Shown here one piece after another: positions 1-64,000 of a stretch of 64,000 bases of DNA. This stretch comes from an uncultured Bacilli bacterium (GTDB taxonomy: Bacteria > Bacillota_I > Bacilli_A > RF39 > UBA660): contig CANRDQ010000002.1 in the NCBI GenBank assembly GCA_947629395.1, positions 1 to 64,000 of the forward strand, written 5' to 3'. Both the position numbers and the translations under genes were made by a program. The notes below the pieces were generated by a model. That model made no database searches and was not told where the DNA came from. It saw only the letters and a program-made list of their open reading frames with translations. Position 1 is the stretch's first letter, and every line of letters begins with the position of its first letter.

Positions 1-20
1 AATAAAAAATATTCTATCAT

Positions 21-50
21 AAATTAATGATTTTTTTCTTTCATTAATTT
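21..50. repeat. 10-bp inverted repeat upstream of the M18 gene
   Basis: AAATTAATGA (21-30) and TCATTAATTT (41-50) are perfect inverted complements around a T-rich loop. The right arm overlaps the -35 box of the next promoter. It could be the terminator of a gene left of the window or an operator; the sequence does not decide. Confidence 0.45.
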
Positions 51-76
51 ACATCTAAAAGTATACATGATAAAAT
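48..76 (+). promoter_or_regulatory. Promoter of the M18 aminopeptidase gene
   Basis: TTTACA (48-53), a 17-bp spacer and TAAAAT (71-76) preceded by TG form a good housekeeping promoter with an extended -10. Because it overlaps an upstream in-frame ATG at 67, the gene must start further down, at 100. Confidence 0.65.
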
Positions 77-99
77 ATTTAATGAATAGGAGGAATATT

Positions 100-1491
100 A
101 TGGAAGATATTATGAATAAAAAAGAATGTGGTTGGAAAAATCTTACTGACGAAAAGAAACAAGAAATATTTAAATTATCTGACAGTTATATTGAATTCTT
201 AAATAATTCAAAGACTGAAAGAGAAGCTGCTAAATCAATTATTTCAGAATTAGAAAGTAATGGATTTGTAGAATTATCATCTAAAGAGATACTAGTTGCA
301 GGAGATAAGGTATATATCAACAATCGTGGTAAAAGTGTCTTAGCAGCAGTAATAGGAAGTGATTCTTTAACTAATGGATTAAATATAGTTGGAGCTCACA
401 TTGATTCACCTAGACTTGATTTGAAACCTAATCCTATTTATGAAGATGTACATCTTGCTTTATTTAAAACACACTATTATGGAGGAATTAAGAAATATCA
501 ATGGACAACAATTCCACTTGCCATTCATGGTGTAGTTGTTAAAGCTAATGGAGAAAAAGTTGAAATTAATATTGGTGAAAAAGAAGATGATCCAATATTT
601 ACAATTACTGATTTATTACCTCATTTAGCTCAAAAACAAAGTGCTAAAAAGTTAGAAGAGGCTATCGAAGCAGAAAGTTTAAATTTAGTAATTGGTAGTA
701 TTCCAGGAGAAGGAGATGTTTCTGTTAAAGAAAATATCCTAAATTTATTAAATGAAAAATATGGAATTAAAGAAATAGATTTTTATAGTTCTGAACTTGA
801 AGTAGTACCAGCTTTTAAAGCTAGAAGTTTAGGATTTGATAGAAGTATGGTAGCATCATATGGTCAAGATGATAGAGTATGTGCTTATGCTGAACTTAAA
901 GCTTTAGTTAATGCTAAAGCAGCAGCTACTACTCAAGTTGCTATCTTTGCTGATAAAGAAGAAATTGGTAGTGTAGGTAATACTGGAATGCATTCAGAAA
1001 TATTTGATTATTTTATAAATGAGTTATTAAATAAGAAAAAAGAAAATACACCAAGTGCTTTAAATGAAGTATATAAAAATTCTAAGATGCTTTCAGCAGA
1101 TGTTGGTACAGGTATTGATCCAAACTATCAAGATGTATCAGAAAAAAATAATTCTTCATTAATTGGTTATGGAGTACAATTTAATAAATATACAGGTTCT
1201 CGTGGAAAGTCTGGAGCTAATGATGCTAATGCAGAGTTTGTAGCGCATATAAGAGGAATATTTGAGAAAAATAATGTTAAATATCAAATATCTGAACTTG
1301 GAAAAGTAGATAATGGTGGAGGCGGAACAATTGCTTACATTTTATCTAATAAAGGTATAGATGTAATTGATTGTGGTGTTTCTGTAATTTCAATGCATTC
1401 ACCATATGAAATAACTAGTAAGTATGATGTTTATTCTGCTTATGAAGGATATAAAGCATTCTTTGAATGTGATGATAAAGTTATTTATTAA
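100..1491 (+). CDS. M18 family aminopeptidase
   Basis: A cytosolic zinc metallopeptidase of the M18 (aspartyl aminopeptidase/aminopeptidase I) family, about 463 residues, the usual size. Family motifs are VGAHIDSPRLD (the His binds metal), DKEEIGSVGN with the catalytic Glu pair, a SADVGTGIDPNY segment, and a late ISMHSPYE with another metal ligand. It removes N-terminal, often acidic, residues from peptides. An in-frame ATG at 67 lies inside the promoter -10, while the ATG at 100 has AGGAGG at 88-93, so 100 is chosen. It is monocistronic, with its own promoter and terminator. Confidence 0.93.
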   Translation: MEDIMNKKECGWKNLTDEKKQEIFKLSDSYIEFLNNSKTEREAAKSIISELESNGFVELSSKEILVAGDKVYINNRGKSVLAAVIGSDSLTNGLNIVGAHIDSPRLDLKPNPIYEDVHLALFKTHYYGGIKKYQWTTIPLAIHGVVVKANGEKVEINIGEKEDDPIFTITDLLPHLAQKQSAKKLEEAIEAESLNLVIGSIPGEGDVSVKENILNLLNEKYGIKEIDFYSSELEVVPAFKARSLGFDRSMVASYGQDDRVCAYAELKALVNAKAAATTQVAIFADKEEIGSVGNTGMHSEIFDYFINELLNKKKENTPSALNEVYKNSKMLSADVGTGIDPNYQDVSEKNNSSLIGYGVQFNKYTGSRGKSGANDANAEFVAHIRGIFEKNNVKYQISELGKVDNGGGGTIAYILSNKGIDVIDCGVSVISMHSPYEITSKYDVYSAYEGYKAFFECDDKVIY

Positions 1492-1496
1492 AAAAG

Positions 1497-1548
1497 AAAA
1501 GCACAAGGCTTTATACTTTTTATAGTACAGGCACAATGTGCTTTTTTT
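1497..1548 (+). terminator. Intrinsic terminator after the M18 gene
   Basis: AAAAGCACA (1497-1505) pairs with TGTGCTTTT (1537-1545) and runs into a T tract. A small GCACAATGTGC hairpin is nested on the 3' side. Confidence 0.8.
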
Positions 1549-1552
1549 GTGT

Positions 1553-1711
1553 CTAATTAAAGTTATTATTTCCTCTGTTATTATAGCCGTTATTACCAGC
1601 AAACAAGAAGAAAAGAATAAATAAAATGATAATAATCCAAATCCAGCTTGAACCATTCCAATCATTATTATTACCTTGACACCAATATACTGGGTATCCA
1701 CATCCGTACAT
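1553..1711 (-). CDS. Small Gly/Asn/Trp-rich one-helix membrane protein
   Basis: A 52-residue ORF with a strong ribosome site (AAAGGAGAG, 1719-1727) 7 bases before its ATG. It starts MYGCGYPVYWCQ, has one very hydrophobic stretch (IWIIIILFILFFLFAG, residues 24-39), and ends in a Gly/Asn-rich tail. It faces the M18 terminator. The style (short, Gly-rich head, single helix) recalls small membrane proteins of spore formers such as the YjcZ family, but I cannot assign a family. A longer ORF here in another frame has no ribosome site and overlaps the M18 gene. Confidence 0.7.
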   Translation of the reverse strand: MYGCGYPVYWCQGNNNDWNGSSWIWIIIILFILFFLFAGNNGYNNRGNNNFN

Positions 1712-1772
1712 AAATATACTCTCCTTTCTATATATTATATTAAAGATAGTGGAGTAGTGATATTAATATGTA

Positions 1773-1801
1773 CCTAAAAAAGATTAATTCTTTTTTTTAG
1801 G
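1773..1801. repeat. AT-rich inverted repeat before the dedA gene
   Basis: CCTAAAAAAGA (1773-1783) pairs with TCTTTTTTTTAGG (1789-1801). It may be a weak terminator or part of the leader of the next gene. Confidence 0.4.
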
Positions 1802-1831
1802 GTTTGTTCATAAACTTGATTAGGTGATTAT

Positions 1832-2431
1832 ATGGGGAACTTTATAGTTGACTTAATTGATAAATATGGATACTTTGGTATGTTTATGGGAATGGTCCTA
1901 GAAGCAGTTATTATCATTATTCCTAGTGAAGCGATATTAGCAACAGGTGGTATTTTAGCAGCTAAAAGAATATTTTCTTTTACAGGAGCTTTTTTAACAG
2001 GGTTATTAGGAAGTGTTTTTTGTGCAATAGTTATTTATTTTATGGGTTATTTTGGGGGAAGACCTTTTATAGAAAAGTATGGGAAGTATTTTTTTATGAA
2101 AGGTGAAGATATTGAAAAATGTGATGAATGGTTTTCTAAGTATGGACTTTTCGCATCTTGTGTTGGGAGAAATTTTCCAATTATTAGAACTTTGATTTCT
2201 TTACCTATAGGAATAACAAGAGTATCATTTGTTAAATTTGTTATTTATACAACTATTGGGAGTATTCCTTGGACTTTTGCTTTTGTTTATGTTGGTTATG
2301 CTTTAGGTAATAATTGGGTTATTGCCAAGGAGTATGTTTCTAAATTAAAGATGCCTATAAAATTGTTATTATTAGCATTAATTATCTTCTTTATTTATAA
2401 AAAGTTAGTAAAAAAGCGAAAAAATCTTTAA
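1832..2431 (+). CDS. DedA family membrane protein
   Basis: A 199-residue integral membrane protein of the DedA/SNARE-associated (VTT domain) family, implicated in lipid (undecaprenyl or phospholipid) transport across the membrane. Visible motifs are the early E..IPSEAIL segment with its membrane-buried Glu, an FxGRPFIEKYGK loop, and the family box VGRNFPIIRTLISLPIG (about residues 111-127). A last hydrophobic helix is followed by a basic Lys-rich C-terminus. The ATG has AGGTGAT at 1822-1828. The substrate cannot be told from sequence. Confidence 0.88.
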   Translation: MGNFIVDLIDKYGYFGMFMGMVLEAVIIIIPSEAILATGGILAAKRIFSFTGAFLTGLLGSVFCAIVIYFMGYFGGRPFIEKYGKYFFMKGEDIEKCDEWFSKYGLFASCVGRNFPIIRTLISLPIGITRVSFVKFVIYTTIGSIPWTFAFVYVGYALGNNWVIAKEYVSKLKMPIKLLLLALIIFFIYKKLVKKRKNL

Positions 2432-2467
2432 TGAATTGTGCAAATAGTAGATTTTTTTTTAAGTTTG

Positions 2468-2476
2468 TGTTATACT
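2468..2476 (+). promoter_or_regulatory. Extended -10 promoter of typA
   Basis: TGTTATACT (2468-2476) is an extended -10 box (TGn plus TATACT) about 30 bases before the gene. The -35 region is poor, which is usual for this type. Confidence 0.5.
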
Positions 2477-2507
2477 TAAGCACGTTGTGAGAAAGAAGTG
2501 TGAGAGT

Positions 2508-4319
2508 ATGAAAAAAAGAAATATTGCAATAATTGCTCATGTTGACCATGGTAAAACAACTTTGGTTGATGAAATATTAAAATCATCTGGTATGTTTCGG
2601 GAAAATGAAGATACCAGTAACATATCTATGGATTCAAATGCTTTAGAAAAGGAACGTGGAATTACAATTCTTGCGAAAACAACAGCTCTTGATTATAAGG
2701 GAATTCGTATTAATATTATGGATACTCCAGGGCATGCTGATTTTGGTGGAGAAGTAGAAAGAATCATGAATATGGTTGATGGAGTTCTACTTGTAGTTGA
2801 TGCTTATGAAGGACCAATGCCTCAAACTCGTTTCGTTTTAAAGAAAGCTTTTGAAGCTAAAGTAAAACCTATCGTTGTTATTAATAAAGTTGATAAAGAA
2901 AGTGCTCGTTGTGATAAAGTTTTAGATGAAGTTTTAGATTTATTTATCGAACTTGGTGCTGATGAAGAACAATTAGATTTTAAAGTAATTTATTCATCTG
3001 CCTTAAATGGTACTTGTAGTTTAGATGCCGATTTATCTACACAAACACCAGGATTTACAGAAGTTCTTGATTGTATTTTAGAAGAAATTCCAGAACCAAC
3101 TGGAAATCCAGAAGCACCTTTACAATTCCAACCAGCTTTACTTGATTATAATGAATTTGTAGGAAGAATTGGAATAGGACGTATTCATAATGGTAAAATC
3201 AAAGTAGGACAAATGGTAAGTTGTTGTAGACTAGATGGTTCTATTAAACAGTTTAGAGTTCAAAAGTTATTTGGATATTATGGTTATAATCGTATTGAGA
3301 TAGAAGAAGCTGAAGCAGGTGATGTTATTGCGGTTGCTGGACTTGCTGATATCTCAGTAGGGGAAACACTTTGTGAAGTAGGAAAAGAAGATCCACTTGA
3401 AAAGTTACATATTGATGAGCCAACATTACAAATGACTTTTGGGGCTAATACATCTCCATTTGTTGGAAAAGATGGTAAACTTGTTACTGCTAGAAAAATA
3501 GAAGAACGTCTTAATCGTGAAACACAAAGAGATGTAAGTTTAAAAGTAGAACCAGCAAGTAATGATTCTTTCTTAGTTTCAGGACGTGGAGAACTTCATT
3601 TAGGAATTTTAATTGAAAATATGCGTCGTGAAGGATATGAATTAGAAGTTTCTAAACCAACTGTTATTATTAAAGAAATTGATGGTGTAAAATGTGAACC
3701 TTATGAAGAGTTACAAATTGAAGTTCCTGAAGATTCTGTTGGTACAATTATTGAACAATTGGGACTTCGTGGTGCTAATATGGAAAACATGGTTAATTTT
3801 GAAAATCAAGTTAGATTACTTTATACAATTCCATCTCGTGGGTTAATAGGTTTTTCAACTGATTTTATGACTTTAACTAAAGGTTATGGAATTATGAATC
3901 ATACTTTTAAAGAATATAGACCTTATGAAAATACTGATTTTGGTGGAAGAAAACTTGGAGTTTTAGTTTCTATGGAAAATGGAGCTGCAACTGCTTATTC
4001 AATTGGAAACTTAGAAGATAGAGGAATTATGTTTATTGAACCAGGTACTGAGGTTTATGAAGGTATGATTGTAGGAGAATGTAATCGTGATAATGATTTA
4101 GCAGTTAATGTTGTTAAAGGCAAAAACTTAACTAATGTCCGTGCTGCTGGAAGTGATCATACAGTTGTATTAAAGAGACCAAGACCAATTTCTTTGGAAT
4201 ATGCACTTGATTATATTAACTCTGATGAACTTGTTGAAATAACTCCACACTTTATACGTTTACGTAAGAGAATACTTAATACAGAAGAAAGAAAGAAATT
4301 TGACGCAAGAAATAAATAA
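2508..4319 (+). CDS. typA: Translational GTPase TypA/BipA
   Basis: A ribosome-associated GTPase of the EF-G family acting in ribosome assembly and stress adaptation. GTP-binding motifs are AHVDHGKTT (G1), ERGITI with the G2 Thr, [10 protein letters not shown] (G3) and NKVDK (G4). EF-G-like domains follow, with [19 protein letters not shown], then the BipA-specific C-terminal domain. The length (603 residues) is normal. An in-frame GTG at 2487 would add seven residues, but the ATG at 2508 gives the usual [16 protein letters not shown] start. Confidence 0.97.
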
Positions 4320-4327
4320 AAATAAAA

Positions 4328-4356
4328 CCTAACAGGTATAAAACTGTTAGGTTTTT
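4328..4356. terminator. Bidirectional terminator between typA and rpmB
   Basis: CCTAACAG (4328-4335) and CTGTTAGG (4344-4351) form a perfect 8-bp stem. It has T5 on the right and AAAA on the left, so it can serve both convergent genes. Confidence 0.85.
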
Positions 4357-4396
4357 GTATACTATAAAATAAGAAATAAAAAAACTAAGATTTTAA

Positions 4397-4579
4397 TTAT
4401 GCAGCAATCTTAGTTCCTTTGTTTAATGTTCTTTTTTCTCTAACTGTCATTCTTACTTTAGTTCCATCTTCTAATCTAACAACTTGAAGATTTAATTTTC
4501 TAGCTCTTTTAGAAGTATTTAAAGCATGAGAACGATCATTTCCTTTTAAAGGTTTTTTATTTGTTACTTTAACTGCCAT
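4397..4579 (-). CDS. rpmB: Ribosomal protein bL28
   Basis: A 60-residue protein of the large ribosomal subunit. It is recognised by the N-terminal pattern VTNKKPLKGNDRSHALNTSKR and a basic C-terminal half. The cysteines of zinc-binding L28 forms are absent, so this is a zinc-free type. A strong ribosome site (AAAGGAGGAAA, 4584-4594) precedes the ATG. It is a single gene between typA and dnaE. Confidence 0.93.
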   Translation of the reverse strand: MAVKVTNKKPLKGNDRSHALNTSKRARKLNLQVVRLEDGTKVRMTVREKRTLNKGTKIAA

Positions 4580-4620
4580 TTCATTTCCTCCTTTATATAT
4601 AGTATTTCACTCGCTATATA

Positions 4621-4649
4621 ACTTTATCATAAAAGTTAGTTTAAGTCAA
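4621..4649 (-). promoter_or_regulatory. Promoter of rpmB
   Basis: On the minus strand TTGACT (4644-4649), a 17-bp spacer and TAAAGT (4621-4626) preceded by TGA form a good promoter about 40 bases before rpmB. Confidence 0.55.
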
Positions 4650-4677
4650 ATAAAACCTATATTTTATCGTATGTTTA

Positions 4678-4686
4678 TGATAAAAT
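4678..4686 (+). promoter_or_regulatory. Extended -10 promoter of dnaE
   Basis: TGATAAAAT (4678-4686) lies shortly before the dnaE ribosome site. The -35 region (TATATT) is weak. It is divergent from the rpmB promoter. Confidence 0.4.
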
Positions 4687-4707
4687 TAAGACAAAGGAGG
4701 AAAGATT

Positions 4708-7653
4708 ATGTACACACCACTTAATGTAAAAAGTAACTATTCATTACTTTCAAGTTTACTTAAAATTGATGATATTATTGATTATGCTAAAAAACATAAT
4801 CTTTCTTCTATCGCACTTTGTGATAATAGTATGTATGCAACTATGGAGTTTTATAAAAAGTGTAGAAGTAATAATATAAAACCAATTATTGGTCTTGAAG
4901 TTAGTTTTGAAGAAGCTACTATTAATTTATATGCTAAGGATTACCAAGGTTATAAAAGTTTAATTAAACTATCTACTATTCAAAAAACTGATGGTGTAGT
5001 TTTAGATGATTTAAAGAAATACTCTAATTCTTTAATAGCTGTTCTTCCATATAATTCAAAGGAAAAATATGATGAGATAAAATCTATATATGATGATTTA
5101 TATTTAGGTTATAGTAATAAAAAAGAAGAAGGAGAATTAGCTTTAATAGATAAGAGAGTTGTTTTCTTTAAAGAGAGTTTATATAAAGAAAAGAATGAAG
5201 ATCATTTTTTAGATTTTATTTATCGTATTAGGGATGGTAAAACTGTTGCGGATGAAGTTAGTTATGATGTTGTAGATAAAGAACTTAATATTAAAGATAT
5301 TTTATTATTAACGGATGATTTAGGTTTAACTAATATTGAAAGAATTGTTAGTAATTGTAATTTGGAATTTCCTAAATCAAAATTATTATTACCTATTTAT
5401 AAATTAAATAAAAATGTTAGTGCAGATGAGTATTTATATAGTTTGGCAAAGAAAGGTTTGGAAAAGAGATTAGGGGGAAATGTTCCTAAAAATTATTTTG
5501 ATAGATTACTTTATGAATTAAGTGTAATTAAAGAGATGGGATTTGCTAATTATTTTTTAGTAGTTTATGATTTTATCTTTTATGCTAAAAAGAATAATAT
5601 TTTAATTGGACCAGGACGTGGAAGTGCTGCGGGAAGTTTGGTTTCTTTTTCAATTGGAATTACGGATATTGATCCTATTAAATATAATCTTTTATTTGAA
5701 AGATTTTTAAATCCAGAACGTGTTACTATGCCTGATATTGATACAGATTTTCCTGATGATAAAAGGGGACAAGTTATAGATTATGTTGTTGGTAAATATG
5801 GAAAGAAAAATGTCGCAGGTATTATTACTTTTGGGACATTAGGAGCTAAACAAGTATTAAGAGATGTAGGTCGTGTTTTAAATATACCTATATATAAAAT
5901 AGATAAAGTCTGTAAGTTTATTCCTAGTTTTTCAAATCAGACTTTAAAAGATATTTTTACTAATAATAAGAATTTTAGGGCTAATATTGAAAGTGATAAT
6001 CAATTAAAAAAAGTATTTGAAATAGCTATTCATTTTGAAGGTTTTCCTAGACATACATCATCTCATGCAGCGGGAATTGTTATGTGTGAAAAACCATTAG
6101 ATGAAGTATTACCATTAGATTATAATGAGGGTATGTATCAGACTAGTTTTTCTATGGAGTATTTAGAAGAGTTAGGACTTTTAAAAATGGACTTTTTAGG
6201 GTTAAAGAATTTATCTTTAATTTCTAATATTTTAGCGGATATAGAACATAACTATAATAAAAAAATATTATTTTCAGATATACCATTAGATGATAAAAAA
6301 ACTATAGAAATATTTGCTAAGGCAGATACAACTGGAATTTTTCAATTTGAGTCAACAGGCATGAGAAATTTCTTAAGTCGTTTAAAACCTGATAAGTTTG
6401 AAGATATTTTTGCGGCTATTGCTTTATTTCGTCCAGGTCCTGCTATAAATATAGATACTTATATTAGAAGAAAACATGGTGAAGAAAAGGTAACTTATAT
6501 AGATCCTATGCTTAAGGGTGTTTTAGAAAATACTTATGGAATTTTAATTTATCAGGAACAAATTATGCAAGTGGCTAATCTTTATGCAGGTTATTCTTTA
6601 GGAGAAGCTGATATTCTTCGTCGTGCTATGAGTAAAAAGAAATTTGATTTATTAAAGAATGAAGAAGATAAGTTTATAAAGAAAAGTGTTGAAAGAGGAC
6701 ATGATGTTAAAACTAGTAAAGAATTATTTGACTTGATTTTAAATTTTGCTGGTTATGGATTTAATAGATCACATTCAGTGGCTTATTCTTTAATTGCTTA
6801 TAAAATGGCTTATTTAAAAGTAAGATATAAACATGAATTTTATAGTAACTTATTAACTAATGTAATTGGTAGTGAATCTAAAACACATGAATACATTATG
6901 GAAGCGAAAGCTAAAGATATAGATGTGTTAAAACCTGATATTAATTTAAGTTCTAAAAGATATGTTGTTCATGATGGTAAAATTTATTTTCCATTTTCTA
7001 ATATAAAATCAGTTGGATCTGTAGCTAGTAGTGGTATTTTAAAAGCAAGAGAAAAAGGTTTGTTTACAGATATTTATGATGCGATGAGTAGACTTACTAT
7101 TGAAAAGGTAGGAGAAAAAACGATTGAGGCTTTAATATATGCAGGATGTTTTGATTGTTTTAAATATAATAAAAGAACTTTAATTTATAATTTAGATGCT
7201 TTAATTAATTATGCTAAAATAACTATTGATATTGATCCATCTTTAGTAATGAAACCAGATATTGAAATAATGGAAGAATATGATGAAGATTATTTATTAG
7301 AACAAGAAAAAGAAGTTTTTGGTTTTTACTTATCACAATATCCAACTTTACGTTTTAGAAAAGATAATCCTGAAGTTATCTTAGTAAATGAAATACCTAA
7401 ACATTTTAATAAAAATATCAGAAATATTATTTTGGTAGACAAGATAAAAGTAATTCAAACTAAAAAGGGAGATAAAATGGCTTTTATTACAGGTAGTGAT
7501 GAAACTGGTTCGATGGATTTTACTATGTTTCCTAAAGTATGGGAAGATTATAACTTTATAGATAGAGGAGATATATTAAAGATAGAAGGTAAAGTAGAGA
7601 GAAGATTAGATAAATATCAAGTAATAATTTCACGTGTTAAAAAACTAAATTAG
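4708..7653 (+). CDS. dnaE: DNA polymerase III subunit alpha, DnaE type
   Basis: The replicative or lagging-strand DNA polymerase of C-family type DnaE. An N-terminal PHP domain (MYTPLNVKSNYSLLSS) precedes the palm, with catalytic carboxylates in PDIDTDFPDD (Asp 343, 345 and 347). Further polymerase motifs include GPGRGSAAGSLV, SHAAGIVM and GFNRSHSVAYSL. A helix-hairpin-helix region and a C-terminal OB domain (DKMAFITGSDETGSMDFTMF) close the protein. At 981 residues it is on the short side for DnaE. AAAGGAGG at 4693-4700 supports the start. It is first in a run with lspA and rluD. Confidence 0.96.
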   Translation: MYTPLNVKSNYSLLSSLLKIDDIIDYAKKHNLSSIALCDNSMYATMEFYKKCRSNNIKPIIGLEVSFEEATINLYAKDYQGYKSLIKLSTIQKTDGVVLDDLKKYSNSLIAVLPYNSKEKYDEIKSIYDDLYLGYSNKKEEGELALIDKRVVFFKESLYKEKNEDHFLDFIYRIRDGKTVADEVSYDVVDKELNIKDILLLTDDLGLTNIERIVSNCNLEFPKSKLLLPIYKLNKNVSADEYLYSLAKKGLEKRLGGNVPKNYFDRLLYELSVIKEMGFANYFLVVYDFIFYAKKNNILIGPGRGSAAGSLVSFSIGITDIDPIKYNLLFERFLNPERVTMPDIDTDFPDDKRGQVIDYVVGKYGKKNVAGIITFGTLGAKQVLRDVGRVLNIPIYKIDKVCKFIPSFSNQTLKDIFTNNKNFRANIESDNQLKKVFEIAIHFEGFPRHTSSHAAGIVMCEKPLDEVLPLDYNEGMYQTSFSMEYLEELGLLKMDFLGLKNLSLISNILADIEHNYNKKILFSDIPLDDKKTIEIFAKADTTGIFQFESTGMRNFLSRLKPDKFEDIFAAIALFRPGPAINIDTYIRRKHGEEKVTYIDPMLKGVLENTYGILIYQEQIMQVANLYAGYSLGEADILRRAMSKKKFDLLKNEEDKFIKKSVERGHDVKTSKELFDLILNFAGYGFNRSHSVAYSLIAYKMAYLKVRYKHEFYSNLLTNVIGSESKTHEYIMEAKAKDIDVLKPDINLSSKRYVVHDGKIYFPFSNIKSVGSVASSGILKAREKGLFTDIYDAMSRLTIEKVGEKTIEALIYAGCFDCFKYNKRTLIYNLDALINYAKITIDIDPSLVMKPDIEIMEEYDEDYLLEQEKEVFGFYLSQYPTLRFRKDNPEVILVNEIPKHFNKNIRNIILVDKIKVIQTKKGDKMAFITGSDETGSMDFTMFPKVWEDYNFIDRGDILKIEGKVERRLDKYQVIISRVKKLN

Positions 7654-7666
7654 AGAGGAAGTAAAT

Positions 7667-8176
7667 ATGAAAGATAAACTATATACAATAACTTTAATAG
7701 GAATAATTATCGATCAAGTAACTAAATATATAGTTAAAGCTAATATGCATTTATTAGAAAAAATTATAGTAATACCTAACTTCTTTTCAATTAGCTATGT
7801 AGAAAATAGTGGAGCAGCTTTTAGTATTTTAGAAAGAGATTCCTATCTTTTAATTTTTATTAGTTTAGGTGTATTACTTTATTTAGTTAATTATATTAAT
7901 AAAGAGGAAAAACATTTAAATTTATTATATTCTACATCATTAGGAATGATTTTAGGTGGTATTGTTGGTAATCTTGTAGATAGAATTTTATATCATGAAG
8001 TAACAGATTTTTTAGCATTTAAAATTTTTAATTATAATTTTCCAGTATTTAATTTTGCGGATGTCTTAATAGTAGTTGGGGTTATAATTTTAATTGTTGG
8101 TTTTATTAAGGAAGAATTAGATAAAAGAGGAGGATATCATGGTAGTAGAAATAGAAGACGTGAAAAAAAGGCTTGA
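7667..8176 (+). CDS. lspA: Signal peptidase II (lipoprotein signal peptidase)
   Basis: A membrane aspartyl protease that cleaves the signal peptide from diacylglyceryl-modified prolipoproteins. Four hydrophobic helices are visible. Family boxes are DQVTKYI, ENSGAAFS, GGIVGNLVDR with catalytic Asp105, and FPVFNFADV with catalytic Asp132. The gene follows dnaE by 13 bases and overlaps rluD by 38 bases, so they are probably cotranscribed; lspA-rluD linkage is common in Bacillota. Confidence 0.96.
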   Translation: MKDKLYTITLIGIIIDQVTKYIVKANMHLLEKIIVIPNFFSISYVENSGAAFSILERDSYLLIFISLGVLLYLVNYINKEEKHLNLLYSTSLGMILGGIVGNLVDRILYHEVTDFLAFKIFNYNFPVFNFADVLIVVGVIILIVGFIKEELDKRGGYHGSRNRRREKKA

Positions 8177-9023
8177 TGTATATTTAAGTGAAAAGTTGGA
8201 TATTTCACGTAGTAAAGTACAAAAACAAATTGAACGTGGTAATATTTTGGTGAATGATAAAGAAGTCAGTAGTAATTATAAGGTAAAAGAAAATGATATG
8301 ATTAAAGTTATTGCTGATGATACAGATAATTTGGATGTGGTTAAGCCTGAGAATATTCCTCTTGATATTGTGTATGAAGATGAATATTTAATGATTATTA
8401 ATAAAAAAAGTGGAATGGTGGTTCATCCTGCTGCAGGACATTATGAAGGAACATTAGTTAATGCTTTGGCCTATTATTTACATTTAAAAGATTTAAAAAA
8501 TATGCGTCCTGGGATAGTGCATAGACTTGATAAAGATACTAGTGGTTTAATGGTAGTAGCTAAAGATGAAAAAACATTAGAGTTACTTTCAAAAATGATT
8601 AAAGATAAAAAAGTACAACGCCATTATTTAGCCTTAGTGCATGGAGTAATTATGCATTCTACAGGAACGATAGAAGCACCAATTGGTAGAGATCCTAATA
8701 ATCGTCAAAAACAAGCAATAGTAGAAAATGGAAAACCTTCTGTTACCCATTTTAAAGTATTAGAAAGATTTAAAGATGCAACTTTAGTAGAGTGTGTTTT
8801 GGATACAGGTAGAACACATCAAATTCGTGTTCATATGAAATATATTGGTCATCCAGTTATAAACGATCCTGTTTATAGTAATAAAAAAGCAGATGAGTTT
8901 GGTCAAATGCTTCATTCTAAAAGTATTGAATTTGATCATCCTATAACAGGAAAACATTTATTTTTTGAAGTTGATGTTCCAAAAGAGTTTCAGGATAAAT
9001 TAGACGAGTTATCTAACATTTAA
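8139..9023 (+). CDS. rluD: RluA-family rRNA pseudouridine synthase
   Basis: A pseudouridine synthase of the RluA family, most like RluD, which modifies 23S rRNA. An N-terminal S4 RNA-binding domain (about residues 1-65) is followed by the catalytic domain with HRLDKDTSGLMVVAK (catalytic Asp in RLD) and TGRTHQIRVHM. The start has AGAGGAGGAT in the end of lspA. At 294 residues it has the usual length. The exact uridine target is inferred. Confidence 0.9.
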   Translation: MVVEIEDVKKRLDVYLSEKLDISRSKVQKQIERGNILVNDKEVSSNYKVKENDMIKVIADDTDNLDVVKPENIPLDIVYEDEYLMIINKKSGMVVHPAAGHYEGTLVNALAYYLHLKDLKNMRPGIVHRLDKDTSGLMVVAKDEKTLELLSKMIKDKKVQRHYLALVHGVIMHSTGTIEAPIGRDPNNRQKQAIVENGKPSVTHFKVLERFKDATLVECVLDTGRTHQIRVHMKYIGHPVINDPVYSNKKADEFGQMLHSKSIEFDHPITGKHLFFEVDVPKEFQDKLDELSNI

Positions 9024-9473
9024 AATATATATCGTTACTGATAAAACAGTAGCAAATAGACTTAAAAGTACATACATATTTAAAAATGTGGTACTTTTTT
9101 CATTTATAGAAGAAGATTCTTCATATAAAAATAGAGTTGTAATGAATGTTACAATTGTCGCTACAAATCCTAAAAAAGGACTATGAAGTAGGAAGAATAG
9201 GGGTTGAAAAGATTGGTTAGCTATATAATTAAGAAGTAAAATATTTTTGTAAGATTTTGGTATGTCTTTAAATTTAAAGTTAAAATTCTTAAATATTATA
9301 TAAATACTGATGGCATTCATTATATAGGTAAGAGTCCAAGCTATACTAAAGAATATTGGTGGAGGAGTAAAGAATGGTAAAACTAAACTGTTGTAAAAAT
9401 CTTTATCAACAGGTACTAATGAGCTTAAAAACCATGGTAATAAAGCTAAAATAAAAATAAAAATTCTTTTCAC
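9009..9473 (-). CDS. TspO/MBR family membrane protein
   Basis: A 154-residue protein with about five hydrophobic helices. The TspO/MBR signature is present as LPFFTPPPIFFSIAWTLTYI, with the conserved double Pro and Trp, and a later NYIANQSFQPLFF stands where the family has its N..W..LFF box. Family members bind tetrapyrroles or sterols and are linked to stress. The gene overlaps the 3' end of rluD by 15 bases in a convergent arrangement and is divergent from the rhomboid gene. Confidence 0.72.
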   Translation of the reverse strand: MKRIFIFILALLPWFLSSLVPVDKDFYNSLVLPFFTPPPIFFSIAWTLTYIMNAISIYIIFKNFNFKFKDIPKSYKNILLLNYIANQSFQPLFFLLHSPFLGFVATIVTFITTLFLYEESSSINEKSTTFLNMYVLLSLFATVLSVTIYILNVR

Positions 9474-9504
9474 ATAGATTCACCTCTTTTCATATTCTAT
9501 GATT

Positions 9505-9515
9505 TGTTATATAAT
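9505..9515 (+). promoter_or_regulatory. Promoter of the rhomboid gene
   Basis: A TATAAT -10 box at 9510-9515 lies just before the ribosome site. A TTG in-frame start at 9504 would fall inside it and is rejected. Confidence 0.5.
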
Positions 9516-9542
9516 AATATTAATAAAAAGAGGAGGTTTATT

Positions 9543-10694
9543 ATGGATCAAAATTTAGAAGGATTACTAGATGATAAGAATATGATTGTGATGAAATTAC
9601 TTCATTATTTTATAACAGAAAAGAATTATAATCCTATAATTTTGCAAGGTGCTGATAATGAAATATGGCTTGAAAATATGGATGAAGATTATAAAATAGT
9701 CAGAATAGTTTCTAATTATATTCATAATGATGAACAATTTAATTTTGATATTTTTAAAACTCGTAGAATAATGAAAAAGATTAAAGCAAAGACATTGTCT
9801 TTTAATATAAATGCTCTTAGTATTTTCTTAGATTTAGGAGAAAATGTAAAATTAAATGAACCAATAAAAAATATAGATTGTATTAGTGTCTTAGATGAAC
9901 AAGATTTAACTAAAAGTGAAATTGTAAAAAGAAGTTTTCCTGATTTAAGTAAAAAATTAAAATTTTCTGAAGAGGGTGTAGAACTTTTTGTAAAGATTAC
10001 TAATGATATTAATAAACATAATAAAAGTGATGCGGAACAAGTAGAAGAGGTATTTAGACCAAAGTATCCTGTTATTACTTATTCTATTATTGCTTTAAAT
10101 GTTCTTTTATACATAATTCCACAATTATTTGGGGCTCATGATTATGAGATATATAATTTTGGATTACATCATGCATTAGTTACTAGTGGACAATTTTATA
10201 GATTATTAACTAGTGCTTTTGTACATGGAAGTATTTTGCATTTGCTTTGTAATTGTTATGCTCTTTATGTTATTGGAAGTCAGTTAGAGAGTTTTTTAGG
10301 TAAAACTAAATATTTTATAGTTTATTTGGTAAGTGCTTTATGTGGAAGTTTAATGTCTATTGTGTTTGTAAGAGACTCTTTCTCTATAGGAGCTAGTGGT
10401 GCTATATTTGGTCTTATGGGAGCTCTTGTATATTTTGGATATCATTATAGAGTTTATTTAGGTAATATTATTAGAAGTCAAATAATTCCTTTAATTTGTT
10501 TAAACTTAATTTTAGGATTTACACTAAGTGGTGTAGATAATTTTGCTCATATTGGGGGACTTATTGGAGGATTTTTAATTACTATAGGTTTAGGTGTTAA
10601 ATATAAGAGTAGTACATTTGAAAAAGTTAATGGATTAATAGTTACTTTAATTTATATAGCTTTTCTTGCTTATATGGCATTTTGTTATGCTTGA
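9543..10694 (+). CDS. Rhomboid family intramembrane serine protease
   Basis: Residues 1-170 form a cytoplasmic, Lys/Asp-rich N-terminal domain without a recognised fold, followed by six or seven membrane helices. Rhomboid boxes are FVHGSILHLLCNCYAL, the catalytic Ser in SIGASGAIFGLMG and the catalytic His in DNFAHIGGLIGG. The protein therefore looks active. AGAGGAGG (9530-9537) supports the ATG at 9543. The gene ends with TGA, direct evidence for normal stop-codon use. Confidence 0.9.
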   Translation: MDQNLEGLLDDKNMIVMKLLHYFITEKNYNPIILQGADNEIWLENMDEDYKIVRIVSNYIHNDEQFNFDIFKTRRIMKKIKAKTLSFNINALSIFLDLGENVKLNEPIKNIDCISVLDEQDLTKSEIVKRSFPDLSKKLKFSEEGVELFVKITNDINKHNKSDAEQVEEVFRPKYPVITYSIIALNVLLYIIPQLFGAHDYEIYNFGLHHALVTSGQFYRLLTSAFVHGSILHLLCNCYALYVIGSQLESFLGKTKYFIVYLVSALCGSLMSIVFVRDSFSIGASGAIFGLMGALVYFGYHYRVYLGNIIRSQIIPLICLNLILGFTLSGVDNFAHIGGLIGGFLITIGLGVKYKSSTFEKVNGLIVTLIYIAFLAYMAFCYA

Positions 10695-10697
10695 TAT

Positions 10698-10726
10698 TTG
10701 CACCAAATATAAATTAATGTTAAAAT
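10698..10726 (+). promoter_or_regulatory. Promoter of the ireB-ruvX-mltG-trmR cluster
   Basis: TTGCAC (10698-10703), a 17-bp spacer and TAAAAT (10721-10726) with TG before the -10 form a strong promoter 28 bases before ireB. Confidence 0.65.
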
Positions 10727-10753
10727 GTATTTGTATATAATAGGAGTGATATT

Positions 10754-11005
10754 ATGTCTGAAGAAACTAGTATGTTTATAATTGAAAAAAAAGGAAATGA
10801 AGAAATTAGACACGTGATTAATGAAGTTTATGAGGCTTTAGAAGAACGTGGTTATAACGCTACTAATCAAATTGTAGGTTATTTAATTAGTGGTGATCCT
10901 GGTTATATTTCTTCTTATAAGAGTGCTAGAGAAAAAATCTTAACATTAGATAGAACAGGAATTATTGAAGTTTTACTTACAAACTTTAGACAAAATAATA
11001 AATGA
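10754..11005 (+). CDS. ireB: IreB family regulatory phosphoprotein (UPF0297)
   Basis: An 83-residue homologue of the YrzL/IreB family, recognised by EALEERGYNATNQIVGYLISGDPGYI and the end TLDRTGIIEVLLTNF taken together. In Enterococcus IreB is a substrate of the Ser/Thr kinase IreK and affects cephalosporin resistance. The stop TGA overlaps the ruvX start (ATGA), showing tight coupling. Confidence 0.9.
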   Translation: MSEETSMFIIEKKGNEEIRHVINEVYEALEERGYNATNQIVGYLISGDPGYISSYKSAREKILTLDRTGIIEVLLTNFRQNNK

Positions 11006-11418
11006 GATATTTAGGTTTAGATTTAGGAAGTAGGACTTTAGGAGTAGCTATTTCTGATAAAACAGGACTTATCGCTTCTAGTTATAAAGTTATAAGACAT
11101 AATGAAGAATATCAGAGATTAATAGAAGAAATAAAAAATATAGTAGCAGAAGAAGCAGTAGATGAAATAGTATTGGGATTTCCTAAAAATATGAATAATA
11201 CTATTGGTCCTAAAGGGGAACTTAGTATAGAGTTTAAAGATAAATTGGAAAAAGCATTAAACATAAAAGTCCATTTACAGGATGAAAGATTAACTACTGT
11301 AGAAGCTCATAGATTATTGATATCTAATAATACAACTAGAAAGAAAAGAAAAAAAGTTGTTGATAGTATGGCGGCTACAATTATTTTACAGAGTTATTTA
11401 GATAGGAAAGGAAAGTAA
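11002..11418 (+). CDS. ruvX: Holliday junction resolvase-like RuvX/YqgF
   Basis: A 138-residue RNase H-fold protein of the YqgF family, involved in 16S rRNA 5' maturation or junction resolution. Visible are the first strand with Asp (YLGLDLGSRTLGVAISD), LGFPKNMNNTIG, QDERLTTVEAHR and the final VDSMAATIILQSYL with the last acidic residue. It overlaps ireB by four bases and is followed at 2 bases by the DUF1292 gene, the order known from Bacillus. Confidence 0.93.
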   Translation: MRYLGLDLGSRTLGVAISDKTGLIASSYKVIRHNEEYQRLIEEIKNIVAEEAVDEIVLGFPKNMNNTIGPKGELSIEFKDKLEKALNIKVHLQDERLTTVEAHRLLISNNTTRKKRKKVVDSMAATIILQSYLDRKGK

Positions 11419-11420
11419 AA

Positions 11421-11702
11421 ATGGAAAAGAATCAATTTACCATTGTAGATGAAAATGGAAAGGAACTAGTATTTGATGTTTTATTTACTTTTGATAGTGA
11501 AGAAACTAAAAAAAGTTATATAATATATACAGATAATAGTAAAGATGAAGCAGGAAATATTAAAGTATATGCTTCTACATATAAACCAGACGATCCAAGT
11601 GATGGTTTAAGAAATATTGAAACACAAAAAGAATGGACTGTTATTGAAACAATATTAAATACTTTACAAGAAAAAATAAAGGAAAAGACAGACCAAGAAT
11701 AA
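11421..11702 (+). CDS. DUF1292 family protein (UPF0473, YrzB-like)
   Basis: A 93-residue acidic protein with the DUF1292 pattern: FTIVDENGKELVFDVLFTFD, YIIYTDNS, and NIETQKEWTVIE near the end. Function is unknown. Its place after ireB-ruvX is conserved in Bacillota and supports the assignment. Confidence 0.85.
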   Translation: MEKNQFTIVDENGKELVFDVLFTFDSEETKKSYIIYTDNSKDEAGNIKVYASTYKPDDPSDGLRNIETQKEWTVIETILNTLQEKIKEKTDQE

Positions 11703-11727
11703 AAAAAGAATCAACTGGAGGTAGTAA

Positions 11728-12789
11728 ATGAGAAACTTTATAATTGGTGTACTAGTGATTTGTGGATTTTCATTAATAGGGGCATTTGGTTATTATCAAC
11801 TTGAAAATAGACCTGTTGATAAAAATTCTAAAGCGAATGTAGAAATTACTATTCCAGAGGGAATGACTACTACAAGAATTGCAAGACTTTTAAAAGAAAA
11901 AAATTTAATTAGAAGTGAATTCTTTTTTAAAGTAATAATTAAATTTAATAAATCATCACTTAAGGCTGCAGATTATTTATTAAGTAAGCATATGAGTACA
12001 ACAGAGATAATTGAGGCTCTTGGTAAACATAGTAATTATAATCCAAATGAGATAAATCTTACCTTTAAAGAGGGAGAGAGAATTACAACTTATGCAGATA
12101 TCGTAGGTAAAGAGACAGATAATACAGCGCAAGACTTTTTAGCAACTTCAAAAGATAAAACTTACTTATTAGAATTAATAAATAAATATTGGTTTTTAAC
12201 TGATGAAATATTAAATGAAAATATATATTATCCACTAGAAGGTTATTTAGCACCTAATACTTATAGATTTAAAGATAAAAAAGTAACTTCTAAAGAGATA
12301 ATTGAGAAGATGTTAGATCAAACAGAAACAGAATTAGATTCTTATAAAAAAGAAATAGAGGAAAATGAAGATTATACTTTCCATCAACTTTTGACTTTAG
12401 CATCAATAGCACAATTAGAGGGTACTGATGAACAAAGTATGAAGATGATTGTAGGAATTTTCATGAATAGATTAGATGCTCACATGAATTTGGGAAGTGA
12501 TGTTACTACTTATTATGGACTTCAAGTACCAATGGATAGAGATTTAAGTGCAGCAGAGTTTAATACTCCAAATGCTTATAATACAAGAGTTCTTAGTATG
12601 ACAGATCTTCCGGCTGGGCCAATATGTAATCCAGAAGCAGTAGCTTTAAGAGCAGCTTTAGAACCAAAAGCTAGTGATTACTTCTTCTTTGTCGCAGATA
12701 AAAAAGGGAAAGTTTATTATACAAAAACTACTGAAGAACATTTAAAGAAAGTACAAGAGATAAAGGATAATGGTGATTGGATATGGTAG
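11728..12789 (+). CDS. mltG: Endolytic murein transglycosylase MltG
   Basis: A membrane-anchored peptidoglycan lytic transglycosylase (YceG family) that cuts nascent glycan strands. One N-terminal membrane helix (residues 3-22) is followed by a LysM-like region and the catalytic domain, with LEGYLAPNTYRF, LASIAQLEGTD, IFMNRLDAHMNLGSD and PAGPICNPEAVALRAAL. In the usual ASIVEKE box the second Glu is kept here while the first is Gln. At 353 residues it has normal size. GGAGG lies just before the ATG. Confidence 0.92.
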   Translation: MRNFIIGVLVICGFSLIGAFGYYQLENRPVDKNSKANVEITIPEGMTTTRIARLLKEKNLIRSEFFFKVIIKFNKSSLKAADYLLSKHMSTTEIIEALGKHSNYNPNEINLTFKEGERITTYADIVGKETDNTAQDFLATSKDKTYLLELINKYWFLTDEILNENIYYPLEGYLAPNTYRFKDKKVTSKEIIEKMLDQTETELDSYKKEIEENEDYTFHQLLTLASIAQLEGTDEQSMKMIVGIFMNRLDAHMNLGSDVTTYYGLQVPMDRDLSAAEFNTPNAYNTRVLSMTDLPAGPICNPEAVALRAALEPKASDYFFFVADKKGKVYYTKTTEEHLKKVQEIKDNGDWIW

Positions 12790-13379
12790 GAGTTTATCAT
12801 ACAAATTTAAAAAAAATTAAAGAGTATGCTAAAGAAAATAACGTTCCAATAATGCAAGATGCAGGTATAGATTATTTAACAACATTTATAATTAGTCATC
12901 AAATTAAAGATGTTTTAGAAATAGGTACAGCTATTGGTTATTCAGCTATTATGATGGCTTTATGTGCTCCTAAATTAAAGATTACTTCTATTGAAAGAGA
13001 TCAAGAAAGATATTTAGAAGCTGTTAAAAATGTTAAAAAGTTTAAATTAGAAGATAGAATTACTTTACTGTATAGAGATGCATTAGATACTAGAATTTCA
13101 GAGAAATATGATATGATATTTATAGATGCTGCTAAAGGACAAAATATTAATTTCTTTAAAAAGTTTGAAGGAAATTTAAGAGATGGCGGTTTTATAGTTA
13201 CAGATAATATGTTTTTCCATGGATACATATATAAGGATGAAAAGGAAATAAAGAGTAAAAACTTACGTGCATTAGTAAGAAAGATAAAAGACTATCATGT
13301 GTTTTTAGCTGATAATAAAGATTATCATACTAAAATCTACAAAGTTGGTGATGGTATTGCCGTAAGTGAGAAAAAATAA
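12783..13379 (+). CDS. trmR: tRNA 5-hydroxyuridine methyltransferase-like O-methyltransferase
   Basis: A class I SAM-dependent O-methyltransferase of the YrrM/TrmR type, which makes 5-methoxyuridine at tRNA wobble positions in Bacillus. The SAM site is VLEIGTAIGYSAIMMA with ITSIERD; later MIFIDAAKGQ and VTDNMFFHG match the family. The ATG at 12783 overlaps the end of mltG; a TTG two codons upstream is less likely. The mltG-trmR order equals yrrL-yrrM of Bacillus, which supports the specific name. Confidence 0.8.
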   Translation: MVGVYHTNLKKIKEYAKENNVPIMQDAGIDYLTTFIISHQIKDVLEIGTAIGYSAIMMALCAPKLKITSIERDQERYLEAVKNVKKFKLEDRITLLYRDALDTRISEKYDMIFIDAAKGQNINFFKKFEGNLRDGGFIVTDNMFFHGYIYKDEKEIKSKNLRALVRKIKDYHVFLADNKDYHTKIYKVGDGIAVSEKK

Positions 13380-13396
13380 AAAAGAGGTGTATTGAT

Positions 13397-13789
13397 ATGA
13401 ATACAGGAACATGTTCAGATCCAGCTATTGCGGGATTCGTAGTTATAGTAAAAAATATTATGACTGTTTTCCAAATTGTGGTACCTATTATTTTAATAGT
13501 TTCTGTTGCCTATAGTCTAGTAATGCTAGTTCTAGTGCCAGATGATCATCGTCCACCTCCACGTCGTGGACCAGGACATATGCATAGAGCTATACTATAT
13601 CAAATAGGAGCAGCAGTGTTAGTTTTCTTTCTACCATACATATTTAACTTAGTAATAGCCCAAATACCTGATCAAACATTTTCTATTGTTGATTGCTGGA
13701 ATTCTGCTGAAGGTAGTAATTTCTTACAATGGAATCCAGGTGGACAAGATATAGCTGATACAGGTGGTCAAGAACAAAAAGCTGAATAA
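13397..13789 (+). CDS. Small two-helix membrane protein with Pro-rich loop
   Basis: A 130-residue protein with two long hydrophobic segments (about residues 10-47 and 66-90). They are separated by a short charged loop, DDHRPPPRRGPGHMHR, and followed by a soluble tail with one Cys. The layout resembles small VirB2/TrbC-like or pore-forming membrane proteins, but I recognise no family. It has a good ribosome site (AAAGAGGTG) and ends at a terminator, so it is probably the last gene of the ireB cluster. Confidence 0.6.
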   Translation: MNTGTCSDPAIAGFVVIVKNIMTVFQIVVPIILIVSVAYSLVMLVLVPDDHRPPPRRGPGHMHRAILYQIGAAVLVFFLPYIFNLVIAQIPDQTFSIVDCWNSAEGSNFLQWNPGGQDIADTGGQEQKAE

Positions 13790-13790
13790 A

Positions 13791-13813
13791 AATTGGATTA
13801 GTCCAATTTTTTT
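13791..13813 (+). terminator. Terminator after the ireB-trmR cluster
   Basis: AATTGGA and TCCAATT flank a short loop and are followed by a run of T. Confidence 0.85.
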
Positions 13814-13828
13814 ATTAAGAGGTTTATA

Positions 13829-14833
13829 ATGAAAAAGAAAATTATTTATTGGATTATGGCTATTATATTAGTTTTAATTTCTGGTTTTATCTTTTTATTT
13901 TATGGTCCAATTACATCTTTTAAAGAGACTTTTATAACTACGGCAATGACTACTATGAATCATCGTTTTTTAGCGGAACTTTTATATTCTAATGATTATA
14001 TATATAAAGTCTTAGAAAAAAATAAAATAGATGAAGGGGAAGAGGTAAGTGATAAGAGTTTAATTAAAATAACTAAGGGTAAAAATGAAAGAGCTAGGAA
14101 TGTATATGATAAAGAAATATTAGATAGAGATAAGAATAATGATTTATATAAAATAATTAATATCAAAGGAAAAGGTTATCATGGTTATTTAGTAGCGATA
14201 TATGATCCATCTAAAATATCTTTAGGGGTAACTAAGTATTTAAAAGAAAAAGGAGAAAAAATTACGACGGTGGCCAAGAGAGAAAAAGCAGTACTTGCCA
14301 TTAATGCAGGAGGTTTTTATGATCCTACTTGGGATGGTAATGGTTCTACTCCTCATGGAACAGTTATCAAGAATAAAAAAATTATTTCTGAATATGAAAG
14401 TGCTACTGTAGGAGGAGGCTTTATTGGTTTTGATAATGATGATAAACTCATACTTGGAAAATTTTCTAAAGAAGAGGCTTTAAAACAAAATTATAGAGAT
14501 GCAATAGAGTTTGGTCCTTTTCTAATAATTAATGGTAAAGCTGTTAAAATAAAAGGTAATGGTGGTTGGGGAATTGCGCCACGTACTGCCATTGGTCAAA
14601 GAAAAGATGGAATTGTTTTATTATTAGTAATAGATGGAAGACTACCTTCTAGTATAGGGGCTACTATGAATGATTTAATTAAAATATTTCAACAGTATGG
14701 AGCTTATAATGCTGCTAATTTAGATGGAGGTAGTTCTACTGAACTATATGTTAAAGGTAAAATTAAAAATACACCAGTAGGTGGCGGAAAAGATGGATTA
14801 CGAAAAATGCCTATCTATTGGGTGGTTAAATAG
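13829..14833 (+). CDS. Phosphodiester glycosidase family protein (NAGPA-like)
   Basis: A 334-residue exported or membrane-anchored protein with an N-terminal hydrophobic segment (residues 5-24). The NAGPA/DUF2233 domain fills the C-terminal half: AVLAINAGGFYD, HGTVIKNKKI, GPFLIINGK, APRTAIGQRKDG, LLLVIDGR and the closing AANLDGGSSTELY. The family cleaves phosphodiester-linked sugars, and bacterial members act on cell-surface polymers. The natural substrate here is unknown. Confidence 0.85.
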   Translation: MKKKIIYWIMAIILVLISGFIFLFYGPITSFKETFITTAMTTMNHRFLAELLYSNDYIYKVLEKNKIDEGEEVSDKSLIKITKGKNERARNVYDKEILDRDKNNDLYKIINIKGKGYHGYLVAIYDPSKISLGVTKYLKEKGEKITTVAKREKAVLAINAGGFYDPTWDGNGSTPHGTVIKNKKIISEYESATVGGGFIGFDNDDKLILGKFSKEEALKQNYRDAIEFGPFLIINGKAVKIKGNGGWGIAPRTAIGQRKDGIVLLLVIDGRLPSSIGATMNDLIKIFQQYGAYNAANLDGGSSTELYVKGKIKNTPVGGGKDGLRKMPIYWVVK

Positions 14834-14872
14834 TGATAAAATAAAGAAAAATTAGTATTTTTACTATATTTG

Positions 14873-14881
14873 TGTTATAAT
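14873..14881 (+). promoter_or_regulatory. Extended -10 promoter
   Basis: TGTTATAAT (14873-14881) lies 25 bases before the next start. It overlaps an upstream in-frame codon at 14870, which is therefore not the start. Confidence 0.55.
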
Positions 14882-14905
14882 AATCGCAAAGAGAGGAAGG
14901 ATTTT

Positions 14906-15793
14906 ATGGAAAAAAAGAAAACAACTAAAACTAACACAACTAAAACAACAAAAAAAGATACAAAAAAAGTAGTTAAAGCTGCACCTAAAAAAGATACAAC
15001 AAAGACAGTTAAAGCTGCACCTAAAAAAGATACAACAAAGACAGTTAAAGCTACACCTAAAAAAGAAACAAAGAAAGTTACTAAAACAGCTGCTAAGAAA
15101 GAAGAAAAGAAAGTAGTTAAGGCAGCACCTAAAAAAGAAACAAAGAAAACAGTTAAAACTACACCTAAAAAAGTAGAAAGTAAAAAAGAAGAGGTTGTTG
15201 AAGAAGTAGAAACTAAAAAAGACACTAAAACTGTAGAAATAAGTGTTGAAACTATAAAAACAGTAGTAATTGCTGTATTAGCTATAGTAATTGTACTTGG
15301 AGTTGGTTATTTTGCTTCAACTTATACTTCAAGAGATTATGCAAAACCTAGTACTACTGATAGTTCTTCAACAGATCAAACAACTACAGATCCAACAGAA
15401 GCAATTCAAGCAGAAGCTGATGCTATTAGTGAAGAAGAACAATCTGATATAGATACAATCGATGTAGATGAATATTTAGATTACTTAAAGGGTGATGAAG
15501 CAACTGCTATTTATGTTGCTAGACCAACTTGTCATTATTGTCAAATTCAAGGACCAATAATGAGAAACATTGTTCATACTTATGAAAATGCTAGAATTTA
15601 TTATTTAAATACTGATGAATTTGAAGATGATGATCAAAGTAAATTTGTTAAGAGTGATGACTTATTTAGTGATGGATTTGGAACACCAATGATGTTAGTT
15701 GTTAAAGGTGGAAAAGTAGTAGATCATTTAGAAGGTTTAACTTCTAAAGATGATTTAATTTCATTCTTCAAAGAAAATGGAATTATTGCTTAA
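14906..15793 (+). CDS. Membrane-anchored thioredoxin-fold protein with Lys/Thr repeat head
   Basis: A 295-residue protein in three parts. Residues 1 to about 95 are a cytoplasmic, strongly basic repeat region built from units like KKDTTKTVKAAP. One membrane helix follows (about 112-136, TVVIAVLAIVIVLGVGYF). An extracellular thioredoxin-like domain has RPTCHYCQIQGP as the CxxC active site and GTPMMLVVKGGKVVDHLEG with the cis-Pro loop. It probably exchanges disulfides outside the cell. The basic head resembles histone H1-like tails and could bind nucleic acid or acidic partners; that part is speculation. Confidence 0.78.
   Translation: MEKKKTTKTNTTKTTKKDTKKVVKAAPKKDTTKTVKAAPKKDTTKTVKATPKKETKKVTKTAAKKEEKKVVKAAPKKETKKTVKTTPKKVESKKEEVVEEVETKKDTKTVEISVETIKTVVIAVLAIVIVLGVGYFASTYTSRDYAKPSTTDSSSTDQTTTDPTEAIQAEADAISEEEQSDIDTIDVDEYLDYLKGDEATAIYVARPTCHYCQIQGPIMRNIVHTYENARIYYLNTDEFEDDDQSKFVKSDDLFSDGFGTPMMLVVKGGKVVDHLEGLTSKDDLISFFKENGIIA
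14968..15174 (+). repeat. In-frame tandem repeats coding Lys/Thr/Ala/Pro units
   Basis: About five imperfect copies of a 36-45 bp unit with the core GTTAAAGCTGCACCTAAAAA code the repeat head. Two adjacent copies are almost identical, so recent expansion is likely. Confidence 0.8.
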
Positions 15794-15806
15794 TTAGGAG
15801 AAAAAA

Positions 15807-16280
15807 ATGGGTCAAGATATAAGTGATACTAATTTTGAATATAAAAGCGTATATGAAAGAGTATTAGAATTTAAAAGAAAGTATCCAACAACCATTGCTT
15901 GGAGATTAAAACAAAATTCACAAGTTATACAACAACATTTAAATCCAGATGAAAAAGTAGTTTATGCTTTTGTAGCTCAAAAAAATAACAATCCATTTGA
16001 TATATTATCAACTGCCGTAGTGGCTGTTACTACAGAAAGATTGCTTATAGGTAGAAAAAGAGTAGTAATTGGATATTTCTTTAATTCAGTTACACCAGAC
16101 TTATTCAATGATTTAAAAGTAATGGATGGATTCCTATGGGGAAAAGTTCATTTAGATACTGTTAAAGAATATGTATGTCTTTCTAATATAGCTAGAGCAG
16201 CATTACCAGAAATAGAAACAAATATTTCTGCTAATATGATGAGATATAAAAAACAAAAAGGATTTAGAGTAAAAGAATGA
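15807..16280 (+). CDS. PH-domain-like protein
   Basis: A 157-residue soluble protein. Its central part (LNPDEKVVYAFVAQKN, AVVAVTTERLLIGRKRVV, GYFFNSVTPDLFNDLKV) has the pattern of bacterial PH domains: an expression signal, then TTERL(L/I), then a small-strand region. Its role is unknown. The stop TGA lies inside the terminator stem. Confidence 0.6.
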   Translation: MGQDISDTNFEYKSVYERVLEFKRKYPTTIAWRLKQNSQVIQQHLNPDEKVVYAFVAQKNNNPFDILSTAVVAVTTERLLIGRKRVVIGYFFNSVTPDLFNDLKVMDGFLWGKVHLDTVKEYVCLSNIARAALPEIETNISANMMRYKKQKGFRVKE

Positions 16281-16300
16281 TTTGAATCATTCTTTTTTTT
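16274..16300 (+). terminator. Terminator after the PH-like gene
   Basis: AGAATGATT and AATCATTCT pair and are followed by a T8 run. Confidence 0.88.
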
Positions 16301-16340
16301 GTTAAAATTTAGAATAGCTCTTCAAAAGAATAATTTTTTC

Positions 16341-16349
16341 TGTTATAAT
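16341..16349 (+). promoter_or_regulatory. Extended -10 promoter
   Basis: TGTTATAAT (16341-16349) is a perfect extended -10, 27 bases before the gene at 16376. Confidence 0.6.
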
Positions 16350-16375
16350 GTGTATGAATAAGGTAGGAGAGTCTA

Positions 16376-17635
16376 ATGAAAAAGGTTATTAGTATTGTCT
16401 TGATTTTAGGTTTTTTATCGCTAGTATATCAATTTGCGATAACTTTTTTCATTGCTGGAAAAGAAAGTGATTATACTATTGTCTCTGATGATATTAATTT
16501 TTTAGTTCATGAATCTTTTTCTAAAAAAGATGGGGATAATTTATATGAAATTACTATAAAAAGAAGTGATAATGATGATGAATATGTTTATAGTATAAAT
16601 AGAAATTTTAATCATCAGAGTGTTGTTGTTAGAGATATAAAAAGATTTGATAAAGGTAACTTAAGATGTGTAGCACCTGTTTTAAAAGATAATTCTACTA
16701 GTGAAATTTTCTGTAACGATGGAAGTGGAATAGTAACTTATACTTATTTAAAACAAAATAATAATAATTTAGTTGATGAATTTGTAGCTAGTTTAAAAGC
16801 TGCAGGATTAGAACATAGAGATTGGTCAGACCAAAATAATTTTGAAAGTTATGAAGGACTTCAAGTATGTAAAGATTTCCCAGAAGGATATGGAGTTACT
16901 TATTGGTCTGGAGCTAATTTATTCTCTTTCCAAAAAGATAATTTTAAAACTACATATTTATTTAATAAAGCTAGAACTAATAATAAATTATCTTTATTAG
17001 CGGGACATTATTATGTTACTGTAGATACAGATTCTAATACTAATTTTGATTCTTTTCATTTAGTAAATGTTAAAGATGGTGGTAAAGATACTATTTATTT
17101 GGAAGGTGGTAGTTATTTATCAAGAAATATTTATTTCGCTGGAAAAAAAGGTGATAGTGTCTATGTTGTAGATAGAAGTAATAGAAAAGAGTATGAAATA
17201 CATACAACTCAAAAAAGTGTAAAAGAAATAGGTAATGATGTTACTGGTAAAGGAAAATATTTTAATGGTAATGAACTTGCTGATATAGATATTAATTTAT
17301 TAATGGATAGGGAGTATTACTTTAACTATAATGTTAATGTTCCAGAACTTCAGGAAAAATATGGAATTATAGACGTAAGAGAAAGTAATGATAAATATTA
17401 TTTTAAAACCCCAATGAATGAAGTATATTATGTTTTAAAGAGTGATTTGGATCATCCAGTAAAATTATTTAGATTTGGTAACTTTAAAGAATGGAAAGTA
17501 ATAGGAGATAGTGTTTTTGGAATTAATGGAAATACAGTTTATATGTATAATTTAGATTATGGTTTAAAACCAATATTAAAAAGTGGAGAATTACTTTCAA
17601 ACTATTATAATATTTATGATGTGTTTGAAAATTAA
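16376..17635 (+). CDS. Membrane-anchored protein of unknown function
   Basis: A 419-residue protein with one N-terminal hydrophobic segment (residues 4-27) and a large extracytoplasmic part rich in Asp, Asn and Tyr. The many short strands with Gly/Asp turns in the second half (for example NIYFAGKKGDSVYVVDRSNR) suggest a beta-propeller-like fold. I recognise no family. It has its own promoter. Confidence 0.7.
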   Translation: MKKVISIVLILGFLSLVYQFAITFFIAGKESDYTIVSDDINFLVHESFSKKDGDNLYEITIKRSDNDDEYVYSINRNFNHQSVVVRDIKRFDKGNLRCVAPVLKDNSTSEIFCNDGSGIVTYTYLKQNNNNLVDEFVASLKAAGLEHRDWSDQNNFESYEGLQVCKDFPEGYGVTYWSGANLFSFQKDNFKTTYLFNKARTNNKLSLLAGHYYVTVDTDSNTNFDSFHLVNVKDGGKDTIYLEGGSYLSRNIYFAGKKGDSVYVVDRSNRKEYEIHTTQKSVKEIGNDVTGKGKYFNGNELADIDINLLMDREYYFNYNVNVPELQEKYGIIDVRESNDKYYFKTPMNEVYYVLKSDLDHPVKLFRFGNFKEWKVIGDSVFGINGNTVYMYNLDYGLKPILKSGELLSNYYNIYDVFEN

Positions 17636-17683
17636 ACTCTTCTTTTTTTTGCTGTTTTACATATATTTAAGTGGAGGGAAAAT

Positions 17684-18139
17684 ATGTATAATGTTTATAC
17701 AGTAAAAAAAGGAGATACAATAGAAAAGATTTCTCAAAATTTTAATGTTCCTATATTTGATTTAATTAGTATTAATAATTTACAAGGTGCATATAGATTA
17801 ATACAAGGACAGAATTTAAAAATTCCTGTTTTAGGGAATAAAGTATTTGATTATTACACTGTAAAAAAAGGTGATAGTGTTTATGGGATTGCCAAGAAAT
17901 TTAATATAGAACCTCAAAATTTATTACTGTTAAATAGAATAGGTGTTAATGATTATATTTATCCTAATCAACAGATTATAGTACCCAAGGAAGATGTGGA
18001 TATATATTTTACTAAGAGAGGAGATAGTTTACAAAAATTGATGGGAGAAAATGAAATAACAGCAAATGAACTATTAAGTTATAACAATCAAATATATTTG
18101 TTACCGAATCAATTGCTTATTTTTAAAAGAAGAAATTAA
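17684..18139 (+). CDS. Protein with three LysM domains
   Basis: A 151-residue protein made almost only of three LysM repeats. Domain 1 is VYTVKKGDTIEKISQNFNV with PVL at its end (residues 3-50). Domain 2 is DYYTVKKGDSVYGIAKKFNI (about 55-105). A more divergent domain 3 begins IYFTKRGDSLQKL (about 108-150). LysM domains bind GlcNAc polymers such as peptidoglycan. There is no signal peptide, so the protein may act inside, as for spore-coat LysM proteins, or leave by another route. GGAGGG precedes the ATG. Confidence 0.88.
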   Translation: MYNVYTVKKGDTIEKISQNFNVPIFDLISINNLQGAYRLIQGQNLKIPVLGNKVFDYYTVKKGDSVYGIAKKFNIEPQNLLLLNRIGVNDYIYPNQQIIVPKEDVDIYFTKRGDSLQKLMGENEITANELLSYNNQIYLLPNQLLIFKRRN

Positions 18140-18155
18140 AAGTTTTCTTCTTTTT
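18125..18155 (+). terminator. Terminator after the LysM gene
   Basis: AAAAGAAGAAA and TTTTCTTCTTTTT form an AT-rich hairpin overlapping the stop codon. Confidence 0.55.
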
Positions 18156-18156
18156 G

Positions 18157-18185
18157 TTGATTAGTTTATTATTTTTTGGTATAAT
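18157..18185 (+). promoter_or_regulatory. Promoter of tRNA-Cys
   Basis: TTGATT (18157-18162), a 17-bp spacer and TATAAT (18180-18185) lie 20 bases before the tRNA. Confidence 0.72.
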
Positions 18186-18204
18186 CTTAGGTGTTGAACA
18201 AATT

Positions 18205-18278
18205 GGGTCTATAGCCAAGTGGTAAGGCATGGGACTGCAACTCCCCGAGCGTTGGTTCAAATCCGACTAGGCCCTCCA
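18205..18278 (+). tRNA. tRNA-Cys (GCA), host
   Basis: A 74-nt cloverleaf with acceptor GGGTCTA/TAGGCCC (one G-U), D arm GCC/GGC, anticodon loop CTGCAAC with GCA at 18237-18239, a normal T loop, and encoded CCA. The first anticodon-stem pair is T-C, an imperfection. Its own promoter and terminator make a single-gene unit. Confidence 0.93.
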
Positions 18279-18289
18279 TTAGAGAATAA

Positions 18290-18321
18290 AAGGATTACCG
18301 TTGTTATGGTGGTTCTTTTTT
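18290..18321 (+). terminator. Terminator of tRNA-Cys
   Basis: AAGGATTACC and GGTGGTTCTT pair over ten bases (three G-U), followed by T. Confidence 0.75.
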
Positions 18322-18366
18322 TATATAATATTGTTATACAGTTATAGTAGAACTATATAGGAGTTT

Positions 18367-19107
18367 ATGATGAATAGTGAATTAATGGTGAAAAAAATTA
18401 TTTTAGAAAGAGATAAAATAGAAAATTTTGATAGTTATCCTTTTAATATTGATATTGTAAAAAAATTTCATGATTTAGACTTTAAATCTAAAGTTACTTT
18501 TTTTGTTGGAGAAAACGGTATTGGTAAGTCTACTTTTATTGAGGCTATTGCAGTAAGTTTAGGATTACCTGCAGAAGGTGGAACTGAAAATTTTAGTTAT
18601 GATACAAATAATACAACTTCTAATTTAGCTGACTATTTAAGAGTGGCTACTTTTAATATACCTAAAATGAAATTTTTTCTACGAGCTGAAAGTTTTTATA
18701 ATTTTTCTAGTGAAGTGCAAAGATTAGTTGAGGAAGATAATTTTAATACATTATATGATTCATATGGTGGTAATTTACATGAGTGTTCTCATGGTGAATC
18801 TTTTATTAAATTAGTTCAAAATAGATTTACTGATCATGGATTATATATTTTAGATGAACCAGAAGCGGCACTTTCTCCACAAAGACAATTATCATTACTT
18901 TGTTTAATAGATCAATTAGTCAAAGAGGGAAGTCAATTTATAATCGCAACTCATTCTCCTATTTTAATTAGTTATCGTGATGGAGTGATTTTAGATTTAG
19001 ATAATAATTTTGAAGAAGTAGATTATAAAGAAACAGAAATATACTCATTATATAAAATGTATTTAGATAATTCAGAAGATATGCAACATAGATTGTTTGA
19101 TGATTAA
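18367..19107 (+). CDS. AAA-family ATPase, ABC/SMC-like (predicted ATPase)
   Basis: A 246-residue soluble ATPase of the COG3910 style. Walker A is FVGENGIGKSTFIEA (about residue 51), a signature-like region is HECSHGESF, Walker B is LYILDEPEAALSP and the switch His is in ATHSPIL. It has no membrane partner next to it, so transport is unlikely. Proteins of this type often act in DNA repair or defence; the role here is open. Confidence 0.82.
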   Translation: MMNSELMVKKIILERDKIENFDSYPFNIDIVKKFHDLDFKSKVTFFVGENGIGKSTFIEAIAVSLGLPAEGGTENFSYDTNNTTSNLADYLRVATFNIPKMKFFLRAESFYNFSSEVQRLVEEDNFNTLYDSYGGNLHECSHGESFIKLVQNRFTDHGLYILDEPEAALSPQRQLSLLCLIDQLVKEGSQFIIATHSPILISYRDGVILDLDNNFEEVDYKETEIYSLYKMYLDNSEDMQHRLFDD

Positions 19108-19150
19108 AAATCAATATATGACTATTTAAATTAAAAAAATAAAAAATATT

Positions 19151-19159
19151 TGATATAAT
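19151..19159 (+). promoter_or_regulatory. Extended -10 promoter
   Basis: TGATATAAT (19151-19159) lies before a 70-base leader of the gene at 19229. Confidence 0.5.
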
Positions 19160-19228
19160 ATTAGAGTACAAAATAGTAATTTGTTTTTTATGAGAATATT
19201 ATTCAAAATAAAATAGGAGGGTAAAAAG

Positions 19229-20101
19229 ATGAATAAAATAAAAAAAGCAATTGAAGATTTTGATTTATCTTGGAAGAGATTAATTATATTTGCGGTTTTA
19301 GCAGCAGTATATACTGCGATTATGGCTATTTTAAAAATAACAAATAATACTTCTTTTAAAGATATAACAGTAACTTTTGAAGTATGGATCTTATTTGGAA
19401 TATTTATTATTATGAAGAGTAAATCTGCAAAAGATTCAGCTTTGAAATGTTTTGTGTTCTTTTTAATTAGTCAACCACTTGTATATTTATTCCAAGTTCC
19501 ATTTGAAAGCTTTGGTATATTTGGTTATTATCCAAAATGGTTTATATGGACTTTACTAACAGTACCTATGGGATTTTTAGGTTATTACATGAAAGAAGAT
19601 AAATGGTGGGGATTACTTATTTTAACACCAATAATGCTACTTTTGGGATTTCATTATAAAACATTTTTAACTGAAGTAATTTTATATTTTCCACAACATT
19701 TACTTAGTGCTATTTTTTGTATAATAACTTTGATTTTATATCCATTAGTTATATTCAAAGATAAAAAAATAAAAATAGTTGGAGTTTTAATAAGTATTAT
19801 GATTATTTTAGGAGCATCATTTATAGCTTTAAATGCAGATAAATCATATTATAATACTACTATTCTTGTTAGTGGTGGTTCTAGTGGGGCAGTGTTTGAT
19901 AATAATTATAAAGCTTATTTAGAAAATGAAGAGTATGGTAATTTAACTATAGAATTTAATGAACAATTTAATAGTTATGTTGTAAATGCAGAATTTAGAA
20001 AAGTAGGAAAAACTAAGGTTATAATTGAATCTCCAACAGGAGATAAAGAAACATATAACATTGATATAAAAAGAGATTCTTATGAAATAGATGAGAAATA
20101 G
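19229..20101 (+). CDS. Multi-helix membrane protein with small C-terminal soluble domain
   Basis: A 290-residue protein with about seven hydrophobic helices (residues 18-205). An outside C-terminal domain of about 85 residues follows; its TILVSGGSSGAVFDNNYKAYLEN suggests a small Ig-like or beta-sandwich fold. No family is recognised. GGAGGG precedes the ATG. The next gene is 28 bases downstream and may be cotranscribed. Confidence 0.65.
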   Translation: MNKIKKAIEDFDLSWKRLIIFAVLAAVYTAIMAILKITNNTSFKDITVTFEVWILFGIFIIMKSKSAKDSALKCFVFFLISQPLVYLFQVPFESFGIFGYYPKWFIWTLLTVPMGFLGYYMKEDKWWGLLILTPIMLLLGFHYKTFLTEVILYFPQHLLSAIFCIITLILYPLVIFKDKKIKIVGVLISIMIILGASFIALNADKSYYNTTILVSGGSSGAVFDNNYKAYLENEEYGNLTIEFNEQFNSYVVNAEFRKVGKTKVIIESPTGDKETYNIDIKRDSYEIDEK

Positions 20102-20129
20102 ATATGTTATTAAATAGAGGAGGATTAAA

Positions 20130-20723
20130 GTGGCAAATTTAATAGTTGTATCTGGACCACAAGCAGTAGGTAAAATGACTGTTGCCGAAAAAATAAAAGA
20201 AAAATTGGGATACTCTTTGATGACAAATCATGATAGTATTGAGACTTCAATAAAGATTTTTGAAAATGGAAGTCCTGCTCAAAAAGAATTAAATCGTGTA
20301 ATAAGAGAAAATGTATTTAATATTGCTTTAGAAAATGATATTAATATGATATTTACTTTTGTAACTGCATTTGATTCGCAAGAAGATTTAGAGTATTTGA
20401 ATAAGTTAAAAGAAATGTTTGAAAAAACAGGTGGTAACTTTTATTTTGTTGAATTAAGTGCTGATGTTGAAACACGTTTAGAAAGAAATGTTACTCCACA
20501 TAGACTTGAGTCAAAAAAATCTAAAAACAATATTGAATGGAGTAATAATGAATTAGTAGAAACGATGAAAAAATATAGAATGAATACTTATGATGGAGAA
20601 TATATTTGTGAAAATCATTTAAAAATTGATAATACTAATTTATCTCCAGAAGAAGTAGCAAGTATAGTTGTCGAAAAGTATAATCTTGATGATGAACGAA
20701 AAAAACAAGTAATTAAAAAGTAA
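20130..20723 (+). CDS. P-loop kinase-like AAA protein
   Basis: A 197-residue nucleotide-binding protein with Walker A VVSGPQAVGKMTVAEK near the N-terminus, a central acidic helix pair, and an Arg-rich lid-like segment (ETRLERNVTPHRLESKKSK). The pattern fits small P-loop kinases of the shikimate or adenylylsulfate kinase type, but the substrate is unknown. The start is GTG with AGAGGAGG upstream. Confidence 0.7.
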   Translation: MANLIVVSGPQAVGKMTVAEKIKEKLGYSLMTNHDSIETSIKIFENGSPAQKELNRVIRENVFNIALENDINMIFTFVTAFDSQEDLEYLNKLKEMFEKTGGNFYFVELSADVETRLERNVTPHRLESKKSKNNIEWSNNELVETMKKYRMNTYDGEYICENHLKIDNTNLSPEEVASIVVEKYNLDDERKKQVIKK

Positions 20724-20735
20724 GACAAATTAGAT

Positions 20736-20768
20736 ATAGAGAGGGATTAAATTCACTCTCTATTTTTA
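20736..20768 (+). terminator. Terminator after the P-loop kinase gene
   Basis: ATAGAGAG and CTCTCTAT pair and are followed by T5. Confidence 0.85.
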
Positions 20769-20823
20769 ATTTAAAATTAGTTGATAATAGTTAATATTTT
20801 TGGCTTATTTTTATTAAAATTTA

Positions 20824-20853
20824 TTGTAATCTAATATTGTTATATAGTATAAT
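20824..20853 (+). promoter_or_regulatory. Promoter of the GH13 gene
   Basis: TTGTAA (20824-20829), an 18-bp spacer and TATAAT (20848-20853). Confidence 0.55.
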
Positions 20854-21037
20854 AGATATAAGAATATTGAAGTAAAGGTGGGCTTATATGATTGAGTAAC
20901 AGTTATTGATTTATTTAGATATTTCCTGATTAATAAAATAAAAAGGATTCTAATAAATGTATTAAATTTGGTTAAATTATATATAACTATTTGAGTGTTA
21001 TATATATAATAAGATAACAGAGCAGTAAGGAGTTATT
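20854..21037 (+). other. Long AT-rich leader with mini-ORF before the GH13 gene
   Basis: The leader is about 175 bases long. It contains AAAGGTG (20874-20880) followed at normal distance by a four-codon frame, ATG ATT GAG TAA (20888-20899). This looks like a translated mini-ORF or the broken start of a lost gene. No clear terminator or riboswitch fold is seen. Confidence 0.4.
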
Positions 21038-21937
21038 ATGAGAATATTACATATGTTTAATTGGAATTTGAAGGATATCGAAGGGGAATTAAATAAGATA
21101 GCTGAACAAGGATTTGATGCGATACAAATAAATCCTATACAACCACTTAAAGATGAGAAAGCAAGTCAATGGTGGATGTCTTATCAACCATGTGGGTTTG
21201 AAATAGGAAATCGGTTTGGTAGCAAAGATGATTTAAAAAGGTTATGTGCTGTAGCAAAGCAATATGGTATTAGTATTATTGCTGATGTTGTATGTAATCA
21301 TGTTGCTGGAGCTGATGATGGGTCATTAAGACCTAATGAAAAAGTAGACAAAAAAATAACAGATCATCCTGAATATTTTAAAGAATTTAAAAATATAAAA
21401 GATTGGGATAATCGTTATGAAGTAACACATTATTGTTTGGGGTTACCTGGGCTTAATGTTTATAATCATGATGTACAAGATATGATTACTGATTATTTAA
21501 ATGATTTAGTTGATTGTGGTGTTGAAGGTTTTAGATTTGATGCCGCTAAAAACATAGCTTTACCATGTGAAGGGTGCGATTTTTGGCCTAGAGTTCTTTC
21601 AAATTTAAAAAGACAAGATTTATTCATGTATGGAGAAGTTATTTTTGAAAACGAAGAAAGAATTAATCAATATGGTGAATTTATAAATGTGGTTACTAAT
21701 TCAGATACTAATAAACCAGATTTATTAGTAAAATTTGTGGAGAGCCATGATTCATATTTAGAATTTGGTTATACAAAAAAATTCAGTTCTGATGATATAT
21801 CTAGACAATATAGTGATTTAACAAGACAATATCCACATACAATTTATTATGCTAGACCATTTGATAATGGATGGAAATCACCAATTGTTAAAGAAGCAAA
21901 TATTAGAGATCAAAAAGTATATAAGAAAGCTAGTTAA
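21038..21937 (+). CDS. Glycoside hydrolase family 13 (alpha-amylase-like), single domain
   Basis: A 299-residue cytoplasmic protein without signal peptide. The four GH13 regions are present: DVVCNH (I), GFRFDAAKN with the nucleophile Asp168 (II), YGEVIF with the acid/base Glu200 (III) and VESHD with Asp238 (IV). It should be active on alpha-glucans or malto-oligosaccharides. It is far shorter than typical amylases (450 or more residues) and lacks the C-terminal beta domain, so it is a minimal barrel. Confidence 0.85.
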   Translation: MRILHMFNWNLKDIEGELNKIAEQGFDAIQINPIQPLKDEKASQWWMSYQPCGFEIGNRFGSKDDLKRLCAVAKQYGISIIADVVCNHVAGADDGSLRPNEKVDKKITDHPEYFKEFKNIKDWDNRYEVTHYCLGLPGLNVYNHDVQDMITDYLNDLVDCGVEGFRFDAAKNIALPCEGCDFWPRVLSNLKRQDLFMYGEVIFENEERINQYGEFINVVTNSDTNKPDLLVKFVESHDSYLEFGYTKKFSSDDISRQYSDLTRQYPHTIYYARPFDNGWKSPIVKEANIRDQKVYKKAS

Positions 21938-21962
21938 TTAAAGAAGAAAAGTAGGGGCAAAT

Positions 21963-22331
21963 ATGAAAGTAAAGAAAGAAGAAAAGAAAAAAATAACTTA
22001 TGAAAAAGTTGTTAGTATTTTATTTATTATAGTAAGTGTCATAAATTTAATAATCAATTATATTATATTTCCACAATATTGTTATAATAGGGTTTATGAA
22101 GCAACAGAGTTTTATAATTCATTGTTGTCTAGTTCCTTGTTTGGAATATTACTTTGGAGTGGTAGTATTTTAGTTTATATATTTGGAATTTGGTATTTAA
22201 TATTGGTTATTAAAGCTAAAAAACAAGTACTGGTAAAAAGTTCTCTCATTATACTTTCTGTATGTTATGCACCTGTTACTATTAATTTAATTATGAACTT
22301 TTTGGCGAAGTTTTTCTTCATAGGATTTTAA
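21963..22331 (+). CDS. Small membrane protein, three helices
   Basis: A 122-residue protein with a basic head (MKVKKEEKKK) and three hydrophobic helices (about 16-38, 56-86 and 94-120). No family is recognised. It is 25 bases after the GH13 gene, so a joint transcript is likely. Confidence 0.6.
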   Translation: MKVKKEEKKKITYEKVVSILFIIVSVINLIINYIIFPQYCYNRVYEATEFYNSLLSSSLFGILLWSGSILVYIFGIWYLILVIKAKKQVLVKSSLIILSVCYAPVTINLIMNFLAKFFFIGF

Positions 22332-22362
22332 AAAGAGATAACTGTTATTTGTTATCTCTTTT
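22331..22362. terminator. Bidirectional terminator
   Basis: AAAAGAGATAAC (22331-22342) and GTTATCTCTTTT (22351-22362) form a perfect 12-bp stem. A-rich and T-rich flanks serve both convergent genes; the stop of the minus gene is in the loop. Confidence 0.9.
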
Positions 22363-23232
22363 AAATATGTTTTTAAATAAACGTTTAGTTTTATCTTTTG
22401 GTTGTTCAACTTTAAGGGGTTGAGCATTTTTATAATCTCTACTCATGATTTCATCAATTTCCATTTTTGATAAAGAAAGGTTGTAATATTCATTGAAGTC
22501 ATCTATAAGAGCACAAGCACGTTGGTAACCATATTCAGGTATTGTATTTTCGGAATATAATAATTTTAAAGCTGCTAGTTGTAAGATTTTATCTCTTAAG
22601 TTAACATCAACATTATGGTTATTAACACAAATTCTTGCGGCTTCTATATTATAGTCATCAGCCATATTTTCTTCTAGAATAGGTAATAGTTCTTCAATTC
22701 TTAAAACTTCTTTATCAGTATATTTTAATATTTCTTTATCATAATCTTTATTTAAATTTACAATACCTGTTTTAGTTTTACAAGGAAAAGAAATAGTTCT
22801 ATATACATCGTTAATTAGAAAATCTTTAAAATCCCAATCTTTTTTATCTAGATAAATCCAAGCACTAGGACCTTCATCTTTAAATCCAGCACTCCAACCA
22901 TTAGAATAATAAGGACATTCTAATAGATTTAGTTCACTATTAGGTAGTCTATAAATAAATTGTTCTATATCCATGCTAGGACCTAAATCTTGTAATTTTT
23001 GAAAGTCAGGATAAGTAACTCCATCATGTTTTTCTAATTCTCTGTTTGGGTATTTAAGTTCATACCAAATAGCTAATTTATCAATAAGATTTTGTATTTT
23101 ATCTTCCTTCATTCCTAGGTTATAGCCATTATTTACTTCATCTTTTAACCAAGATAAAAATAACTTATTATCATTTATAATATACTTTTTTTCATCTTGT
23201 TCATAAAATCTGTCTGCTTCATAAATTGTCAT
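22345..23232 (-). CDS. Protein of unknown function
   Basis: A 295-residue soluble, acidic protein starting MTIYEADRFYEQDEKK, with aromatic-rich middle parts (FIYRLPNSELNLLECPYYSN, then GPSAWIYLDKKDW) and a basic tail. No motif, signal peptide or membrane helix is visible. AGGAGGG before the ATG supports the start. Confidence 0.65.
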   Translation of the reverse strand: MTIYEADRFYEQDEKKYIINDNKLFLSWLKDEVNNGYNLGMKEDKIQNLIDKLAIWYELKYPNRELEKHDGVTYPDFQKLQDLGPSMDIEQFIYRLPNSELNLLECPYYSNGWSAGFKDEGPSAWIYLDKKDWDFKDFLINDVYRTISFPCKTKTGIVNLNKDYDKEILKYTDKEVLRIEELLPILEENMADDYNIEAARICVNNHNVDVNLRDKILQLAALKLLYSENTIPEYGYQRACALIDDFNEYYNLSLSKMEIDEIMSRDYKNAQPLKVEQPKDKTKRLFKNIFKRDNK

Positions 23233-23299
23233 TATTAAACCCTCCTGTTATCTATTGTAACATAAATATTGTGATAATGTTTATTTTTTATTATAGGTA

Positions 23300-23308
23300 T
23301 GATATAAT
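23300..23308 (+). promoter_or_regulatory. Extended -10 promoter of the Gre-like gene
   Basis: TGATATAAT (23300-23308) starts a leader of about 180 bases before the gene at 23495. Confidence 0.6.
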
Positions 23309-23345
23309 GTAATAGAAATTGATTTTGCTTAGAAAAATTTTAAAA

Positions 23346-23470
23346 TTACTTCTTTGAAATTACATCGCGCCATATGGAGCGATTTTTTGCGTCTAGTTTT
23401 AAAGAAGTAAAATAATATAACTAGGCATAAAATATATTATATATTTCTTTTCTACTATATGCTTAGTTAT
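23346..23470 (+). promoter_or_regulatory. Structured 5' leader with internal terminator-like hairpin
   Basis: TTACTTCTTT (23346-23355) pairs with AAAGAAGTAA (23401-23410). Inside lies ATCGC/GCGAT around CCATATGG, followed by T6 (23364-23388), which looks like an intrinsic terminator. Next comes a 13-bp stem, ATAACTAGGCATA (23417-23429) with TATGCTTAGTTAT (23458-23470, one G-U), ending 25 bases before the start codon. The arrangement suggests attenuation, but the ligand or signal is unknown. Confidence 0.6.
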
Positions 23471-23494
23471 ATAAATAGAAAAGAGGTGTAAATA

Positions 23495-23989
23495 ATGGAA
23501 GAAATATTAGTAAATGAAGAAGGTTATCAACAATATTTAGAAGAACTTGAAAGAGTAAAAAGTGAATTACAGGAAAATGCTTCTGTAGGCGGTGAAGTTC
23601 TAAAAGAAGCAGTTGGAGATGGTTGGCATGATAATTTTGCTTATGATGAAGTAATGCGAGCTGAACGTGATATAGTAAATAAAATTCAAAGAATGTTGGA
23701 AAAACAAAAATATTTAAAAGTGATTAAGGAAACAGAAAGAAAAGAAAATATAGTTAATTTAAATGATAATTTAGAGATATTATTTATTTATGATGAAAAT
23801 GATCAAGAAAAAGAAAAAATAAAATTAACAGGAAAATATATTCCTCTTAATGATGAACATTTAGAAATAAAAGAAATATCTTTAAATAGTCCTTTAGGAA
23901 AAGCTATTTACAAAAAGAAAATAGGAGAGACTGTTTCTTATACAGTAGGAAAATTAGAAATTAAAGTAAAAATTTTGGGAAAAATTTAA
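23495..23989 (+). CDS. GreA/GreB family transcript-cleavage factor-like protein
   Basis: A 164-residue protein with the two-domain Gre layout. An N-terminal coiled coil (about 8-80) carries an acidic tip with DGWHDNFAYDE in place of the GreA GDLSENAEY. The C-terminal FKBP-like domain includes SLNSPLGKAIYKKKIGET. Gre factors restart backtracked RNA polymerase. The changed tip means either a divergent GreA or a paralogue with another effect on polymerase. GAGGTG lies before the ATG. Confidence 0.8.
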   Translation: MEEILVNEEGYQQYLEELERVKSELQENASVGGEVLKEAVGDGWHDNFAYDEVMRAERDIVNKIQRMLEKQKYLKVIKETERKENIVNLNDNLEILFIYDENDQEKEKIKLTGKYIPLNDEHLEIKEISLNSPLGKAIYKKKIGETVSYTVGKLEIKVKILGKI

Positions 23990-24019
23990 ATTTGAAAGTA
24001 GAAAAGAATATCAATAAGT

Positions 24020-24040
24020 GAGTCTAGGACTCTTTTTTTT
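24020..24040 (+). terminator. Terminator after the Gre-like gene
   Basis: GAGTC TAG GACTC followed by T8. Confidence 0.82.
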
Positions 24041-24076
24041 ATTGAGTAAATGTGATATCTTTATAATGGTGATATT

Positions 24077-24718
24077 ATGATGGAGAATATAGAGGTATTT
24101 ACACAAAGTAGTATAAAAATAACAAAAAGTAAAATAATTTATTTTGATGCATTTAAAATAGAAGAAGAATTTCATGATGCAGATTATATCTTTATTACAC
24201 ATGATCATTATGATCATTTTGATAAAAATTCTATTTTAAAAGTAAAAAACGATAAGACTAAAATAATAGTACCTAAACTATTAGTAGATGATGTAAAAGA
24301 TATATTTAACATAGAAGATATTGTTATTGTTGAACCTAATCATAGTTATAAAATTGATGATTTAGTTTTTTCAACAGTACCTGCTTATAATTTGAATAAA
24401 AGCTTCCATCCTAAAGAGAATGGATGGGTTGGATATATTGTAACTATCGATGATGTAAAATATTATATGGCTGGAGATACAGATGCATTAGAAGAAAATC
24501 AAAAACTAGATTGTGATGTTGCGTTTGTACCAATAGGTGGATATTATACAATGGATTATGAAGAGGCAGCTAACTTTATAAATATCCTAAAACCAAAAGT
24601 AGTTGTACCAATTCATTATGGTAGTATTGTTGGTAGTATAGATTTAGGACAAAAATTTGAAAATTTACTTGATAAGGGTATAATGTGTCAAAGATTATTA
24701 GAAGATAATTTACAATAA
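24077..24718 (+). CDS. MBL-fold metallohydrolase
   Basis: A 213-residue metallo-beta-lactamase-fold hydrolase. The metal motif is ITHDHYDHFD (HxHxDH, about residues 35-40). YMAGDTDAL supplies the bridging Asp and VVVPIHYG a later His. It resembles the UlaG/L-ascorbate lactonase-like subgroup; the substrate is unknown. The start is the first of two adjacent ATGs, with GGTGAT upstream. Confidence 0.85.
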   Translation: MMENIEVFTQSSIKITKSKIIYFDAFKIEEEFHDADYIFITHDHYDHFDKNSILKVKNDKTKIIVPKLLVDDVKDIFNIEDIVIVEPNHSYKIDDLVFSTVPAYNLNKSFHPKENGWVGYIVTIDDVKYYMAGDTDALEENQKLDCDVAFVPIGGYYTMDYEEAANFINILKPKVVVPIHYGSIVGSIDLGQKFENLLDKGIMCQRLLEDNLQ

Positions 24719-24741
24719 TTTACATGATTGTTTTACTATTT

Positions 24742-24770
24742 TTTACATTTAGAAATATGTGTGATAAAAT
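24742..24770 (+). promoter_or_regulatory. Promoter of the gene at 24809
   Basis: TTTACA (24742-24747), a 17-bp spacer and TAAAAT (24765-24770) with TG before it. Confidence 0.65.
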
Positions 24771-24808
24771 AATGTTAGAATGATATAAAGTATTAAGGAG
24801 AATAAGAA

Positions 24809-26419
24809 GTGGAAAAGTTATATGATGGTGATAAATGGAAAAATAAACGTGATAGAAAAGAAATACAAAGTGATAAAATTTCTATAAATAGTTTGTTAAA
24901 GCTTTACATTGAAAGAGCATATAACATGAAAAAACTATATGATGAAGAATCTTCTTATTACTTTGGATTTGAAAATAAAATAAAACAAATAGTTGAAGAA
25001 TGTCTAAAAGAATATTTAGTAGGTGGTATGCTTATTGAAGAAAAAGAATGGCAGGATGATTTAGAATATGAATATGAAAGAAATGGAACCTATCCAGAAG
25101 ACTTTCGTTTCCATAATTTTTATAAAATAGATTTAGTAGGACAATATGCTAATTTTCCACAACTAGATAAAAATAAAAGTAATTATGTTTCACCTAGTAT
25201 ATTTATTAGCTTAGATGAAGATAATTTTAAAGTAAAAGCCATTAGTTCTATACCTATAAGTTATAAGACTAATGATAAAAAAGATAATACTGTAATTTCA
25301 GTTATTCCTGAAGAGACTATTAATAAAACTTTAAGAACGATAGAAGTTAATAGTTCAGAAATTTTAAATTTATATAACTTAAAGAAGAAAATAAAAAATA
25401 AAAGAGAAGATAAGAAATGGTTCAATAGAAAAGAAGAATTAATTGAACTTATTAAAGATTTTCATTTTAAACTTGATAATGGTATTATCTTAAAATTGAA
25501 TTTAAAAAATATTGAAGAAAATTTTGAAAGAGGAAACTTTAAAGTAAAAGATATTATCATTGATGTTTATGCCCAAAACAAATTTTTAGTAGTTAATAAA
25601 ATAGATCATCTTGAAAATATTAGTTTATATGAAAAAGCAGCTTCTAATTTAATAGATAAATTATTTGGTAAAAAGAATGAAGTTTATTATCAAGGACTGC
25701 TTGATTATGAAACTAGTACAGAAGATGTTTTACCTTTATTTGAAGCACCAAAAAATATGGAAGATATAAAGAAAATTAGAAAAGTTCAAAAAGATTTCTT
25801 AAATCAACAATGTAAGACAGAAATAAAACATATCGAAGAAGAAAGTAAAGACAAAACTTTTGAAGAGAAGATAGAATTATTGAAAAATTATGCTTCTAAG
25901 ATGACTAAATTACAATTAATAGGTAAGAAAATTAAGAAAGAAGATAAGATAGAAATAGATGAAGAAGATTTATTTGAGAAAGATAAGAATGGTATTTTAA
26001 AGATAAAAGATATTTTAAAAGATTTCTTATCTGTGTTAGATTTATCTAAAATTAATTTTAATAATGTAGATGTTAGTGGGGTTGATTTTAGTAATTGTGA
26101 TGATGTAGATTTATCAAATAGTGTTGATACATTTACAGATAAAGATAATAAAGAAAAAGAAGACAATAAAGAAGATTCTAGTAAAGATGATAAAAATGAT
26201 AAGGGTAATTCTTCTAGTAATGATGATTCTAAAGAAATAGATAAAAAAGAAGAAAAGGAAAAGACTGAAAATTCTAATAAAGATAATAATACTGAAACTA
26301 AAATAGAAAGTAATTCAAGAGAACAAGTATTAAAGGAACTATTATTATTGATGCAGCAAGGGGAAATATCAAACAGTGATTTAGATATTATTAGAAGTGT
26401 TGGTAAGCTATATCAATAA
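24809..26419 (+). CDS. Large Lys/Asp-rich protein with disordered C-terminus, unknown
   Basis: A 536-residue soluble protein. Residues 1-400 look folded and helical/strand mixed. A short stretch, INFNNVDVSGVDFSNCDDVD (about 412-431), has the rhythm of pentapeptide repeats. It is followed by a highly charged D/K/E/S/N low-complexity region and a final predicted helix. The start is GTG with AAGGAG upstream. No family is recognised. It lies before another acidic disordered protein, and each has its own promoter. Confidence 0.6.
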   Translation: MEKLYDGDKWKNKRDRKEIQSDKISINSLLKLYIERAYNMKKLYDEESSYYFGFENKIKQIVEECLKEYLVGGMLIEEKEWQDDLEYEYERNGTYPEDFRFHNFYKIDLVGQYANFPQLDKNKSNYVSPSIFISLDEDNFKVKAISSIPISYKTNDKKDNTVISVIPEETINKTLRTIEVNSSEILNLYNLKKKIKNKREDKKWFNRKEELIELIKDFHFKLDNGIILKLNLKNIEENFERGNFKVKDIIIDVYAQNKFLVVNKIDHLENISLYEKAASNLIDKLFGKKNEVYYQGLLDYETSTEDVLPLFEAPKNMEDIKKIRKVQKDFLNQQCKTEIKHIEEESKDKTFEEKIELLKNYASKMTKLQLIGKKIKKEDKIEIDEEDLFEKDKNGILKIKDILKDFLSVLDLSKINFNNVDVSGVDFSNCDDVDLSNSVDTFTDKDNKEKEDNKEDSSKDDKNDKGNSSSNDDSKEIDKKEEKEKTENSNKDNNTETKIESNSREQVLKELLLLMQQGEISNSDLDIIRSVGKLYQ

Positions 26420-26440
26420 TTAGAAAATGATAGAAATAAC

Positions 26441-26469
26441 TTGGTAAAAATGGTTGTTTGTGTTATACT
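26441..26469 (+). promoter_or_regulatory. Promoter of the gene at 26502
   Basis: TTGGTA (26441-26446), a 17-bp spacer and TATACT (26464-26469) with TG upstream. Confidence 0.6.
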
Positions 26470-26501
26470 ATCATTAGAATAAAATAAGGGAGTGTATCAC
26501 T

Positions 26502-27437
26502 ATGTTAGATGAAATGCAAAAGAAATTTGAGGATGATTTTACTGATGAAGAGAAAATCCAAATATTTAATCTTATTTTTAGTGGCTATTATTCCCTAGCT
26601 TATGTTCGTTTTCTAGCTCAAAAGAAAGCAGGAAAGGATTTAGGTATTGAAGTAAAAGAACCACAAAATTTACTTCCACCCGAGGGTGAGGGAGCAGATT
26701 ATGATGATTATTTAGATGCGATATTAGCGCAACCTAATAAAAGTGAAGTAGTAGATCATCCTGATAAGCCAGAATTACAAACAGATGTGGAAGTACCTGC
26801 AATAGAAGTTAAAGAGACTAAGGAAGAAAGTCCTGTTGAAAACAATATTGTAGTACCAGTGCCAGAACAACCTGAAGTACAACCAAAAGAAGAGGTTAAG
26901 ATTGAACTTCCAGTAGAAGAAAAGGTTGAACCACAAGTACAGCCAGTTGTTTCTGAAGAAGTGCCAGCTCCAAAAGAAGAACCAGCTGCACCAGAACCTG
27001 AAAATACTATTGCTTCTAGTCCAATAAGTTCTTCTCCATTAGCTGGAGGTGACTTATCCCAATTTCCCAGCGACAGCGGGGCTACCTCTTCGTTAGAAGA
27101 AAATAACAGCACAGAAGAAACTAAAAAAGAAGAAGAACAAACTAACACAGAGACAGCTCCACAAACATTTAAAGTTGTACAATTTGGGGTAGGTAGTATT
27201 GGAGAGAATGCTCATGAACCTACTGTAGAAGTTATTCAAGAGGATTCAAGACCAAAACAAGAAACTGCTTCAGTTGAAATAAAGTATGAAACACCAGATC
27301 AAGTTGAGAATGGTGGTGCGGCAACAGTTGTTTTACCACAAGCAGATAGTAAAAATGAGGATGTTGCTCAACCATCTCAAGATGTACCAACAGTTTCTTT
27401 GGAACAATTACAAAATCCAAATAATCCACAAAGTTAA
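26502..27437 (+). CDS. Acidic Pro/Glu/Val-rich, mostly disordered protein
   Basis: A 311-residue protein. Only the first 55 residues (MLDEMQKKFEDDFTDEEKIQ and after) look folded and helical. The rest is Pro/Glu/Val/Ser/Thr-rich low complexity with no signal peptide or cell-wall anchor. It may be a cytoplasmic linker or scaffold. No family is recognised. It is the last host protein gene before the prophage. Confidence 0.6.
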   Translation: MLDEMQKKFEDDFTDEEKIQIFNLIFSGYYSLAYVRFLAQKKAGKDLGIEVKEPQNLLPPEGEGADYDDYLDAILAQPNKSEVVDHPDKPELQTDVEVPAIEVKETKEESPVENNIVVPVPEQPEVQPKEEVKIELPVEEKVEPQVQPVVSEEVPAPKEEPAAPEPENTIASSPISSSPLAGGDLSQFPSDSGATSSLEENNSTEETKKEEEQTNTETAPQTFKVVQFGVGSIGENAHEPTVEVIQEDSRPKQETASVEIKYETPDQVENGGAATVVLPQADSKNEDVAQPSQDVPTVSLEQLQNPNNPQS

Positions 27438-27461
27438 AAGTGATAGCAATATCACTTTTTT
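27437..27461 (+). terminator. Terminator before tRNA-Gly
   Basis: AAAGTGATA and TATCACTTT pair around GCAA and run into T. Confidence 0.85.
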
Positions 27462-27462
27462 A

Positions 27463-27491
27463 TTGAATTATAAAATTTACTATGTTACAAT
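27463..27491 (+). promoter_or_regulatory. Promoter of tRNA-Gly
   Basis: TTGAAT (27463-27468), a 17-bp spacer and TACAAT (27486-27491) with TG upstream. Confidence 0.65.
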
Positions 27492-27501
27492 AGGTTTGTA
27501 T

Positions 27502-27576
27502 GCGGATGTAGTTTAGTGGTTAGAATACGGCCTTGCCAAGGCTGTGACGGGGATTCGATTTCCCTCATCCGCTCCA
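27502..27576 (+). tRNA. tRNA-Gly (GCC), host, prophage attachment target
   Basis: A 75-nt tRNA with acceptor GCGGATG/CATCCGC, anticodon loop TTGCCAA with GCC at 27535-27537, and encoded CCA. The integrase gene begins just after it on the opposite strand, so its 3' half is the likely integration site and was restored by the phage sequence. Confidence 0.95.
27540..27576 (+). other. Probable attL core in the tRNA-Gly 3' end
   Basis: Tyrosine integrases often use tRNA 3' ends, and the int gene is 76 bases away. A copy of this tRNA end is expected at the right prophage border, beyond the window. The exact core length cannot be set without attR. Confidence 0.55.
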
Positions 27577-27587
27577 TATATGTTTTA

Positions 27588-27611
27588 AGCGTTGTATATC
27601 AACGATTTTTC
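27588..27611 (+). terminator. Terminator downstream of tRNA-Gly
   Basis: CGTTG TATAT CAACG is followed by ATTTTT. It probably ends the tRNA transcript and lies in phage-derived DNA. Confidence 0.6.
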
Positions 27612-27624
27612 TATGTTGCGAATT

Positions 27625-27648
27625 TTTTTGACCTTGTTTTTGACCTTG
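27625..27648. repeat. Two 12-bp direct repeats, candidate integrase arm sites
   Basis: TTTTTGACCTTG occurs twice head to tail (27625-27636 and 27637-27648) between the tRNA and the int stop codon. Short direct repeats at this place are typical arm-type sites bound by the integrase N-terminal domain. Confidence 0.5.
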
Positions 27649-27651
27649 TTT

Positions 27652-28851
27652 TCATAAATTTATGTTCGGAATATAGAAATTATTTTGTTGTTCTATTAAT
27701 TTTTGATTAGCTTCTTCTAATACTTGATTATATATTTCTAAAGTCATTTTCATGCTATGACCTGCTTGTTTAGCAACTGCTGTTGGGTCTGCTTTATGAT
27801 AGAGTGAAGTTGAAATACCGGAGTGTCGATATTTATGATTGTGAAGTGTTTTTGTTATTCCTAACACTTTTTTTGCTTTCTGTGTTCTATTTCTTATACT
27901 ACTGCGATTGAAATATCCAGAATAGCCAAAAATAAGTTTGTCATCTTGGTATGTTCCATTTTTCTTTTCATCTTTTATTATTTTTTTTATAAAATTTGCG
28001 ATTTCATTTTCAAAATATACAAATCTAGTATTTCTAGTTTTTAGTGGAGTTAATTTTTTTGAATCTTTAGAGTAGCCTACATTCAAAAAAATAACATTAG
28101 ATGGGAATATGATTTTATCATAAGTTAAACCTTGAACTTCACCAATTCTCATATACAAAACATATTCAAAAATTAGCAGAAGCAAATCTTTTTTTCGATT
28201 TAACCTTTCATCTAACTTTTGTGCTATTTTTATTCTATTTGAAAAATAGTCACATATTTGTTTCCACTCTGTTTCTGAAATCGAAGGTTCTTTATTAATT
28301 TTATTCATATCTTTTATATTAAAAAAAGATTCTATATCGTCTCTATTAGGATATAATTTCCCAACCGTTTCTATTATGTTATATTTTAATCCACATTTAA
28401 AAACAGCATATTTAAACGTAGCATTTATATCGTTGTGCATTGAATTTATGTATCTAATATTAAGACCTTTTTCTAATAAACTTTGTTGCAAATTAATATA
28501 GTCATCTGTAGTTAGATTTCTAATATTTTTGTCTCCAATTACAGGTAAGATATGTATTTCGATTCTTCTTTTAATAGTAATATAAGTACTTTCACAGATT
28601 TTATTTCTTTTAAATTTATAATTAAGATAATCATAAAAGATATCTCTAAAAATAATAGGATAATTATTACTAATTTCTTTTTGATTTTTTGCTTTACTTT
28701 TTATCCTTACTTCTTCCTGTTGTGCTAGTTCTTTTCCTTTTCTTCCAACCCATTCTTTATTTCTTTTTGTAATTTGTTTAGAATTGCCAAAATCATCTTT
28801 GACATAGGTCTTTATAAAATACCGACCTTTTTTATCTTTGTAGACAGGCAT
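27652..28851 (-). CDS. int: Tyrosine recombinase/phage integrase
   Basis: A 399-residue site-specific recombinase that inserts and excises the prophage. The N-terminal arm-binding part (KGRYFIKTYVKDDFGN) is followed by a SAM-like core-binding domain (about 65-170) and the catalytic domain. Catalytic residues are Arg in YMRIGEVQGL, HKYRHSG (HxxR), the His in AGHSMKMT and the nucleophile Tyr in LEIYNQVL. Length and layout resemble Tn916-type integrases. It is transcribed toward the tRNA. Confidence 0.95.
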   Translation of the reverse strand: MPVYKDKKGRYFIKTYVKDDFGNSKQITKRNKEWVGRKGKELAQQEEVRIKSKAKNQKEISNNYPIIFRDIFYDYLNYKFKRNKICESTYITIKRRIEIHILPVIGDKNIRNLTTDDYINLQQSLLEKGLNIRYINSMHNDINATFKYAVFKCGLKYNIIETVGKLYPNRDDIESFFNIKDMNKINKEPSISETEWKQICDYFSNRIKIAQKLDERLNRKKDLLLLIFEYVLYMRIGEVQGLTYDKIIFPSNVIFLNVGYSKDSKKLTPLKTRNTRFVYFENEIANFIKKIIKDEKKNGTYQDDKLIFGYSGYFNRSSIRNRTQKAKKVLGITKTLHNHKYRHSGISTSLYHKADPTAVAKQAGHSMKMTLEIYNQVLEEANQKLIEQQNNFYIPNINL

Positions 28852-28901
28852 TAAATTAAATCATTCCTTTCTATGCCAATATTGTCCTTCCTTACATCTT
28901 T

Positions 28902-28931
28902 AAGATAAACACAAAAATACTAAAAAGTCAA
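28902..28931 (-). promoter_or_regulatory. Promoter of int
   Basis: On the minus strand TTGACT (28926-28931), an 18-bp spacer and TATCTT (28902-28907), followed by AAAGGA before the int ATG. Confidence 0.45.
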
Positions 28932-28966
28932 CAAAAAAGAGTAGAGTTCAATTCGAACTTACTCTT
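28932..28966 (-). terminator. Terminator of the repressor-lipoprotein operon
   Basis: Read on the minus strand, AGAGTA AGTTC pairs with GAACT (c) TACTCT and is followed by T6. It separates the lysogeny genes from int. Confidence 0.75.
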
Positions 28967-29450
28967 CTTCGTCTGAAGTACCAGTTTTACATTCATAACC
29001 ATCATTTTGTAATTTATGTATAAAATCTCTTACATTTTGTGAAACCAGCACATATTTATTAATGTTAACTTCTGTTTCTTGATTATCTATATCTTCTGTT
29101 ATTTTTATTTCTTTATCCTTATATTTTTTTTCCTCTTTCTCTTCTTTATAAAATTTGTTAGCTGCTTCATAATTGTCAAATGTAAAAGTAATATCAAAAT
29201 TTAAATAAAATTGATTATCTGACAAATCATCATAGGCGTGTGTATTGATAATAGACATATCTGTTATACCATCTTCATCAGGTTCTGCACTATGGGAGAA
29301 AGAATAACACATTGTAAGTTTTGATTTTTTATAAAATTTTGCAACAATATCTTCTTCTTCTTTTTTTTCTTTTTGTGTTGAATTATTTTTGTTACTAGAA
29401 CAACCAATTGTTAGTAATAAAATCATTCCCAACAAGAAAAGTTTTTTCAT
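28959..29450 (-). CDS. Prophage lipoprotein
   Basis: A 163-residue lipoprotein with a signal peptide ending in the lipobox LTIGC (Cys17), then a charged linker and a small domain (about 40-160). It overlaps the repressor gene by 4 bases and is therefore made in the lysogen. Lipoproteins at this position in Gram-positive prophages (Ltp-like) can block superinfection; this role is inferred from position only, as I recognise no domain. Confidence 0.78.
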   Translation of the reverse strand: MKKLFLLGMILLLTIGCSSNKNNSTQKEKKEEEDIVAKFYKKSKLTMCYSFSHSAEPDEDGITDMSIINTHAYDDLSDNQFYLNFDITFTFDNYEAANKFYKEEKEEKKYKDKEIKITEDIDNQETEVNINKYVLVSQNVRDFIHKLQNDGYECKTGTSDEEE

Positions 29451-29776
29451 TTTTGTTCTTCCTCCAATACTTTAATAATAGTTAATGCTTTATCCAATTT
29501 TTCTATAGTTAAATCGTCATTAACTTTTAGATCATTTTCCTCCAATAACCGCTTAAGTTGTTCAAATTTATCTTCTCCATAATCGTTAATTCCTAATAAT
29601 TCGTTTGGTGAAGTATTAAAGTGTTCTGCTAATTTTTTCAATATTTCATAACTTGGCTCAGCTTGACCCCTTTCCCAAGAAGAAACAGTAGCATAATGAA
29701 CACCACATAATTTTGCTATATTTTCTTGAGTTTCATGATTTTTTGTTCTATATTCTTTAAGTTTATTACCAAACAT
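29447..29776 (-). CDS. CI-like repressor, XRE family
   Basis: A 109-residue protein with an N-terminal helix-turn-helix (LKEYRTKNHETQENIAKLCG, recognition helix VHYATVSSWERGQAEP) and a short helical C-terminal oligomerisation part. It has no protease or auto-cleavage domain, so induction must work differently from lambda CI. It is divergent from the early genes and probably represses their promoter. Confidence 0.88.
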   Translation of the reverse strand: MFGNKLKEYRTKNHETQENIAKLCGVHYATVSSWERGQAEPSYEILKKLAEHFNTSPNELLGINDYGEDKFEQLKRLLEENDLKVNDDLTIEKLDKALTIIKVLEEEQK

Positions 29777-29800
29777 TTTTACACTCTCCTTAACAAATTA

Positions 29801-29809
29801 ATTATATCA
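29801..29809 (-). promoter_or_regulatory. Repressor promoter
   Basis: On the minus strand TGATATAAT (29801-29809) is an extended -10 about 25 bases before the repressor ATG. Confidence 0.6.
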
Positions 29810-29848
29810 TAATGACGGTTAAAAATATAATAAAATCACAAAAAAATT

Positions 29849-29918
29849 GAGTTGTTGTAAATTTTATCAAAAAAAAGTAAAAAAAAACATTGACAACTCG
29901 GAAAAAAATTGATATGTT
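29849..29918 (+). promoter_or_regulatory. Early rightward promoter with operator-like half-sites
   Basis: TTGACA (29890-29895), a 17-bp spacer and TATGTT (29913-29918, TG upstream) point rightward. GAGTTGT (29849-29855) and its complement ACAACTC (29893-29899) flank the region; the second overlaps the -35 and fits repressor half-sites. Confidence 0.55.
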
Positions 29919-29922
29919 TATA

Positions 29923-30144
29923 TTGTAACGAGGGAATACTTGGTTATAAAGTAGCATCAAAGCAAAAAAAGAATTGAATGTGTCGGCTAAAACGTATTCA
30001 ATTCCATCGCTAATAAGATAAACATTTTACTGTTATCTGTTTTGATGCAAATATAAGGACAGTCCTATGGGCATTCCGTGGACAATCCGGTTGTTTGCTA
30101 ATTAATTATACTACAAACACTTGATTGTCGTCAAGTGTTTTCTT
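29923..30144 (+). ncRNA. Structured phage RNA between repressor and Cro-like gene
   Basis: About 220 nt right after the early promoter. Helices read by eye: TTGTAAC/GTTATAA (29923-29949); P1 GCATCAAAGCA/TGTTTTGATGC (29954-29964 with 30038-30048); inside it P2, 13 bp (29971-29983 with 29992-30004, loop CGGCTAAA), and P3 GATAAACA/TGTTATC (30017-30037), forming a three-way junction. P4 is GTCC-ATGG/CCGT-GGAC (30062-30083, one bulge), and a terminator follows, AAACACTTGA/TCAAGTGTTT (30115-30140) with T-rich tail. No ORF fits. It can be a trans-acting sRNA or an attenuator or riboswitch leader for the Cro-like gene. Confidence 0.75.
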
Positions 30145-30174
30145 GTACAAAAATTTATCAGAAAGGAGAAAAAT

Positions 30175-30423
30175 ATGAAAAAGTTGTCAACCATTGATAG
30201 ATATTTCTATCAAAAACTAGGGAACAGGATGAATAATATTAGACTTCGCAAAGGTATAACTTTACGAGAAATGTCAGAAGAAACTGGTCTTTCTAGAACA
30301 GCCTTAGATGATTTCTTTTTAGGGCGAGTGAGAAAAAGGGATAAAAATTTTGAGTTAATTTGTGAATGTCTAAACCTAAGTTCTAAAGTTATTTTAGATA
30401 TGGTATTAAACGAAGGAGGATAG
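30175..30423 (+). CDS. Cro-like transcription regulator, HTH
   Basis: An 82-residue protein with a helix-turn-helix (MNNIRLRKGITLREMSEETG, then LSRTALDDFFLGRVRK). It is the first gene of the early operon, divergent from the repressor. GAAAGGAG (30161-30168) precedes the ATG at 30175; a longer reading frame upstream runs through the terminator hairpin and is rejected. Confidence 0.82.
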   Translation: MKKLSTIDRYFYQKLGNRMNNIRLRKGITLREMSEETGLSRTALDDFFLGRVRKRDKNFELICECLNLSSKVILDMVLNEGG

Positions 30424-30424
30424 T

Positions 30425-30616
30425 GTGAGAAGACCTGTACAAAACCAAAGAATTATTTGGAATAAAAGCTATGACGAATTATATCCAGAAGACATGGATC
30501 GTAATGGTAAAAAGTTTGATTTAATTTGTGATGCTGACATGAAGATTATACATGTTTGCATAAAGGAGGAAAGTAACAATGGCAATATTAAAAAAAATAA
30601 AAAGTCTGTTTTGTAA
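30425..30616 (+). CDS. Small early phage protein, unknown
   Basis: A 63-residue protein starting at GTG with AAGGAGG just upst­ream. It overlaps the next gene by 38 bases. It has an acidic and Trp/Tyr-containing first half and a Lys-rich end; no family is recognised. Confidence 0.6.
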   Translation: MRRPVQNQRIIWNKSYDELYPEDMDRNGKKFDLICDADMKIIHVCIKEESNNGNIKKNKKSVL

Positions 30617-31280
30617 TATACCTGTATCTGTGATTCGTAATACAGATTTAAGTGATGGAGATTTTAGATTATTGATTTATCTTTATTCTCTTCCTGAAAA
30701 TTGGAAAATTAATAGAGAAAATTTAGGTCAAAGATTAGGTTGTAATAAGAGAAATATTGAAAAGAAAATAAAGTCTTTGCGAGAAAAAGGGTATTTAAGA
30801 ATAGAAAAAGGTCAAAATGAATATGAGTATATTTTGGTTGAAAAAGACACGATGAATAATGACACGATAAAAAAAGACACGATAGAGAAAGACGATACTA
30901 AAGAAAAGATATATAAAGAAAATATAATAAAAGAAAATATAAATAATATACCCCCTATATCCCCCGAGTGGGAAAAGAACTTTGAAACTTTTTGGGAAGA
31001 ATATCCTAAAAAACAAGCTAAAGCAAAAGCCAAGCAATGGTTTGAAAAGAATAAGCCTGATAAAGAGTTAATGAATAAAATTTTGGAGAGTTTGATTTTA
31101 TTCAAAAGAACAAAGCAATGGCAAAAGAATAATGGACAGTTTATTCCTCTAGCAACTACTTGGCTTAATGGAAAACGTTGGGAAGATGAGATACAAGAAG
31201 AAGTAGAAATGACAGAGGAAGAGATAAATGCTGAAATTGAAAGGCAGTTAAGAGAAGAAGGTTTTTATGACAATAGATGA
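30579..31280 (+). CDS. Phage replisome organizer/replication initiation protein
   Basis: A 233-residue protein. A winged-helix N-terminal part (about 20-85, LSDGDFRLLIYLYSLPENWK) is followed by a variable linker and the conserved phage C-terminal block FWEEYPKKQAKAKAKQWFEK, ending FIPLATTWLNGKRWEDE. This is the layout of origin-binding proteins of Gram-positive phages. It overlaps the helicase-loader-like gene, its usual partner. Confidence 0.82.
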   Translation: MAILKKIKSLFCNIPVSVIRNTDLSDGDFRLLIYLYSLPENWKINRENLGQRLGCNKRNIEKKIKSLREKGYLRIEKGQNEYEYILVEKDTMNNDTIKKDTIEKDDTKEKIYKENIIKENINNIPPISPEWEKNFETFWEEYPKKQAKAKAKQWFEKNKPDKELMNKILESLILFKRTKQWQKNNGQFIPLATTWLNGKRWEDEIQEEVEMTEEEINAEIERQLREEGFYDNR

Positions 31281-31827
31281 GACTAAGAAAATTATTAAAA
31301 AAATAAAAACATTTAGACCATATTTTCAAACTGGAAATAGTACCAGAGAAGAAATAAGTTTTGGAAAAGAATGGCACAAGGTTTTTGAAGAATACAACTT
31401 TTCTGATGTTGAAAAAAGATTAGATAAATTTTTAAACAATCCTGATAATTATGGAAAGATACCTGAAGCACACTATCTGGTTAATACACTCACTAAAATC
31501 ACTTCTAAAAAAGATAATTTAAAAGGAGTAACAGTTATGTGTCCAAAATGTAGAAAAGAATTGTCTTTAGATGAATTTGATACTCATTTTGGGAGATGTT
31601 CTAGTGTTGATTATATTTGTAAAAAATCTGAAAAGTATTTTAATCAAATTTTATCAAAAGAAAAGTTATTTGCTTTATCAGATGAAGAATTTGAAAAAAA
31701 ATACATCCAATTTCTTGAAAACTTAAAAAATAAAGTGGAAAGCCCACATGAAAAGAATAATTTAGAAAAAATTGTAAAAATGATGAAAGGAGAAAGTGCT
31801 AATTTAACTTTAGGTGAATTGATATGA
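31267..31827 (+). CDS. Helicase loader/inhibitor-like protein (G39P type)
   Basis: A 186-residue protein. The N-terminal helical part (about 1-80, with IPEAHYLVNTLTKIT) resembles the SPP1 G39P loader domain. A zinc-finger-like segment, CPKCRKELSLDEFDTHFGRC (about 92-111), follows. Position after the initiator supports a role in loading the replicative helicase. The family is assigned from pattern and context only. Confidence 0.6.
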   Translation: MTIDETKKIIKKIKTFRPYFQTGNSTREEISFGKEWHKVFEEYNFSDVEKRLDKFLNNPDNYGKIPEAHYLVNTLTKITSKKDNLKGVTVMCPKCRKELSLDEFDTHFGRCSSVDYICKKSEKYFNQILSKEKLFALSDEEFEKKYIQFLENLKNKVESPHEKNNLEKIVKMMKGESANLTLGELI

Positions 31828-31970
31828 AAAATAGTAACGATTTGTTTCTTTTTGGTATTTACTTTTTGTTTATAATAGCATTTTTACTATTTACATTAAT
31901 TATAGCAAAAGGAAATGATTGTAAAAAGGTAGATGCAGATATTCCTTGCATTACCAAAATAGAGGAGTAA
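31824..31970 (+). CDS. Small one-helix membrane protein
   Basis: A 48-residue ORF overlapping the previous stop (ATGA) with AGGTGA upstream. One hydrophobic helix (residues 7-28) is followed by a short tail with two Cys. Unknown function. Confidence 0.6.
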   Translation: MKNSNDLFLFGIYFLFIIAFLLFTLIIAKGNDCKKVDADIPCITKIEE

Positions 31971-31973
31971 AAA

Positions 31974-32282
31974 ATGGATAAAGTTATATATAATTATCTT
32001 TTGCAAAATCATATAGGGTATGAAAATAGAGTGAAAGCAAATGTATTAATGAATATTTTTGGTATTAATGACAATAAGACTTTTCGTTCTTACATTGCTG
32101 AAGCTAGAAATGATATTGAATGTACTTATTTTATAGCAAGTAAAGCTGGTTCAAAAGGTGGCTATTGGATAGCTACAAAAGAACAAGATAGAGATATAAC
32201 TTTAAGAAATTTATTTTTAAGAGCTATCAGAATAACAAAAACTGCTAGAAAAATGAAAGGGAAGAAGTTATATGAAAACTAG
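31974..32282 (+). CDS. Small phage protein, winged-helix-like
   Basis: A 102-residue protein with a pattern seen in many Gram-positive phages: ENRVKANVLMNIFGINDNKT, FRSYIAEAR, then KGGYWIATKEQDRD. The first part looks like a DNA-binding winged helix. Role unknown. It overlaps the next gene. Confidence 0.65.
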   Translation: MDKVIYNYLLQNHIGYENRVKANVLMNIFGINDNKTFRSYIAEARNDIECTYFIASKAGSKGGYWIATKEQDRDITLRNLFLRAIRITKTARKMKGKKLYEN

Positions 32283-32511
32283 AAAAGAAAGTAAATATGA
32301 ATATCTATTGGCACATAAAAACAATAATGTTTATTTACGTTATATAGGCGAATATAAGCATTATGTTAAAGATATAGAAGATGCAAGTACTTTTACTTTA
32401 AGAAAAGCTAAAGCTTTGCTAAAAAAGTATAAGTATCCTGAAAATTGGGTAATAGTGAAAAGAGAAAAGGACAGAAAGTATGAAAGATTTTCGAAAGCTA
32501 AAAGCAAATGA
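32272..32511 (+). CDS. Small basic phage protein, unknown
   Basis: A 79-residue Lys-rich protein (KYEYLLAHKNNNVYLRYIGEY). Overlaps on both sides show it is part of the early operon. No family is recognised. Confidence 0.6.
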   Translation: MKTRKESKYEYLLAHKNNNVYLRYIGEYKHYVKDIEDASTFTLRKAKALLKKYKYPENWVIVKREKDRKYERFSKAKSK

Positions 32512-33169
32512 AATTGATGTAAGAGTAGGTAATGTAGCGAAAGATAAAACATGGATTACACTTCTTTTATATAAAAATGCAAGAGTAGACATGGATGTCT
32601 TAGATGAAGCAGTAGGTAAAGAAAATTGGCAGAGAGAACATAAAAGAGATAATGCCAATTGTGTAGTTAGTATTTATGATGATGCAAAAAAAGAGTGGGT
32701 TTCCAAAGAAGATACAGGGACAGAAAGCTTCAGTGATGCTGAAAAAGGATTAGCAAGTGATAGCTTCAAACGTGCTTGTGTCAACTGGGGAATTGGGAGA
32801 GAACTTTATACAGCACCAGTAATCTTTTTACGAGGCAATGCAGAAGTTCTAAAAAAAGACACTTATTCAGTTAAAGAAATAGAATATAACGATGATAGAG
32901 AAATAACAAAAATTGTTATAGTTAATAAAAAAGGTGAAATTGTTTTCCCTGCACCTACTTCAAAAAAAGAAACATCAAATAAACCAATCAATGCAGACCA
33001 AATAAAAAAAATACATACATTAATTGGCAATAATGATGATTTAAAAGAAGCTATTTATAAAAAATACAATATTAAATCTTGTAAAGAGCTAACTGAAGTA
33101 AAAGCTAAAGAAATGATTTTAAGACTTGAAAAGGGAATAGAGAAGAAGAAAAAGAAGGCATCAGAATAA
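32480..33169 (+). CDS. Rad52/Sak-like single-strand annealing protein
   Basis: A 229-residue phage recombinase of the Sak/Rad52 superfamily. The diagnostic block is SFSDAEKGLASDSFKRACVN with WGIGRELYTAP after it; the N-terminal DVRVGNVAKDKTWITLLLYK also fits. It anneals complementary ssDNA in phage recombination. A PD-(D/E)XK nuclease downstream probably supplies the ssDNA tails. The C-terminal 60 residues form a Lys-rich tail. Confidence 0.85.
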   Translation: MKDFRKLKANEIDVRVGNVAKDKTWITLLLYKNARVDMDVLDEAVGKENWQREHKRDNANCVVSIYDDAKKEWVSKEDTGTESFSDAEKGLASDSFKRACVNWGIGRELYTAPVIFLRGNAEVLKKDTYSVKEIEYNDDREITKIVIVNKKGEIVFPAPTSKKETSNKPINADQIKKIHTLIGNNDDLKEAIYKKYNIKSCKELTEVKAKEMILRLEKGIEKKKKKASE

Positions 33170-33502
33170 ATGAAAAAAGTTTTAGTTATAGTTTGTACTT
33201 TAATTATTACTTTAAGCTGTACAGGTTGCATGGAATATATTAATGAGCAAACTGTAACCTGTAAAGTTAAAGATAAATGGATTAAAAGATACGACGGAAA
33301 AGACGTATATCTTATAAGTTGTGATGACGAAGTGTACAAAATAGAAGATTTATTGTTATTTGGTAAATTTGATAGTTCTGATATGTATGCAAGTATAGAC
33401 AAAGGTAAGACTTATAAGATAACTACAACAGGTTATAGAATGCCTTATTTAAGTGAATACAAAAATATTAATAAGATAAAAGAAATAAAGGAGAAAAAAT
33501 AA
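33170..33502 (+). CDS. Small prophage lipoprotein, unknown
   Basis: A 110-residue protein directly after the Rad52-like gene. Its signal peptide has a lipobox-like LSCTGC around Cys18-20, then a beta-rich domain (TVTCKVKDKWIKR...VYLISCDD) with two Cys. It resembles small cargo-like exported phage proteins; function is unknown. Confidence 0.68.
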   Translation: MKKVLVIVCTLIITLSCTGCMEYINEQTVTCKVKDKWIKRYDGKDVYLISCDDEVYKIEDLLLFGKFDSSDMYASIDKGKTYKITTTGYRMPYLSEYKNINKIKEIKEKK

Positions 33503-33951
33503 TGTTAATAGTTTTAATTATATTATGTATGTTAGCAATTATTGTAAGTTTTGTAAGTTACTGTAATGATTCTGATGTGTGTTGTACTGTTTCTATATGT
33601 GGAGCTATTATCATAGGAATAATTGCTTTTCTAGTAATCATTAGTTGTGTAGGTGCTGGATTTGATATGTTTGTTATTGATGATAAAATTGAACTCTATC
33701 AAGAAGAAAATAAAAATATAGAAAATGAAATCACAACAATTGTTAACAATTATCAGGGATTTGAAAAAGACATTATACAAAATGTAGGAGATATGGAAAC
33801 ATTTTTCATTAAAATACCTGAATTAAAAAGTAATGAATTAACAAAACAACAAATGAACCTTTACATACAAAACAATGCTAAAATAAAAGAATTAAAAGAA
33901 AGAAAAATAGATGATAAAACAATTAAATGGCTATTATATTTTGGAAGTTAG
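33502..33951 (+). CDS. Membrane protein with coiled-coil-like tail
   Basis: A 149-residue protein with two hydrophobic segments (residues 1-20 and 28-55) followed by a helical, charged soluble part. It overlaps the lipoprotein stop by one base (TAATG). No family is recognised. Confidence 0.6.
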   Translation: MLIVLIILCMLAIIVSFVSYCNDSDVCCTVSICGAIIIGIIAFLVIISCVGAGFDMFVIDDKIELYQEENKNIENEITTIVNNYQGFEKDIIQNVGDMETFFIKIPELKSNELTKQQMNLYIQNNAKIKELKERKIDDKTIKWLLYFGS

Positions 33952-34007
33952 TAAAAATTTAAAGAAATAGCTATTACTGAATTAGTGAAATTTAAGGATC
34001 TGATTTA

Positions 34008-34895
34008 ATCAAAATTACTAATAAACTTAATTTACCACAACCTTTCGTAGATGCTGTTCAAAGCGATTACAAGCCAAAAGAACATCAATATAGTGTTACA
34101 ACTATACTTAATCCTACAAGACAAGTAATATTGTCTAGAAGATATGGAAATGAGATTTCACAAGATGTATCAAGTATGATTTGGATGTTATTTGGAACAG
34201 CTTTGCACTCTGTGCTTGAAAATGCACAAGAGGGAGAAAATCAGTTTAAAGAAGAATATTTAAAACAGAATCTAGATATACTTGATGGAAATTTAAAAGA
34301 TTACTATTTAAGTGGAAAAGCAGATTTGCTTGATGTTGCAGAAAAAGAAATGACAGATTATAAAACAACTTCAGTTTATAAAATTTTAAAGAAAGATTAT
34401 TCTGATTGGAGAAATCAATTATTAATCTATTCTTGGCTATTTAAACAGATAGGTTTTGATGTAGACAAGGCAAAGATAGTTGCTTTGCTTAAAGACTGGA
34501 GTAGTACAAAAGCGAAAGTAGACAAAAGCTATCCACAATTACAAGTACAAGTTATTAAGTTTAAATTTACTAAAAAAGACTTTGAAGAAATAGAAAAATT
34601 TATTATAAGAAAATTTAAAGAATTAAAAGAAAGTGAAAATGTTTCTGATGAAGAGTTGCCTATGTGCACTTTAGAAGAACGTTGGAATACAGGCGATAAA
34701 TATGCTGTAAAGAAAAAGAAAAATAAACGTGCAGATAGAGTATATGACACTTTAGAAGAAGCAGAAGAACATCTATCTAGAGTAGGAGATAAAGACTACA
34801 CGATAGAGTTTAGAGAAGGGCAAGACAAGAGATGTTTAGAATATTGTTCATGTTGTATGTTTTGTCCATATTATAGAGAAAAATATATGAATTAG
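34008..34895 (+). CDS. PD-(D/E)XK exonuclease, apparent ATC start
   Basis: A 295-residue nuclease of the Cas4/RecB-like class. The active-site core is SGKADLLD and EMTDYKTTS, and four Cys near the end (CLEYCSCCMFC) may hold an Fe-S or zinc cluster. A TTG at 34131 has no ribosome site, and the 41 codons before it encode sequence typical for the family N-terminus (KITNKLNLPQPFVDAVQSDY). AAGGA at 33994-33998 stands 9 bases before ATC AAA ATT at 34008, where ATG AAA ATT would be expected. It works with the annealing protein. Confidence 0.78.
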   Translation: MKITNKLNLPQPFVDAVQSDYKPKEHQYSVTTILNPTRQVILSRRYGNEISQDVSSMIWMLFGTALHSVLENAQEGENQFKEEYLKQNLDILDGNLKDYYLSGKADLLDVAEKEMTDYKTTSVYKILKKDYSDWRNQLLIYSWLFKQIGFDVDKAKIVALLKDWSSTKAKVDKSYPQLQVQVIKFKFTKKDFEEIEKFIIRKFKELKESENVSDEELPMCTLEERWNTGDKYAVKKKKNKRADRVYDTLEEAEEHLSRVGDKDYTIEFREGQDKRCLEYCSCCMFCPYYREKYMN

Positions 34896-34908
34896 GAGAA
34901 ATAAAATA

Positions 34909-35388
34909 ATGAGAAAATTTAAAGTAGGAGATAGAGTAACCTATGAAAAATTTGGAACAGGAACAGTAATTGATGTGGATGGTTCTAGTATGCCATATTT
35001 GGTGGAATTTGATAAAGCAAGAGAAGAATTTCATAACGGAAATGGTAGAGGGAAAGAATTTCATTGTTTTTGGTGTTATGAAACAGACTTAGTACTTGGT
35101 AACTTTACTAAAACAGATTTGCAAGAAGGAGATAAGCTTACTTTAAGAAATGGTTCAGTAGGCTATTATTCAAGTGATATGAATATCGATGATCTTAAAG
35201 AAAAACATATTGAAAAAGATTTAACTAATAATGGTTATGCTGGAAGTGAATTAGATATTGTCAAAGTAGAACGTCCATCTTCTTATGTAACTGTTTATGA
35301 ACGTGAAAAAAACGGAGTTAAAGAAATGACAGTAGAAGAGATTTCAAAAGAATTAGGTTACGAAGTGAAAATAGTAAAAGGAGATTAA
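34909..35388 (+). CDS. Phage protein with SH3-like N-terminus, paralogue of 50520-51014
   Basis: A 159-residue protein beginning RKFKVGDRVTYEKFGTGTVI, a small barrel of the KOW/Tudor type. A second part (LQEGDKLTLRNGS) and a conserved tail (KEMTVEEISKELGYEVKIVKG) follow. Head, middle and tail match the protein at 50520-51014, so the two are paralogues. Function unknown. Confidence 0.65.
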   Translation: MRKFKVGDRVTYEKFGTGTVIDVDGSSMPYLVEFDKAREEFHNGNGRGKEFHCFWCYETDLVLGNFTKTDLQEGDKLTLRNGSVGYYSSDMNIDDLKEKHIEKDLTNNGYAGSELDIVKVERPSSYVTVYEREKNGVKEMTVEEISKELGYEVKIVKGD

Positions 35389-35618
35389 TGATAGAAACAA
35401 AAGGTTTAGGAGCTGGGAGTTATCCCTCTCCACCTGAACCTAAGGAAAAGGTTTTTGAAGTTACTGTAGAGGGAAGTTTCAAAGGGAAAATAATTGTTTA
35501 TACTAAAGATTTTTGTGAGGCTTCCTTTAAAATACAGCAAAAAGATTATGATGAGGACGAATTTAGCCTATTAGACTATGAGATAGAAGATATAAATGAC
35601 GTAAAGGAGATTCAATAA
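35388..35618 (+). CDS. Small phage protein, unknown
   Basis: A 76-residue acidic protein overlapping the previous stop by one base. It has a Pro-rich head (AGSYPSPPEPKEK) and a beta-rich body. No family is recognised. Confidence 0.58.
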   Translation: MIETKGLGAGSYPSPPEPKEKVFEVTVEGSFKGKIIVYTKDFCEASFKIQQKDYDEDEFSLLDYEIEDINDVKEIQ

Positions 35619-35619
35619 A

Positions 35620-35790
35620 ATGTCATCTAAAGAAAGAAAAGTAGGGGAAGGAATCGGTTTTGAAAGAATAAGAAGAATTACAGGTTATTTAGTAGGTACA
35701 GTAGATAGATTTAATAATGCAAAAAAAGCAGAAGAACATGATCGTGTAAAACATAGTAGTCAAAGTTCTTTAAAAAAGGAGAATAAATAA
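35620..35790 (+). CDS. Small protein resembling the tail of anaerobic ribonucleotide reductase
   Basis: A 56-residue ORF with AAAGGAG upstream. Its core FERIRRITGYLVGTVDRFNN and the following KKAEEHDRVKH match the C-terminal tail of NrdD (E..SR.TGY...WN.GK..E...R), but the zinc cysteines of NrdD are missing. Such orphan NrdD-tail peptides occur in phages; their function is unknown. Confidence 0.65.
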   Translation: MSSKERKVGEGIGFERIRRITGYLVGTVDRFNNAKKAEEHDRVKHSSQSSLKKENK

Positions 35791-35791
35791 T

Positions 35792-36211
35792 ATGTATCAA
35801 ACAGGTATAGCAGTGGATTATGGAAGAATGTTTTATACTAATAATAAAATTGGATTTGACCCAGTAATGGTACGTAAATATAATCTTTTAAATGACATAA
35901 GAAATTATTATATAGCAGAACCATACGTTACAATTATTTGGAAAAATGGTAAAAAAACACAGACTATAGTTGATTGTGACGATAAATTTGATAAAGCGTT
36001 AGGTTTTATGTTAGCAGTATATAAATATGACCGTTTGTATATTAAGAAGTACTCAAAAACTAAGTATAAAAAAGAATTAAGTTGTATTAAAGGTTGCAAG
36101 TTATATGATTACTTATTTATTAGATTTAAAGAGTTTACTTCAATGGATACAATTAAGGCTAATAAATATTTAGAAAATTTAACAATTACTGAAAATAAAA
36201 AAAAGAAATAA
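35792..36211 (+). CDS. Phage protein, unknown
   Basis: A 139-residue Tyr/Lys-rich protein. The block TIVDCDDKFDKALGFMLAVYKY (two parts: TIVDCDDKFD and KALGFMLAVYKY) recurs in proteins of Gram-positive phages as far as I recall. There is no catalytic motif. Confidence 0.58.
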   Translation: MYQTGIAVDYGRMFYTNNKIGFDPVMVRKYNLLNDIRNYYIAEPYVTIIWKNGKKTQTIVDCDDKFDKALGFMLAVYKYDRLYIKKYSKTKYKKELSCIKGCKLYDYLFIRFKEFTSMDTIKANKYLENLTITENKKKK

Positions 36212-36235
36212 GAAAATGTATAGAAAGGAAAAATT

Positions 36236-36628
36236 ATGGCAATAATAAAAAAAGTTTTTGATAAGGAATTTTATAAAAGAATCGAGGGAGAAGATAAATA
36301 TAATAAAAATCAGGATTGGGTAGATAATCTTGATGGAAAAGCAATTAATACAAAAAAAATAAATGTAAATAAAAGAGATATTTATATAAAAAATGCTTGG
36401 CTAAAATACGTTTACGACACATTATTCATAAAAGAAAAAGAAACAAATACAGTAAATGATATTTTATGTAGAATTCTTACTTATTCTGAAAGATACGTAG
36501 AACAATATGGAATCATGCCTAGATTTGTAAAATTAAGCAAAAGAGATTTAAGCATGATTGAAAATTATAATAGTAGTGTAATAAAAAATAATAAAATTTT
36601 GGACATGGAAATTTTAGTGGAGGAATAA
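36236..36628 (+). CDS. Phage protein, unknown
   Basis: A 130-residue basic protein with a good ribosome site (GAAAGGA). It overlaps the next gene by one base (TAATG). No motif is recognised. Confidence 0.55.
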   Translation: MAIIKKVFDKEFYKRIEGEDKYNKNQDWVDNLDGKAINTKKINVNKRDIYIKNAWLKYVYDTLFIKEKETNTVNDILCRILTYSERYVEQYGIMPRFVKLSKRDLSMIENYNSSVIKNNKILDMEILVEE

Positions 36629-36948
36629 TGAACTTTAAAGAGCTAGAAAATAAAATGATTTTTAGACGAGATAATGATTATGGTAGTTTTTATTCTATTG
36701 GTTTATCAAAAAAGCTAGAAGATGGTAGCTATGAAAATGGTTATTTTGACGTCAGATTTAAAAAAGGAGTTTCATTAGAAAATAAAACTAAAATCAACAT
36801 AAAGGAAGCTTGGTTGACCTTCTATAAAAAAAGCGATGATGAATATACAAAAACAGTTCCATATATTTTTATTAACGATTTTGAAATAATAGAAAATGAT
36901 TCAGAAGATTCTATAGAAGATTTTGATGATGACGATTTACCATTTTAG
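36628..36948 (+). CDS. Probable single-stranded DNA-binding protein with SSB-type tail
   Basis: A 106-residue protein. A beta-rich body (about 1-88) could be an OB fold. It ends in a strongly acidic tail closing with DDDDLPF, the tip that SSB proteins use to bind repair proteins. The body is not clearly SSB by sequence. The tail and its place in the replication block are the evidence. Confidence 0.6.
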   Translation: MNFKELENKMIFRRDNDYGSFYSIGLSKKLEDGSYENGYFDVRFKKGVSLENKTKINIKEAWLTFYKKSDDEYTKTVPYIFINDFEIIENDSEDSIEDFDDDDLPF

Positions 36949-36950
36949 TT

Positions 36951-37361
36951 ATGTTGAAGATAATGAATGAAAGCCTTAATGATATTGAAAGAAAGTTAGA
37001 CATCCTAATTTTAGAAAAAAACAGACTGTTAAGAGAAAAAGATAATGAAGCAAATATAGATATCTGCTCTTTATCTGATACTAATAAAGAAGAATATTTA
37101 AAAAAATTAGAAAAAAGAATTTCGTCAATAGAACGAGAAATAGATTACTTGGAAGACAAGCAAGAAACTTATTATGACAATTTGTCAAAAATGGACGGAA
37201 TTGAGTATAGATTGTATTTTTATATAGTACAAGGAATAAAACCAACTAAAGCAATTGAAAAAGTCGCAGAAGAAAATTATATGAAAGGTATTAAACCAAC
37301 AACTGAGAGGGGAATCATGCCTTATTATAAGAACATGAAAAAAAGTTGTGGACTTCAGTGA
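36951..37361 (+). CDS. Late transcription regulator candidate (ArpU/RinA-like)
   Basis: A 136-residue protein with a long N-terminal coiled coil (about 5-80) and a C-terminal helix-turn-helix-like part, GIKPTKAIEKVAEENYMKGI. Proteins with this layout at the end of the early region switch on late genes in Gram-positive phages. A start at 36963 is also possible; neither has a strong ribosome site. The 23-bp operator-like repeat begins inside its last codons. Confidence 0.55.
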   Translation: MLKIMNESLNDIERKLDILILEKNRLLREKDNEANIDICSLSDTNKEEYLKKLEKRISSIEREIDYLEDKQETYYDNLSKMDGIEYRLYFYIVQGIKPTKAIEKVAEENYMKGIKPTTERGIMPYYKNMKKSCGLQ

Positions 37362-37374
37362 TTTTTCAGTAAAA
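37352..37374 (+). repeat. Operator-like 23-bp repeat, copy 1
   Basis: This exact 23-bp sequence recurs at 47390-47412. It contains TTCAGT twice, 11 bp apart (one helical turn), as expected for a dimeric activator. TATAAT follows 11 bases after its end. Confidence 0.7.
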
Positions 37375-37381
37375 AGTGTGG

Positions 37382-37420
37382 TTATATAATAATTGTCAAT
37401 GATAAATAATTCATTGGCAA
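37382..37420 (-). pseudogene. Remnant of a holin-like toxin start, 12 codons
   Basis: On the minus strand AAGAAAGGAGGTGA is followed by TTG CCA ATG and a 12-codon frame (MPMNYLSLTIII). The leader and the MPM start resemble those of small holin-like type I toxins of Lactobacillales phages. The frame stops before a full hydrophobic peptide, so it looks decayed. Confidence 0.35.
37385..37390 (+). promoter_or_regulatory. -10 box of the RNA-island promoter
   Basis: TATAAT at 37385-37390, downstream of the 23-bp operator-like repeat. A transcript from here would cover the two tRNAs, the Ro60-like gene and the three RNA units. Confidence 0.5.
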
Positions 37421-37421
37421 T
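37392..37421. repeat. 11-bp inverted repeat
   Basis: ATTGTCAATGA (37392-37402) pairs with TCATTGGCAAT (37411-37421), one G-U. It sits at the predicted transcript start. Confidence 0.6.
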
Positions 37422-37471
37422 AGTCACCTCCTTTCTTACATATAGGGAAGATTTATTCTTCCCCATTATAT

Positions 37472-37548
37472 CGGGGGATAGAGCAGTCTGGTAGCTCGTT
37501 GGGCTCATTACCCAAAGGTCAGTGGTTCGAATCCACTTCCCCCAACCA
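37472..37548 (+). tRNA. tRNA-fMet-like initiator tRNA (CAT), phage
   Basis: A 77-nt cloverleaf with encoded CCA and anticodon CAT (37506-37508). It has both hallmarks of bacterial initiator tRNA: an unpaired C1-A72 end (CGGGGGA with TCCCCCA) and three G-C pairs (GGG/CCC) in the anticodon stem. The D arm AGCAGTCTGGTAGCT also fits. Position 37 is T instead of the usual purine. A GGGAAG/CTTCCC hairpin (37445-37463) precedes it. Confidence 0.9.
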
Positions 37549-37766
37549 AAATTGACTATATTCGCAAGGACATGGCTTGTTATTGATATAGAGGTATTAT
37601 GCTTTCCAAAATGCATACGTTTTCTTGTAAATCTTTACGTGAAGAGAGATTGAGGTTTTTGAAAAGTTTTGACTAATTAATGTTGCAATTACATTAAAAA
37701 GAACTTTTCGGTTATATTTTTCCTGAAAAATAAAATTGCTACCGTTCCCATGAATGAACGGTATTT
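37549..37766 (+). other. Structured spacer between the two phage tRNAs
   Basis: No ORF is seen. Hairpins read by eye: CTATAT/ATATAG with GCAAG/CTTGT inside (37556-37591); TATGC/GCATA (37598-37617); GAAAAGTT/AACTTTTC enclosing TTAATGT/ACATTAA (about 37661-37709); and TACCGTTC/GAACGGTA (about 37740-37763) directly before tRNA-Phe. It may be processing signals or a separate non-coding RNA. Confidence 0.5.
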
Positions 37767-37842
37767 GGACAAGTAGCTCAGTTGGCAGAGCAGTAGATTG
37801 AAGCTCTATGTGTCGGTAGTTCGAAACTATCCTTGTCCACCA
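37767..37842 (+). tRNA. tRNA-Phe (GAA), phage
   Basis: A 76-nt tRNA with acceptor GGACAAG/CTTGTCC, anticodon loop TTGAAGC with GAA at 37800-37802, a normal D arm and encoded CCA. It lies 27 bases before the Ro60-like gene. Confidence 0.93.
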
Positions 37843-37869
37843 AAGTAAAATAAATAAGAGGTTTTAAAT

Positions 37870-39234
37870 ATGAATAGATTAGAAAAAATATTATCAGAAA
37901 AGAAAACAGAAAATGGAGATATTTCCTATAAAACAACTGGAAATAACTTAACTGATTTAATGTTTTTAACAGCATTCTTTGAAAAACACTTAGACCAAGT
38001 TAAAATTGGTACAAGCGATAAAGAAAAACTATTTGCAATGTTTGTCAGAGATCCAAGATATGGACTTGGTAGACGTGACTTAGGACGTAAGTTAATGCAA
38101 CTTGCAAAAGTAGATGCACATGATATTGTAAAAGCAGGTAGATTTGATGATTTATGGAATATACCTACTGATTACAATTTAAATATTCTGAAATGTTTTT
38201 TAGATAAAAATGATTCACTTGCTAAAAAGTGGGCACCTAGACTTACTGGAAAAGACAAGGAAATTGCAAAGGCTTTATGTCAAGAATGGAATTTATCAGA
38301 AAAGGAATATCGTAAGTTAATAAAAACTGATAGTACAGTTGAATACAAACTTTCTTATGCAGAAGCAAAAACTAAAGAAAATACTCCATTAAATAAATTA
38401 TTCAAAGAATATGAATATAAACATCCTTTAGTAGATAAAATCGATTTTGAAAAAGTACCAAGCTTAGCAATGCACAAGTATCTGAAATGTTTTTCTACGA
38501 GAGAAGACATTAAAGATAGATTTAATGAGTATATACAAAAAGTTAAAGAAGATAAAGCAAAGATTAACACTTCTACTGCAAACGTGTATGATGCTTATAA
38601 AACAACAACACGTAGTGCAAAAGGATTAGAAGAAAATACGGAAGTAGTTGCTAAAAAAACTATTGATAATGCAACTCTTGGAGTAGAAATGAATGCTATA
38701 TGTATTCTTGATACTTCGGCTTCTATGGGGTTTGGAGATAATGTTTTAGAAAAGGCTATGTCTATAGCATATGCACTATCTACACATTCAACTTATGCGC
38801 CTAATCAGATAATATCATTTAGCTCAAGACCTAAACTTATGACTATTAAGGGAAAAACATTGAAAGAACAGTATGAGTCAATGTACACTGGAGATTGTTC
38901 TAGTACGGATTTTGCTAGAGTTATGAAACTTTTACAAAAATTAGAAACATATCCTGAATACTTAATAGTATTAAGTGATATGGAATTTGATATAGGTTCT
39001 AATCAAAGCAAAGAAGAAACTATGAAGTTATTTAAACAGCACGGTGCTGATACAAAAATAATTTGGTGGAATTTGAATGATAGAAATAAAACGGTTCCTG
39101 AGTTTGATGAATACGGAAATATTTATTTAAGTGGGTATAATTTGCAAATATTAAAGTTGTTAGAAAATAAATTTGATATGACAACTTATATAGATAAAAT
39201 TCTTGAAGATTACAGAAAAAAAGTAGGTAAATAA
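37870..39234 (+). CDS. Ro60-like RNA-binding protein (TROVE/DUF2828 plus vWA)
   Basis: A 454-residue protein. Residues 1 to about 260 form a helical-repeat domain with family-like blocks: FVRDPRYGLGRRDLGRKLM, RFDDLW, KKWAPRLTGKDKEIAKAL and KVPSLAMHKYLKCF. The C-terminal vWA domain has a complete metal site: DTSAS (Asp281), the Thr in GDCSSTDF (Thr346) and the Asp in VLSDMEFD (Asp370). Ro60 proteins bind Y RNAs and misfolded RNAs as a ring. AGAGG precedes the ATG. It is flanked by tRNA genes and three structured RNA units, which supports an RNA-binding role. Confidence 0.78.
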   Translation: MNRLEKILSEKKTENGDISYKTTGNNLTDLMFLTAFFEKHLDQVKIGTSDKEKLFAMFVRDPRYGLGRRDLGRKLMQLAKVDAHDIVKAGRFDDLWNIPTDYNLNILKCFLDKNDSLAKKWAPRLTGKDKEIAKALCQEWNLSEKEYRKLIKTDSTVEYKLSYAEAKTKENTPLNKLFKEYEYKHPLVDKIDFEKVPSLAMHKYLKCFSTREDIKDRFNEYIQKVKEDKAKINTSTANVYDAYKTTTRSAKGLEENTEVVAKKTIDNATLGVEMNAICILDTSASMGFGDNVLEKAMSIAYALSTHSTYAPNQIISFSSRPKLMTIKGKTLKEQYESMYTGDCSSTDFARVMKLLQKLETYPEYLIVLSDMEFDIGSNQSKEETMKLFKQHGADTKIIWWNLNDRNKTVPEFDEYGNIYLSGYNLQILKLLENKFDMTTYIDKILEDYRKKVGK

Positions 39235-39235
39235 T

Positions 39236-39361
39236 ATGACTAAAAGATTACATGGTGGGTCTAGCCCAGTAAGAGAAGCAAAATATAAAACACACTTTGA
39301 AAAGATAAGAGACCACTTAAAAAATGGAAATACAAATAAAAAGAAAAAGAATAAAAAATAA
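39236..39361 (+). CDS. Very small basic phage protein
   Basis: A 41-residue ORF starting just after the Ro60-like stop. MTKRLHGGSSPVREAKYKTH is followed by a Lys/Asn-only tail. Coupled translation with the Ro60-like gene is likely. Unknown function; a basic RNA-binding helper is possible. Confidence 0.5.
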   Translation: MTKRLHGGSSPVREAKYKTHFEKIRDHLKNGNTNKKKKNKK

Positions 39362-39365
39362 AATA

Positions 39366-39480
39366 AAAGCACATTACAGCAAACCGTTAGTGGTAAGACG
39401 TTTCATTGATACTGAAAAGATAGTTGGTTCGATTCCAACCCTATTAGTTAAAATAGGAAGTCGATTAATTAAAGTGCTTT
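39366..39480 (+). ncRNA. Y RNA-like/tRNA-like unit A
   Basis: A 115-nt unit closed by AAAGCAC (39366-39372) and GTGCTTT (39474-39480). ATTACAGCAA follows the 5' strand. Inside are tRNA-type arms: D-like CGTT/GACG with loop AGTGGTAA (39385-39400), an anticodon-like TTTCA/TGAAA with seven-base loop TTGATAC (39401-39417), a T arm GTTGG/CCAAC with loop TTCGATT (39423-39439), then a hairpin CCTATT/AATAGG (39440-39457). It has no normal acceptor stem and no CCA, so it is not an ordinary tRNA. Confidence 0.75.
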
Positions 39481-39504
39481 GTTACTTCTAAATAAGATAA
39501 AGTA

Positions 39505-39583
39505 AAAGGTCATACAGCAAAATAATAGCTATTAGAAAATGGTTCTAAAAAGCACACGATTGGTAAACGTGAAAAAGACCTTT
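39505..39583 (+). ncRNA. Y RNA-like/tRNA-like unit B
   Basis: A 79-nt unit closed by AAAGGTC (39505-39511) and GACCTTT (39577-39583). ATACAGCAA follows. Inside are AGC/GCT, TTAGA/TCTAA with a seven-base loop, and CACG/CGTG, a degenerate cloverleaf. The closing stem differs from unit A in two bases on both sides, so pairing is kept by compensating changes. Confidence 0.7.
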
Positions 39584-39604
39584 GTTATGAATATAAAATT
39601 AATT

Positions 39605-39705
39605 AAGCCCATTACAGCAACCAAAATAAAAAAGCTTGGATTAAACTAATTTATATATTAAATTACGTTAGGTACTAAAAATTTTAAAAATATTATAGAG
39701 GGCTT
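39605..39705 (+). ncRNA. Y RNA-like/tRNA-like unit C
   Basis: A 101-nt unit closed by AAGCCC (39605-39610) and GGGCTT (39700-39705). ATTACAGCAA follows. Inside are CCAA/TTGG (39621-39639) and TAATTTA/TAAATTA (39647-39665). After the 3' strand TTTGC could pair with GCAA of the conserved motif; the corresponding TTTGT in units A and B would give a G-U there. Confidence 0.68.
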
Positions 39706-39784
39706 TGCAAAAAAAATATAATATTTAAATAAAATTTTTATAGAAAAGACGTTTTTTATAAGACGCCTTTTTATTTGGAGAAAA

Positions 39785-40021
39785 ATGAAAGCAGAAGAAA
39801 AATTTTTAAAGTTAGGTTTTTTCAAAATTGATGACGAAGAAGAAATAACTTATTTTAAAAGTAAAATAACCGAAACGGACCATATAATTTTTAATAAGCA
39901 AAATAAGACTGTATGTTGTTATAGAGAAGAACATCCTTTTTGTAAAATAAAACCTTTTTATATTGATGAAATAGAAATAAAAGCTATATTAGCTCAATTA
40001 AGTGAAATGAAAGAAAAATAA
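39785..40021 (+). CDS. Small phage protein, unknown
   Basis: A 78-residue protein with TTTGGAG before the ATG. Mixed strand/helix composition with two adjacent Cys (TVCCYREEHPFCK). No family is recognised. Confidence 0.6.
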   Translation: MKAEEKFLKLGFFKIDDEEEITYFKSKITETDHIIFNKQNKTVCCYREEHPFCKIKPFYIDEIEIKAILAQLSEMKEK

Positions 40022-40034
40022 TAGAGGCATTTAA

Positions 40035-40148
40035 ATGGAATTAGCGCTTGAAATTTGTGGAGTAATTGTTGTTATAGCAGGAACTTTATTTATTGTAGTT
40101 ATTTTATGTCTAATTATTTGGACTTGGTATTTATTGATAAAACTTTAA
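40035..40148 (+). CDS. Very small one-helix membrane protein
   Basis: A 37-residue ORF (GAGG upstream) that is almost only one hydrophobic helix, ALEICGVIVVIAGTLFIVVI and onward, ending WTWYLLIKL. Function unknown. Confidence 0.5.
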   Translation: MELALEICGVIVVIAGTLFIVVILCLIIWTWYLLIKL

Positions 40149-40163
40149 AGGAAGTGTGATAGT

Positions 40164-40547
40164 ATGAATGAAAATGAAAAGGAATTTTTTAATAATAAAG
40201 AATATATATGTGCTTATTGTTTAAATAAAAGAGAAGATAGATTATGTGATGATTTTTCAAATGATTGTGGAAAAGTTAATGTTTTAAGAAATGATTATAG
40301 TGATTATTTAGAAAATTGCATTACTAAATTGCTTAGCAAAAAACAACAACTTATTATTTCTTTTTTGGAAGATAAGATAAATATGTGTGATGGTGTTATT
40401 GATACAATAAAAAGTGATTTGGAAGAAACACAATTTACATTTAATTGTAAAAAGGCTTTAGAAGATACTTTAAAAAAAAATAAACTAGCAAAAAAGATAT
40501 ATCAAAAAGTCCTAGACTTTGTTAATAAAGGTGGTAAAGATGAATGA
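40164..40547 (+). CDS. Phage protein with Cys cluster, unknown
   Basis: A 127-residue protein. YICAYCLNKREDRLCDDF and NDCG near the N-terminus could bind zinc; the rest is helical and coiled-coil-like. No family is recognised. Confidence 0.6.
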   Translation: MNENEKEFFNNKEYICAYCLNKREDRLCDDFSNDCGKVNVLRNDYSDYLENCITKLLSKKQQLIISFLEDKINMCDGVIDTIKSDLEETQFTFNCKKALEDTLKKNKLAKKIYQKVLDFVNKGGKDE

Positions 40548-40872
40548 AGTAGAATTAATAAATAAAGATTTTAGAAGATTAAAAATAAATGGAGTAATTT
40601 ATTATGACGTTCCCAAAGATATTTATAATGCTATTGAAGAATTACAAAAAGAAAATGAAACTTTAAAACACTATCGATGTAAGAGAAATTGTGTTTCAAG
40701 ATTAGCAGAAAATAGAAAATTAACAGACACAGAGATTTTAGATGAACTTGAAGAGTGGCTAGGTAATTCATTAATACTTTATGATGAAAAGACTATTCAC
40801 AATGACCAATTCCTTTTAGCAGAACAAGGAGTTCTTAATAAAATACAAGAATTGAAAAAAGAAATGAGTTAA
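40540..40872 (+). CDS. Phage protein, unknown
   Basis: A 110-residue helical protein. The ATG at 40540 has AAAGGTGG upstream; a TTG seven codons earlier is rejected. It overlaps its neighbours on both sides. A coiled coil lies around IEELQKENETLKHY. Confidence 0.6.
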   Translation: MNEVELINKDFRRLKINGVIYYDVPKDIYNAIEELQKENETLKHYRCKRNCVSRLAENRKLTDTEILDELEEWLGNSLILYDEKTIHNDQFLLAEQGVLNKIQELKKEMS

Positions 40873-41288
40873 TGTATTTTGAAGTAAAAACAAAACCAAA
40901 AGGAAAAGGTCGTCCAAGATTTGTACGTAGAGGTAATTTTGTTTCTACTTATACACCAAAGACGACAAAAGAGTATGAAGAAACGATTAGAAATGCTTTT
41001 TTAGAACAATGTAAAGGTCAATATGATAAAGAATATACAGGCTTAATAAAAGTTTCTATATGGGCATATTTCGCCCCTTCTAAGAGCTTGTCTAAGGCAA
41101 AGAAGAAAGAGCTTATAGGACAACCACACTTAAAAAAACCAGACGTAGATAATCTTGCGAAAAGTATACTGGACGCACTTAATGGGGTAGCTTGGAAAGA
41201 TGATTCACAAATAGGTGCATTGTTAGTATGTAAGTTATACGGAGAAGAAGATAAAGTAACAGTGGAGATAGAATATGTTGAAGATTAA
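40872..41288 (+). CDS. RusA family Holliday junction resolvase
   Basis: A 138-residue RusA-type endonuclease that cuts branched DNA during phage recombination or before packaging. Family signs are KPKGKGRPRF at the N-terminus, YTPKTTKEYE, and the catalytic Asp cluster KKPDVDNLAKSILDALNG followed by WKDDSQI. Length is normal. Confidence 0.92.
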   Translation: MYFEVKTKPKGKGRPRFVRRGNFVSTYTPKTTKEYEETIRNAFLEQCKGQYDKEYTGLIKVSIWAYFAPSKSLSKAKKKELIGQPHLKKPDVDNLAKSILDALNGVAWKDDSQIGALLVCKLYGEEDKVTVEIEYVED

Positions 41289-41580
41289 AGATAACGTAGA
41301 TTTAAAAGAATTAGAAAAATATGGCGCTACTTTTTATTATGATTTTTATGATGGTAAAATTAATGAAATATGGTTTGTTGACGATAAAGAGGAAGGAAAT
41401 TCGTTTTGGTTTAAATTAAAATTTAAAAAAACAGTTATTACAGAAGGACTTTTATTTAAGAAAAGAGAAGAAGTTTTTTTATTAGAACCAGTAGAAAAAC
41501 ATAATTATTATAATAAGGTGGATTTATTATATGATTTAATACAAGCTGGTTTGATAGAAAAGGTAGGGGAAAGTAATTAA
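41275..41580 (+). CDS. Phage protein, unknown
   Basis: A 101-residue protein overlapping the rusA end. Beta-rich (FYYDFYDGKINEIWFVDDK) with no recognised motif. Confidence 0.58.
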   Translation: MLKIKDNVDLKELEKYGATFYYDFYDGKINEIWFVDDKEEGNSFWFKLKFKKTVITEGLLFKKREEVFLLEPVEKHNYYNKVDLLYDLIQAGLIEKVGESN

Positions 41581-42370
41581 AGTAATAGTAAGAGATTTAA
41601 CTAAAGAAAACGATATTTATAAGAATATTGATGAAATCAAGATAATTTCTTTATCCGATATTCATTTAGGTAGTAAACAAGTGGACCAGAGTTTGCTAGC
41701 GGAAGCAATATGCAAGATACGAGATAACGAAGATACATTTACTATACTGAATGGAGATTTAATTGATATGACATTGAAGAATAGTGCAGGCAGTGTATAT
41801 GAAAATGATATTACTCCTATGCAACAAGTAGAAATGTTAGTAAGTTTATTAGAACCAATTAAAGATAAGATACTTGTTGTTGCTAGTGGGAATCACGAAA
41901 GAAGATTAGAAAAAGATACAAGCATAGATATATTAAAACTTGTATGTAGTCAATTAGGTATAATAGATAGATATTCAAGTGGGTCGTGGTACTTATACTT
42001 GTACTTTGGCGAGAAAACCTATGGAAGAAAAACTCCTATGGTATATACTATCTTTGGTAATCATGGTACAGGTGGTGGAAGAGGAGTAGGAGGTAAAGCA
42101 AACAGACTTGTAGACTTGTCTAATATAGCAATAGCAGACCTTTACATAATGGGACATACACATACTCCTATGAGTACAAAGAAGTGTATTTATTTACCTG
42201 ATTATAGTAATAAAGCACTTAATTTTAAAGAAATGCATTATTTAATGACTAATTCATTTTTGAAATACGATAACTCTTATGGAGAAACGCAATGTTACCA
42301 TCCCGTGAGTACAACTTTAACAGAAGCTATACTTAGTGGAAAAGAAAGAAAAATAAAGGTAGTGATATAG
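41576..42370 (+). CDS. Metallophosphoesterase, apparent ATT start
   Basis: A 264-residue calcineurin-like phosphoesterase. Metal motifs are ISLSDIHLGS (DxH), LNGDLIDM (GDxxD), ASGNHERR (GNHE), FGNHGTGG and MGHTHTP (GHTH). A GTG at 41681 would cut off the essential DIH motif, so it cannot be the start. The frame opens upstream and the natural start is ATT AAA GTA at 41576, with AGGGGA at 41565-41570 and overlap of the previous stop. ATG AAA GTA would be the normal form. Confidence 0.82.
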   Translation: MKVIVRDLTKENDIYKNIDEIKIISLSDIHLGSKQVDQSLLAEAICKIRDNEDTFTILNGDLIDMTLKNSAGSVYENDITPMQQVEMLVSLLEPIKDKILVVASGNHERRLEKDTSIDILKLVCSQLGIIDRYSSGSWYLYLYFGEKTYGRKTPMVYTIFGNHGTGGGRGVGGKANRLVDLSNIAIADLYIMGHTHTPMSTKKCIYLPDYSNKALNFKEMHYLMTNSFLKYDNSYGETQCYHPVSTTLTEAILSGKERKIKVVI

Positions 42371-42564
42371 TGAATAATAAAACAAGAACAAGAAAAGAAA
42401 TAGTAGATAAAATGGAAGAACTTTACGAGTTAGGAAGAACAAATAAATTACCTTTAAACTATGTTATACCAATTACGGATGCACTTGATTGGTGTTTAGG
42501 CGATTCTGATTATTTAGATACAGAACAGTTGAAAGAAAAAGAGAGGTTGTTTAAAAGTGGATAA
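42370..42564 (+). CDS. Small phage protein, unknown
   Basis: A 64-residue helical acidic protein starting at GTG, which overlaps the previous TAG by one base. AAAGGTAG is upstream. No family is recognised. Confidence 0.58.
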   Translation: MNNKTRTRKEIVDKMEELYELGRTNKLPLNYVIPITDALDWCLGDSDYLDTEQLKEKERLFKSG

Positions 42565-42883
42565 TGTCATAATGATAATAATTATGGTTGTGATATGCAT
42601 ATTCTTTATAGTACAAAGAATAGTTAGTGAAATTGATGAAAAACTACTGGAAGATAATGAGTTATTAGCAAATCAAATTCAAGTTAAAGATGATAAAAAT
42701 GATTTATTATGGAAAATTATACTACAAGTAAGAAATGAATTAAAACTAACACAGTTAAAAAGTTGCCCAGAAGAAGAATTAAAAAACATACCTGCTGAAA
42801 TAATACAATGGATAAATTTTTTAGAACAAGGAACGGAAGAAATAGTTAATGCCAAGAAGTCAGAAGAACATAACATTCATTAA
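42557..42883 (+). CDS. Membrane-anchored coiled-coil protein, unknown
   Basis: A 108-residue protein. One N-terminal membrane helix (VIMIIIMVVICIFFIV) is followed by an acidic helical part. GTG start with GAGG upstream. Similar spanin- or holin-sized proteins occur, but there is no direct sign of lysis function. Confidence 0.58.
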   Translation: MDNVIMIIIMVVICIFFIVQRIVSEIDEKLLEDNELLANQIQVKDDKNDLLWKIILQVRNELKLTQLKSCPEEELKNIPAEIIQWINFLEQGTEEIVNAKKSEEHNIH

Positions 42884-43070
42884 TTTTGTTAATAAGAAAT
42901 ATAGAAAAGAATTAGAATTAGCACCAACAGCAGTTAAGTTTTATTACTGGGATGATTATGCCATTTGGCTATGGCTAAAGAAGTTTAAAAAAGATGATGA
43001 TAGATATTATGAAGCCTTAGAACAAGATATAAAAGAATATAGTGACTTGCAAACAGGAAAAGAGGAATAA
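42849..43070 (+). CDS. Small phage protein, unknown
   Basis: A 73-residue Trp/Tyr-rich protein (VKFYYWDDYAIWLWLKKF). It overlaps both neighbours. Unknown function. Confidence 0.58.
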   Translation: MPRSQKNITFINFVNKKYRKELELAPTAVKFYYWDDYAIWLWLKKFKKDDDRYYEALEQDIKEYSDLQTGKEE

Positions 43071-43726
43071 TGAAAACTATTGGAGAACGAAACAAAGAAA
43101 TATCTCATGCAAAAAAAGTTGCAAATCAAGATATTGTGAAAGATATCCAAAAAGCAACAAAAGATAATTTATTACCTGCAATCAGAGAAAAGGCTGAAGA
43201 AGTTTCAAAATATATTGAAAAAGAAATCTCAAAAATTAGAGAAAGTGGGGGACTAACTTCAGCACAAATCTTTGACGTAATAACTAGCAGAAGTGTGTCA
43301 GATATTGCCACGGTAGGTAGTAAGTCCTATACAGCACAAGAACTTGCTATAGCTCTTAATATATATGTTAAAATGATGAGTGAAATAAACAAATATGTTA
43401 AAATGCCACCTAGTAAAAGTTCATTCTGTTTATTGCTTGGCATAGGGACAGAAACCTACAACAATTATCTAGTAGATCCTGAAAAAAGTAATATAATGAA
43501 TGTTATCGATACATATATTACTGGAGCAAAATTGACATCTGCTCAGGTTGGAGAATTAAGAGAAATATCTACAATGTTTGAATTGAAAGCTTCACATGGC
43601 TTTGTAGAAGCTCAAAATCCTGTTGTTATTAAACATGAAAAGAAAGCAGATATAGAAGATATAAGAAATCAATTAAAAGAAATCAAACAAGGAAAAGTAA
43701 TAGATGCAGAATATGAAGAAATCTAA
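43070..43726 (+). CDS. Phage protein, candidate small terminase
   Basis: A 218-residue protein with a coiled-coil N-terminus, a central helical DNA-binding-like part (SSFCLLLGIGTETYNNYLVD) and a tail with NPVVIKHEKKADIEDIRNQL. The layout fits small terminase subunits, and a candidate packaging site follows directly. The large terminase is however 11 kb downstream, beyond the inserted cassette. The assignment is tentative. Confidence 0.4.
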   Translation: MKTIGERNKEISHAKKVANQDIVKDIQKATKDNLLPAIREKAEEVSKYIEKEISKIRESGGLTSAQIFDVITSRSVSDIATVGSKSYTAQELAIALNIYVKMMSEINKYVKMPPSKSSFCLLLGIGTETYNNYLVDPEKSNIMNVIDTYITGAKLTSAQVGELREISTMFELKASHGFVEAQNPVVIKHEKKADIEDIRNQLKEIKQGKVIDAEYEEI

Positions 43727-43734
43727 GTAAAAGT

Positions 43735-43811
43735 TTTGCAGAAGTTTTAGAAAAAGTTTTGAAAAAGTTTCGAAAATTTTCCCCGCCACCATGCAGAAGT
43801 TTTGGGAAAAT
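43735..43811. repeat. Iterated AGAAGTTTT motifs with GC-rich hairpin, candidate cos/pac site
   Basis: GCAGAAGTTTT, AGAAAAAGTTTT, GAAAAAGTTTC and GAAAATTTTC follow each other. Then CCCCGCCACC interrupts this AT-rich genome, and another GCAGAAGTTTT follows. ATTTTCCC (43775-43782) pairs with GGGAAAAT (43804-43811). Repeats with a GC-rich core are typical of terminase binding and cutting sites. Confidence 0.4.
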
Positions 43812-43836
43812 CAATTAAAAACATCCGAAAGTTGTG

Positions 43837-43878
43837 AAAACACACTAACTTATTTACTTTACACAGTGTGTTTTTTTT
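43837..43878 (+). terminator. Terminator at the end of the second early block
   Basis: AAAACACACT (43837-43846) pairs with AGTGTGTTTT (43865-43874) and runs into T8. Confidence 0.85.
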
Positions 43879-44033
43879 CTTTTGTTTTATATACGTTTAT
43901 ATATATTATTTATATATGTTTTTCAACTGATAAAATGGCTATTTTAACGTGTTTTATAGGGCTTTTATATAAATATATTAGAAAGAATAAACAGCCTCTT
44001 AAAATGGAAATAAATACCTTTTAAAATAATGTA

Positions 44034-44060
44034 AATAAAAAAGAACCATTTGACTGGTTC
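44034..44060 (-). terminator. Terminator of the minus-strand cassette
   Basis: GAACCA and TGGTTC form a stem; on the minus strand it is followed by a T run (A run on plus, 44034-44042). Confidence 0.8.
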
Positions 44061-44170
44061 TAATATTTTTTACCTGTATCATATAAAACCCCTAAAAGAC
44101 CAACTATTACCATAATAGGGAAACAAAACAACCATATAAATACTGTAAAACATCCGCCGTTATCTTTCAT
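44060..44170 (-). CDS. Very small membrane protein
   Basis: A 36-residue ORF directly after the recombinase stop, with AAGGAG upstream. It is one hydrophobic helix, CFTVFIWLFCFPIMVIVGLL, with charged ends. Unknown; last gene of the cassette. Confidence 0.55.
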   Translation of the reverse strand: MKDNGGCFTVFIWLFCFPIMVIVGLLGVLYDTGKKY

Positions 44171-44965
44171 TTAAACTTCTCCTTTCTCTAATAATTCTAA
44201 AATTTTATTGTTATCATTTGTATTATTTCTGTCTTTAAACTCATTTAACCAATCAAAATATGTTGCTTTTGGGAATCTTGTTTTTCGTAAAGCAGCAGCA
44301 AGACTGTAGTTTTCATTAATAACTAAATTTAAAGTGTTTTTAAAATTTTCTTTTGTTGTATATTTTCCCTTCGGACGTCCTAACTCTTTGCCTTTCTTTC
44401 TAGCTTTTTTTAGTCCGTTAATAGTAGATTCTTTTACTTCTTCTATTTTTAAACAATCTTTATATAATGTATTTATAAAAATTAACTCTTGAAAATATTT
44501 TCTATTTAAGGTTACCTCTAAAGGCTCTTCAGGAAGTGGAGAGCTTAAAAATTCAGAAGTAGAAGGGTCAGAAATTAAAACGTTAACATCAATACTTTTT
44601 AAATGATACCATTCAAGTCTAACACCGTCCCAGTTTCTTCCCAAACGATTTAAATTAGTAATCAATAAATAATCATTAGGCTGGTAATTTTGTCTTAATT
44701 CTATGTAGCCTTTTCTATTTAATTTTTTTCCTGTATATTTATCAAAATAAATATTATCAATAAAAATTGTTATATTCTTTTTCTTTGCGTATTTGTATAG
44801 TTCTTCAACCTGTCTAAAAAAATCTTGATTCTCTGTTGAAACCCTTAAATACGTCCATAAATTGCAATTGTATTTTTGAAAAAATAAATTTTCTTCAGTA
44901 AAAACATCTTGCATATTATTGTCTTTTATATATTTTATTATTTCATTTTTATATTCTTCTTTCAT
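44171..44965 (-). CDS. Serine recombinase/resolvase family protein
   Basis: A 264-residue resolvase-type recombinase. The catalytic Ser is in WTYLRVSTENQDFFRQ and further Arg in LITNLNRLGRNWDG. GKELGRPKG and a helix-turn-helix end (YSLAAALRKTRFPKATYFDW) bind DNA. It has an extra N-terminal segment of about 38 residues. It may invert or resolve DNA, or have moved this cassette. The phage thus has two recombinases. Confidence 0.85.
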   Translation of the reverse strand: MKEEYKNEIIKYIKDNNMQDVFTEENLFFQKYNCNLWTYLRVSTENQDFFRQVEELYKYAKKKNITIFIDNIYFDKYTGKKLNRKGYIELRQNYQPNDYLLITNLNRLGRNWDGVRLEWYHLKSIDVNVLISDPSTSEFLSSPLPEEPLEVTLNRKYFQELIFINTLYKDCLKIEEVKESTINGLKKARKKGKELGRPKGKYTTKENFKNTLNLVINENYSLAAALRKTRFPKATYFDWLNEFKDRNNTNDNNKILELLEKGEV

Positions 44966-44997
44966 TTTCTATTACCTCATTTCTATTATATCATTTT

Positions 44998-45315
44998 TTA
45001 TACCTCATTAGTTAAAAATGATATTTTTTCAGCGATAAGCTCTAACAAATCTTTGTTAATGCCGTTTTCTTCTGTAGTTTTTGATTGAATACGTCCTTTT
45101 ATAGCAATAATGTCGCCTTTTTTACAATAATCGAAAACAGTAGTTGCGACACTGTCAAAGCAATTTACCTCTATAAAATCAGTATCATAATAACCATCAC
45201 AATTTTTAACACTTCTTGGAATTGCTAAAGTAATTATAGAGATAGTCTTACCGTCCTGTTTTGATGGTTTAGTAATTTTTATTAATCTACCAACTAAATT
45301 AAAATAATTCAACAT
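44998..45315 (-). CDS. ssb: Single-stranded DNA-binding protein, short type
   Basis: A 105-residue OB-fold SSB: NYFNLVGRLIKITK, TISIITLAIPRS, YDTDFIEVNCFDSVA and KKGDIIAIKGRIQS. It lacks the acidic C-terminal tail of cellular SSB, as in some plasmid and phage forms. It is the second SSB candidate in this prophage. Confidence 0.88.
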   Translation of the reverse strand: MLNYFNLVGRLIKITKPSKQDGKTISIITLAIPRSVKNCDGYYDTDFIEVNCFDSVATTVFDYCKKGDIIAIKGRIQSKTTEENGINKDLLELIAEKISFLTNEV

Positions 45316-45330
45316 AATTAAATACCTCCT

Positions 45331-45612
45331 TTAAATATAATCATAAGTTCTTCTTATAATTTTATGATAATCCATTTTATCAATATCTTGAAAATTATCA
45401 ATAATACATCTTGCAACTGCTTCAACTGATAAATTTTCAGTTTCTAAATAAATATTTTTTACATAGTTAAAAATTTTTTGTTTTTCTTCATCTGTGGTAT
45501 TTTTTTCTGACAACTCAAGTTGCCAAATAACCTCGCTTGTTACTTCCAAATCTAAAACAGTTATATCTTTTTTGTTTAGTTCTTCTATTATTTTTTCATA
45601 TTCTTTAAACAT
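45331..45612 (-). CDS. Small protein, unknown
   Basis: A 93-residue acidic helical protein between ssb and the acidic protein gene, which it overlaps by 8 bases. No family is recognised. Confidence 0.58.
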   Translation of the reverse strand: MFKEYEKIIEELNKKDITVLDLEVTSEVIWQLELSEKNTTDEEKQKIFNYVKNIYLETENLSVEAVARCIIDNFQDIDKMDYHKIIRRTYDYI

Positions 45613-46033
45613 ATTTCATTACTCCTTGCTCAAAAAATAAATCTTCTATTTCTTTAATATTGTAATCTAAAATATTAATGCCAAAATAATCGTTAATTGC
45701 CTCTGTATAAGTCGCTAAATCATAACGTATTTTATAGTTTTTTACTGTATCAAAATCTATCTCGTATTTACTGATACCGTCAATTTTTATCAATTTATTA
45801 TCATAGTCAATATTTACACAATAGTCATTATCTTCGTTAAATTCATCTAAATCTATCATTTCAAACATTTCCCTAATTTTATAATATTGATAACATTCGC
45901 CGTTATGAGAATAACACGAACCTGTATAACCGTTTAAGATATCTGTTACACTTGCAGGGCTATCTGTATCGTCTGCATATTGATCGTATATATGCGTATG
46001 ATACCATTCTTTTAACTCTTTTTCATTAATCAT
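45605..46033 (-). CDS. Very acidic Tyr-rich protein, DNA-mimic candidate
   Basis: A 142-residue protein (ATG at 46033, GGGGTGG upstream; a GTG three codons earlier is less likely). I count 31 Asp/Glu against 12 Lys/Arg, spread along the chain, with many Tyr. Such composition is typical of DNA-mimic antirestriction proteins (ArdA type), but no ArdA motif is recognised. Confidence 0.55.
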   Translation of the reverse strand: MINEKELKEWYHTHIYDQYADDTDSPASVTDILNGYTGSCYSHNGECYQYYKIREMFEMIDLDEFNEDNDYCVNIDYDNKLIKIDGISKYEIDFDTVKNYKIRYDLATYTEAINDYFGINILDYNIKEIEDLFFEQGVMKYV

Positions 46034-46035
46034 TT

Positions 46036-46473
46036 TTACCACCCCAATTTTTCCATTTCTTTCAAGTATTTTTGTATTGCTTTTTTAGCAATTTTTCTTA
46101 TTCTCTCGTCTTCTGTATATTCTTTCTGTGTAATTCCCAAAGCTGTTAAAGTTGCTTCAATTTCATAAGTAATAACATACTCATGATTTAATAGCTCATA
46201 TTCAAAAGCTTTTTGCAAAAATTCATCATTTTTATATGCTTCATGCATTTCTTCATCTAATCTTTTAAAAGTATCAAGAATTTTATCTATATCTTTTTTG
46301 AAAGCTATTCCGCCACAAATAGCACAGCATTTTTCTTTTAACTCATCATCATTTTTTATATTTAGTTTTTGTTTTAATTCTTCTAGTTGCTTGTCACCAA
46401 AAGCCCAGTAAATAGGCAAGTCGTTTATTTCCTTTTGTTGTTTTTCTTTTAAAATTATATAACTATCTTTCAT
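46036..46473 (-). CDS. Mobile-element protein, unknown
   Basis: A 145-residue helical protein. The ATG at 46473 has GGAGG upstream, while the in-frame start 12 codons earlier has none. KDSYIILKEKQQKEINDLPI and CCAICGGIAF are notable; similar small proteins are found on plasmids and phages. Function unknown. Confidence 0.6.
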   Translation of the reverse strand: MKDSYIILKEKQQKEINDLPIYWAFGDKQLEELKQKLNIKNDDELKEKCCAICGGIAFKKDIDKILDTFKRLDEEMHEAYKNDEFLQKAFEYELLNHEYVITYEIEATLTALGITQKEYTEDERIRKIAKKAIQKYLKEMEKLGW

Positions 46474-46492
46474 TTTTTCTTTTCCTCCATTA

Positions 46493-46521
46493 TTGACAAT
46501 TAAAATCATTTTTTATATAAT
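46493..46521 (+). promoter_or_regulatory. Consensus promoter of an antisense RNA
   Basis: TTGACA (46493-46498), exactly 17 bp, and TATAAT (46516-46521): a perfect consensus pointing toward the 3' end of the small toxin-like gene. Confidence 0.8.
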
Positions 46522-46527
46522 GAAGTA

Positions 46528-46637
46528 GCAAAAAGGCTTATTCCTTATTGCAGAACTTTATCTATTAAAGTTCTTTAGTTTGTAATAGTCGCAAGTGTAA
46601 AAGTTGGAATTATCGCACTTGTCGGCTATTTTTTTTA
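46528..46637 (+). ncRNA. Putative type I antitoxin RNA
   Basis: About 110 nt from the consensus promoter. Hairpins are AAGG/CCTT (near 46532-46545), GAACTTT/AAAGTTC (46553-46573), and a terminator CAAGTG/CACTTG with outer AATAG/CTATT (46584-46630) followed by T. It is complementary to the last 80 bases of the small membrane-peptide gene on the other strand. Confidence 0.68.
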
Positions 46638-46725
46638 TTGTGTTAATTCTTGCAGTTGTTAACTTTATAAAAATTATACCAATTATTAATATTAAACTTA
46701 TTACAACGATTTTCCTTAAGTTCAT
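46558..46725 (-). CDS. Small hydrophobic peptide, putative type I toxin
   Basis: A 55-residue peptide with a strong ribosome site (AAAGGAGG). RKIVVISLILIIGIIFIKL is one membrane helix, followed by a charged tail with two Cys (ADKCDNSNFYTCDYYKLKN). Size and layout fit TxpA/BsrG-type toxins. Its 3' end is overlapped by a convergent RNA with a consensus promoter. On its own strand AAGG/CCTT followed by T5 can end the toxin RNA. Confidence 0.68.
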   Translation of the reverse strand: MNLRKIVVISLILIIGIIFIKLTTARINTIKKIADKCDNSNFYTCDYYKLKNFNR

Positions 46726-46835
46726 AACTTTACCTCCTTTCGATCGAACCCCGAAAACCTTTTTTTACAAACTTAAGGAATAAAAACCTTTTTTACTACT
46801 ACCGTAATAATTTCCTTATCAATTATTACTCTTAA

Positions 46836-46864
46836 ATTATACCAAAAAAGCAGTATTTTGTCAA
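46836..46864 (-). promoter_or_regulatory. Consensus promoter of the minus-strand cassette
   Basis: On the minus strand TTGACA (46859-46864), 17 bp, TATAAT (46836-46841). A leader of about 100 bases with two copies of AAAAAAGGTTTT precedes the toxin-like gene. Confidence 0.8.
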
Positions 46865-47389
46865 TACTTTCGGACTAATTTATATATTTTATTATAATAA
46901 AAATAACGATATATTATATTATTATATTTCAGACTATATTACTAACTGTATTTATTACTATAATAATGCATATATCTATAGCTATATAGCCTATAACTAC
47001 ATATAAATAAATATAAAATAATAATTAAAAATAAATATTAAAAAATAAAAATAAAATTAAAATTAAAATTAAAATATCTTACAAGTTCTTGCATGGATTT
47101 AATTAACAAAAAAATAAAAAATCTTTTTGTTTTTTTTATTCTAAATATAAATATATATAACAATTGTTTACTTCTTTATTTTATAAGGCTTTGCATAGTC
47201 TAAAAACGGTCGTTTTCGGTCTAATACCCACCCCATCCCTATTTTTTGTTATGCTATAGGGGTCTTTTTAGTCCTCTGAATATTTCTAATAAACAAAAAA
47301 GCTATCAAATAGCCGTCAAATAAGCAAAGTATACAAAAACTGGCGAAAAAGTAGCAAAAAAACAGTAAAAACTGGCGACAATCAAATAA
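46865..47389. other. AT-rich non-coding stretch with iterated motifs, origin-like
   Basis: No ORF is supported. From 46890 to 47090 the DNA is almost pure A/T, with AAAATT repeated in tandem near 47050. Then follow a CCCTAT/ATAGGG hairpin (near 47230-47265), three TCAAATA motifs (near 47305, 47315 and 47382) and two copies of AAAAACTGGCGA (47335-47346 and 47367-47378). An unwinding region next to short repeats suggests a replication origin or a control region. Confidence 0.4.
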
Positions 47390-47412
47390 ACTTCAGTGAT
47401 TTTTCAGTAAAA
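47390..47412 (+). repeat. Operator-like 23-bp repeat, copy 2
   Basis: Identical over 23 bp to 37352-37374, with TTCAGT twice at 11-bp spacing. It stands before the leader of the second rightward block, so a shared activator is likely. Confidence 0.7.
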
Positions 47413-47699
47413 TATATGATATTTAAGAAGTGTAGTAAATAGAAAGTTACAGACCAATGTTATTTATAAAATCTTTTAAATACGAAGTGTAGGGTAAGTA
47501 CCCAAAATGATATCTAAAATAGATGGAACAAGGTCACTTGAACAGTATTAAGAGATAGATATAATAAAACCTACCCAAAAAGTGGGTTTTTCGTTGATAT
47601 ATATAACAATAAATAAGAAAAAATAGAGTAAAGTTTTTATACGATTTGAACAAAAAAGCATAAAAAAATTATACCGTAAAATGTTTGAGGTGTGTAAAT
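47413..47699 (+). promoter_or_regulatory. Long leader with terminator-like hairpin
   Basis: About 285 non-coding bases. GGGT AAGT ACCC (near 47507-47519) competes with TACCC (47573) for GGGTA. ACCCA/TGGGT (47573-47587) with T5 looks like a terminator. This arrangement fits attenuation, or a short RNA ending at 47591. Confidence 0.45.
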
Positions 47700-48014
47700 A
47701 TGGATTTATGGATAAGAAGTCAAGATAGAGAAAGATTATTAAAAGTAGATAATATATATATAACTGAAAATAATGACAAAACAGATGATGAATATGGAAC
47801 GGTTATGATATACGAATATACAGACAGCGAAAGCCAATGCTTATTAGGAATTTATAAAACCAAAGAAAGGGCATTGGAAGTATTAGAGGAAATACAGGGA
47901 GAAATAGAAATTCCTAGCTATAATAAGAGCGGGAATTATCAAGACCTTGATTTATTTGTAAAATCAAAAATATTAAATCAAATGACTATAGTTTATGAAA
48001 TGCCAAAAGCATAA
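47700..48014 (+). CDS. Small phage protein, unknown
   Basis: A 104-residue acidic protein starting MDLWIRSQDRERLLKVDNIY; the ATG has GAGGTG at 47688-47693. Many Gram-positive phages have proteins with this start as far as I recall; function is unknown. Confidence 0.65.
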   Translation: MDLWIRSQDRERLLKVDNIYITENNDKTDDEYGTVMIYEYTDSESQCLLGIYKTKERALEVLEEIQGEIEIPSYNKSGNYQDLDLFVKSKILNQMTIVYEMPKA

Positions 48015-48033
48015 TATTAAAGGATGTGTATAA

Positions 48034-48228
48034 ATGTCAAAAAAAATACTTGGATTTAAGGATTCAAAAAAATATTATAAAATAATGTGTAAAAACTGCA
48101 GATGTATATTTCTTTTTCAAGAGGAAAATATTTTTAAGTATGATAGCTTTAGAGACGTTTCATGTCCTCATTGCGGTTATTACATAAACGTGCCATTATT
48201 TTTAATACCGAGAGCTTATAAAAAATAA
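48034..48228 (+). CDS. Small zinc-ribbon-like protein
   Basis: A 64-residue protein with MCKNCRCIF and SCPHCGYYIN, a CxxC...CxxC zinc ribbon. Unknown role. Confidence 0.65.
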   Translation: MSKKILGFKDSKKYYKIMCKNCRCIFLFQEENIFKYDSFRDVSCPHCGYYINVPLFLIPRAYKK

Positions 48229-48290
48229 ATATCATGGCACTAATATTGAAGGTATTATTAGTATATTAGAAAAATATAAGGAGATAGTAA

Positions 48291-49643
48291 GTGAACTTAT
48301 ATAACAAAGGTGATAATTACAAATTATTTAAAGGCAGTATGCTAGATATGTTACAACAAATAAAAGAAAATGGTATAGATAGTATAGTAACAGACCCCCC
48401 TTATGAATTAAATTTTATGAATAAAGGTTGGGACAATTCTGGAATTGCTTTTCAAAAAGAAACTTGGGAAAAATGTTTTGAAATACTAAAACCGGGGGGG
48501 TATCTACTAGCTTTTGGTGGAACAAGAACTTATCACAGAATTGCGTGTGCAATTGAAGATGCAGGATTTGAAATAAGAGACTGTATTATGTGGTTGTATG
48601 GTAGTGGGTTTCCTAAGTCAATGAATATTGGAAAAAACTATGATAAAAAAATGGGTAATGAAAGAAAAAAAGTAAGCGAAACAAAAATTGGTAAAACTTC
48701 TTTAGGAGATAGTTCTGGTTGGGACACTTCCAAAAATATGAAAAAAATAAAACAATTAGGACACGTTGATATAACAAAAGGTAATTCTGAATGGGAAGGT
48801 TGGGGAACTTGTTTAAAACCTGCTTATGAGCCAATTATAGTTGCACGAAAACCATTTAAAGGTAGTTTGGTAGATAATATTATCGAAAACGGTGTAGGTG
48901 GCTTAAATATTGATGAGTGTAGAGTCGGTACGGAGGAAAGAAAAAATCCACAAGCAGGATATATTAGAAGAGGAAGAACAGATGAAGAAGTGTTTTTTGG
49001 AACTGATAAAAATAAACCAAAGGAAAATATAATTGTCAATGGTCGTTTTCCAGCAAATGTTATTTTAACTTATGATGAAACAGATTTTGATGAAGTATGT
49101 GGTAGTATGCCCAATACAAAAGGTGGAAATAGGGAAAACACTATTGCTACAAGAAAAAGTGATAAAACAAGTTTTGGTTATGAAATAAATACAAGAAACG
49201 AATTTAATGATAGTGCTTCTAGATATTTCTATTGTGCAAAAGCAAGTAAAAAAGATAGAGATGAAGGACTTGATGAATTTGAAGAAAAACAAACTACTGA
49301 TGGAAATATTCGTAGTAATAGTGAAACTGCGAGAAAATATGGTGCTAATTCAGCATTAAGAAAAAATATACATCCAACTGTAAAACCAACAGAACTTATG
49401 CAATATTTAGTAAGACTTGTTTCACCCAAAGGAGCAACTATTTTAGACCCATTTATGGGTAGTGGAAGTACAGGTAAAGCAGTAATGTACGAAAATAAAG
49501 AACGTAATGCTAATTATAAGTTCATTGGTATCGAATTAACAGATGAATATTTGCCAATAGCAGAAGCGAGAATCAAATATGTGAATAGTTTACAAAAATG
49601 TGAAGATAAGCAAATGGATATATTTGCTTTTGAGAAGGAGTAA
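48291..49643 (+). CDS. Site-specific DNA methyltransferase (adenine/cytosine-N)
   Basis: A 450-residue beta-class amino-methyltransferase. The catalytic TDPPYELNF is near residue 36 and the SAM-binding motif comes late (LDPFMGSGSTGKA, about 385-400), followed by FIGIELTDEYLPIA. A large variable insert (about 110-330) is the likely target-recognition region. HPTVKPTELMQYLVR precedes the SAM motif as usual. No cognate nuclease is near, so it probably protects phage DNA from host restriction. GTG start with AAGGAGA. Confidence 0.93.
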   Translation: MNLYNKGDNYKLFKGSMLDMLQQIKENGIDSIVTDPPYELNFMNKGWDNSGIAFQKETWEKCFEILKPGGYLLAFGGTRTYHRIACAIEDAGFEIRDCIMWLYGSGFPKSMNIGKNYDKKMGNERKKVSETKIGKTSLGDSSGWDTSKNMKKIKQLGHVDITKGNSEWEGWGTCLKPAYEPIIVARKPFKGSLVDNIIENGVGGLNIDECRVGTEERKNPQAGYIRRGRTDEEVFFGTDKNKPKENIIVNGRFPANVILTYDETDFDEVCGSMPNTKGGNRENTIATRKSDKTSFGYEINTRNEFNDSASRYFYCAKASKKDRDEGLDEFEEKQTTDGNIRSNSETARKYGANSALRKNIHPTVKPTELMQYLVRLVSPKGATILDPFMGSGSTGKAVMYENKERNANYKFIGIELTDEYLPIAEARIKYVNSLQKCEDKQMDIFAFEKE

Positions 49644-49645
49644 AA

Positions 49646-50047
49646 ATGGAGTTCAAAGCAAAAGGTTATGTAGGAAATTTATTTAATGATTGTGAAACAG
49701 GAAATACACATATTAATTTTATATTCAATCATAGTTTAAATGAAGATGAAATTAAAAAATTAGCCAATTTATATAGTCTTTATGGTCCAAGTGGTATCAA
49801 AATTACTTTGGAATCAGAAGATCCAATACTTACTGCTGAGGAAAAAAGATATTTAAATAATGTTATTAGCCCTTTTAGAAATCGAATCGACAGTATTACA
49901 AAAAACACTAATGTTATGAGTCGTGAGTTTATTTCAATAGAAATGGACGGTGGTGATACTGCAACCTTACCATATTTTAAAGAAAACACAATGTACAAAA
50001 ATATGGAACCTAATAAAGAATATTCATTAGAGGAGTTAGGATTATGA
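49646..50047 (+). CDS. Phage protein, unknown
   Basis: A 133-residue protein with a start like KAKGYVGNLFNDCETGNTHI and beta/helix mix; it overlaps the next gene by 4 bases (ATGA). No family is recognised. Confidence 0.6.
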   Translation: MEFKAKGYVGNLFNDCETGNTHINFIFNHSLNEDEIKKLANLYSLYGPSGIKITLESEDPILTAEEKRYLNNVISPFRNRIDSITKNTNVMSREFISIEMDGGDTATLPYFKENTMYKNMEPNKEYSLEELGL

Positions 50048-50418
50048 AATCTTTAGAAGTTGGTATGTATGTTAGATTTAAGGATTTAACTAATTATATG
50101 AAAAATGATGATGTAATGATAGATAAAATTACTTTTATTGGCGAAGTTATGAGTAGTTTTGAAGAAACATTGCAGATAGAACTTGAAAAATACCAAGAAC
50201 CAATATTAAAAAAGGATATTATAAAAGCAAGTCATAATATTATAGATTTAATTGAAGTTGGAGATTATGTTAATGGCGAATTAGTACAAGATATAACAGG
50301 TGAATATATTAGAATTGATAATGTATCACATAATAAATATTGGTTATCAAATAATATTAAAACAATTTTAACTAAAGAACAATTTGAAAATAATTGTTAT
50401 AAGATAGGAGGGAAATAA
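50044..50418 (+). CDS. Phage protein, SH3-like segments, unknown
   Basis: A 124-residue protein with two small-barrel-like segments (LEVGMYVRFKDLTNY and IEVGDYVNGELVQDITGEYI). Unknown. Confidence 0.58.
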   Translation: MKSLEVGMYVRFKDLTNYMKNDDVMIDKITFIGEVMSSFEETLQIELEKYQEPILKKDIIKASHNIIDLIEVGDYVNGELVQDITGEYIRIDNVSHNKYWLSNNIKTILTKEQFENNCYKIGGK

Positions 50419-50519
50419 TGACAGTTAATTTTGATGAACTTATAAAACTAATTGAAATATTAAATAAATACGGAAAAGTAGAAATTATGTTAAATAATAA
50501 GAAAGGTAGTGAAAAATAA
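50418..50519 (+). CDS. Very small phage protein
   Basis: A 33-residue ORF with AGGAGGG upstream, overlapping the previous stop (TAATG). MTVNFDELIKLIEILNKYGK forms a helix. Unknown. Confidence 0.5.
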   Translation: MTVNFDELIKLIEILNKYGKVEIMLNNKKGSEK

Positions 50520-51014
50520 ATGAAATTCAAAGTAGGAGATAAAGTAAGATTTAGTGAAAAAATGACTGAAGCATATCATTGTACAACTGTACCATTTGAT
50601 GATATAGAAAGAAAAATAATAACTACTAAAGAAGAGTATGGTAAAAATTGGTACGAATTAAATGGTTTTCCTAATAATTGGTTTCGTGGTTGGGAATTAC
50701 AGTTAGTAGATTTCACAATAGACGATTTACAATTTGCTGATATTGTTACTGTAAGAAATGGTGAAAGATACGTTGTTGCTGATGGTTGTTTATATGGTGA
50801 AGACAGTGATAATTATTCTGATTGCGATACTATAGCAGAATGGTACAATTATGACTTAACTTACTTTGAAAATAACAAAGATTATGACATTATCAAAGTA
50901 GAACGTGATGGACATGTTATTTATGAACGTAAAGAAACAGAAGTCAAAAAAATGACCGTTTCTGAAATAAGCAAAGTTTTAGGTTATGAGGTGGAGATAG
51001 TTAAGGGAGAATAA
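50520..51014 (+). CDS. Phage protein with SH3-like N-terminus, paralogue of 34909-35388
   Basis: A 164-residue protein. KFKVGDKVRFSE at the start, TIDDLQFADIVTVRNGERY in the middle, DYDIIKVERDGHVIYERKE and a conserved end MTVSEISKVLGYEVEIVKG match the protein at 34909-35388 in the same order. A longer insert separates head and middle. Unknown function. Confidence 0.63.
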   Translation: MKFKVGDKVRFSEKMTEAYHCTTVPFDDIERKIITTKEEYGKNWYELNGFPNNWFRGWELQLVDFTIDDLQFADIVTVRNGERYVVADGCLYGEDSDNYSDCDTIAEWYNYDLTYFENNKDYDIIKVERDGHVIYERKETEVKKMTVSEISKVLGYEVEIVKGE

Positions 51015-51018
51015 ATTA

Positions 51019-51255
51019 ATGAACGTATATAATGTAATAAAAAATGTACTGGATAAATTATTAAAGAAAAGAAATAAAAAACTTGCTGAAATCAGGCAAT
51101 TAAAAAAAGATATAAATAATATAACACTTCCAAAATACAAACGAAATCAGGCTCTTACTAAACATTATGAATTAAAAAAAATATATGAGCCAACAGTATT
51201 TTGGGACAGTAAAATTTTAGGAACTTATATAAAAAAAGAGAAAAGGAGTAATTGA
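51019..51255 (+). CDS. Small basic phage protein, unknown
   Basis: A 78-residue Lys-rich helical protein (NVLDKLLKKRNKKLAEIRQL). Unknown. Confidence 0.55.
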   Translation: MNVYNVIKNVLDKLLKKRNKKLAEIRQLKKDINNITLPKYKRNQALTKHYELKKIYEPTVFWDSKILGTYIKKEKRSN

Positions 51256-51257
51256 TA

Positions 51258-51326
51258 ATGGAGTTTGTAACTTTATGTTTTTATTTGACAATAGTTATGA
51301 TTCTATTATTATCAACAAGTAAATAA
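51258..51326 (+). CDS. Possible 22-residue membrane peptide
   Basis: AAAAGGAG stands before ATG; the frame gives MEFVTLCFYLTIVMILLLS and three more residues. It may be real or a chance frame. Confidence 0.3.
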   Translation: MEFVTLCFYLTIVMILLLSTSK

Positions 51327-51385
51327 AACTGAATATAGTATGTTTTGAAGACTATAGTAATAGTGAAAGAAACAAAGGAATTTTA

Positions 51386-52009
51386 ATGTTAAAAAAAGAA
51401 ATTTATCCTAAAACTAAAAGACTTAGCTGCTTAGGAGATAAAATTTATGTAACCGAAAAATTAGATGGAAGTAACTTATGTATATTTAAGAAAAAAGGAA
51501 AACTTTATATAGCTCAGAGAAAGACTATTTTATCAATAGACGAGTTTGAAACCAATAGAGATATCTTTTATAAAGGACTATATTCGTGGATTAACGAATA
51601 CAAAGCAGAACTACAAGAAAAATTACATGATAATGCTGTTTTATGTGGTGAATGGCTTGGTATGGGCAAGTTAAAGTACCCTGTAGATGAATTTGATAAA
51701 AGATTTTATATGTTTGCAAAAGGAAATATTGATGATGATTTTAATTTATATAATATTCATTATGATCATAACTTATTTATTTATCCTTTTTTAGACCAAA
51801 CAATACCGTTTTATATCGGGATTGTACCAGAAGTAACGCAGTTAATAGCACTACCGAATAAAGAACATTTAGATAGTATATATAGTAAATATTGTGATAA
51901 AGTAAAACGTGATGTGGAAGGCTTTATTGTTAATTATAAAGATAATATTACTAAATATGTTAGAATGAAAAATGGAAAGTTACAAGAACATTTTGATAGA
52001 GGAGAATAA
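51386..52009 (+). CDS. RNA ligase family protein (Rnl2/DRB0094-like)
   Basis: A 207-residue nucleotidyltransferase. Motif I YVTEKLDGSN has the nucleophile Lys25. IAQRK lies after it, CGEWLGMGKL and KRFYMFAKG stand at motif III/IIIa positions, VEGFIVNY is motif IV and KYVRMKN is motif V. It should join RNA 3'-OH and 5'-phosphate ends with ATP. AAAGGA precedes the ATG. It lies 250 bases before RtcB, so both RNA-sealing chemistries are in one operon. Confidence 0.87.
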   Translation: MLKKEIYPKTKRLSCLGDKIYVTEKLDGSNLCIFKKKGKLYIAQRKTILSIDEFETNRDIFYKGLYSWINEYKAELQEKLHDNAVLCGEWLGMGKLKYPVDEFDKRFYMFAKGNIDDDFNLYNIHYDHNLFIYPFLDQTIPFYIGIVPEVTQLIALPNKEHLDSIYSKYCDKVKRDVEGFIVNYKDNITKYVRMKNGKLQEHFDRGE

Positions 52010-52257
52010 TGAAAGAATTTATTTATGATTTGGCATTTGGGATTTTTTTTATAATTGTTTTATTTTTAGTTTTTTTGGGATTTTTGTATGGCTGTTTTTA
52101 TTTTGTTTTTTTGTTAAATTCAGGAACCTATGAATACGTTGACTTAGATAATAAAAAAGGCACTGCTGTGTACTGTGAGCCTAATGATTCATTACAATTA
52201 TGTCAAAAAAAAGATGGAACAATTGTGAGTGTAAAAAAGTATAAAAGGTTAAAATAA
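52009..52257 (+). CDS. Small membrane protein between the two RNA ligases
   Basis: An 82-residue protein with one long hydrophobic stretch (residues 8-36) and a soluble tail with two Cys. It overlaps both ligase genes by one base, so the three are translated as a set. Unknown. Confidence 0.58.
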   Translation: MKEFIYDLAFGIFFIIVLFLVFLGFLYGCFYFVFLLNSGTYEYVDLDNKKGTAVYCEPNDSLQLCQKKDGTIVSVKKYKRLK

Positions 52258-53534
52258 TGAAAAACTTAAAAATTTTTACTAATAATATCGAAAAAACAGC
52301 ATTAGAACAAATAAATTTGTTACTAGAACAAGAACCGTTTAAGGAAAGTAAAGTCAGAATAATGCCTGATGTTCATGCTGGTGCAGGTTGTGTAATAGGA
52401 TTTACTGGTAATTTAGGCAATAAAGTTATTCCGAATGTAGTTGGTGTTGATATTGGTTGTGGAATGCTAGTTGTTGAATTAGGTAATATTGATATTGATT
52501 TAGATAAACTTGATAAAGTTATACATGAATTTGTTCCTAGCGGTAGAAATGTTCATGAAAAACAAAAATATAAGTTTTTGGAAATGGAACAATTATATTG
52601 TTTAGACCAGCTAAAAAATAAAGATAATTGGTTAGAAAAATCAGTAGGAACTTTAGGTGGTGGAAATCACTTCATAGAGGTTGATATTGACGAAGACAAT
52701 AATAAATATTTAGTAATTCATACAGGCTCAAGAAATTTAGGAAAACAAGTTGCTGAAATTTATCAAGAAAAAGCAATAGAATATTGTTCATATAAAAAAG
52801 AAATGCAAGAAGAAAAAAATAAAATTATTAAAGAATATAGAAAACAAGGAAAACAAAAAGAAATCGAAAATGCATTAATTGAAATAGATAAAAAATATTA
52901 TGGCAAAACTAAACTTCCTAAGGATTTATGTTATCTAGAAGGAAAAGATAGAGAAGATTATTTACATGATATGAATCTATGCCAAGAATTTGCTAAAGAT
53001 AATCGTTTATGTATTGCTAAACAAATATTATGCAATTACTTTGAGGTTCCATACTATAAAGATTGTTTTAGTGTTAGATTAAGAGAAAAACCTAATGAAC
53101 CATCATTTTTTACACAAGATTATGTTGAACATGATTTTTGGTATTTTCAATGTGTTCACAATTATATAAACTTTGAAGATAATATTGTTCGTAAGGGTTC
53201 TATTTCAGCAAGACTAGGAGAGGAAGTTATAATTCCTATTAATATGCGTGATGGCTGTATTATTGGAATAGGCAAAGGCAATGATGACTGGAATCAGTCT
53301 GCACCACATGGAGCTGGAAGAATTATGTCAAGAATGAAAGCAAAAGAACTTATCAATATAGAAGACTACAAGAAATCTATGGAAGGTATTTATTCAACTT
53401 CTGTAAATGAGAATACTATTGATGAAGCTCCTATGGCATATAAATCTGCACAGGAAATTATAAACAATATCAAAGATACTGTTCGTGTAGTTAAAATAAT
53501 AAAACCAATATATAATTTTAAAGCAGAAAATTAA
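52257..53534 (+). CDS. rtcB: RtcB-type RNA ligase
   Basis: A 425-residue RtcB family ligase, which joins 2',3'-cyclic-phosphate (or 3'-phosphate) and 5'-OH RNA ends with GTP and Mn2+. Metal and guanylate ligands are seen in MPDVHAGAGCVIGFT, GVDIGCGM (Cys), GGGNHFIEVD, IHTGSRNLG and SAPHGAGRIMSR (the guanylated His). Length is typical. Such ends are made by anticodon nucleases, so tRNA repair is the likely job. In some bacteria rtcB is in one operon with a Ro60 homologue and Y RNA. Confidence 0.95.
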   Translation: MKNLKIFTNNIEKTALEQINLLLEQEPFKESKVRIMPDVHAGAGCVIGFTGNLGNKVIPNVVGVDIGCGMLVVELGNIDIDLDKLDKVIHEFVPSGRNVHEKQKYKFLEMEQLYCLDQLKNKDNWLEKSVGTLGGGNHFIEVDIDEDNNKYLVIHTGSRNLGKQVAEIYQEKAIEYCSYKKEMQEEKNKIIKEYRKQGKQKEIENALIEIDKKYYGKTKLPKDLCYLEGKDREDYLHDMNLCQEFAKDNRLCIAKQILCNYFEVPYYKDCFSVRLREKPNEPSFFTQDYVEHDFWYFQCVHNYINFEDNIVRKGSISARLGEEVIIPINMRDGCIIGIGKGNDDWNQSAPHGAGRIMSRMKAKELINIEDYKKSMEGIYSTSVNENTIDEAPMAYKSAQEIINNIKDTVRVVKIIKPIYNFKAEN

Positions 53535-54052
53535 TGCAAGACGAAGCAAAATGTATAGTTATCGCTTACAATGATGGTACAGTTATTGATACTGTCAAAT
53601 CTAATCAGACTTATGCAATTTTAGAAAAAGGAGATAAGGTAACAAGAAGAAATTCTATTAAACATTTATCAGAAACAGTTAAGATAAAAAATGCTTTTAT
53701 TAAGGTAAATGATGTTGCTTTATCTCTTTTTGATAAGGATATGTTGCCTGTGTGCAAGTTATTTCAATACGTATCATATCAAGATGGTGTAATAGAGTGG
53801 AATAACGGTCGTGCTATAAGAACTTCTACTGATATAGCAACAATATGTGGTGTCAGTTCTGTTACAGCAAAAAAAATGATAAAAAAATTGATAGAAGAGG
53901 ATATTATTCATAAACATAAAAAAACAAAAGATAACCGTTCTTTCTATTACACAATGAATCCCTTTATTTGCTTAAGGGGAAGTAGGGCTTTGTTAGATTT
54001 ATTCGAGGAATTTAAAGATAGTAAATGGAGATGGATTAATAGTAATGAATAA
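53534..54052 (+). CDS. Winged-helix protein, plasmid/phage replication-like
   Basis: A 172-residue protein. A winged helix (DIATICGVSSVTAKKMIKKL then IEEDIIHKHKK) is followed by FYYTMNPFICLRGSRALLDL, a pattern known from RepL-like and phage regulatory proteins. It may control the block or replication. Confidence 0.62.
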   Translation: MQDEAKCIVIAYNDGTVIDTVKSNQTYAILEKGDKVTRRNSIKHLSETVKIKNAFIKVNDVALSLFDKDMLPVCKLFQYVSYQDGVIEWNNGRAIRTSTDIATICGVSSVTAKKMIKKLIEEDIIHKHKKTKDNRSFYYTMNPFICLRGSRALLDLFEEFKDSKWRWINSNE

Positions 54053-54242
54053 AGGAAAAATAATTACTAACAAAATACAATGTAAACACTGTGGAGATAT
54101 TATAGAAAGCAAAACAGTGCATGATTATAAAAGATGTAAATGTGGAAAAGTATCAGTAGATGGTGGTAAAGAATATTTAAAAAGAGATTTTCCAAGTTTT
54201 CCTATGGAAGATCATTTTATTGAGTTGAGTGAAACTGAATGA
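54045..54242 (+). CDS. Small zinc-ribbon protein
   Basis: A 65-residue protein with QCKHCGDIIESK and YKRCKCGKVSVDGG, a common small zinc-ribbon protein in Gram-positive phages. Function unknown. Confidence 0.7.
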   Translation: MNKGKIITNKIQCKHCGDIIESKTVHDYKRCKCGKVSVDGGKEYLKRDFPSFPMEDHFIELSETE

Positions 54243-54538
54243 TAACAATTGAAGATTATATCAAAAAAATATTGAAGAAAAAGGGCTGGACATTAACTAG
54301 ATTTACAGAAGAAATAAACAAAGTGAGAACTGAAGCAAAAATAAAAGGTAAGACAAGTTTATCAAATGTAAGTTTTTATCTTAATGATAAAAGTAAGCCT
54401 ATAGGAATTAGAACTTTAGTTATTTGGGAAAAGGCTTTAGAAATGCCCTATGATAGCTTATGTAATTTAGCAAGTCAGCCAGCAGATAGATTATCAAAAA
54501 AAGAATTAGAGAAATTGAAAGAGAAAGTAAGAAAATGA
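54239..54538 (+). CDS. HTH-like small phage protein
   Basis: A 99-residue protein with an XRE-like arrangement (KKILKKKGWTLTRFTEEINK; SLSNVSFYLNDKSKPIGIRT). It overlaps both neighbours by 4 bases. A regulator is possible. Confidence 0.58.
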   Translation: MITIEDYIKKILKKKGWTLTRFTEEINKVRTEAKIKGKTSLSNVSFYLNDKSKPIGIRTLVIWEKALEMPYDSLCNLASQPADRLSKKELEKLKEKVRK

Positions 54539-54759
54539 AAAAAAGTTTATCTAGAATTATATCAATGTTTTTAGTATTGTTAGGAGTGCTTTTAGGTACT
54601 TTAATAAATACATTAGAATTTTGGATACTTGGTAAATTAATATTATGGCTTTTAAAAATAAATTTTAATTGGACTTTTAGGCATGGATTAGCCGTAGCTA
54701 TTCTTTATTTTATAATGATATTACCAACCAAAGCTAGTTACAGTAATAGAAAAAAGTAA
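54535..54759 (+). CDS. Small membrane protein, two helices
   Basis: A 74-residue protein with two hydrophobic helices (about 8-30 and 46-66) and basic ends. The size would fit a holin, but its place before the terminase is unusual for one. Confidence 0.52.
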   Translation: MKKSLSRIISMFLVLLGVLLGTLINTLEFWILGKLILWLLKINFNWTFRHGLAVAILYFIMILPTKASYSNRKK

Positions 54760-54775
54760 GGTGTATTAATTATTA

Positions 54776-56557
54776 ATGGCAGAAATAAAAAAAGGAGATA
54801 AAATCTCTTTAAAAAGACTGCCAAAGCAAGATTATTACGAGGAAACAATAAATGATATTATCAAGGTGTTAAAAGGTAAACACTCGGATAGTATGAAATT
54901 AAAATGGTGTAGTAATACAATGCAGGTTTTAGAAACATGGTTTCAAGATGATGAATTGGTTGCTACCAAATTTGCCAAAAAAAGACTTATACCATTATTT
55001 GAAAATTTAATTGATGATTGTGAAGAACAATATATGTCTGATTTTTTTGATTACTACAAAAGATTATATGCTTTTTGTGGAAAAAGAGATTTAGAGTGTT
55101 TTATAGATTATATGGAGTTTGATAAATCTAATAGAGTACTTGCTAATAGACGTGACATTTTACTTCCTTTTATAGATGCTTTAAACAGATTAGATACAGA
55201 CAATAATTTGAAGTATGTTATTGCTTCTTTCTTTCCATCGGCTGGAAAATCATTTTGTGCTAATTATTATACTGCTTGGGTTTTTGGACGAAGTATAAAT
55301 AACTCTGTTTTGAGACTTTCATATAACGAAGAATTAGTACTTGGATTTAGTCGAAGTATAAAAGATATAATTGCATCTCCAAATTTTTCAGATGTTTTTC
55401 CACAATTTAAAATTTACAAAGGTAAACCTTTCGAAAAAGAAAAAGAATCGGATTGGAAAATCAAAAATGCCGATGTACTTACTTCTCACATATCTAGAAC
55501 TAGAGATGGTGGTACTACAGGTGTTCGTGCTAATAAAGCTATTATATTTGACGATATGACAAAGGGAGCGGAAGAAGCATCCAACAGCAAAATCCATCAA
55601 GACTATTATGATAAATGGAAAACAGAATGGTTTAACAGAAAAGACGGTAATAAAACAAAATATATATTTTTAGGAACAATGTGGTCTCCTGAAGATATTT
55701 TAAATAGGGTAAGAGAAGACAGAGAAAAAATATCTCCATTAGTCCCCAGTAAAAAATTTAAATACACTTGCGAAAGTGAAGATGGTTCTACAATTGTTAT
55801 AAGAGTTCCTTTACTCGATGAAAACGATGAGAGTACTTGCTCAAATGTTTATTCTACGGAAGAAGCAAGGGAAATAAGAGATACAACTGACTCATACTTA
55901 TTTCAATGTGTTTATCAACAAGACCCAATTGCCCCAAGTGGATTAGAATTTGCAGATGAGCTATTGGAACATTACGATAAATTGCCATTAAATGATGATG
56001 GTAGTCCTGCTTATGCAGATTATTGTTTTGCTTCACTTGATACACCACGAAAAGGTGGGGATAATGCCTCTATGCCAATTTTTGTACCAAGTGACGACGG
56101 TAAATTTTACTTAGTAGATTGTTTATTTAAAAGGAAACCTATGACGTCTCTTTATGATGATATAGTCAGAAAAATAATCGATTACAATATTACTGATTTT
56201 GTTATTGAAAATAATACAGATACATCTTTAAAAACATTACTTGAAGATAGATTAAAAGAAAAAGGATATTTATTTTGTATAATAAGAGAAAAATTTAATA
56301 CAAAGAATAAGGAACAACGTATAGGAGATACAAGAGATGTAGCTAAACGTATGATTTTATTCAAAAACAAATCTGATTATAATCCTAATACAGATTATGG
56401 AAGATTTATGAAAGATTTTACTACATATTCTTTTGATTTTAAAAACAAACATGATGACGCTAATGATTCCATTGCGTTGTTTACAAGTGAAACTATTATG
56501 AAGAGAGGAAGGATAAGCAAGCCTATTCCTGTGGATAGAAGAGAATTTGGAATTTAG
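54776..56557 (+). CDS. terL: Terminase large subunit
   Basis: A 593-residue DNA-packaging motor. The ATPase half has Walker A ASFFPSAGKSFCANYY, an ATP-site segment with SHISRTRDGGTTGVR, Walker B AIIFDDMTKGAEE and the coupling motif FLGTMWSPED. The nuclease half has Asp residues in CFASLDTPRKGGD, TDFVIENN and KHDDANDSIALF. It is the first gene of the morphogenesis operon. Confidence 0.93.
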   Translation: MAEIKKGDKISLKRLPKQDYYEETINDIIKVLKGKHSDSMKLKWCSNTMQVLETWFQDDELVATKFAKKRLIPLFENLIDDCEEQYMSDFFDYYKRLYAFCGKRDLECFIDYMEFDKSNRVLANRRDILLPFIDALNRLDTDNNLKYVIASFFPSAGKSFCANYYTAWVFGRSINNSVLRLSYNEELVLGFSRSIKDIIASPNFSDVFPQFKIYKGKPFEKEKESDWKIKNADVLTSHISRTRDGGTTGVRANKAIIFDDMTKGAEEASNSKIHQDYYDKWKTEWFNRKDGNKTKYIFLGTMWSPEDILNRVREDREKISPLVPSKKFKYTCESEDGSTIVIRVPLLDENDESTCSNVYSTEEAREIRDTTDSYLFQCVYQQDPIAPSGLEFADELLEHYDKLPLNDDGSPAYADYCFASLDTPRKGGDNASMPIFVPSDDGKFYLVDCLFKRKPMTSLYDDIVRKIIDYNITDFVIENNTDTSLKTLLEDRLKEKGYLFCIIREKFNTKNKEQRIGDTRDVAKRMILFKNKSDYNPNTDYGRFMKDFTTYSFDFKNKHDDANDSIALFTSETIMKRGRISKPIPVDRREFGI

Positions 56558-56601
56558 AGAACAAGCAAAAGTTGACAATCTTTAATTTTTATGATTTATA
56601 T

Positions 56602-56707
56602 AAAGCGATAATATGATAATCCCTCGTATTATCGCTTTGCTTTGGTGTGGAGCATAACTACCAACAGTCATTTAATGATTAGTTGAATAGTTATGTTCCT
56701 TTTTTAT
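56602..56707 (+). other. Two long hairpins between terminase and portal
   Basis: AAAGCGATAATA (56602-56613) pairs with TATTATCGCTTT (56627-56638). GGAGCATAACTA (56649-56660) pairs with TAGTTATGTTCC (56688-56699, one G-U) and is followed by T6. The second looks like a partial terminator or processing site inside the late operon. Confidence 0.65.
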
Positions 56708-56731
56708 TTAGGAATAATCAGGAGTGAGATA

Positions 56732-58243
56732 ATGGAAGACTTTGTAACAAACGTTAATCCTGAAAAAAATCTCTATGGTAGACAAATTATATTGTCTGAT
56801 TATACAGAAGATGAATTAAATGAAGAAACCATTGCAAAAATATTAACAGATAAGTTTTATATACACGAAAAAAATGTAAGTGATATAAATTACCTATATG
56901 ATTATTACAAAGGAAAACAAACTATTTTAAATAAAGAAAAAGTAGTTCGAGAAAATATAAATAATAAAGTTTTAGAAAATAATGCTTATTTCATTGTTGA
57001 ATTCAAAAAAGGTTATGTTTTTGGAGAACCTATTCAATATGTTCAACGTGGGGATAGGGCAAATGATGAAGTGTTAGTTTTAAATAGTTATATGTTAGCA
57101 GAGGATAAACAAGTTAAAGATAGTGATTTAGCAGAATGGCTTTATATTGGTGGAATAGCTCCAAGAATGATTATTCCAGAAAAAGAAAATGAAGAAAGTC
57201 CATTTAGCATATATAATATGGATCCACGTAATGCTTTTATTGTATATAACAATGGATTAGGAAATAAGCCTCTGTTTGGTGTTACATACTTTACAAAAGA
57301 AGATGGTATAAAAACTGGCACTATTTATACAAAAGACAAAGTTTATTCTTTTAATGGAGATAATGCTAAGTTTGATGTTAAGTTTATAAGTAAACATTTA
57401 TTAGGAAGAATACCTATATTTGAATATCAATTAAATAAATCAAGATTAGGCATTATTGAAATTGTAAAAGCTTTACTAGATACTTTAAATAATATTGATT
57501 CAAACGACATGGACGCAATAGAACAATTTGTTCAAAGTTTAGTTGTATTTGTAAATAATGATGTTGATGCAGAAACATTTAAAGAATTAATGGAATTGGG
57601 TGCAGTTAAGGTAAAAACGGAAAATCCACAAACCCCAGCAGATGTAAAACTATTAATAAATGATATGTCCCATGCAGATACAAAAGTTTACTATGATAGA
57701 ATCTATAATCAAATGTTAACAATAGTAGGAATACCTTCTAAAAACGATAAAGCTAGTGGTGGAGATACTGGACAAGCTCGTTTACTTGGAGAAGGTTGGA
57801 CTATGGCAGATGAAAGAGCTAAACAAGATGAAAATGCTTTTAAAAAGACTGCTAGAGAAGAATTAAAACTTATTTTAGATATTTGTAAAAAAAGTGTTGC
57901 AAGTGGAATCAGTAAATTAACTTTAAAAGATGTTGATATTAAATTTACAAGAAACAAATCTGATAACTTACTTGTTAAGGCACAGTCTTTACTTAATTTA
58001 AAACAAGCTCAAATTGCTCCGGATATAGCAATGACGGTAAGTGGTTTATTTAGTGACCCTAACGAAACTTATTATAAATCTAAAGAGTATTTTGGGGATA
58101 GTCTTTGGAAAGAAGAAAAGGAACCAGCTATAAATGGACCACAAAATGGACAAGAAACTGGACAACAAAATAAAGAGACAGGAGATAGTAATTCTAGTTT
58201 AACTTCGGAAGTTTTTGATAAACAGAAACAAAATATTAATTAA
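56732..58243 (+). CDS. Portal protein, SPP1 Gp6-like
   Basis: A 503-residue portal protein forming the ring through which DNA enters the head. SPP1-type features: YDYYKGKQTILNKEK near the N-terminus, NAYFIVEFKKGYVFGEP, NMDPRNAFIVYNN, NIDSNDMDAIEQF in the middle and GVPSKN-like GIPSKNDKASGGDTGQARL. The C-terminus is Gln/Asn-rich. The ATG at 56732 has AGGAGTGAG; the in-frame start 13 codons earlier is inside the hairpin and rejected. Confidence 0.9.
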   Translation: MEDFVTNVNPEKNLYGRQIILSDYTEDELNEETIAKILTDKFYIHEKNVSDINYLYDYYKGKQTILNKEKVVRENINNKVLENNAYFIVEFKKGYVFGEPIQYVQRGDRANDEVLVLNSYMLAEDKQVKDSDLAEWLYIGGIAPRMIIPEKENEESPFSIYNMDPRNAFIVYNNGLGNKPLFGVTYFTKEDGIKTGTIYTKDKVYSFNGDNAKFDVKFISKHLLGRIPIFEYQLNKSRLGIIEIVKALLDTLNNIDSNDMDAIEQFVQSLVVFVNNDVDAETFKELMELGAVKVKTENPQTPADVKLLINDMSHADTKVYYDRIYNQMLTIVGIPSKNDKASGGDTGQARLLGEGWTMADERAKQDENAFKKTAREELKLILDICKKSVASGISKLTLKDVDIKFTRNKSDNLLVKAQSLLNLKQAQIAPDIAMTVSGLFSDPNETYYKSKEYFGDSLWKEEKEPAINGPQNGQETGQQNKETGDSNSSLTSEVFDKQKQNIN

Positions 58244-58249
58244 GGAATT

Positions 58250-58306
58250 GCGGTGGTCGTCTTCGGACAACACCTAAGTAAGAGAGATGCGTCTTTCTTA
58301 CTATAT
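58250..58306 (+). other. Hairpins between portal gene and tRNA array
   Basis: GTC TTCG GAC (a stable UUCG loop) lies within an outer GGTG/CACC stem (58251-58273). AGTAAGA and TCTTACT (about 58277-58301) form a second hairpin. They may separate the portal mRNA from the tRNAs. Confidence 0.5.
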
Positions 58307-58380
58307 AAGTTGATAGTGTAATGGTAACACAATGGTCTCCAAAACCATCAATCTAAGTTCGAATCTTAGTCGGCTTGCCA
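58307..58380 (+). tRNA. tRNA-Trp (CCA), phage
   Basis: 74 nt; acceptor AAGTTGA/TCGGCTT (two G-U), anticodon loop CTCCAAA with CCA at 58339-58341, encoded CCA end. Confidence 0.92.
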
Positions 58381-58382
58381 AT

Positions 58383-58456
58383 GAGATATTAATTTAATGG
58401 TAGAATATTAGTCTTCCAAACTAAAAGTGTCAGTTCAACTCTGATATATCTCTCCA
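58383..58456 (+). tRNA. tRNA-Gly (TCC), phage
   Basis: 74 nt; acceptor GAGATAT/ATATCTC, anticodon loop CTTCCAA with TCC at 58415-58417, encoded CCA. The T loop TTCAACT is normal. Confidence 0.92.
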
Positions 58457-58457
58457 T

Positions 58458-58534
58458 CTGATGTTAGCCTAATTTGGTAAGGCACTTGTTTTGGGAACAA
58501 GAGATTAGAGGTTCAAATCCTTTACATCAGACCA
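58458..58534 (+). tRNA. tRNA-Pro (TGG), phage
   Basis: 77 nt; acceptor CTGATGT/ACATCAG, anticodon loop TTTGGGA with TGG at 58492-58494, encoded CCA. It could decode CCN, including the CCC of the capsid frameshift site. Confidence 0.92.
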
Positions 58535-58542
58535 ATGATTTT

Positions 58543-58617
58543 GCTCTGTTAGACAAGAGGTTAAGTCATGCGACTTTCTATCGCATATCATCAGTTCGAA
58601 TCTGATACAGAGAACCA
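58543..58617 (+). tRNA. tRNA-Glu (TTC), phage, unusual
   Basis: 75 nt; acceptor GCTCTGT/ACAGAGA has a G-A first pair. Anticodon loop CTTTCTA with TTC at 58576-58578; position 37 is T instead of the usual A. D and T arms are normal; encoded CCA. Confidence 0.85.
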
Positions 58618-58620
58618 AAT

Positions 58621-58695
58621 TGTCGTTTAGCCAAGCGGTAAGGCATCAGACTTTGGATCTGATAAGCCCTAGTTCGAATCTAGGAACGACAGCCA
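58621..58695 (+). tRNA. tRNA-Gln (TTG), phage
   Basis: 75 nt; acceptor TGTCGTT/AACGACA, anticodon loop CTTTGGA with TTG at 58653-58655, encoded CCA. Confidence 0.93.
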
Positions 58696-58696
58696 T

Positions 58697-58770
58697 GTAT
58701 CTTTAGCCAAATAGTAAGGCAATAGTTTGCAAAACTATGATTATAGGTGCAACTCCTATAAGATACTCCA
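58697..58770 (+). tRNA. tRNA-Cys (GCA), phage
   Basis: 74 nt; acceptor GTATCTT/AAGATAC, anticodon loop TTGCAAA with GCA at 58729-58731, encoded CCA. The T loop is TGCAACT, so position 55 is G instead of the near-universal T, and the D loop AAATAGTAA has a single G where GG is usual. Confidence 0.88.
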
Positions 58771-58862
58771 AATTTATTAGTAATGCTCTTCGTACCGAGC
58801 ATAAAGAGTACGGCACTCAACAGTCAATAAAGACTATAAAATAGTAGAGTGGAAAGGGATAA
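58771..58862 (+). other. Hairpins between tRNA array and scaffold gene
   Basis: ATGCTC/GAGCAT (about 58783-58802) and CACTC/GAGTG enclosing AGTC/GACT (about 58814-58850) end just before the scaffold ribosome site. They look like leader or processing structures. Confidence 0.5.
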
Positions 58863-59480
58863 ATGAAAGATAAAATCAAAGAAATATTAGAAGGATTAGG
58901 AATTGAAGACGTTGATGGTACAACTGATACTATTGCTAAAGAAATAGCTTTGCTTACAGTTCCAAAAAATAAGTATAATGATATTTCCGAAAGATTAAAA
59001 AATGTTCAAGCAGAAAAAACTGAAATTGAGTTAGAACTTGAAAATGTAAGAACTCAAAATATGACAGATGAAGAAAAAAGAGCAAAGGAACAAGCAGAAT
59101 TTGAAAAACAAAAAAAAGAGTTATCTGTTGAACTTAACAAAGTAAAAGCAAGAGAAGTTTTTAAAAATGCGAATATTGATGATGATAAGATTGAAGAACT
59201 ATTAGGAAAAGTGGTTAGTGATAATGAAGAGACTACTTTAGAGTTAGCCAATAGTTTTGCAGATATTTTAAAAACACAAGTAGAAGATACTAAAAAAACT
59301 ATCGAAAGCGATTTACTTAGTAATACACCAAAGCCGGACGTGAAATCTCAACCAAACGAACCTGAGAAAGTAACAAAAGAGGATTTCTTAAGAATGTCTT
59401 ATTCAGATAAAAAGAAATTATTTAGTACAGATAAGGAACAATATAATCAATTAATGTCTGAAATAAGTTCAAGTGAATAG
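58863..59480 (+). CDS. Capsid scaffolding protein
   Basis: A 205-residue helical protein with a long coiled coil (about 40-95, ISERLKNVQAEKTEIELELE), an acidic middle and a C-terminal EDFLRMSYSDKKKLFSTDKE capsid-contact motif. This layout and its place before the capsid gene identify the scaffold of SPP1/DUF4355-type phages. Confidence 0.87.
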   Translation: MKDKIKEILEGLGIEDVDGTTDTIAKEIALLTVPKNKYNDISERLKNVQAEKTEIELELENVRTQNMTDEEKRAKEQAEFEKQKKELSVELNKVKAREVFKNANIDDDKIEELLGKVVSDNEETTLELANSFADILKTQVEDTKKTIESDLLSNTPKPDVKSQPNEPEKVTKEDFLRMSYSDKKKLFSTDKEQYNQLMSEISSSE

Positions 59481-59510
59481 TAAAAAGAAACGGAATTGAA
59501 AAATTAATTA

Positions 59511-60353
59511 ATGGATAATGCAACAAAAATTGCTAGTTTATTTGTACCTGAAGTAGTAGGTCCTGAAATCATAACTAAGCTAGTAGATGATATTAAATTT
59601 ACACCATTTGCAAAAGTAATGTACACATTAAGAGGTACAGCAGGGGATAAAGTAAAAAGATGGAAATATACCTACATAGGAGACGCAGAAGAATTTACAG
59701 AGGGAAATGATATTAGCTATGGTAAGTTAACACAAGTAACTACTGAAATGACTATCAAGAAAGCTGGTCGTGGAGTACAGTTAACTGATGAAGCTGTTTT
59801 AAACTCTGTAGGAGACGTTGAAGGTGAAGCAGTAAAACAAATTAGAATGGCTATTGCTCAAAAAGTAGATAACGATTGTCAAACAGTGCTTAGTCAAATA
59901 GGTGCTCCAATGACTGTTGGTGACGGTAGTGAAAGCATAGGTGCTAAATTAGTTGAACTAGCACAAGAAAAATGGCTAGAAGATTTAGACACAAGTGATA
60001 TGACTTTAATAATCAATCCTAAACAAGTTAAAGATATCAGACACGACGAAAACTTTATACCAGCAAGTGAAATTAAAGCTGAAATGATGATTACTGGTTC
60101 TTTAGGACAAATTTTAGGTTGCGATATTGTTGTATCTAATAAAATAAAGAGTGAAGAAGGTAAGTATAATAACTATTTAATTAAAGGAAAGCCTTTAACA
60201 ATAGAAATAAAAAGAGATATTATGCCTGAAAGAGCTAGAGATATCGACAAAAAAATTACAAAATGTAATGCTGATATACATTATGGTGTTTTCTTAGAAA
60301 AAGACCAAGATGCTGTAAAAATCGTTTCTAAAGATAACGATTATACACCCTAG
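59511..60353 (+). CDS. Major capsid protein, HK97 fold
   Basis: A 280-residue protein that forms the head shell. It starts DNATKIASLFVPEVVGPEII, continues VGDVEGEAVKQIRMAIAQKVDND (as VGDVEGEAVKQI and RMAIAQKVDND) and has TLIINPKQVKDIRHDENFIP, all patterns of HK97-type capsids of Gram-positive siphophages. The frame ends with ACA CCC TAG. A domain in the +1 frame follows without its own start, so part of the product is probably extended by frameshifting. Confidence 0.9.
   Translation: MDNATKIASLFVPEVVGPEIITKLVDDIKFTPFAKVMYTLRGTAGDKVKRWKYTYIGDAEEFTEGNDISYGKLTQVTTEMTIKKAGRGVQLTDEAVLNSVGDVEGEAVKQIRMAIAQKVDNDCQTVLSQIGAPMTVGDGSESIGAKLVELAQEKWLEDLDTSDMTLIINPKQVKDIRHDENFIPASEIKAEMMITGSLGQILGCDIVVSNKIKSEEGKYNNYLIKGKPLTIEIKRDIMPERARDIDKKITKCNADIHYGVFLEKDQDAVKIVSKDNDYTP
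60348..60353 (+). promoter_or_regulatory. Predicted +1 ribosomal frameshift site CCC TAG
   Basis: The capsid frame ends CCC TAG TGA. If tRNA-Pro slips from CCC to CCT, reading goes on with AGT GAG CCC in the +1 frame, open to 60762. A +1 shift at the end of the capsid gene is known from Listeria phage PSA. Confidence 0.7.
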
Positions 60354-60762
60354 TGAGCCCGAAAAAGCTAAAATCAAGGTAAGTATTCCAAGTGCTGAAA
60401 CATCATTGAATTTAGGTGAAAAGACAGTTCAAGATTTATGTGAGAATTTAAGCATTGACGACACTGGTAAAGTGACAGGTAACTTAAAATTGGTAGAAAA
60501 TTGGACTGAATTTTCTAAAACTGACGGCACTGGAAACTTTATACCTTTGTACTTTGAGGAGGCTAAAGGGCAAGCAAAAGGTACAGTTAAGTGTGAGTTA
60601 AAAGGTACAGGTGCTAAATTAAAGAAACCTGTTGCAGTTGATGAAAAAGATGGATTAATAGTATTCCAAGTTCACAACAAGGATAATACTATTGAAATTA
60701 CAAGTGAGGGAAAAGAAACAAAAACACTTACTTTAACTGAAGTTGATTTGCAAACAGAATAA
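60352..60762 (+). CDS. C-terminal extension domain of the capsid protein (+1 frame)
   Basis: 136 codons open in the +1 frame, beginning SEPEKAKIKVSIPSAETSLN. The only possible start inside is TTG at 60406 with no ribosome site, and conserved-looking sequence lies before it. The beta-rich composition (TVKCELKGTGAKLKKPVAV, TIEITSEGKETKTLTLTEV) suggests an Ig-like decoration domain. The fusion would be about 416 residues. Confidence 0.68.
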   Translation, partial: SEPEKAKIKVSIPSAETSLNLGEKTVQDLCENLSIDDTGKVTGNLKLVENWTEFSKTDGTGNFIPLYFEEAKGQAKGTVKCELKGTGAKLKKPVAVDEKDGLIVFQVHNKDNTIEITSEGKETKTLTLTEVDLQTE

Positions 60763-60782
60763 AAAGTAAGGAGTGTACTTAA

Positions 60783-61112
60783 ATGGAAGAAACTCAATTA
60801 AAAGAATTAAGATTAAAAGTTTTAGGAGATGTTTCTGATACTTCAAAAGATGAGTTGTTAAAAATTTATCTTAAAGATGCTAAATATATTGCTTTAGGTG
60901 CACTCTATCCTTTTGATTTAGAAATAACTGAACTTCCTGCTCGTATAGAAGAAAATTGGATAGTAAGATGTGCTTATGAATTGAGTAAACTTGCCGAAAC
61001 AGACGGCTTTACTGCTTATGCAGAAAATAGTCTTTCATGGCAACGAGCAAGTGATTATATTTCTAAAGATTTAATGCTTGAATTAACTCCAAAAGCGGGA
61101 GTACCTAAATAA
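60783..61112 (+). CDS. Head-tail connector protein, gp6-like
   Basis: A 109-residue helical protein (LKVLGDVSDTSKDELLKIYL, then WIVRCAYELSKLAETDG) with the pattern of HK97 gp6/SPP1 gp15 adaptors that dock on the portal. Position directly after the capsid fits. Confidence 0.8.
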   Translation: MEETQLKELRLKVLGDVSDTSKDELLKIYLKDAKYIALGALYPFDLEITELPARIEENWIVRCAYELSKLAETDGFTAYAENSLSWQRASDYISKDLMLELTPKAGVPK

Positions 61113-61462
61113 TGAATTGGAAAAAAGAAATTTATATAGCGAGTAAAGCTTCTTTAGATTATGACGATTATGGAAATCAAATTGTAACGTATGAGAAACC
61201 TAGAAAATACGAATTTAATGTACAGCCCATCAGTGCTGACGTAGACTTATTGGAATTCGGTGAAAAGGCAAATATGATACAGAAAGCTGTTATTCCTATA
61301 TCGTATAAAGGGCAATTTAAAGAAAACGATTTAGCTTATTTAGATGATGTAACTCCTTCAGGGGAAAATAAAAATGGCGATAATGCAAATTATCGAATAT
61401 ATCCTCCTAGAAATCAAAATAAAAGAATAATCATTTACTTTGAAAGATTAACCGGAAAGTAG
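61112..61462 (+). CDS. Head-tail stopper/closure protein
   Basis: A 116-residue beta-rich protein (NWKKEIYIASKASLDYDDYG, NVQPISADVDLLEFGEKA) that overlaps the gp6-like gene by one base. Size, position and composition match head-closure (SPP1 gp16-like) proteins. Confidence 0.72.
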   Translation: MNWKKEIYIASKASLDYDDYGNQIVTYEKPRKYEFNVQPISADVDLLEFGEKANMIQKAVIPISYKGQFKENDLAYLDDVTPSGENKNGDNANYRIYPPRNQNKRIIIYFERLTGK

Positions 61463-61469
61463 GAATGTA

Positions 61470-61658
61470 ATGTTTGAACTAACAAAAGGTAAAATGCGAT
61501 TAGCTACGTATAATAAACAAGATATTGATATGTATGTGAAAGCAGGATGGAAGTTAGAGACTAAACTCGAAGAAGAAAAACCTAAGAAAAAACAAAAACA
61601 AGAAAAAACTAATCAAAATGTAGAAGAAAATTTAAAGGAAGAACAAGATGGAGAGTAA
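61470..61658 (+). CDS. Small Lys/Glu-rich protein of the head-tail block
   Basis: A 62-residue protein: a short head (LTKGKMRLATYNKQDIDMYV) and a charged disordered tail. It overlaps the next gene by 11 bases. Unknown structural role. Confidence 0.6.
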   Translation: MFELTKGKMRLATYNKQDIDMYVKAGWKLETKLEEEKPKKKQKQEKTNQNVEENLKEEQDGE

Positions 61659-62130
61659 TGTTGACGAAGTAATTAAATTTGTAGAATCATACCAAAAAGC
61701 TATGTCTAAAGGTGTAGATGATGGGATAAAAAAACTTACAGAAATTGCTTATAATATTGTATGTCAATACTGTAATGCAAATAACTTATCAAATCATTTA
61801 GGAAATATAAAGATGAGTTATGATCCTATTAATAAAACTGGCACTGTATCTACAAATGATGAGGTAATCATTTTTAAAGAGATGGGAACAGGTATAGTAG
61901 GTAGTCAAAATCCACATCCTAGTCCAACATCAGAATTTGCAAGTTGGCAATATGATATAAATAAGCATGGCGAAGAGGGTTGGATATATCCTAAAAAAGA
62001 TGGTACTTACGGTTGGACTAAAGGGTTGCCGTCTGGAAGTATGTTCTATAATACATTTAATGAAATAAAAAAATATGTAAATTCTACAATAAGTGTAGAA
62101 ATTCATAAGTCAACTAACAAAGTCTATTAA
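61648..62130 (+). CDS. HK97 gp10-like tail completion protein
   Basis: A 160-residue protein with the gp10 layout: helical start (VDDGIKKLTEIAYNIVCQYC), NHLGNIKMSYDPINKTGTVS, the EFG-like FKEMGTGIVGSQNPHPSP, and a final helix. It is needed for joining tail to head. Confidence 0.78.
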   Translation: MESNVDEVIKFVESYQKAMSKGVDDGIKKLTEIAYNIVCQYCNANNLSNHLGNIKMSYDPINKTGTVSTNDEVIIFKEMGTGIVGSQNPHPSPTSEFASWQYDINKHGEEGWIYPKKDGTYGWTKGLPSGSMFYNTFNEIKKYVNSTISVEIHKSTNKVY

Positions 62131-62558
62131 TGTTAAAAGAAATACAAAAATTTTATGACTTTATATTTAATGATTTAAAAGAATATATTTCTTCTAATTC
62201 TAAGTATAATCCCTACATTTCTAAAAAAGAACCTGAAAATAAGTTATTTCCTCTAGTAACTATAAAAGATTTAACAAAGACTGGTAGTTTTACTACTTTA
62301 AAATATACAGATTATAAATATGCTTTTTCTTTAGAAATAAATGTATATTCATTAAGTGAAAAAGGAATAGCTGGTAAAACAGTATGCAAAGAAGTAAGTG
62401 ATTTAATAGAAAAGTATTTTACAGAAAAATATAGAATGAACATAACAGTTAATCCGAATGCAACTAACATTGATAGTTCTGTTGACAGAACTTTAATTCA
62501 TGTTGATTGTACTTTGGATACTAAATATAAAGATAGATTAATTATTTATCCGTATTAG
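62130..62558 (+). CDS. Tail terminator-like protein
   Basis: A 142-residue protein (KEIQKFYDFIFNDLKEYISS; LFPLVTIKDL; SLEINVYSLSEKGIAGKTVC). By size and place between gp10-like and tail tube genes it is the tail terminator. Direct motif evidence is moderate. Confidence 0.7.
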   Translation: MLKEIQKFYDFIFNDLKEYISSNSKYNPYISKKEPENKLFPLVTIKDLTKTGSFTTLKYTDYKYAFSLEINVYSLSEKGIAGKTVCKEVSDLIEKYFTEKYRMNITVNPNATNIDSSVDRTLIHVDCTLDTKYKDRLIIYPY

Positions 62559-62585
62559 TGAAATAAAAAGGAATTTAGTTTATTA

Positions 62586-63020
62586 ATGGAACAAAACATA
62601 ATTGCTCAAAGTGATGTTGGAACAGTCCTATATAGAAAAACAGCAGAAAAGTTTGAAGAATTTTTAGAAATAACTTCAGCTCCAGCAGAAGGTAGTGCCG
62701 GTGGTACTATTGAAGTAACAACTTTAAAAAGTGCTATAAAACAATATATAGCAGATAGACCTGATACTCCTGACCAAGATTTCAATTATAACTATACAGA
62801 AGCAAACTTTAAGAAAGCAAAAGAAAGTTGTGACGGTGGAGAACATGAGTTCTTAGTTAAATTCCAAGACGGTTCAGGATATGTAATCACAGGAACTGCT
62901 CAAACTTGGATTAATGAAGTATCAAGAGGCTCTGCTGTTGAAGCTACTTTCCACGTAGTTGCAAGTGATATTGTATGGAAAGAAAAGACTGAAGTAGACT
63001 CTTTAATACAAGGCGAATAA
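62586..63020 (+). CDS. Tail tube protein
   Basis: A 144-residue protein that stacks into the tail tube. The motifs SAPAEGSAGGTIEVTTLKS and DRPDTPDQDFNYNY are typical of Gram-positive siphophage tube proteins. One copy only, no sheath gene in view, which argues for a siphovirus-type tail. Confidence 0.87.
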   Translation: MEQNIIAQSDVGTVLYRKTAEKFEEFLEITSAPAEGSAGGTIEVTTLKSAIKQYIADRPDTPDQDFNYNYTEANFKKAKESCDGGEHEFLVKFQDGSGYVITGTAQTWINEVSRGSAVEATFHVVASDIVWKEKTEVDSLIQGE

Positions 63021-63063
63021 TTTAATAATTAATCAAAGTAAGTAATTTAAGGGAGAAAGAAAA

Positions 63064-63402
63064 ATGCGTATATGTACTATTGAAATAGGTGATAAAGAAT
63101 ATAACTTATGTCTTACTAGACAAGCAGTAAAAGAGATAGAAACAAGGGGATTTAATTTTCAAAATTTCATAGAAAAGCCAATTACATATTCTGATATTCT
63201 TTGGTATGGTGGTTTTGTAAAAAATCATCCTACTGTAACTCTAGATAAATCTATTGAACTTTTAGAAAAATATCAAGAGGAAAATGGAGATATACAAGAA
63301 GTATTAGAGTTTTTAAGCGAGGAATATGCAAATTTTGTCAATGCCCCAGCCGATACAAGCTCAAAGAAGAAAAAGAAAAAAGCGAAGATAGTCAAGGCAT
63401 AG
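63064..63402 (+). CDS. Tail assembly chaperone, short form
   Basis: A 112-residue protein (RICTIEIGDKEYNLCLTRQA) in the place of gpG of lambda. It ends in a Lys-rich stretch coded by a long A-rich run. A -1 shift there would fuse it to the following frame, the usual arrangement before the tape measure gene. GGGAGAAAG precedes the ATG. Confidence 0.8.
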   Translation: MRICTIEIGDKEYNLCLTRQAVKEIETRGFNFQNFIEKPITYSDILWYGGFVKNHPTVTLDKSIELLEKYQEENGDIQEVLEFLSEEYANFVNAPADTSSKKKKKKAKIVKA

Positions 63403-63833
63403 ATAAAAGTGAAGCAAAAAAAGAATATACTTCGTTAACTGATTATTTTAAAGATTTATTACCAAACGCACTTGAATACGGTATGTCAACAAAAGAGTTT
63501 TGGGAAGAAGACCCCGATCTTTTCTGGGCATACCGTTTTTCTTATATAGAAAAGAAAAGAAGAGAAAACAGTCTTTTTAATGAGAGAGCATGGTTGCAAG
63601 GTGCTTATTTCTGTGAAGCAATATCGGTTGCGCTATCACAAGCTTTTGGTAACAGTTCTGCCAAATATAGAGATAAACCTTATGACTTAGAAGGTAATAA
63701 AGAGAACAAACAAGAAGAAACTCCAAAGCAAAATCTTCTCGAAATACAACTTAAAAAAAGAGCAAAAAAAGTAGAGAAATTGCTTGGAGGCAAGAAAAAT
63801 GAACAACGAATTAAAGATAACAGCAACAGCTAA
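63381..63833 (+). CDS. Tail assembly chaperone, frameshifted extension (gpT-like)
   Basis: The -1 frame is open from the A-rich run to 63833 and encodes EAKKEYTSLTDYFKDLLPNA, then MSTKEFWEEDPDLFWAYRFS. The internal ATG at 63483 has no ribosome site, and conserved-type sequence precedes it, so expression by -1 frameshift at the A6 run (63376-63381) is likely. Confidence 0.72.
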   Translation, partial: SEDSQGIDKSEAKKEYTSLTDYFKDLLPNALEYGMSTKEFWEEDPDLFWAYRFSYIEKKRRENSLFNERAWLQGAYFCEAISVALSQAFGNSSAKYRDKPYDLEGNKENKQEETPKQNLLEIQLKKRAKKVEKLLGGKKNEQRIKDNSNS

Positions 63834-64000
63834 TATACAACAAGCCAATGCTAATTTAAATAATTTAAAAAAGACACTTTCCGGTACTGGTAATGAAGTT
63901 ACTAGAGTTGGAAATATATTTGATAAACAAGGAAATTTGATTTCTAAAACAATATCATCTGTTGAAAAGAAAGGTAATAAACTTATTAGAACTATTCAAA
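63799..64000 (+). CDS. Tape measure protein, N-terminal fragment
   Basis: ATG at 63799 with GGAGG at 63785-63789, overlapping the chaperone frame. Only 67 codons are in the window: NNELKITATANIQQANANLN and onward, helical with Asn/Lys/Thr, as at the start of phage tape measure proteins. Cut by the window edge. Confidence 0.8.
   Translation, partial: MNNELKITATANIQQANANLNNLKKTLSGTGNEVTRVGNIFDKQGNLISKTISSVEKKGNKLIRTIQ

Follow-up and report, generated by a model that had tools for sequence, protein, structure and literature searches.

The window (the whole 64,000-nucleotide stretch of DNA analysed here) contains a prophage region in which a gene encoding a DUF2828-vWA protein (37870..39234, + strand) is followed, 131 to 471 bases past its stop codon, by an array of three RNA units. 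We regard the element as a prophage because a phage integrase gene (27652..28851, − strand) adjoins a tRNA-Gly gene at 27502-27576. The prophage also encodes, on the + strand, an RNA ligase (PF09414; 51386..52009, E 3.4e-14) and an RtcB RNA ligase (PF01139; 52257..53534, E 3e-57), which are possible partners in tRNA repair, and it carries tRNA genes as well. RtcB or an RNA ligase was present in only 12 of 35 relatives' records, a count without a baseline in which many records are fragments.

The open reading frame at 37870-39234 encodes 454 amino acids, which an earlier note on this DNA had described as a phage-borne Ro60-like protein with a complete vWA metal site; both points held. Pfam matched DUF2828 (E 5.5e-11) and the vWA-type domain DUF7788 (E 5.3e-14). 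In a scan extended to E 1, vWA_Ro60 and VWA_2 were seen only below the cut-off and TROVE (PF05731) was not among the matches. In a Foldseek search against the PDB all 11 matches at E <= 0.001 were Ro60/TROVE structures, so that the structure search named earlier as able to refute TROVE/DUF2828 membership returned a predicted Ro60 fold, with a helical-repeat ring and a vWA domain, next to the Pfam DUF2828 match. Residues D281, S283, S285, T346 and D370, which we take to be those of the vWA metal site (metal binding being putative), were invariant across 53 aligned sequences, the window's own included. We predict that the protein binds the RNA units of the array.

All three units lie on the + strand. 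Unit 1 (39366..39481) starts after a gap of 131 bases from the stop codon of the Ro60 gene; the earlier note had correctly placed three tandem units here and had put them within 130 bases of the gene. Its closing stem is formed by a 5′ arm AAAGCAC (39366..39372) and its complement GTGCTTT (39474-39480), and the 5′ arm runs directly into the ATTACAGCAA box (39373..39382), a predicted part of the Ro60-binding element in view of the conservation of C[AT]GCAA in relatives described below. From the sequence, alignment and model matches we read the interior as a tRNA in circularly permuted order whose ends open within the D loop. It has a D stem (39397-39399/39460-39462, assigned by eye), an anticodon arm (39401-39417, GAU at 39408-39410) whose loop TTGATAC has both U33 and A37, a T arm (39423-39439) and, immediately 3′ of the T arm, an acceptor hairpin of 6 bp (39440-39445/39452-39457). 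This hairpin corrects the earlier description of the unit as having D-, anticodon- and T-like arms and no acceptor: all four tRNA arms can be read, in permuted order. Unit 1 gave a partial match to the Rfam tRNA model (31.1 bits) and a match of 47.7 bits to model R1; its minimum-energy fold differs from the tRNA fold, which we counted against the tRNA-mimic explanation. Unit 2 (39505..39584; covariance-model match 27.8 bits) has the closing stem AAAGGTC/GACCTTT (39505-39511/39577-39583) and two inner hairpins without a T arm, and unit 3 (39605..39705) an AU-rich interior closed by AAGCCC/GGGCTT (39605-39610/39700-39705). Folding z-scores were −1.88, −2.85 and −0.80 for units 1 to 3, and unit 3 is the weakest of the array because of this z-score and a closing stem of only 6 bp. 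A canonical anticodon loop was absent from units 2 and 3. As first described, AT(T)ACAGCAA comes right after the 5′ arm in each of the three; the TTTG said to follow the 3′ strand is likewise present, not as a separate element but mostly as the 3′ arm itself plus G.

Relatives were drawn from viral contigs and species genomes, an identical Ro60 gene start being counted once, and with five overlapping pattern loci set aside there were 42 close loci, the window among them. Units lay downstream of Ro60 in 40 of the 42, window included, and numbered 139 against 0-7 in shuffles that keep only the motif; these shuffles serve as the chance test because the close-set finder itself demands paired arms and TTG, so that the pairing of the stem and its outer AA are in part a product of the search. 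At the other two loci there was either no unit in the 443 nt available downstream of Ro60 (L029) or candidates upstream only (L053), and the upstream candidates of L005, L014 and L053 were left out of the count. Arrays held 1-6 units per locus, 4 being the commonest number, and the median gap was 21 bases. All 7 closing-stem pairs formed in 137 of the 139 units, compared with 7.6% after random re-pairing of arms, and several pair types occurred at each of positions 3-7. The box C[AT]GCAA, of which the finder asked for C[AT]GCA, sits 3-5 bases past the 7-bp stem and was found in 133 of 139 units, the remaining six reading CAGCAT or CAGCAG. Equal stems were avoided within a locus: one pair in 193 was identical against 8.8 expected, which 2 of 2000 permutations reached. 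Near-identical units exist in the set, and a re-count on 107 non-redundant units gave full stems in 105 of 107, acceptor hairpins in 28 of 53 and 59 seven-nt loops against 13.4. At the level of sequence, then, the closing stem covaries in relatives, bearing out the suggestion that it changes on both sides together. For the window array no convincing promoter was found (10 promoter-like sites against 12.5 in shuffles); TATAAT lay within 40 nt of the first unit in 21 of 40 loci against 5% for positions drawn at random from those loci, a comparison unmatched for composition.

The distant set comprised 16 fetched loci in which the identity of Ro60 is 22-40%. The TTG-requiring finder missed the Listeria, mycobacteriophage, Campylobacter and Felixounavirus units and was relaxed to G for these loci, where it yielded 36 candidate units against 2-9 in controls, present at 13 of the 16; the relaxed finder admits some chance matches, so single units as in L071 could be chance, and spans above 150 nt in L019, L021, L076 and L080 are doubtful. 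The unit-bearing loci came from three Lak megaphages, from Fusobacterium, Sinorhizobium, Campylobacter, Staphylococcus, Felixounavirus, mycobacteriophage and Listeria A511, from a Subdoligranulum plasmid, and from Klebsiella KP2025 and Enterococcus iF6; no unit was found near Ro60 in KVP40, an uncultured 484-kb phage and XbC2 (L079, L082, L083). A covariance model made only from 23 close-set units found units at distant phage Ro60 loci, with E-values of 1e-11 in Enterococcus, 2e-9 in Klebsiella, 2e-7 in Felixounavirus, 9e-7 in mycobacteriophage and 2e-6 in Sinorhizobium. Staphylococcus units were weak in this model (E 0.006-0.1), and tRNA stretches, such as the one at 58391 of the window, reached E 0.04-0.05. 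Of the 22 distant units in which no T arm was recognised, three had a canonical anticodon hairpin. As judged from these comparisons, phages of very different kinds keep the units together with Ro60 genes. The observation as a whole proved larger than first described, holding at 40 of 42 close and 13 of 16 distant loci.

The association could also be approached from the RNA side. A 17-base pattern from window unit 2 and two relatives found nine viral stretches, eight with Ro60, of which four were on contigs already known from the relative search; the ninth (L012) was rejected as a chance match in a coding frame of another phage, without a closing arm. A looser DNA-only pattern, AAGNCACNTACAGCAAA, had at least 123 sites in newly fetched loci, and among the matches listed a complementary 3′ arm plus G was present at 55 of 123. 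The 55 arm-bearing sites listed divided into 22 less than 3 kb from a Ro60 gene (16 beside a Ro60 nearest a distant query, six beside one nearest the window's), one farther away and 32 with none in the examined piece. For 17 of these 32 listed loci DUF2828 was encoded elsewhere on the contig, mostly on large contigs, and five of the 32 share one unit (L115, L130, L175, L185, L214). Arm-less sites among those listed had Ro60 nearby in one of the 62 that were long enough, and DUF2828 occurred on 2 of 32 arm-less contigs listed. Some arm-bearing sites of this DNA-only search (L206, L176) resemble coding sequence and have no DUF2828 on the contig. A second DNA pattern had nine sites in new loci, seven with the arm and all seven beside Ro60, five of them on already known contigs; a third had 10 sites, at none of which a strict 7-bp arm was present and at three of which Ro60 was nearby.

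Inside the conserved closing element the units differ. A T-arm core was recognised in 71 of an initial 141 units, a set that counted two Lak units, and, by a looser test, in 73 of 139. An acceptor-like hairpin stood at the T-arm end in 38 of these 73, against a mean of 8.2 and a maximum of 14 in 50 tail shuffles, and the two bases after it were TA in 33, AA in three and TG in two. These dinucleotides are as at tRNA positions 8-9, with the D stem next, and we therefore interpret the 38 as apparent circularly permuted tRNAs, opened at different points. When the 73 T-arm units were sorted by a script with simple rules, individual assignments of which may be wrong, 30 had normal order, 15 the order anticodon-T-acceptor-D, 12 T-acceptor-D without an anticodon arm, eight an opened D loop and three T-acceptor-D-anticodon, with five unclear. 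The T-acceptor-D alignment (A7), made of 22 of the 27 units of two groups plus L003_u2 and leaving out five, paired in 95.8% of cells over its 23 units, with both-side changes in 18 of 23 pairs and a covariation score of 0.697 against 0.179; RNAalifold recovered the same helices unaided. Among the eight D-loop-opened units (window unit 1 and seven relatives) 95.0% of cells were paired and 17 of 25 pairs changed on both sides, the window row being one column out of register at the D stem, which was why that stem was read by eye. Two further alignments, A4 with 16 normal-order units and A6 with 38 of 50 short units, do not enter the counts. ARAGORN called a tRNA in 12 of the 141 units read linearly and in 22 of the 141 once their interiors were doubled, with none in ten shuffles of each; as a permutation test it is strict, catching just 10 extra units. 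One embedded unpermuted tRNA scored 63.6 bits with Rfam.

The 66 units without a T arm held 79 hairpins with a 7-nt loop against 16.5 in shuffles, and U occupied the second loop place (U33) in 52 of the 79 against 35% in shuffles; five- and nine-nt loops were mildly enriched too. Recurring loops were CTTTTAA (Lys UUU), TTTGGGA (Pro UGG) and CTGTTAA (Asn GUU), the tRNA identities being assigned by anticodon. Over all units, canonical anticodon hairpins (U33, purine 37) numbered 79 in 69 of 139 units against a null mean of 3.1, and their anticodons were biased relative to the codon usage of 26 window prophage genes, with 15 for Pro against 2.1 expected and none for Gly against 4.3. As far as sequence and covariation can tell, the interiors are exchangeable and tRNA-like, comprising normal-order tRNAs, permuted tRNAs and anticodon-type stem-loops.

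These properties bear on two other accounts of the array. Phage tRNA genes lie close by and many interiors score as tRNA, as would be expected if the units were decayed tRNA genes or tRNA-array debris that happens to lie beside a Ro60 gene and forms no RNP; covariation of the closing stem and of the permuted helices, together with units that keep the same closing element without any T arm, leave us thinking this most improbable. The units might instead be guides or lids that gate a Ro60 ring handling misfolded or damaged phage and host RNA, in which case the interiors would drift freely, and the short units of distant phages, with few recognised inner modules, would fit such a role. We consider it unlikely, as the pairs of the T arm, acceptor, D arm and anticodon arm covary, which argues against free drift, and 7-nt anticodon-type loops are enriched.

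We think it probable, with some reserve, that the prophage encodes a Ro60-fold protein and three small RNAs with a shared handle, unit 1 being a permuted tRNA, which show tRNA mimics to enzymes that act on tRNA. Most likely the three tandem units would yield small RNAs built on one common closing element and forming, with the protein, a phage Ro60-Y RNA particle that may present the mimics as decoys or tethers. The closing stem with ACAGCAA would be the handle gripped by Ro60 and the interior an effector module, with an effector that would act on tRNA. For the step in which Ro60 holds the stem and the interior meets the effector we rely on the analogy with Ro60-YrlA: in the accessible part of PMC8394870, YrlA is described as binding Rsr through its basal stem, with PNPase binding the tRNA-like domain and DusA and TruB modifying it. 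More speculatively, the modules might divert anticodon nucleases of the host, and other defences that cleave tRNA, from real tRNAs or, alternatively, keep these enzymes together with RNA ligases at the Ro60 ring, and the array might act alongside the RtcB, RNA ligase and tRNA genes that the prophage itself carries. We chose this decoy or tether reading because of those RtcB, ligase and tRNA genes, because Salmonella has Rsr and Y RNAs in an RtcB operon that answers tRNA cleavage (accessible part of PMC7790460), and because phage tRNAs are reported to evade tRNA-cleaving defences, retrons and PARIS (accessible parts of PMC11555353 and PMC12409363).

In its strict form the decoy function is a serious possibility that we expect to fail oftener than to hold. 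Somewhat more doubtful still is its broadest version, in which phages of many host phyla would carry a Ro60 decoy particle with orthogonal RNA units, each joining a Ro60 handle to a swappable tRNA or anticodon-loop mimic in any permutation, soaking up anticodon nucleases and feeding cut RNA to ligases. Against a decoy, units 2 and 3 of the window do not clearly mimic an anticodon, RtcB or a ligase occurs in 12 of 35 records, and canonical anticodon hairpins are few (3 of 22) in distant T-arm-less units. An ordinary effector tether as in RYPER, with Ro60 on the closing stem and the tRNA-like module bringing in a cellular RNase or an enzyme that modifies tRNA, so that structured RNA is degraded or sorted and the anticodons are inherited ornament, is tentative to a similar degree. 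It gains from the YrlA precedent of Rsr on the basal stem and PNPase, DusA and TruB on the tRNA-like domain, and from T-acceptor-D interiors that share the YrlA order; cellular TROVE Y RNAs with the order anticodon-T-acceptor-D make a general tether fit as well as a decoy. Such a tether leaves unexplained the different anticodons within one array, the whole normal-order tRNAs and the units in which anticodon-type stem-loops with U33 are the only module.

Little is understood of the Y RNAs of bacteria, and those of phages are for the most part candidates. A recognisable handle (7-bp stem, ACAGCAA, 3′ arm, G) makes Y RNA-like units searchable across phages of diverse hosts, and the occurrence of several circular permutations on one handle suggests that it is the tRNA shape rather than the order of the chain that is kept. 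The anticodon bias (Pro, Gly) offers a direct way to test whether Ro60 particles are linked to immunity that targets tRNAs.

Known Ro60/Rsr proteins of the TROVE type, including the Ro60 of Thermus phage phiLo (PDB 9l5y), share 11-13% identity with the window protein in the alignments of the Foldseek search, and the window protein differs from them in matching Pfam DUF2828/DUF7788 and not TROVE; the open-licence papers searched included none linking a Thermus phage with Ro60. The nearest kin of the RNAs is YrlA (RF02553), which they resemble in adjoining a Ro60-type gene, in their paired ends and in the many interiors with the order T arm, acceptor hairpin, D arm, a module found in relatives (27 units) and opened elsewhere in window unit 1. 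As a family for these units YrlA was rejected: its gathering score of 69 bits was reached by none of 44 records (best 48.3) and none of four in another set, no match to the window units was listed at E <= 10, and the basal helices were unmatched, the inner one (7 pairs) being unformed in L035 and the outer one lying on bases other than the unit's closing stem. A class-wide scan of 395 genomes gave 167 with weak YrlA matches and none over the cut-off, and since 6-7 of 14 control genomes also matched weakly, such matches alone are not evidence. The phage arrays differ further from YrlA in being tandem sets of 1-6 different units that include other permutations, unpermuted tRNAs and anticodon-hairpin-only units. 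The earlier note was thus right that the closing element is not that of Rfam YrlA; its phrase 'an RNA type of its own' was too strong, as the T-acceptor-D interiors of relatives match YrlA below the cut-off (48.3 of 69 bits) and mycobacteriophage Y RNAs are already in print, according to the accessible part of PMC12282133, which cites Chen 2014.

At three of four loci, cellular Y RNAs beside TROVE genes, in the phylum of a Clostridiaceae MAG, run in the order anticodon arm (loop CTGTTAA), T, acceptor, D, which implies that this order alone is not special to phages. The outer stem was CCGAGG/CCTCGG in two of three (L234, L236), and around the tRNA-like part we saw no handle of stem plus ACAGCAA at these three cellular TROVE loci. 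Phage tRNAs that counter retrons and PARIS share with our reading a tRNA-based counter-defence and differ in being working tRNAs, whereas the permuted and anticodon-only units do not look chargeable as ordinary tRNAs. The terms decoy, tRNA mimic, sponge and cleaves are absent from the accessible part of PMC11555353, and in that of PMC7790460 the authors name a nuclease-inhibitor role of the tRNA-like domain as one possibility, YrlA itself being uncut. Among phages, the Ro-like gene of mycobacteriophage Rumpelstiltskin is followed by three ACAGCAA units (one recognised by eye) and that of Listeria phage A511 is preceded by three, and in Listeria phage CKA15 three regions of high transcription close to the gene of an Rsr homologue carried in the virion were suggested to be Y RNAs (accessible part of PMC12282133). 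Phage Ro60 (PMC7824862, PMC7765460, as accessible in part, and PDB titles) and phage Y RNAs (with PMC12282133, likewise in part) are thus kinds already known. Permuted or anticodon-only phage Y RNAs had no earlier description that we found in the open-licence literature, and within that scope the new part is the common handle, carrying several circular permutations and anticodon-only units in tandem orthogonal arrays.

The outer bases of the closing stem of the Y RNA-like units were AGACC in the Felixounavirus locus (L075 4728-5943), AAGAA in the Enterococcus phage locus (L081 1631-2215) and AGAAG in two units of the Klebsiella phage locus (L080 4643-4967). Across these loci they differ by phage and look phage-specific, as if each set were recognised by that phage's own Ro60. 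In the window, a putative small basic ORF of 41 codons (39236-39361), identified by eye from the sequence, separates unit 1 from the Ro60 gene. A hairpin followed by a T run, also read by eye, is located 3′ of unit 3 (39744-39772), where transcription of the array may terminate; a terminator scan did not include this hairpin in its list.

The prophage that carries the Ro60 gene also encodes an RNA ligase (PF09414) and RtcB in adjoining genes (51386-53534). Among 35 records from relatives, many of which are fragments, RtcB was present in five and RNA ligase in eight. A phage array of six tRNA genes (Trp, Gly, Pro, Glu, Gln and Cys) occupies 58307-58770 and is preceded by a gene that, judged by eye, resembles a portal gene.

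Two Ro60 loci (L066 and L067) were found approximately 36 kb apart on a single MAG contig (CALVKK010000001.1), possibly representing two prophages or a duplication. The Ro60 gene of Staphylococcus phage S-CoN_Ph14 (L074 2989-4499) is annotated as two overlapping reading frames.

At three cellular loci (L234, L236 and L237), Y RNAs adjoin TROVE genes and exhibit an anticodon arm with the loop CTGTTAA and a permuted tRNA order. In Listeria phage A511, three units with the ACAGCAA box are situated immediately upstream of the Ro60 gene (L077 2249-2512). Excerpts of a study of Listeria phage CKA15 (PMC12282133) describe an Rsr homologue detected in virions, and three highly transcribed, unexplained regions at most 2 kb upstream of its gene.
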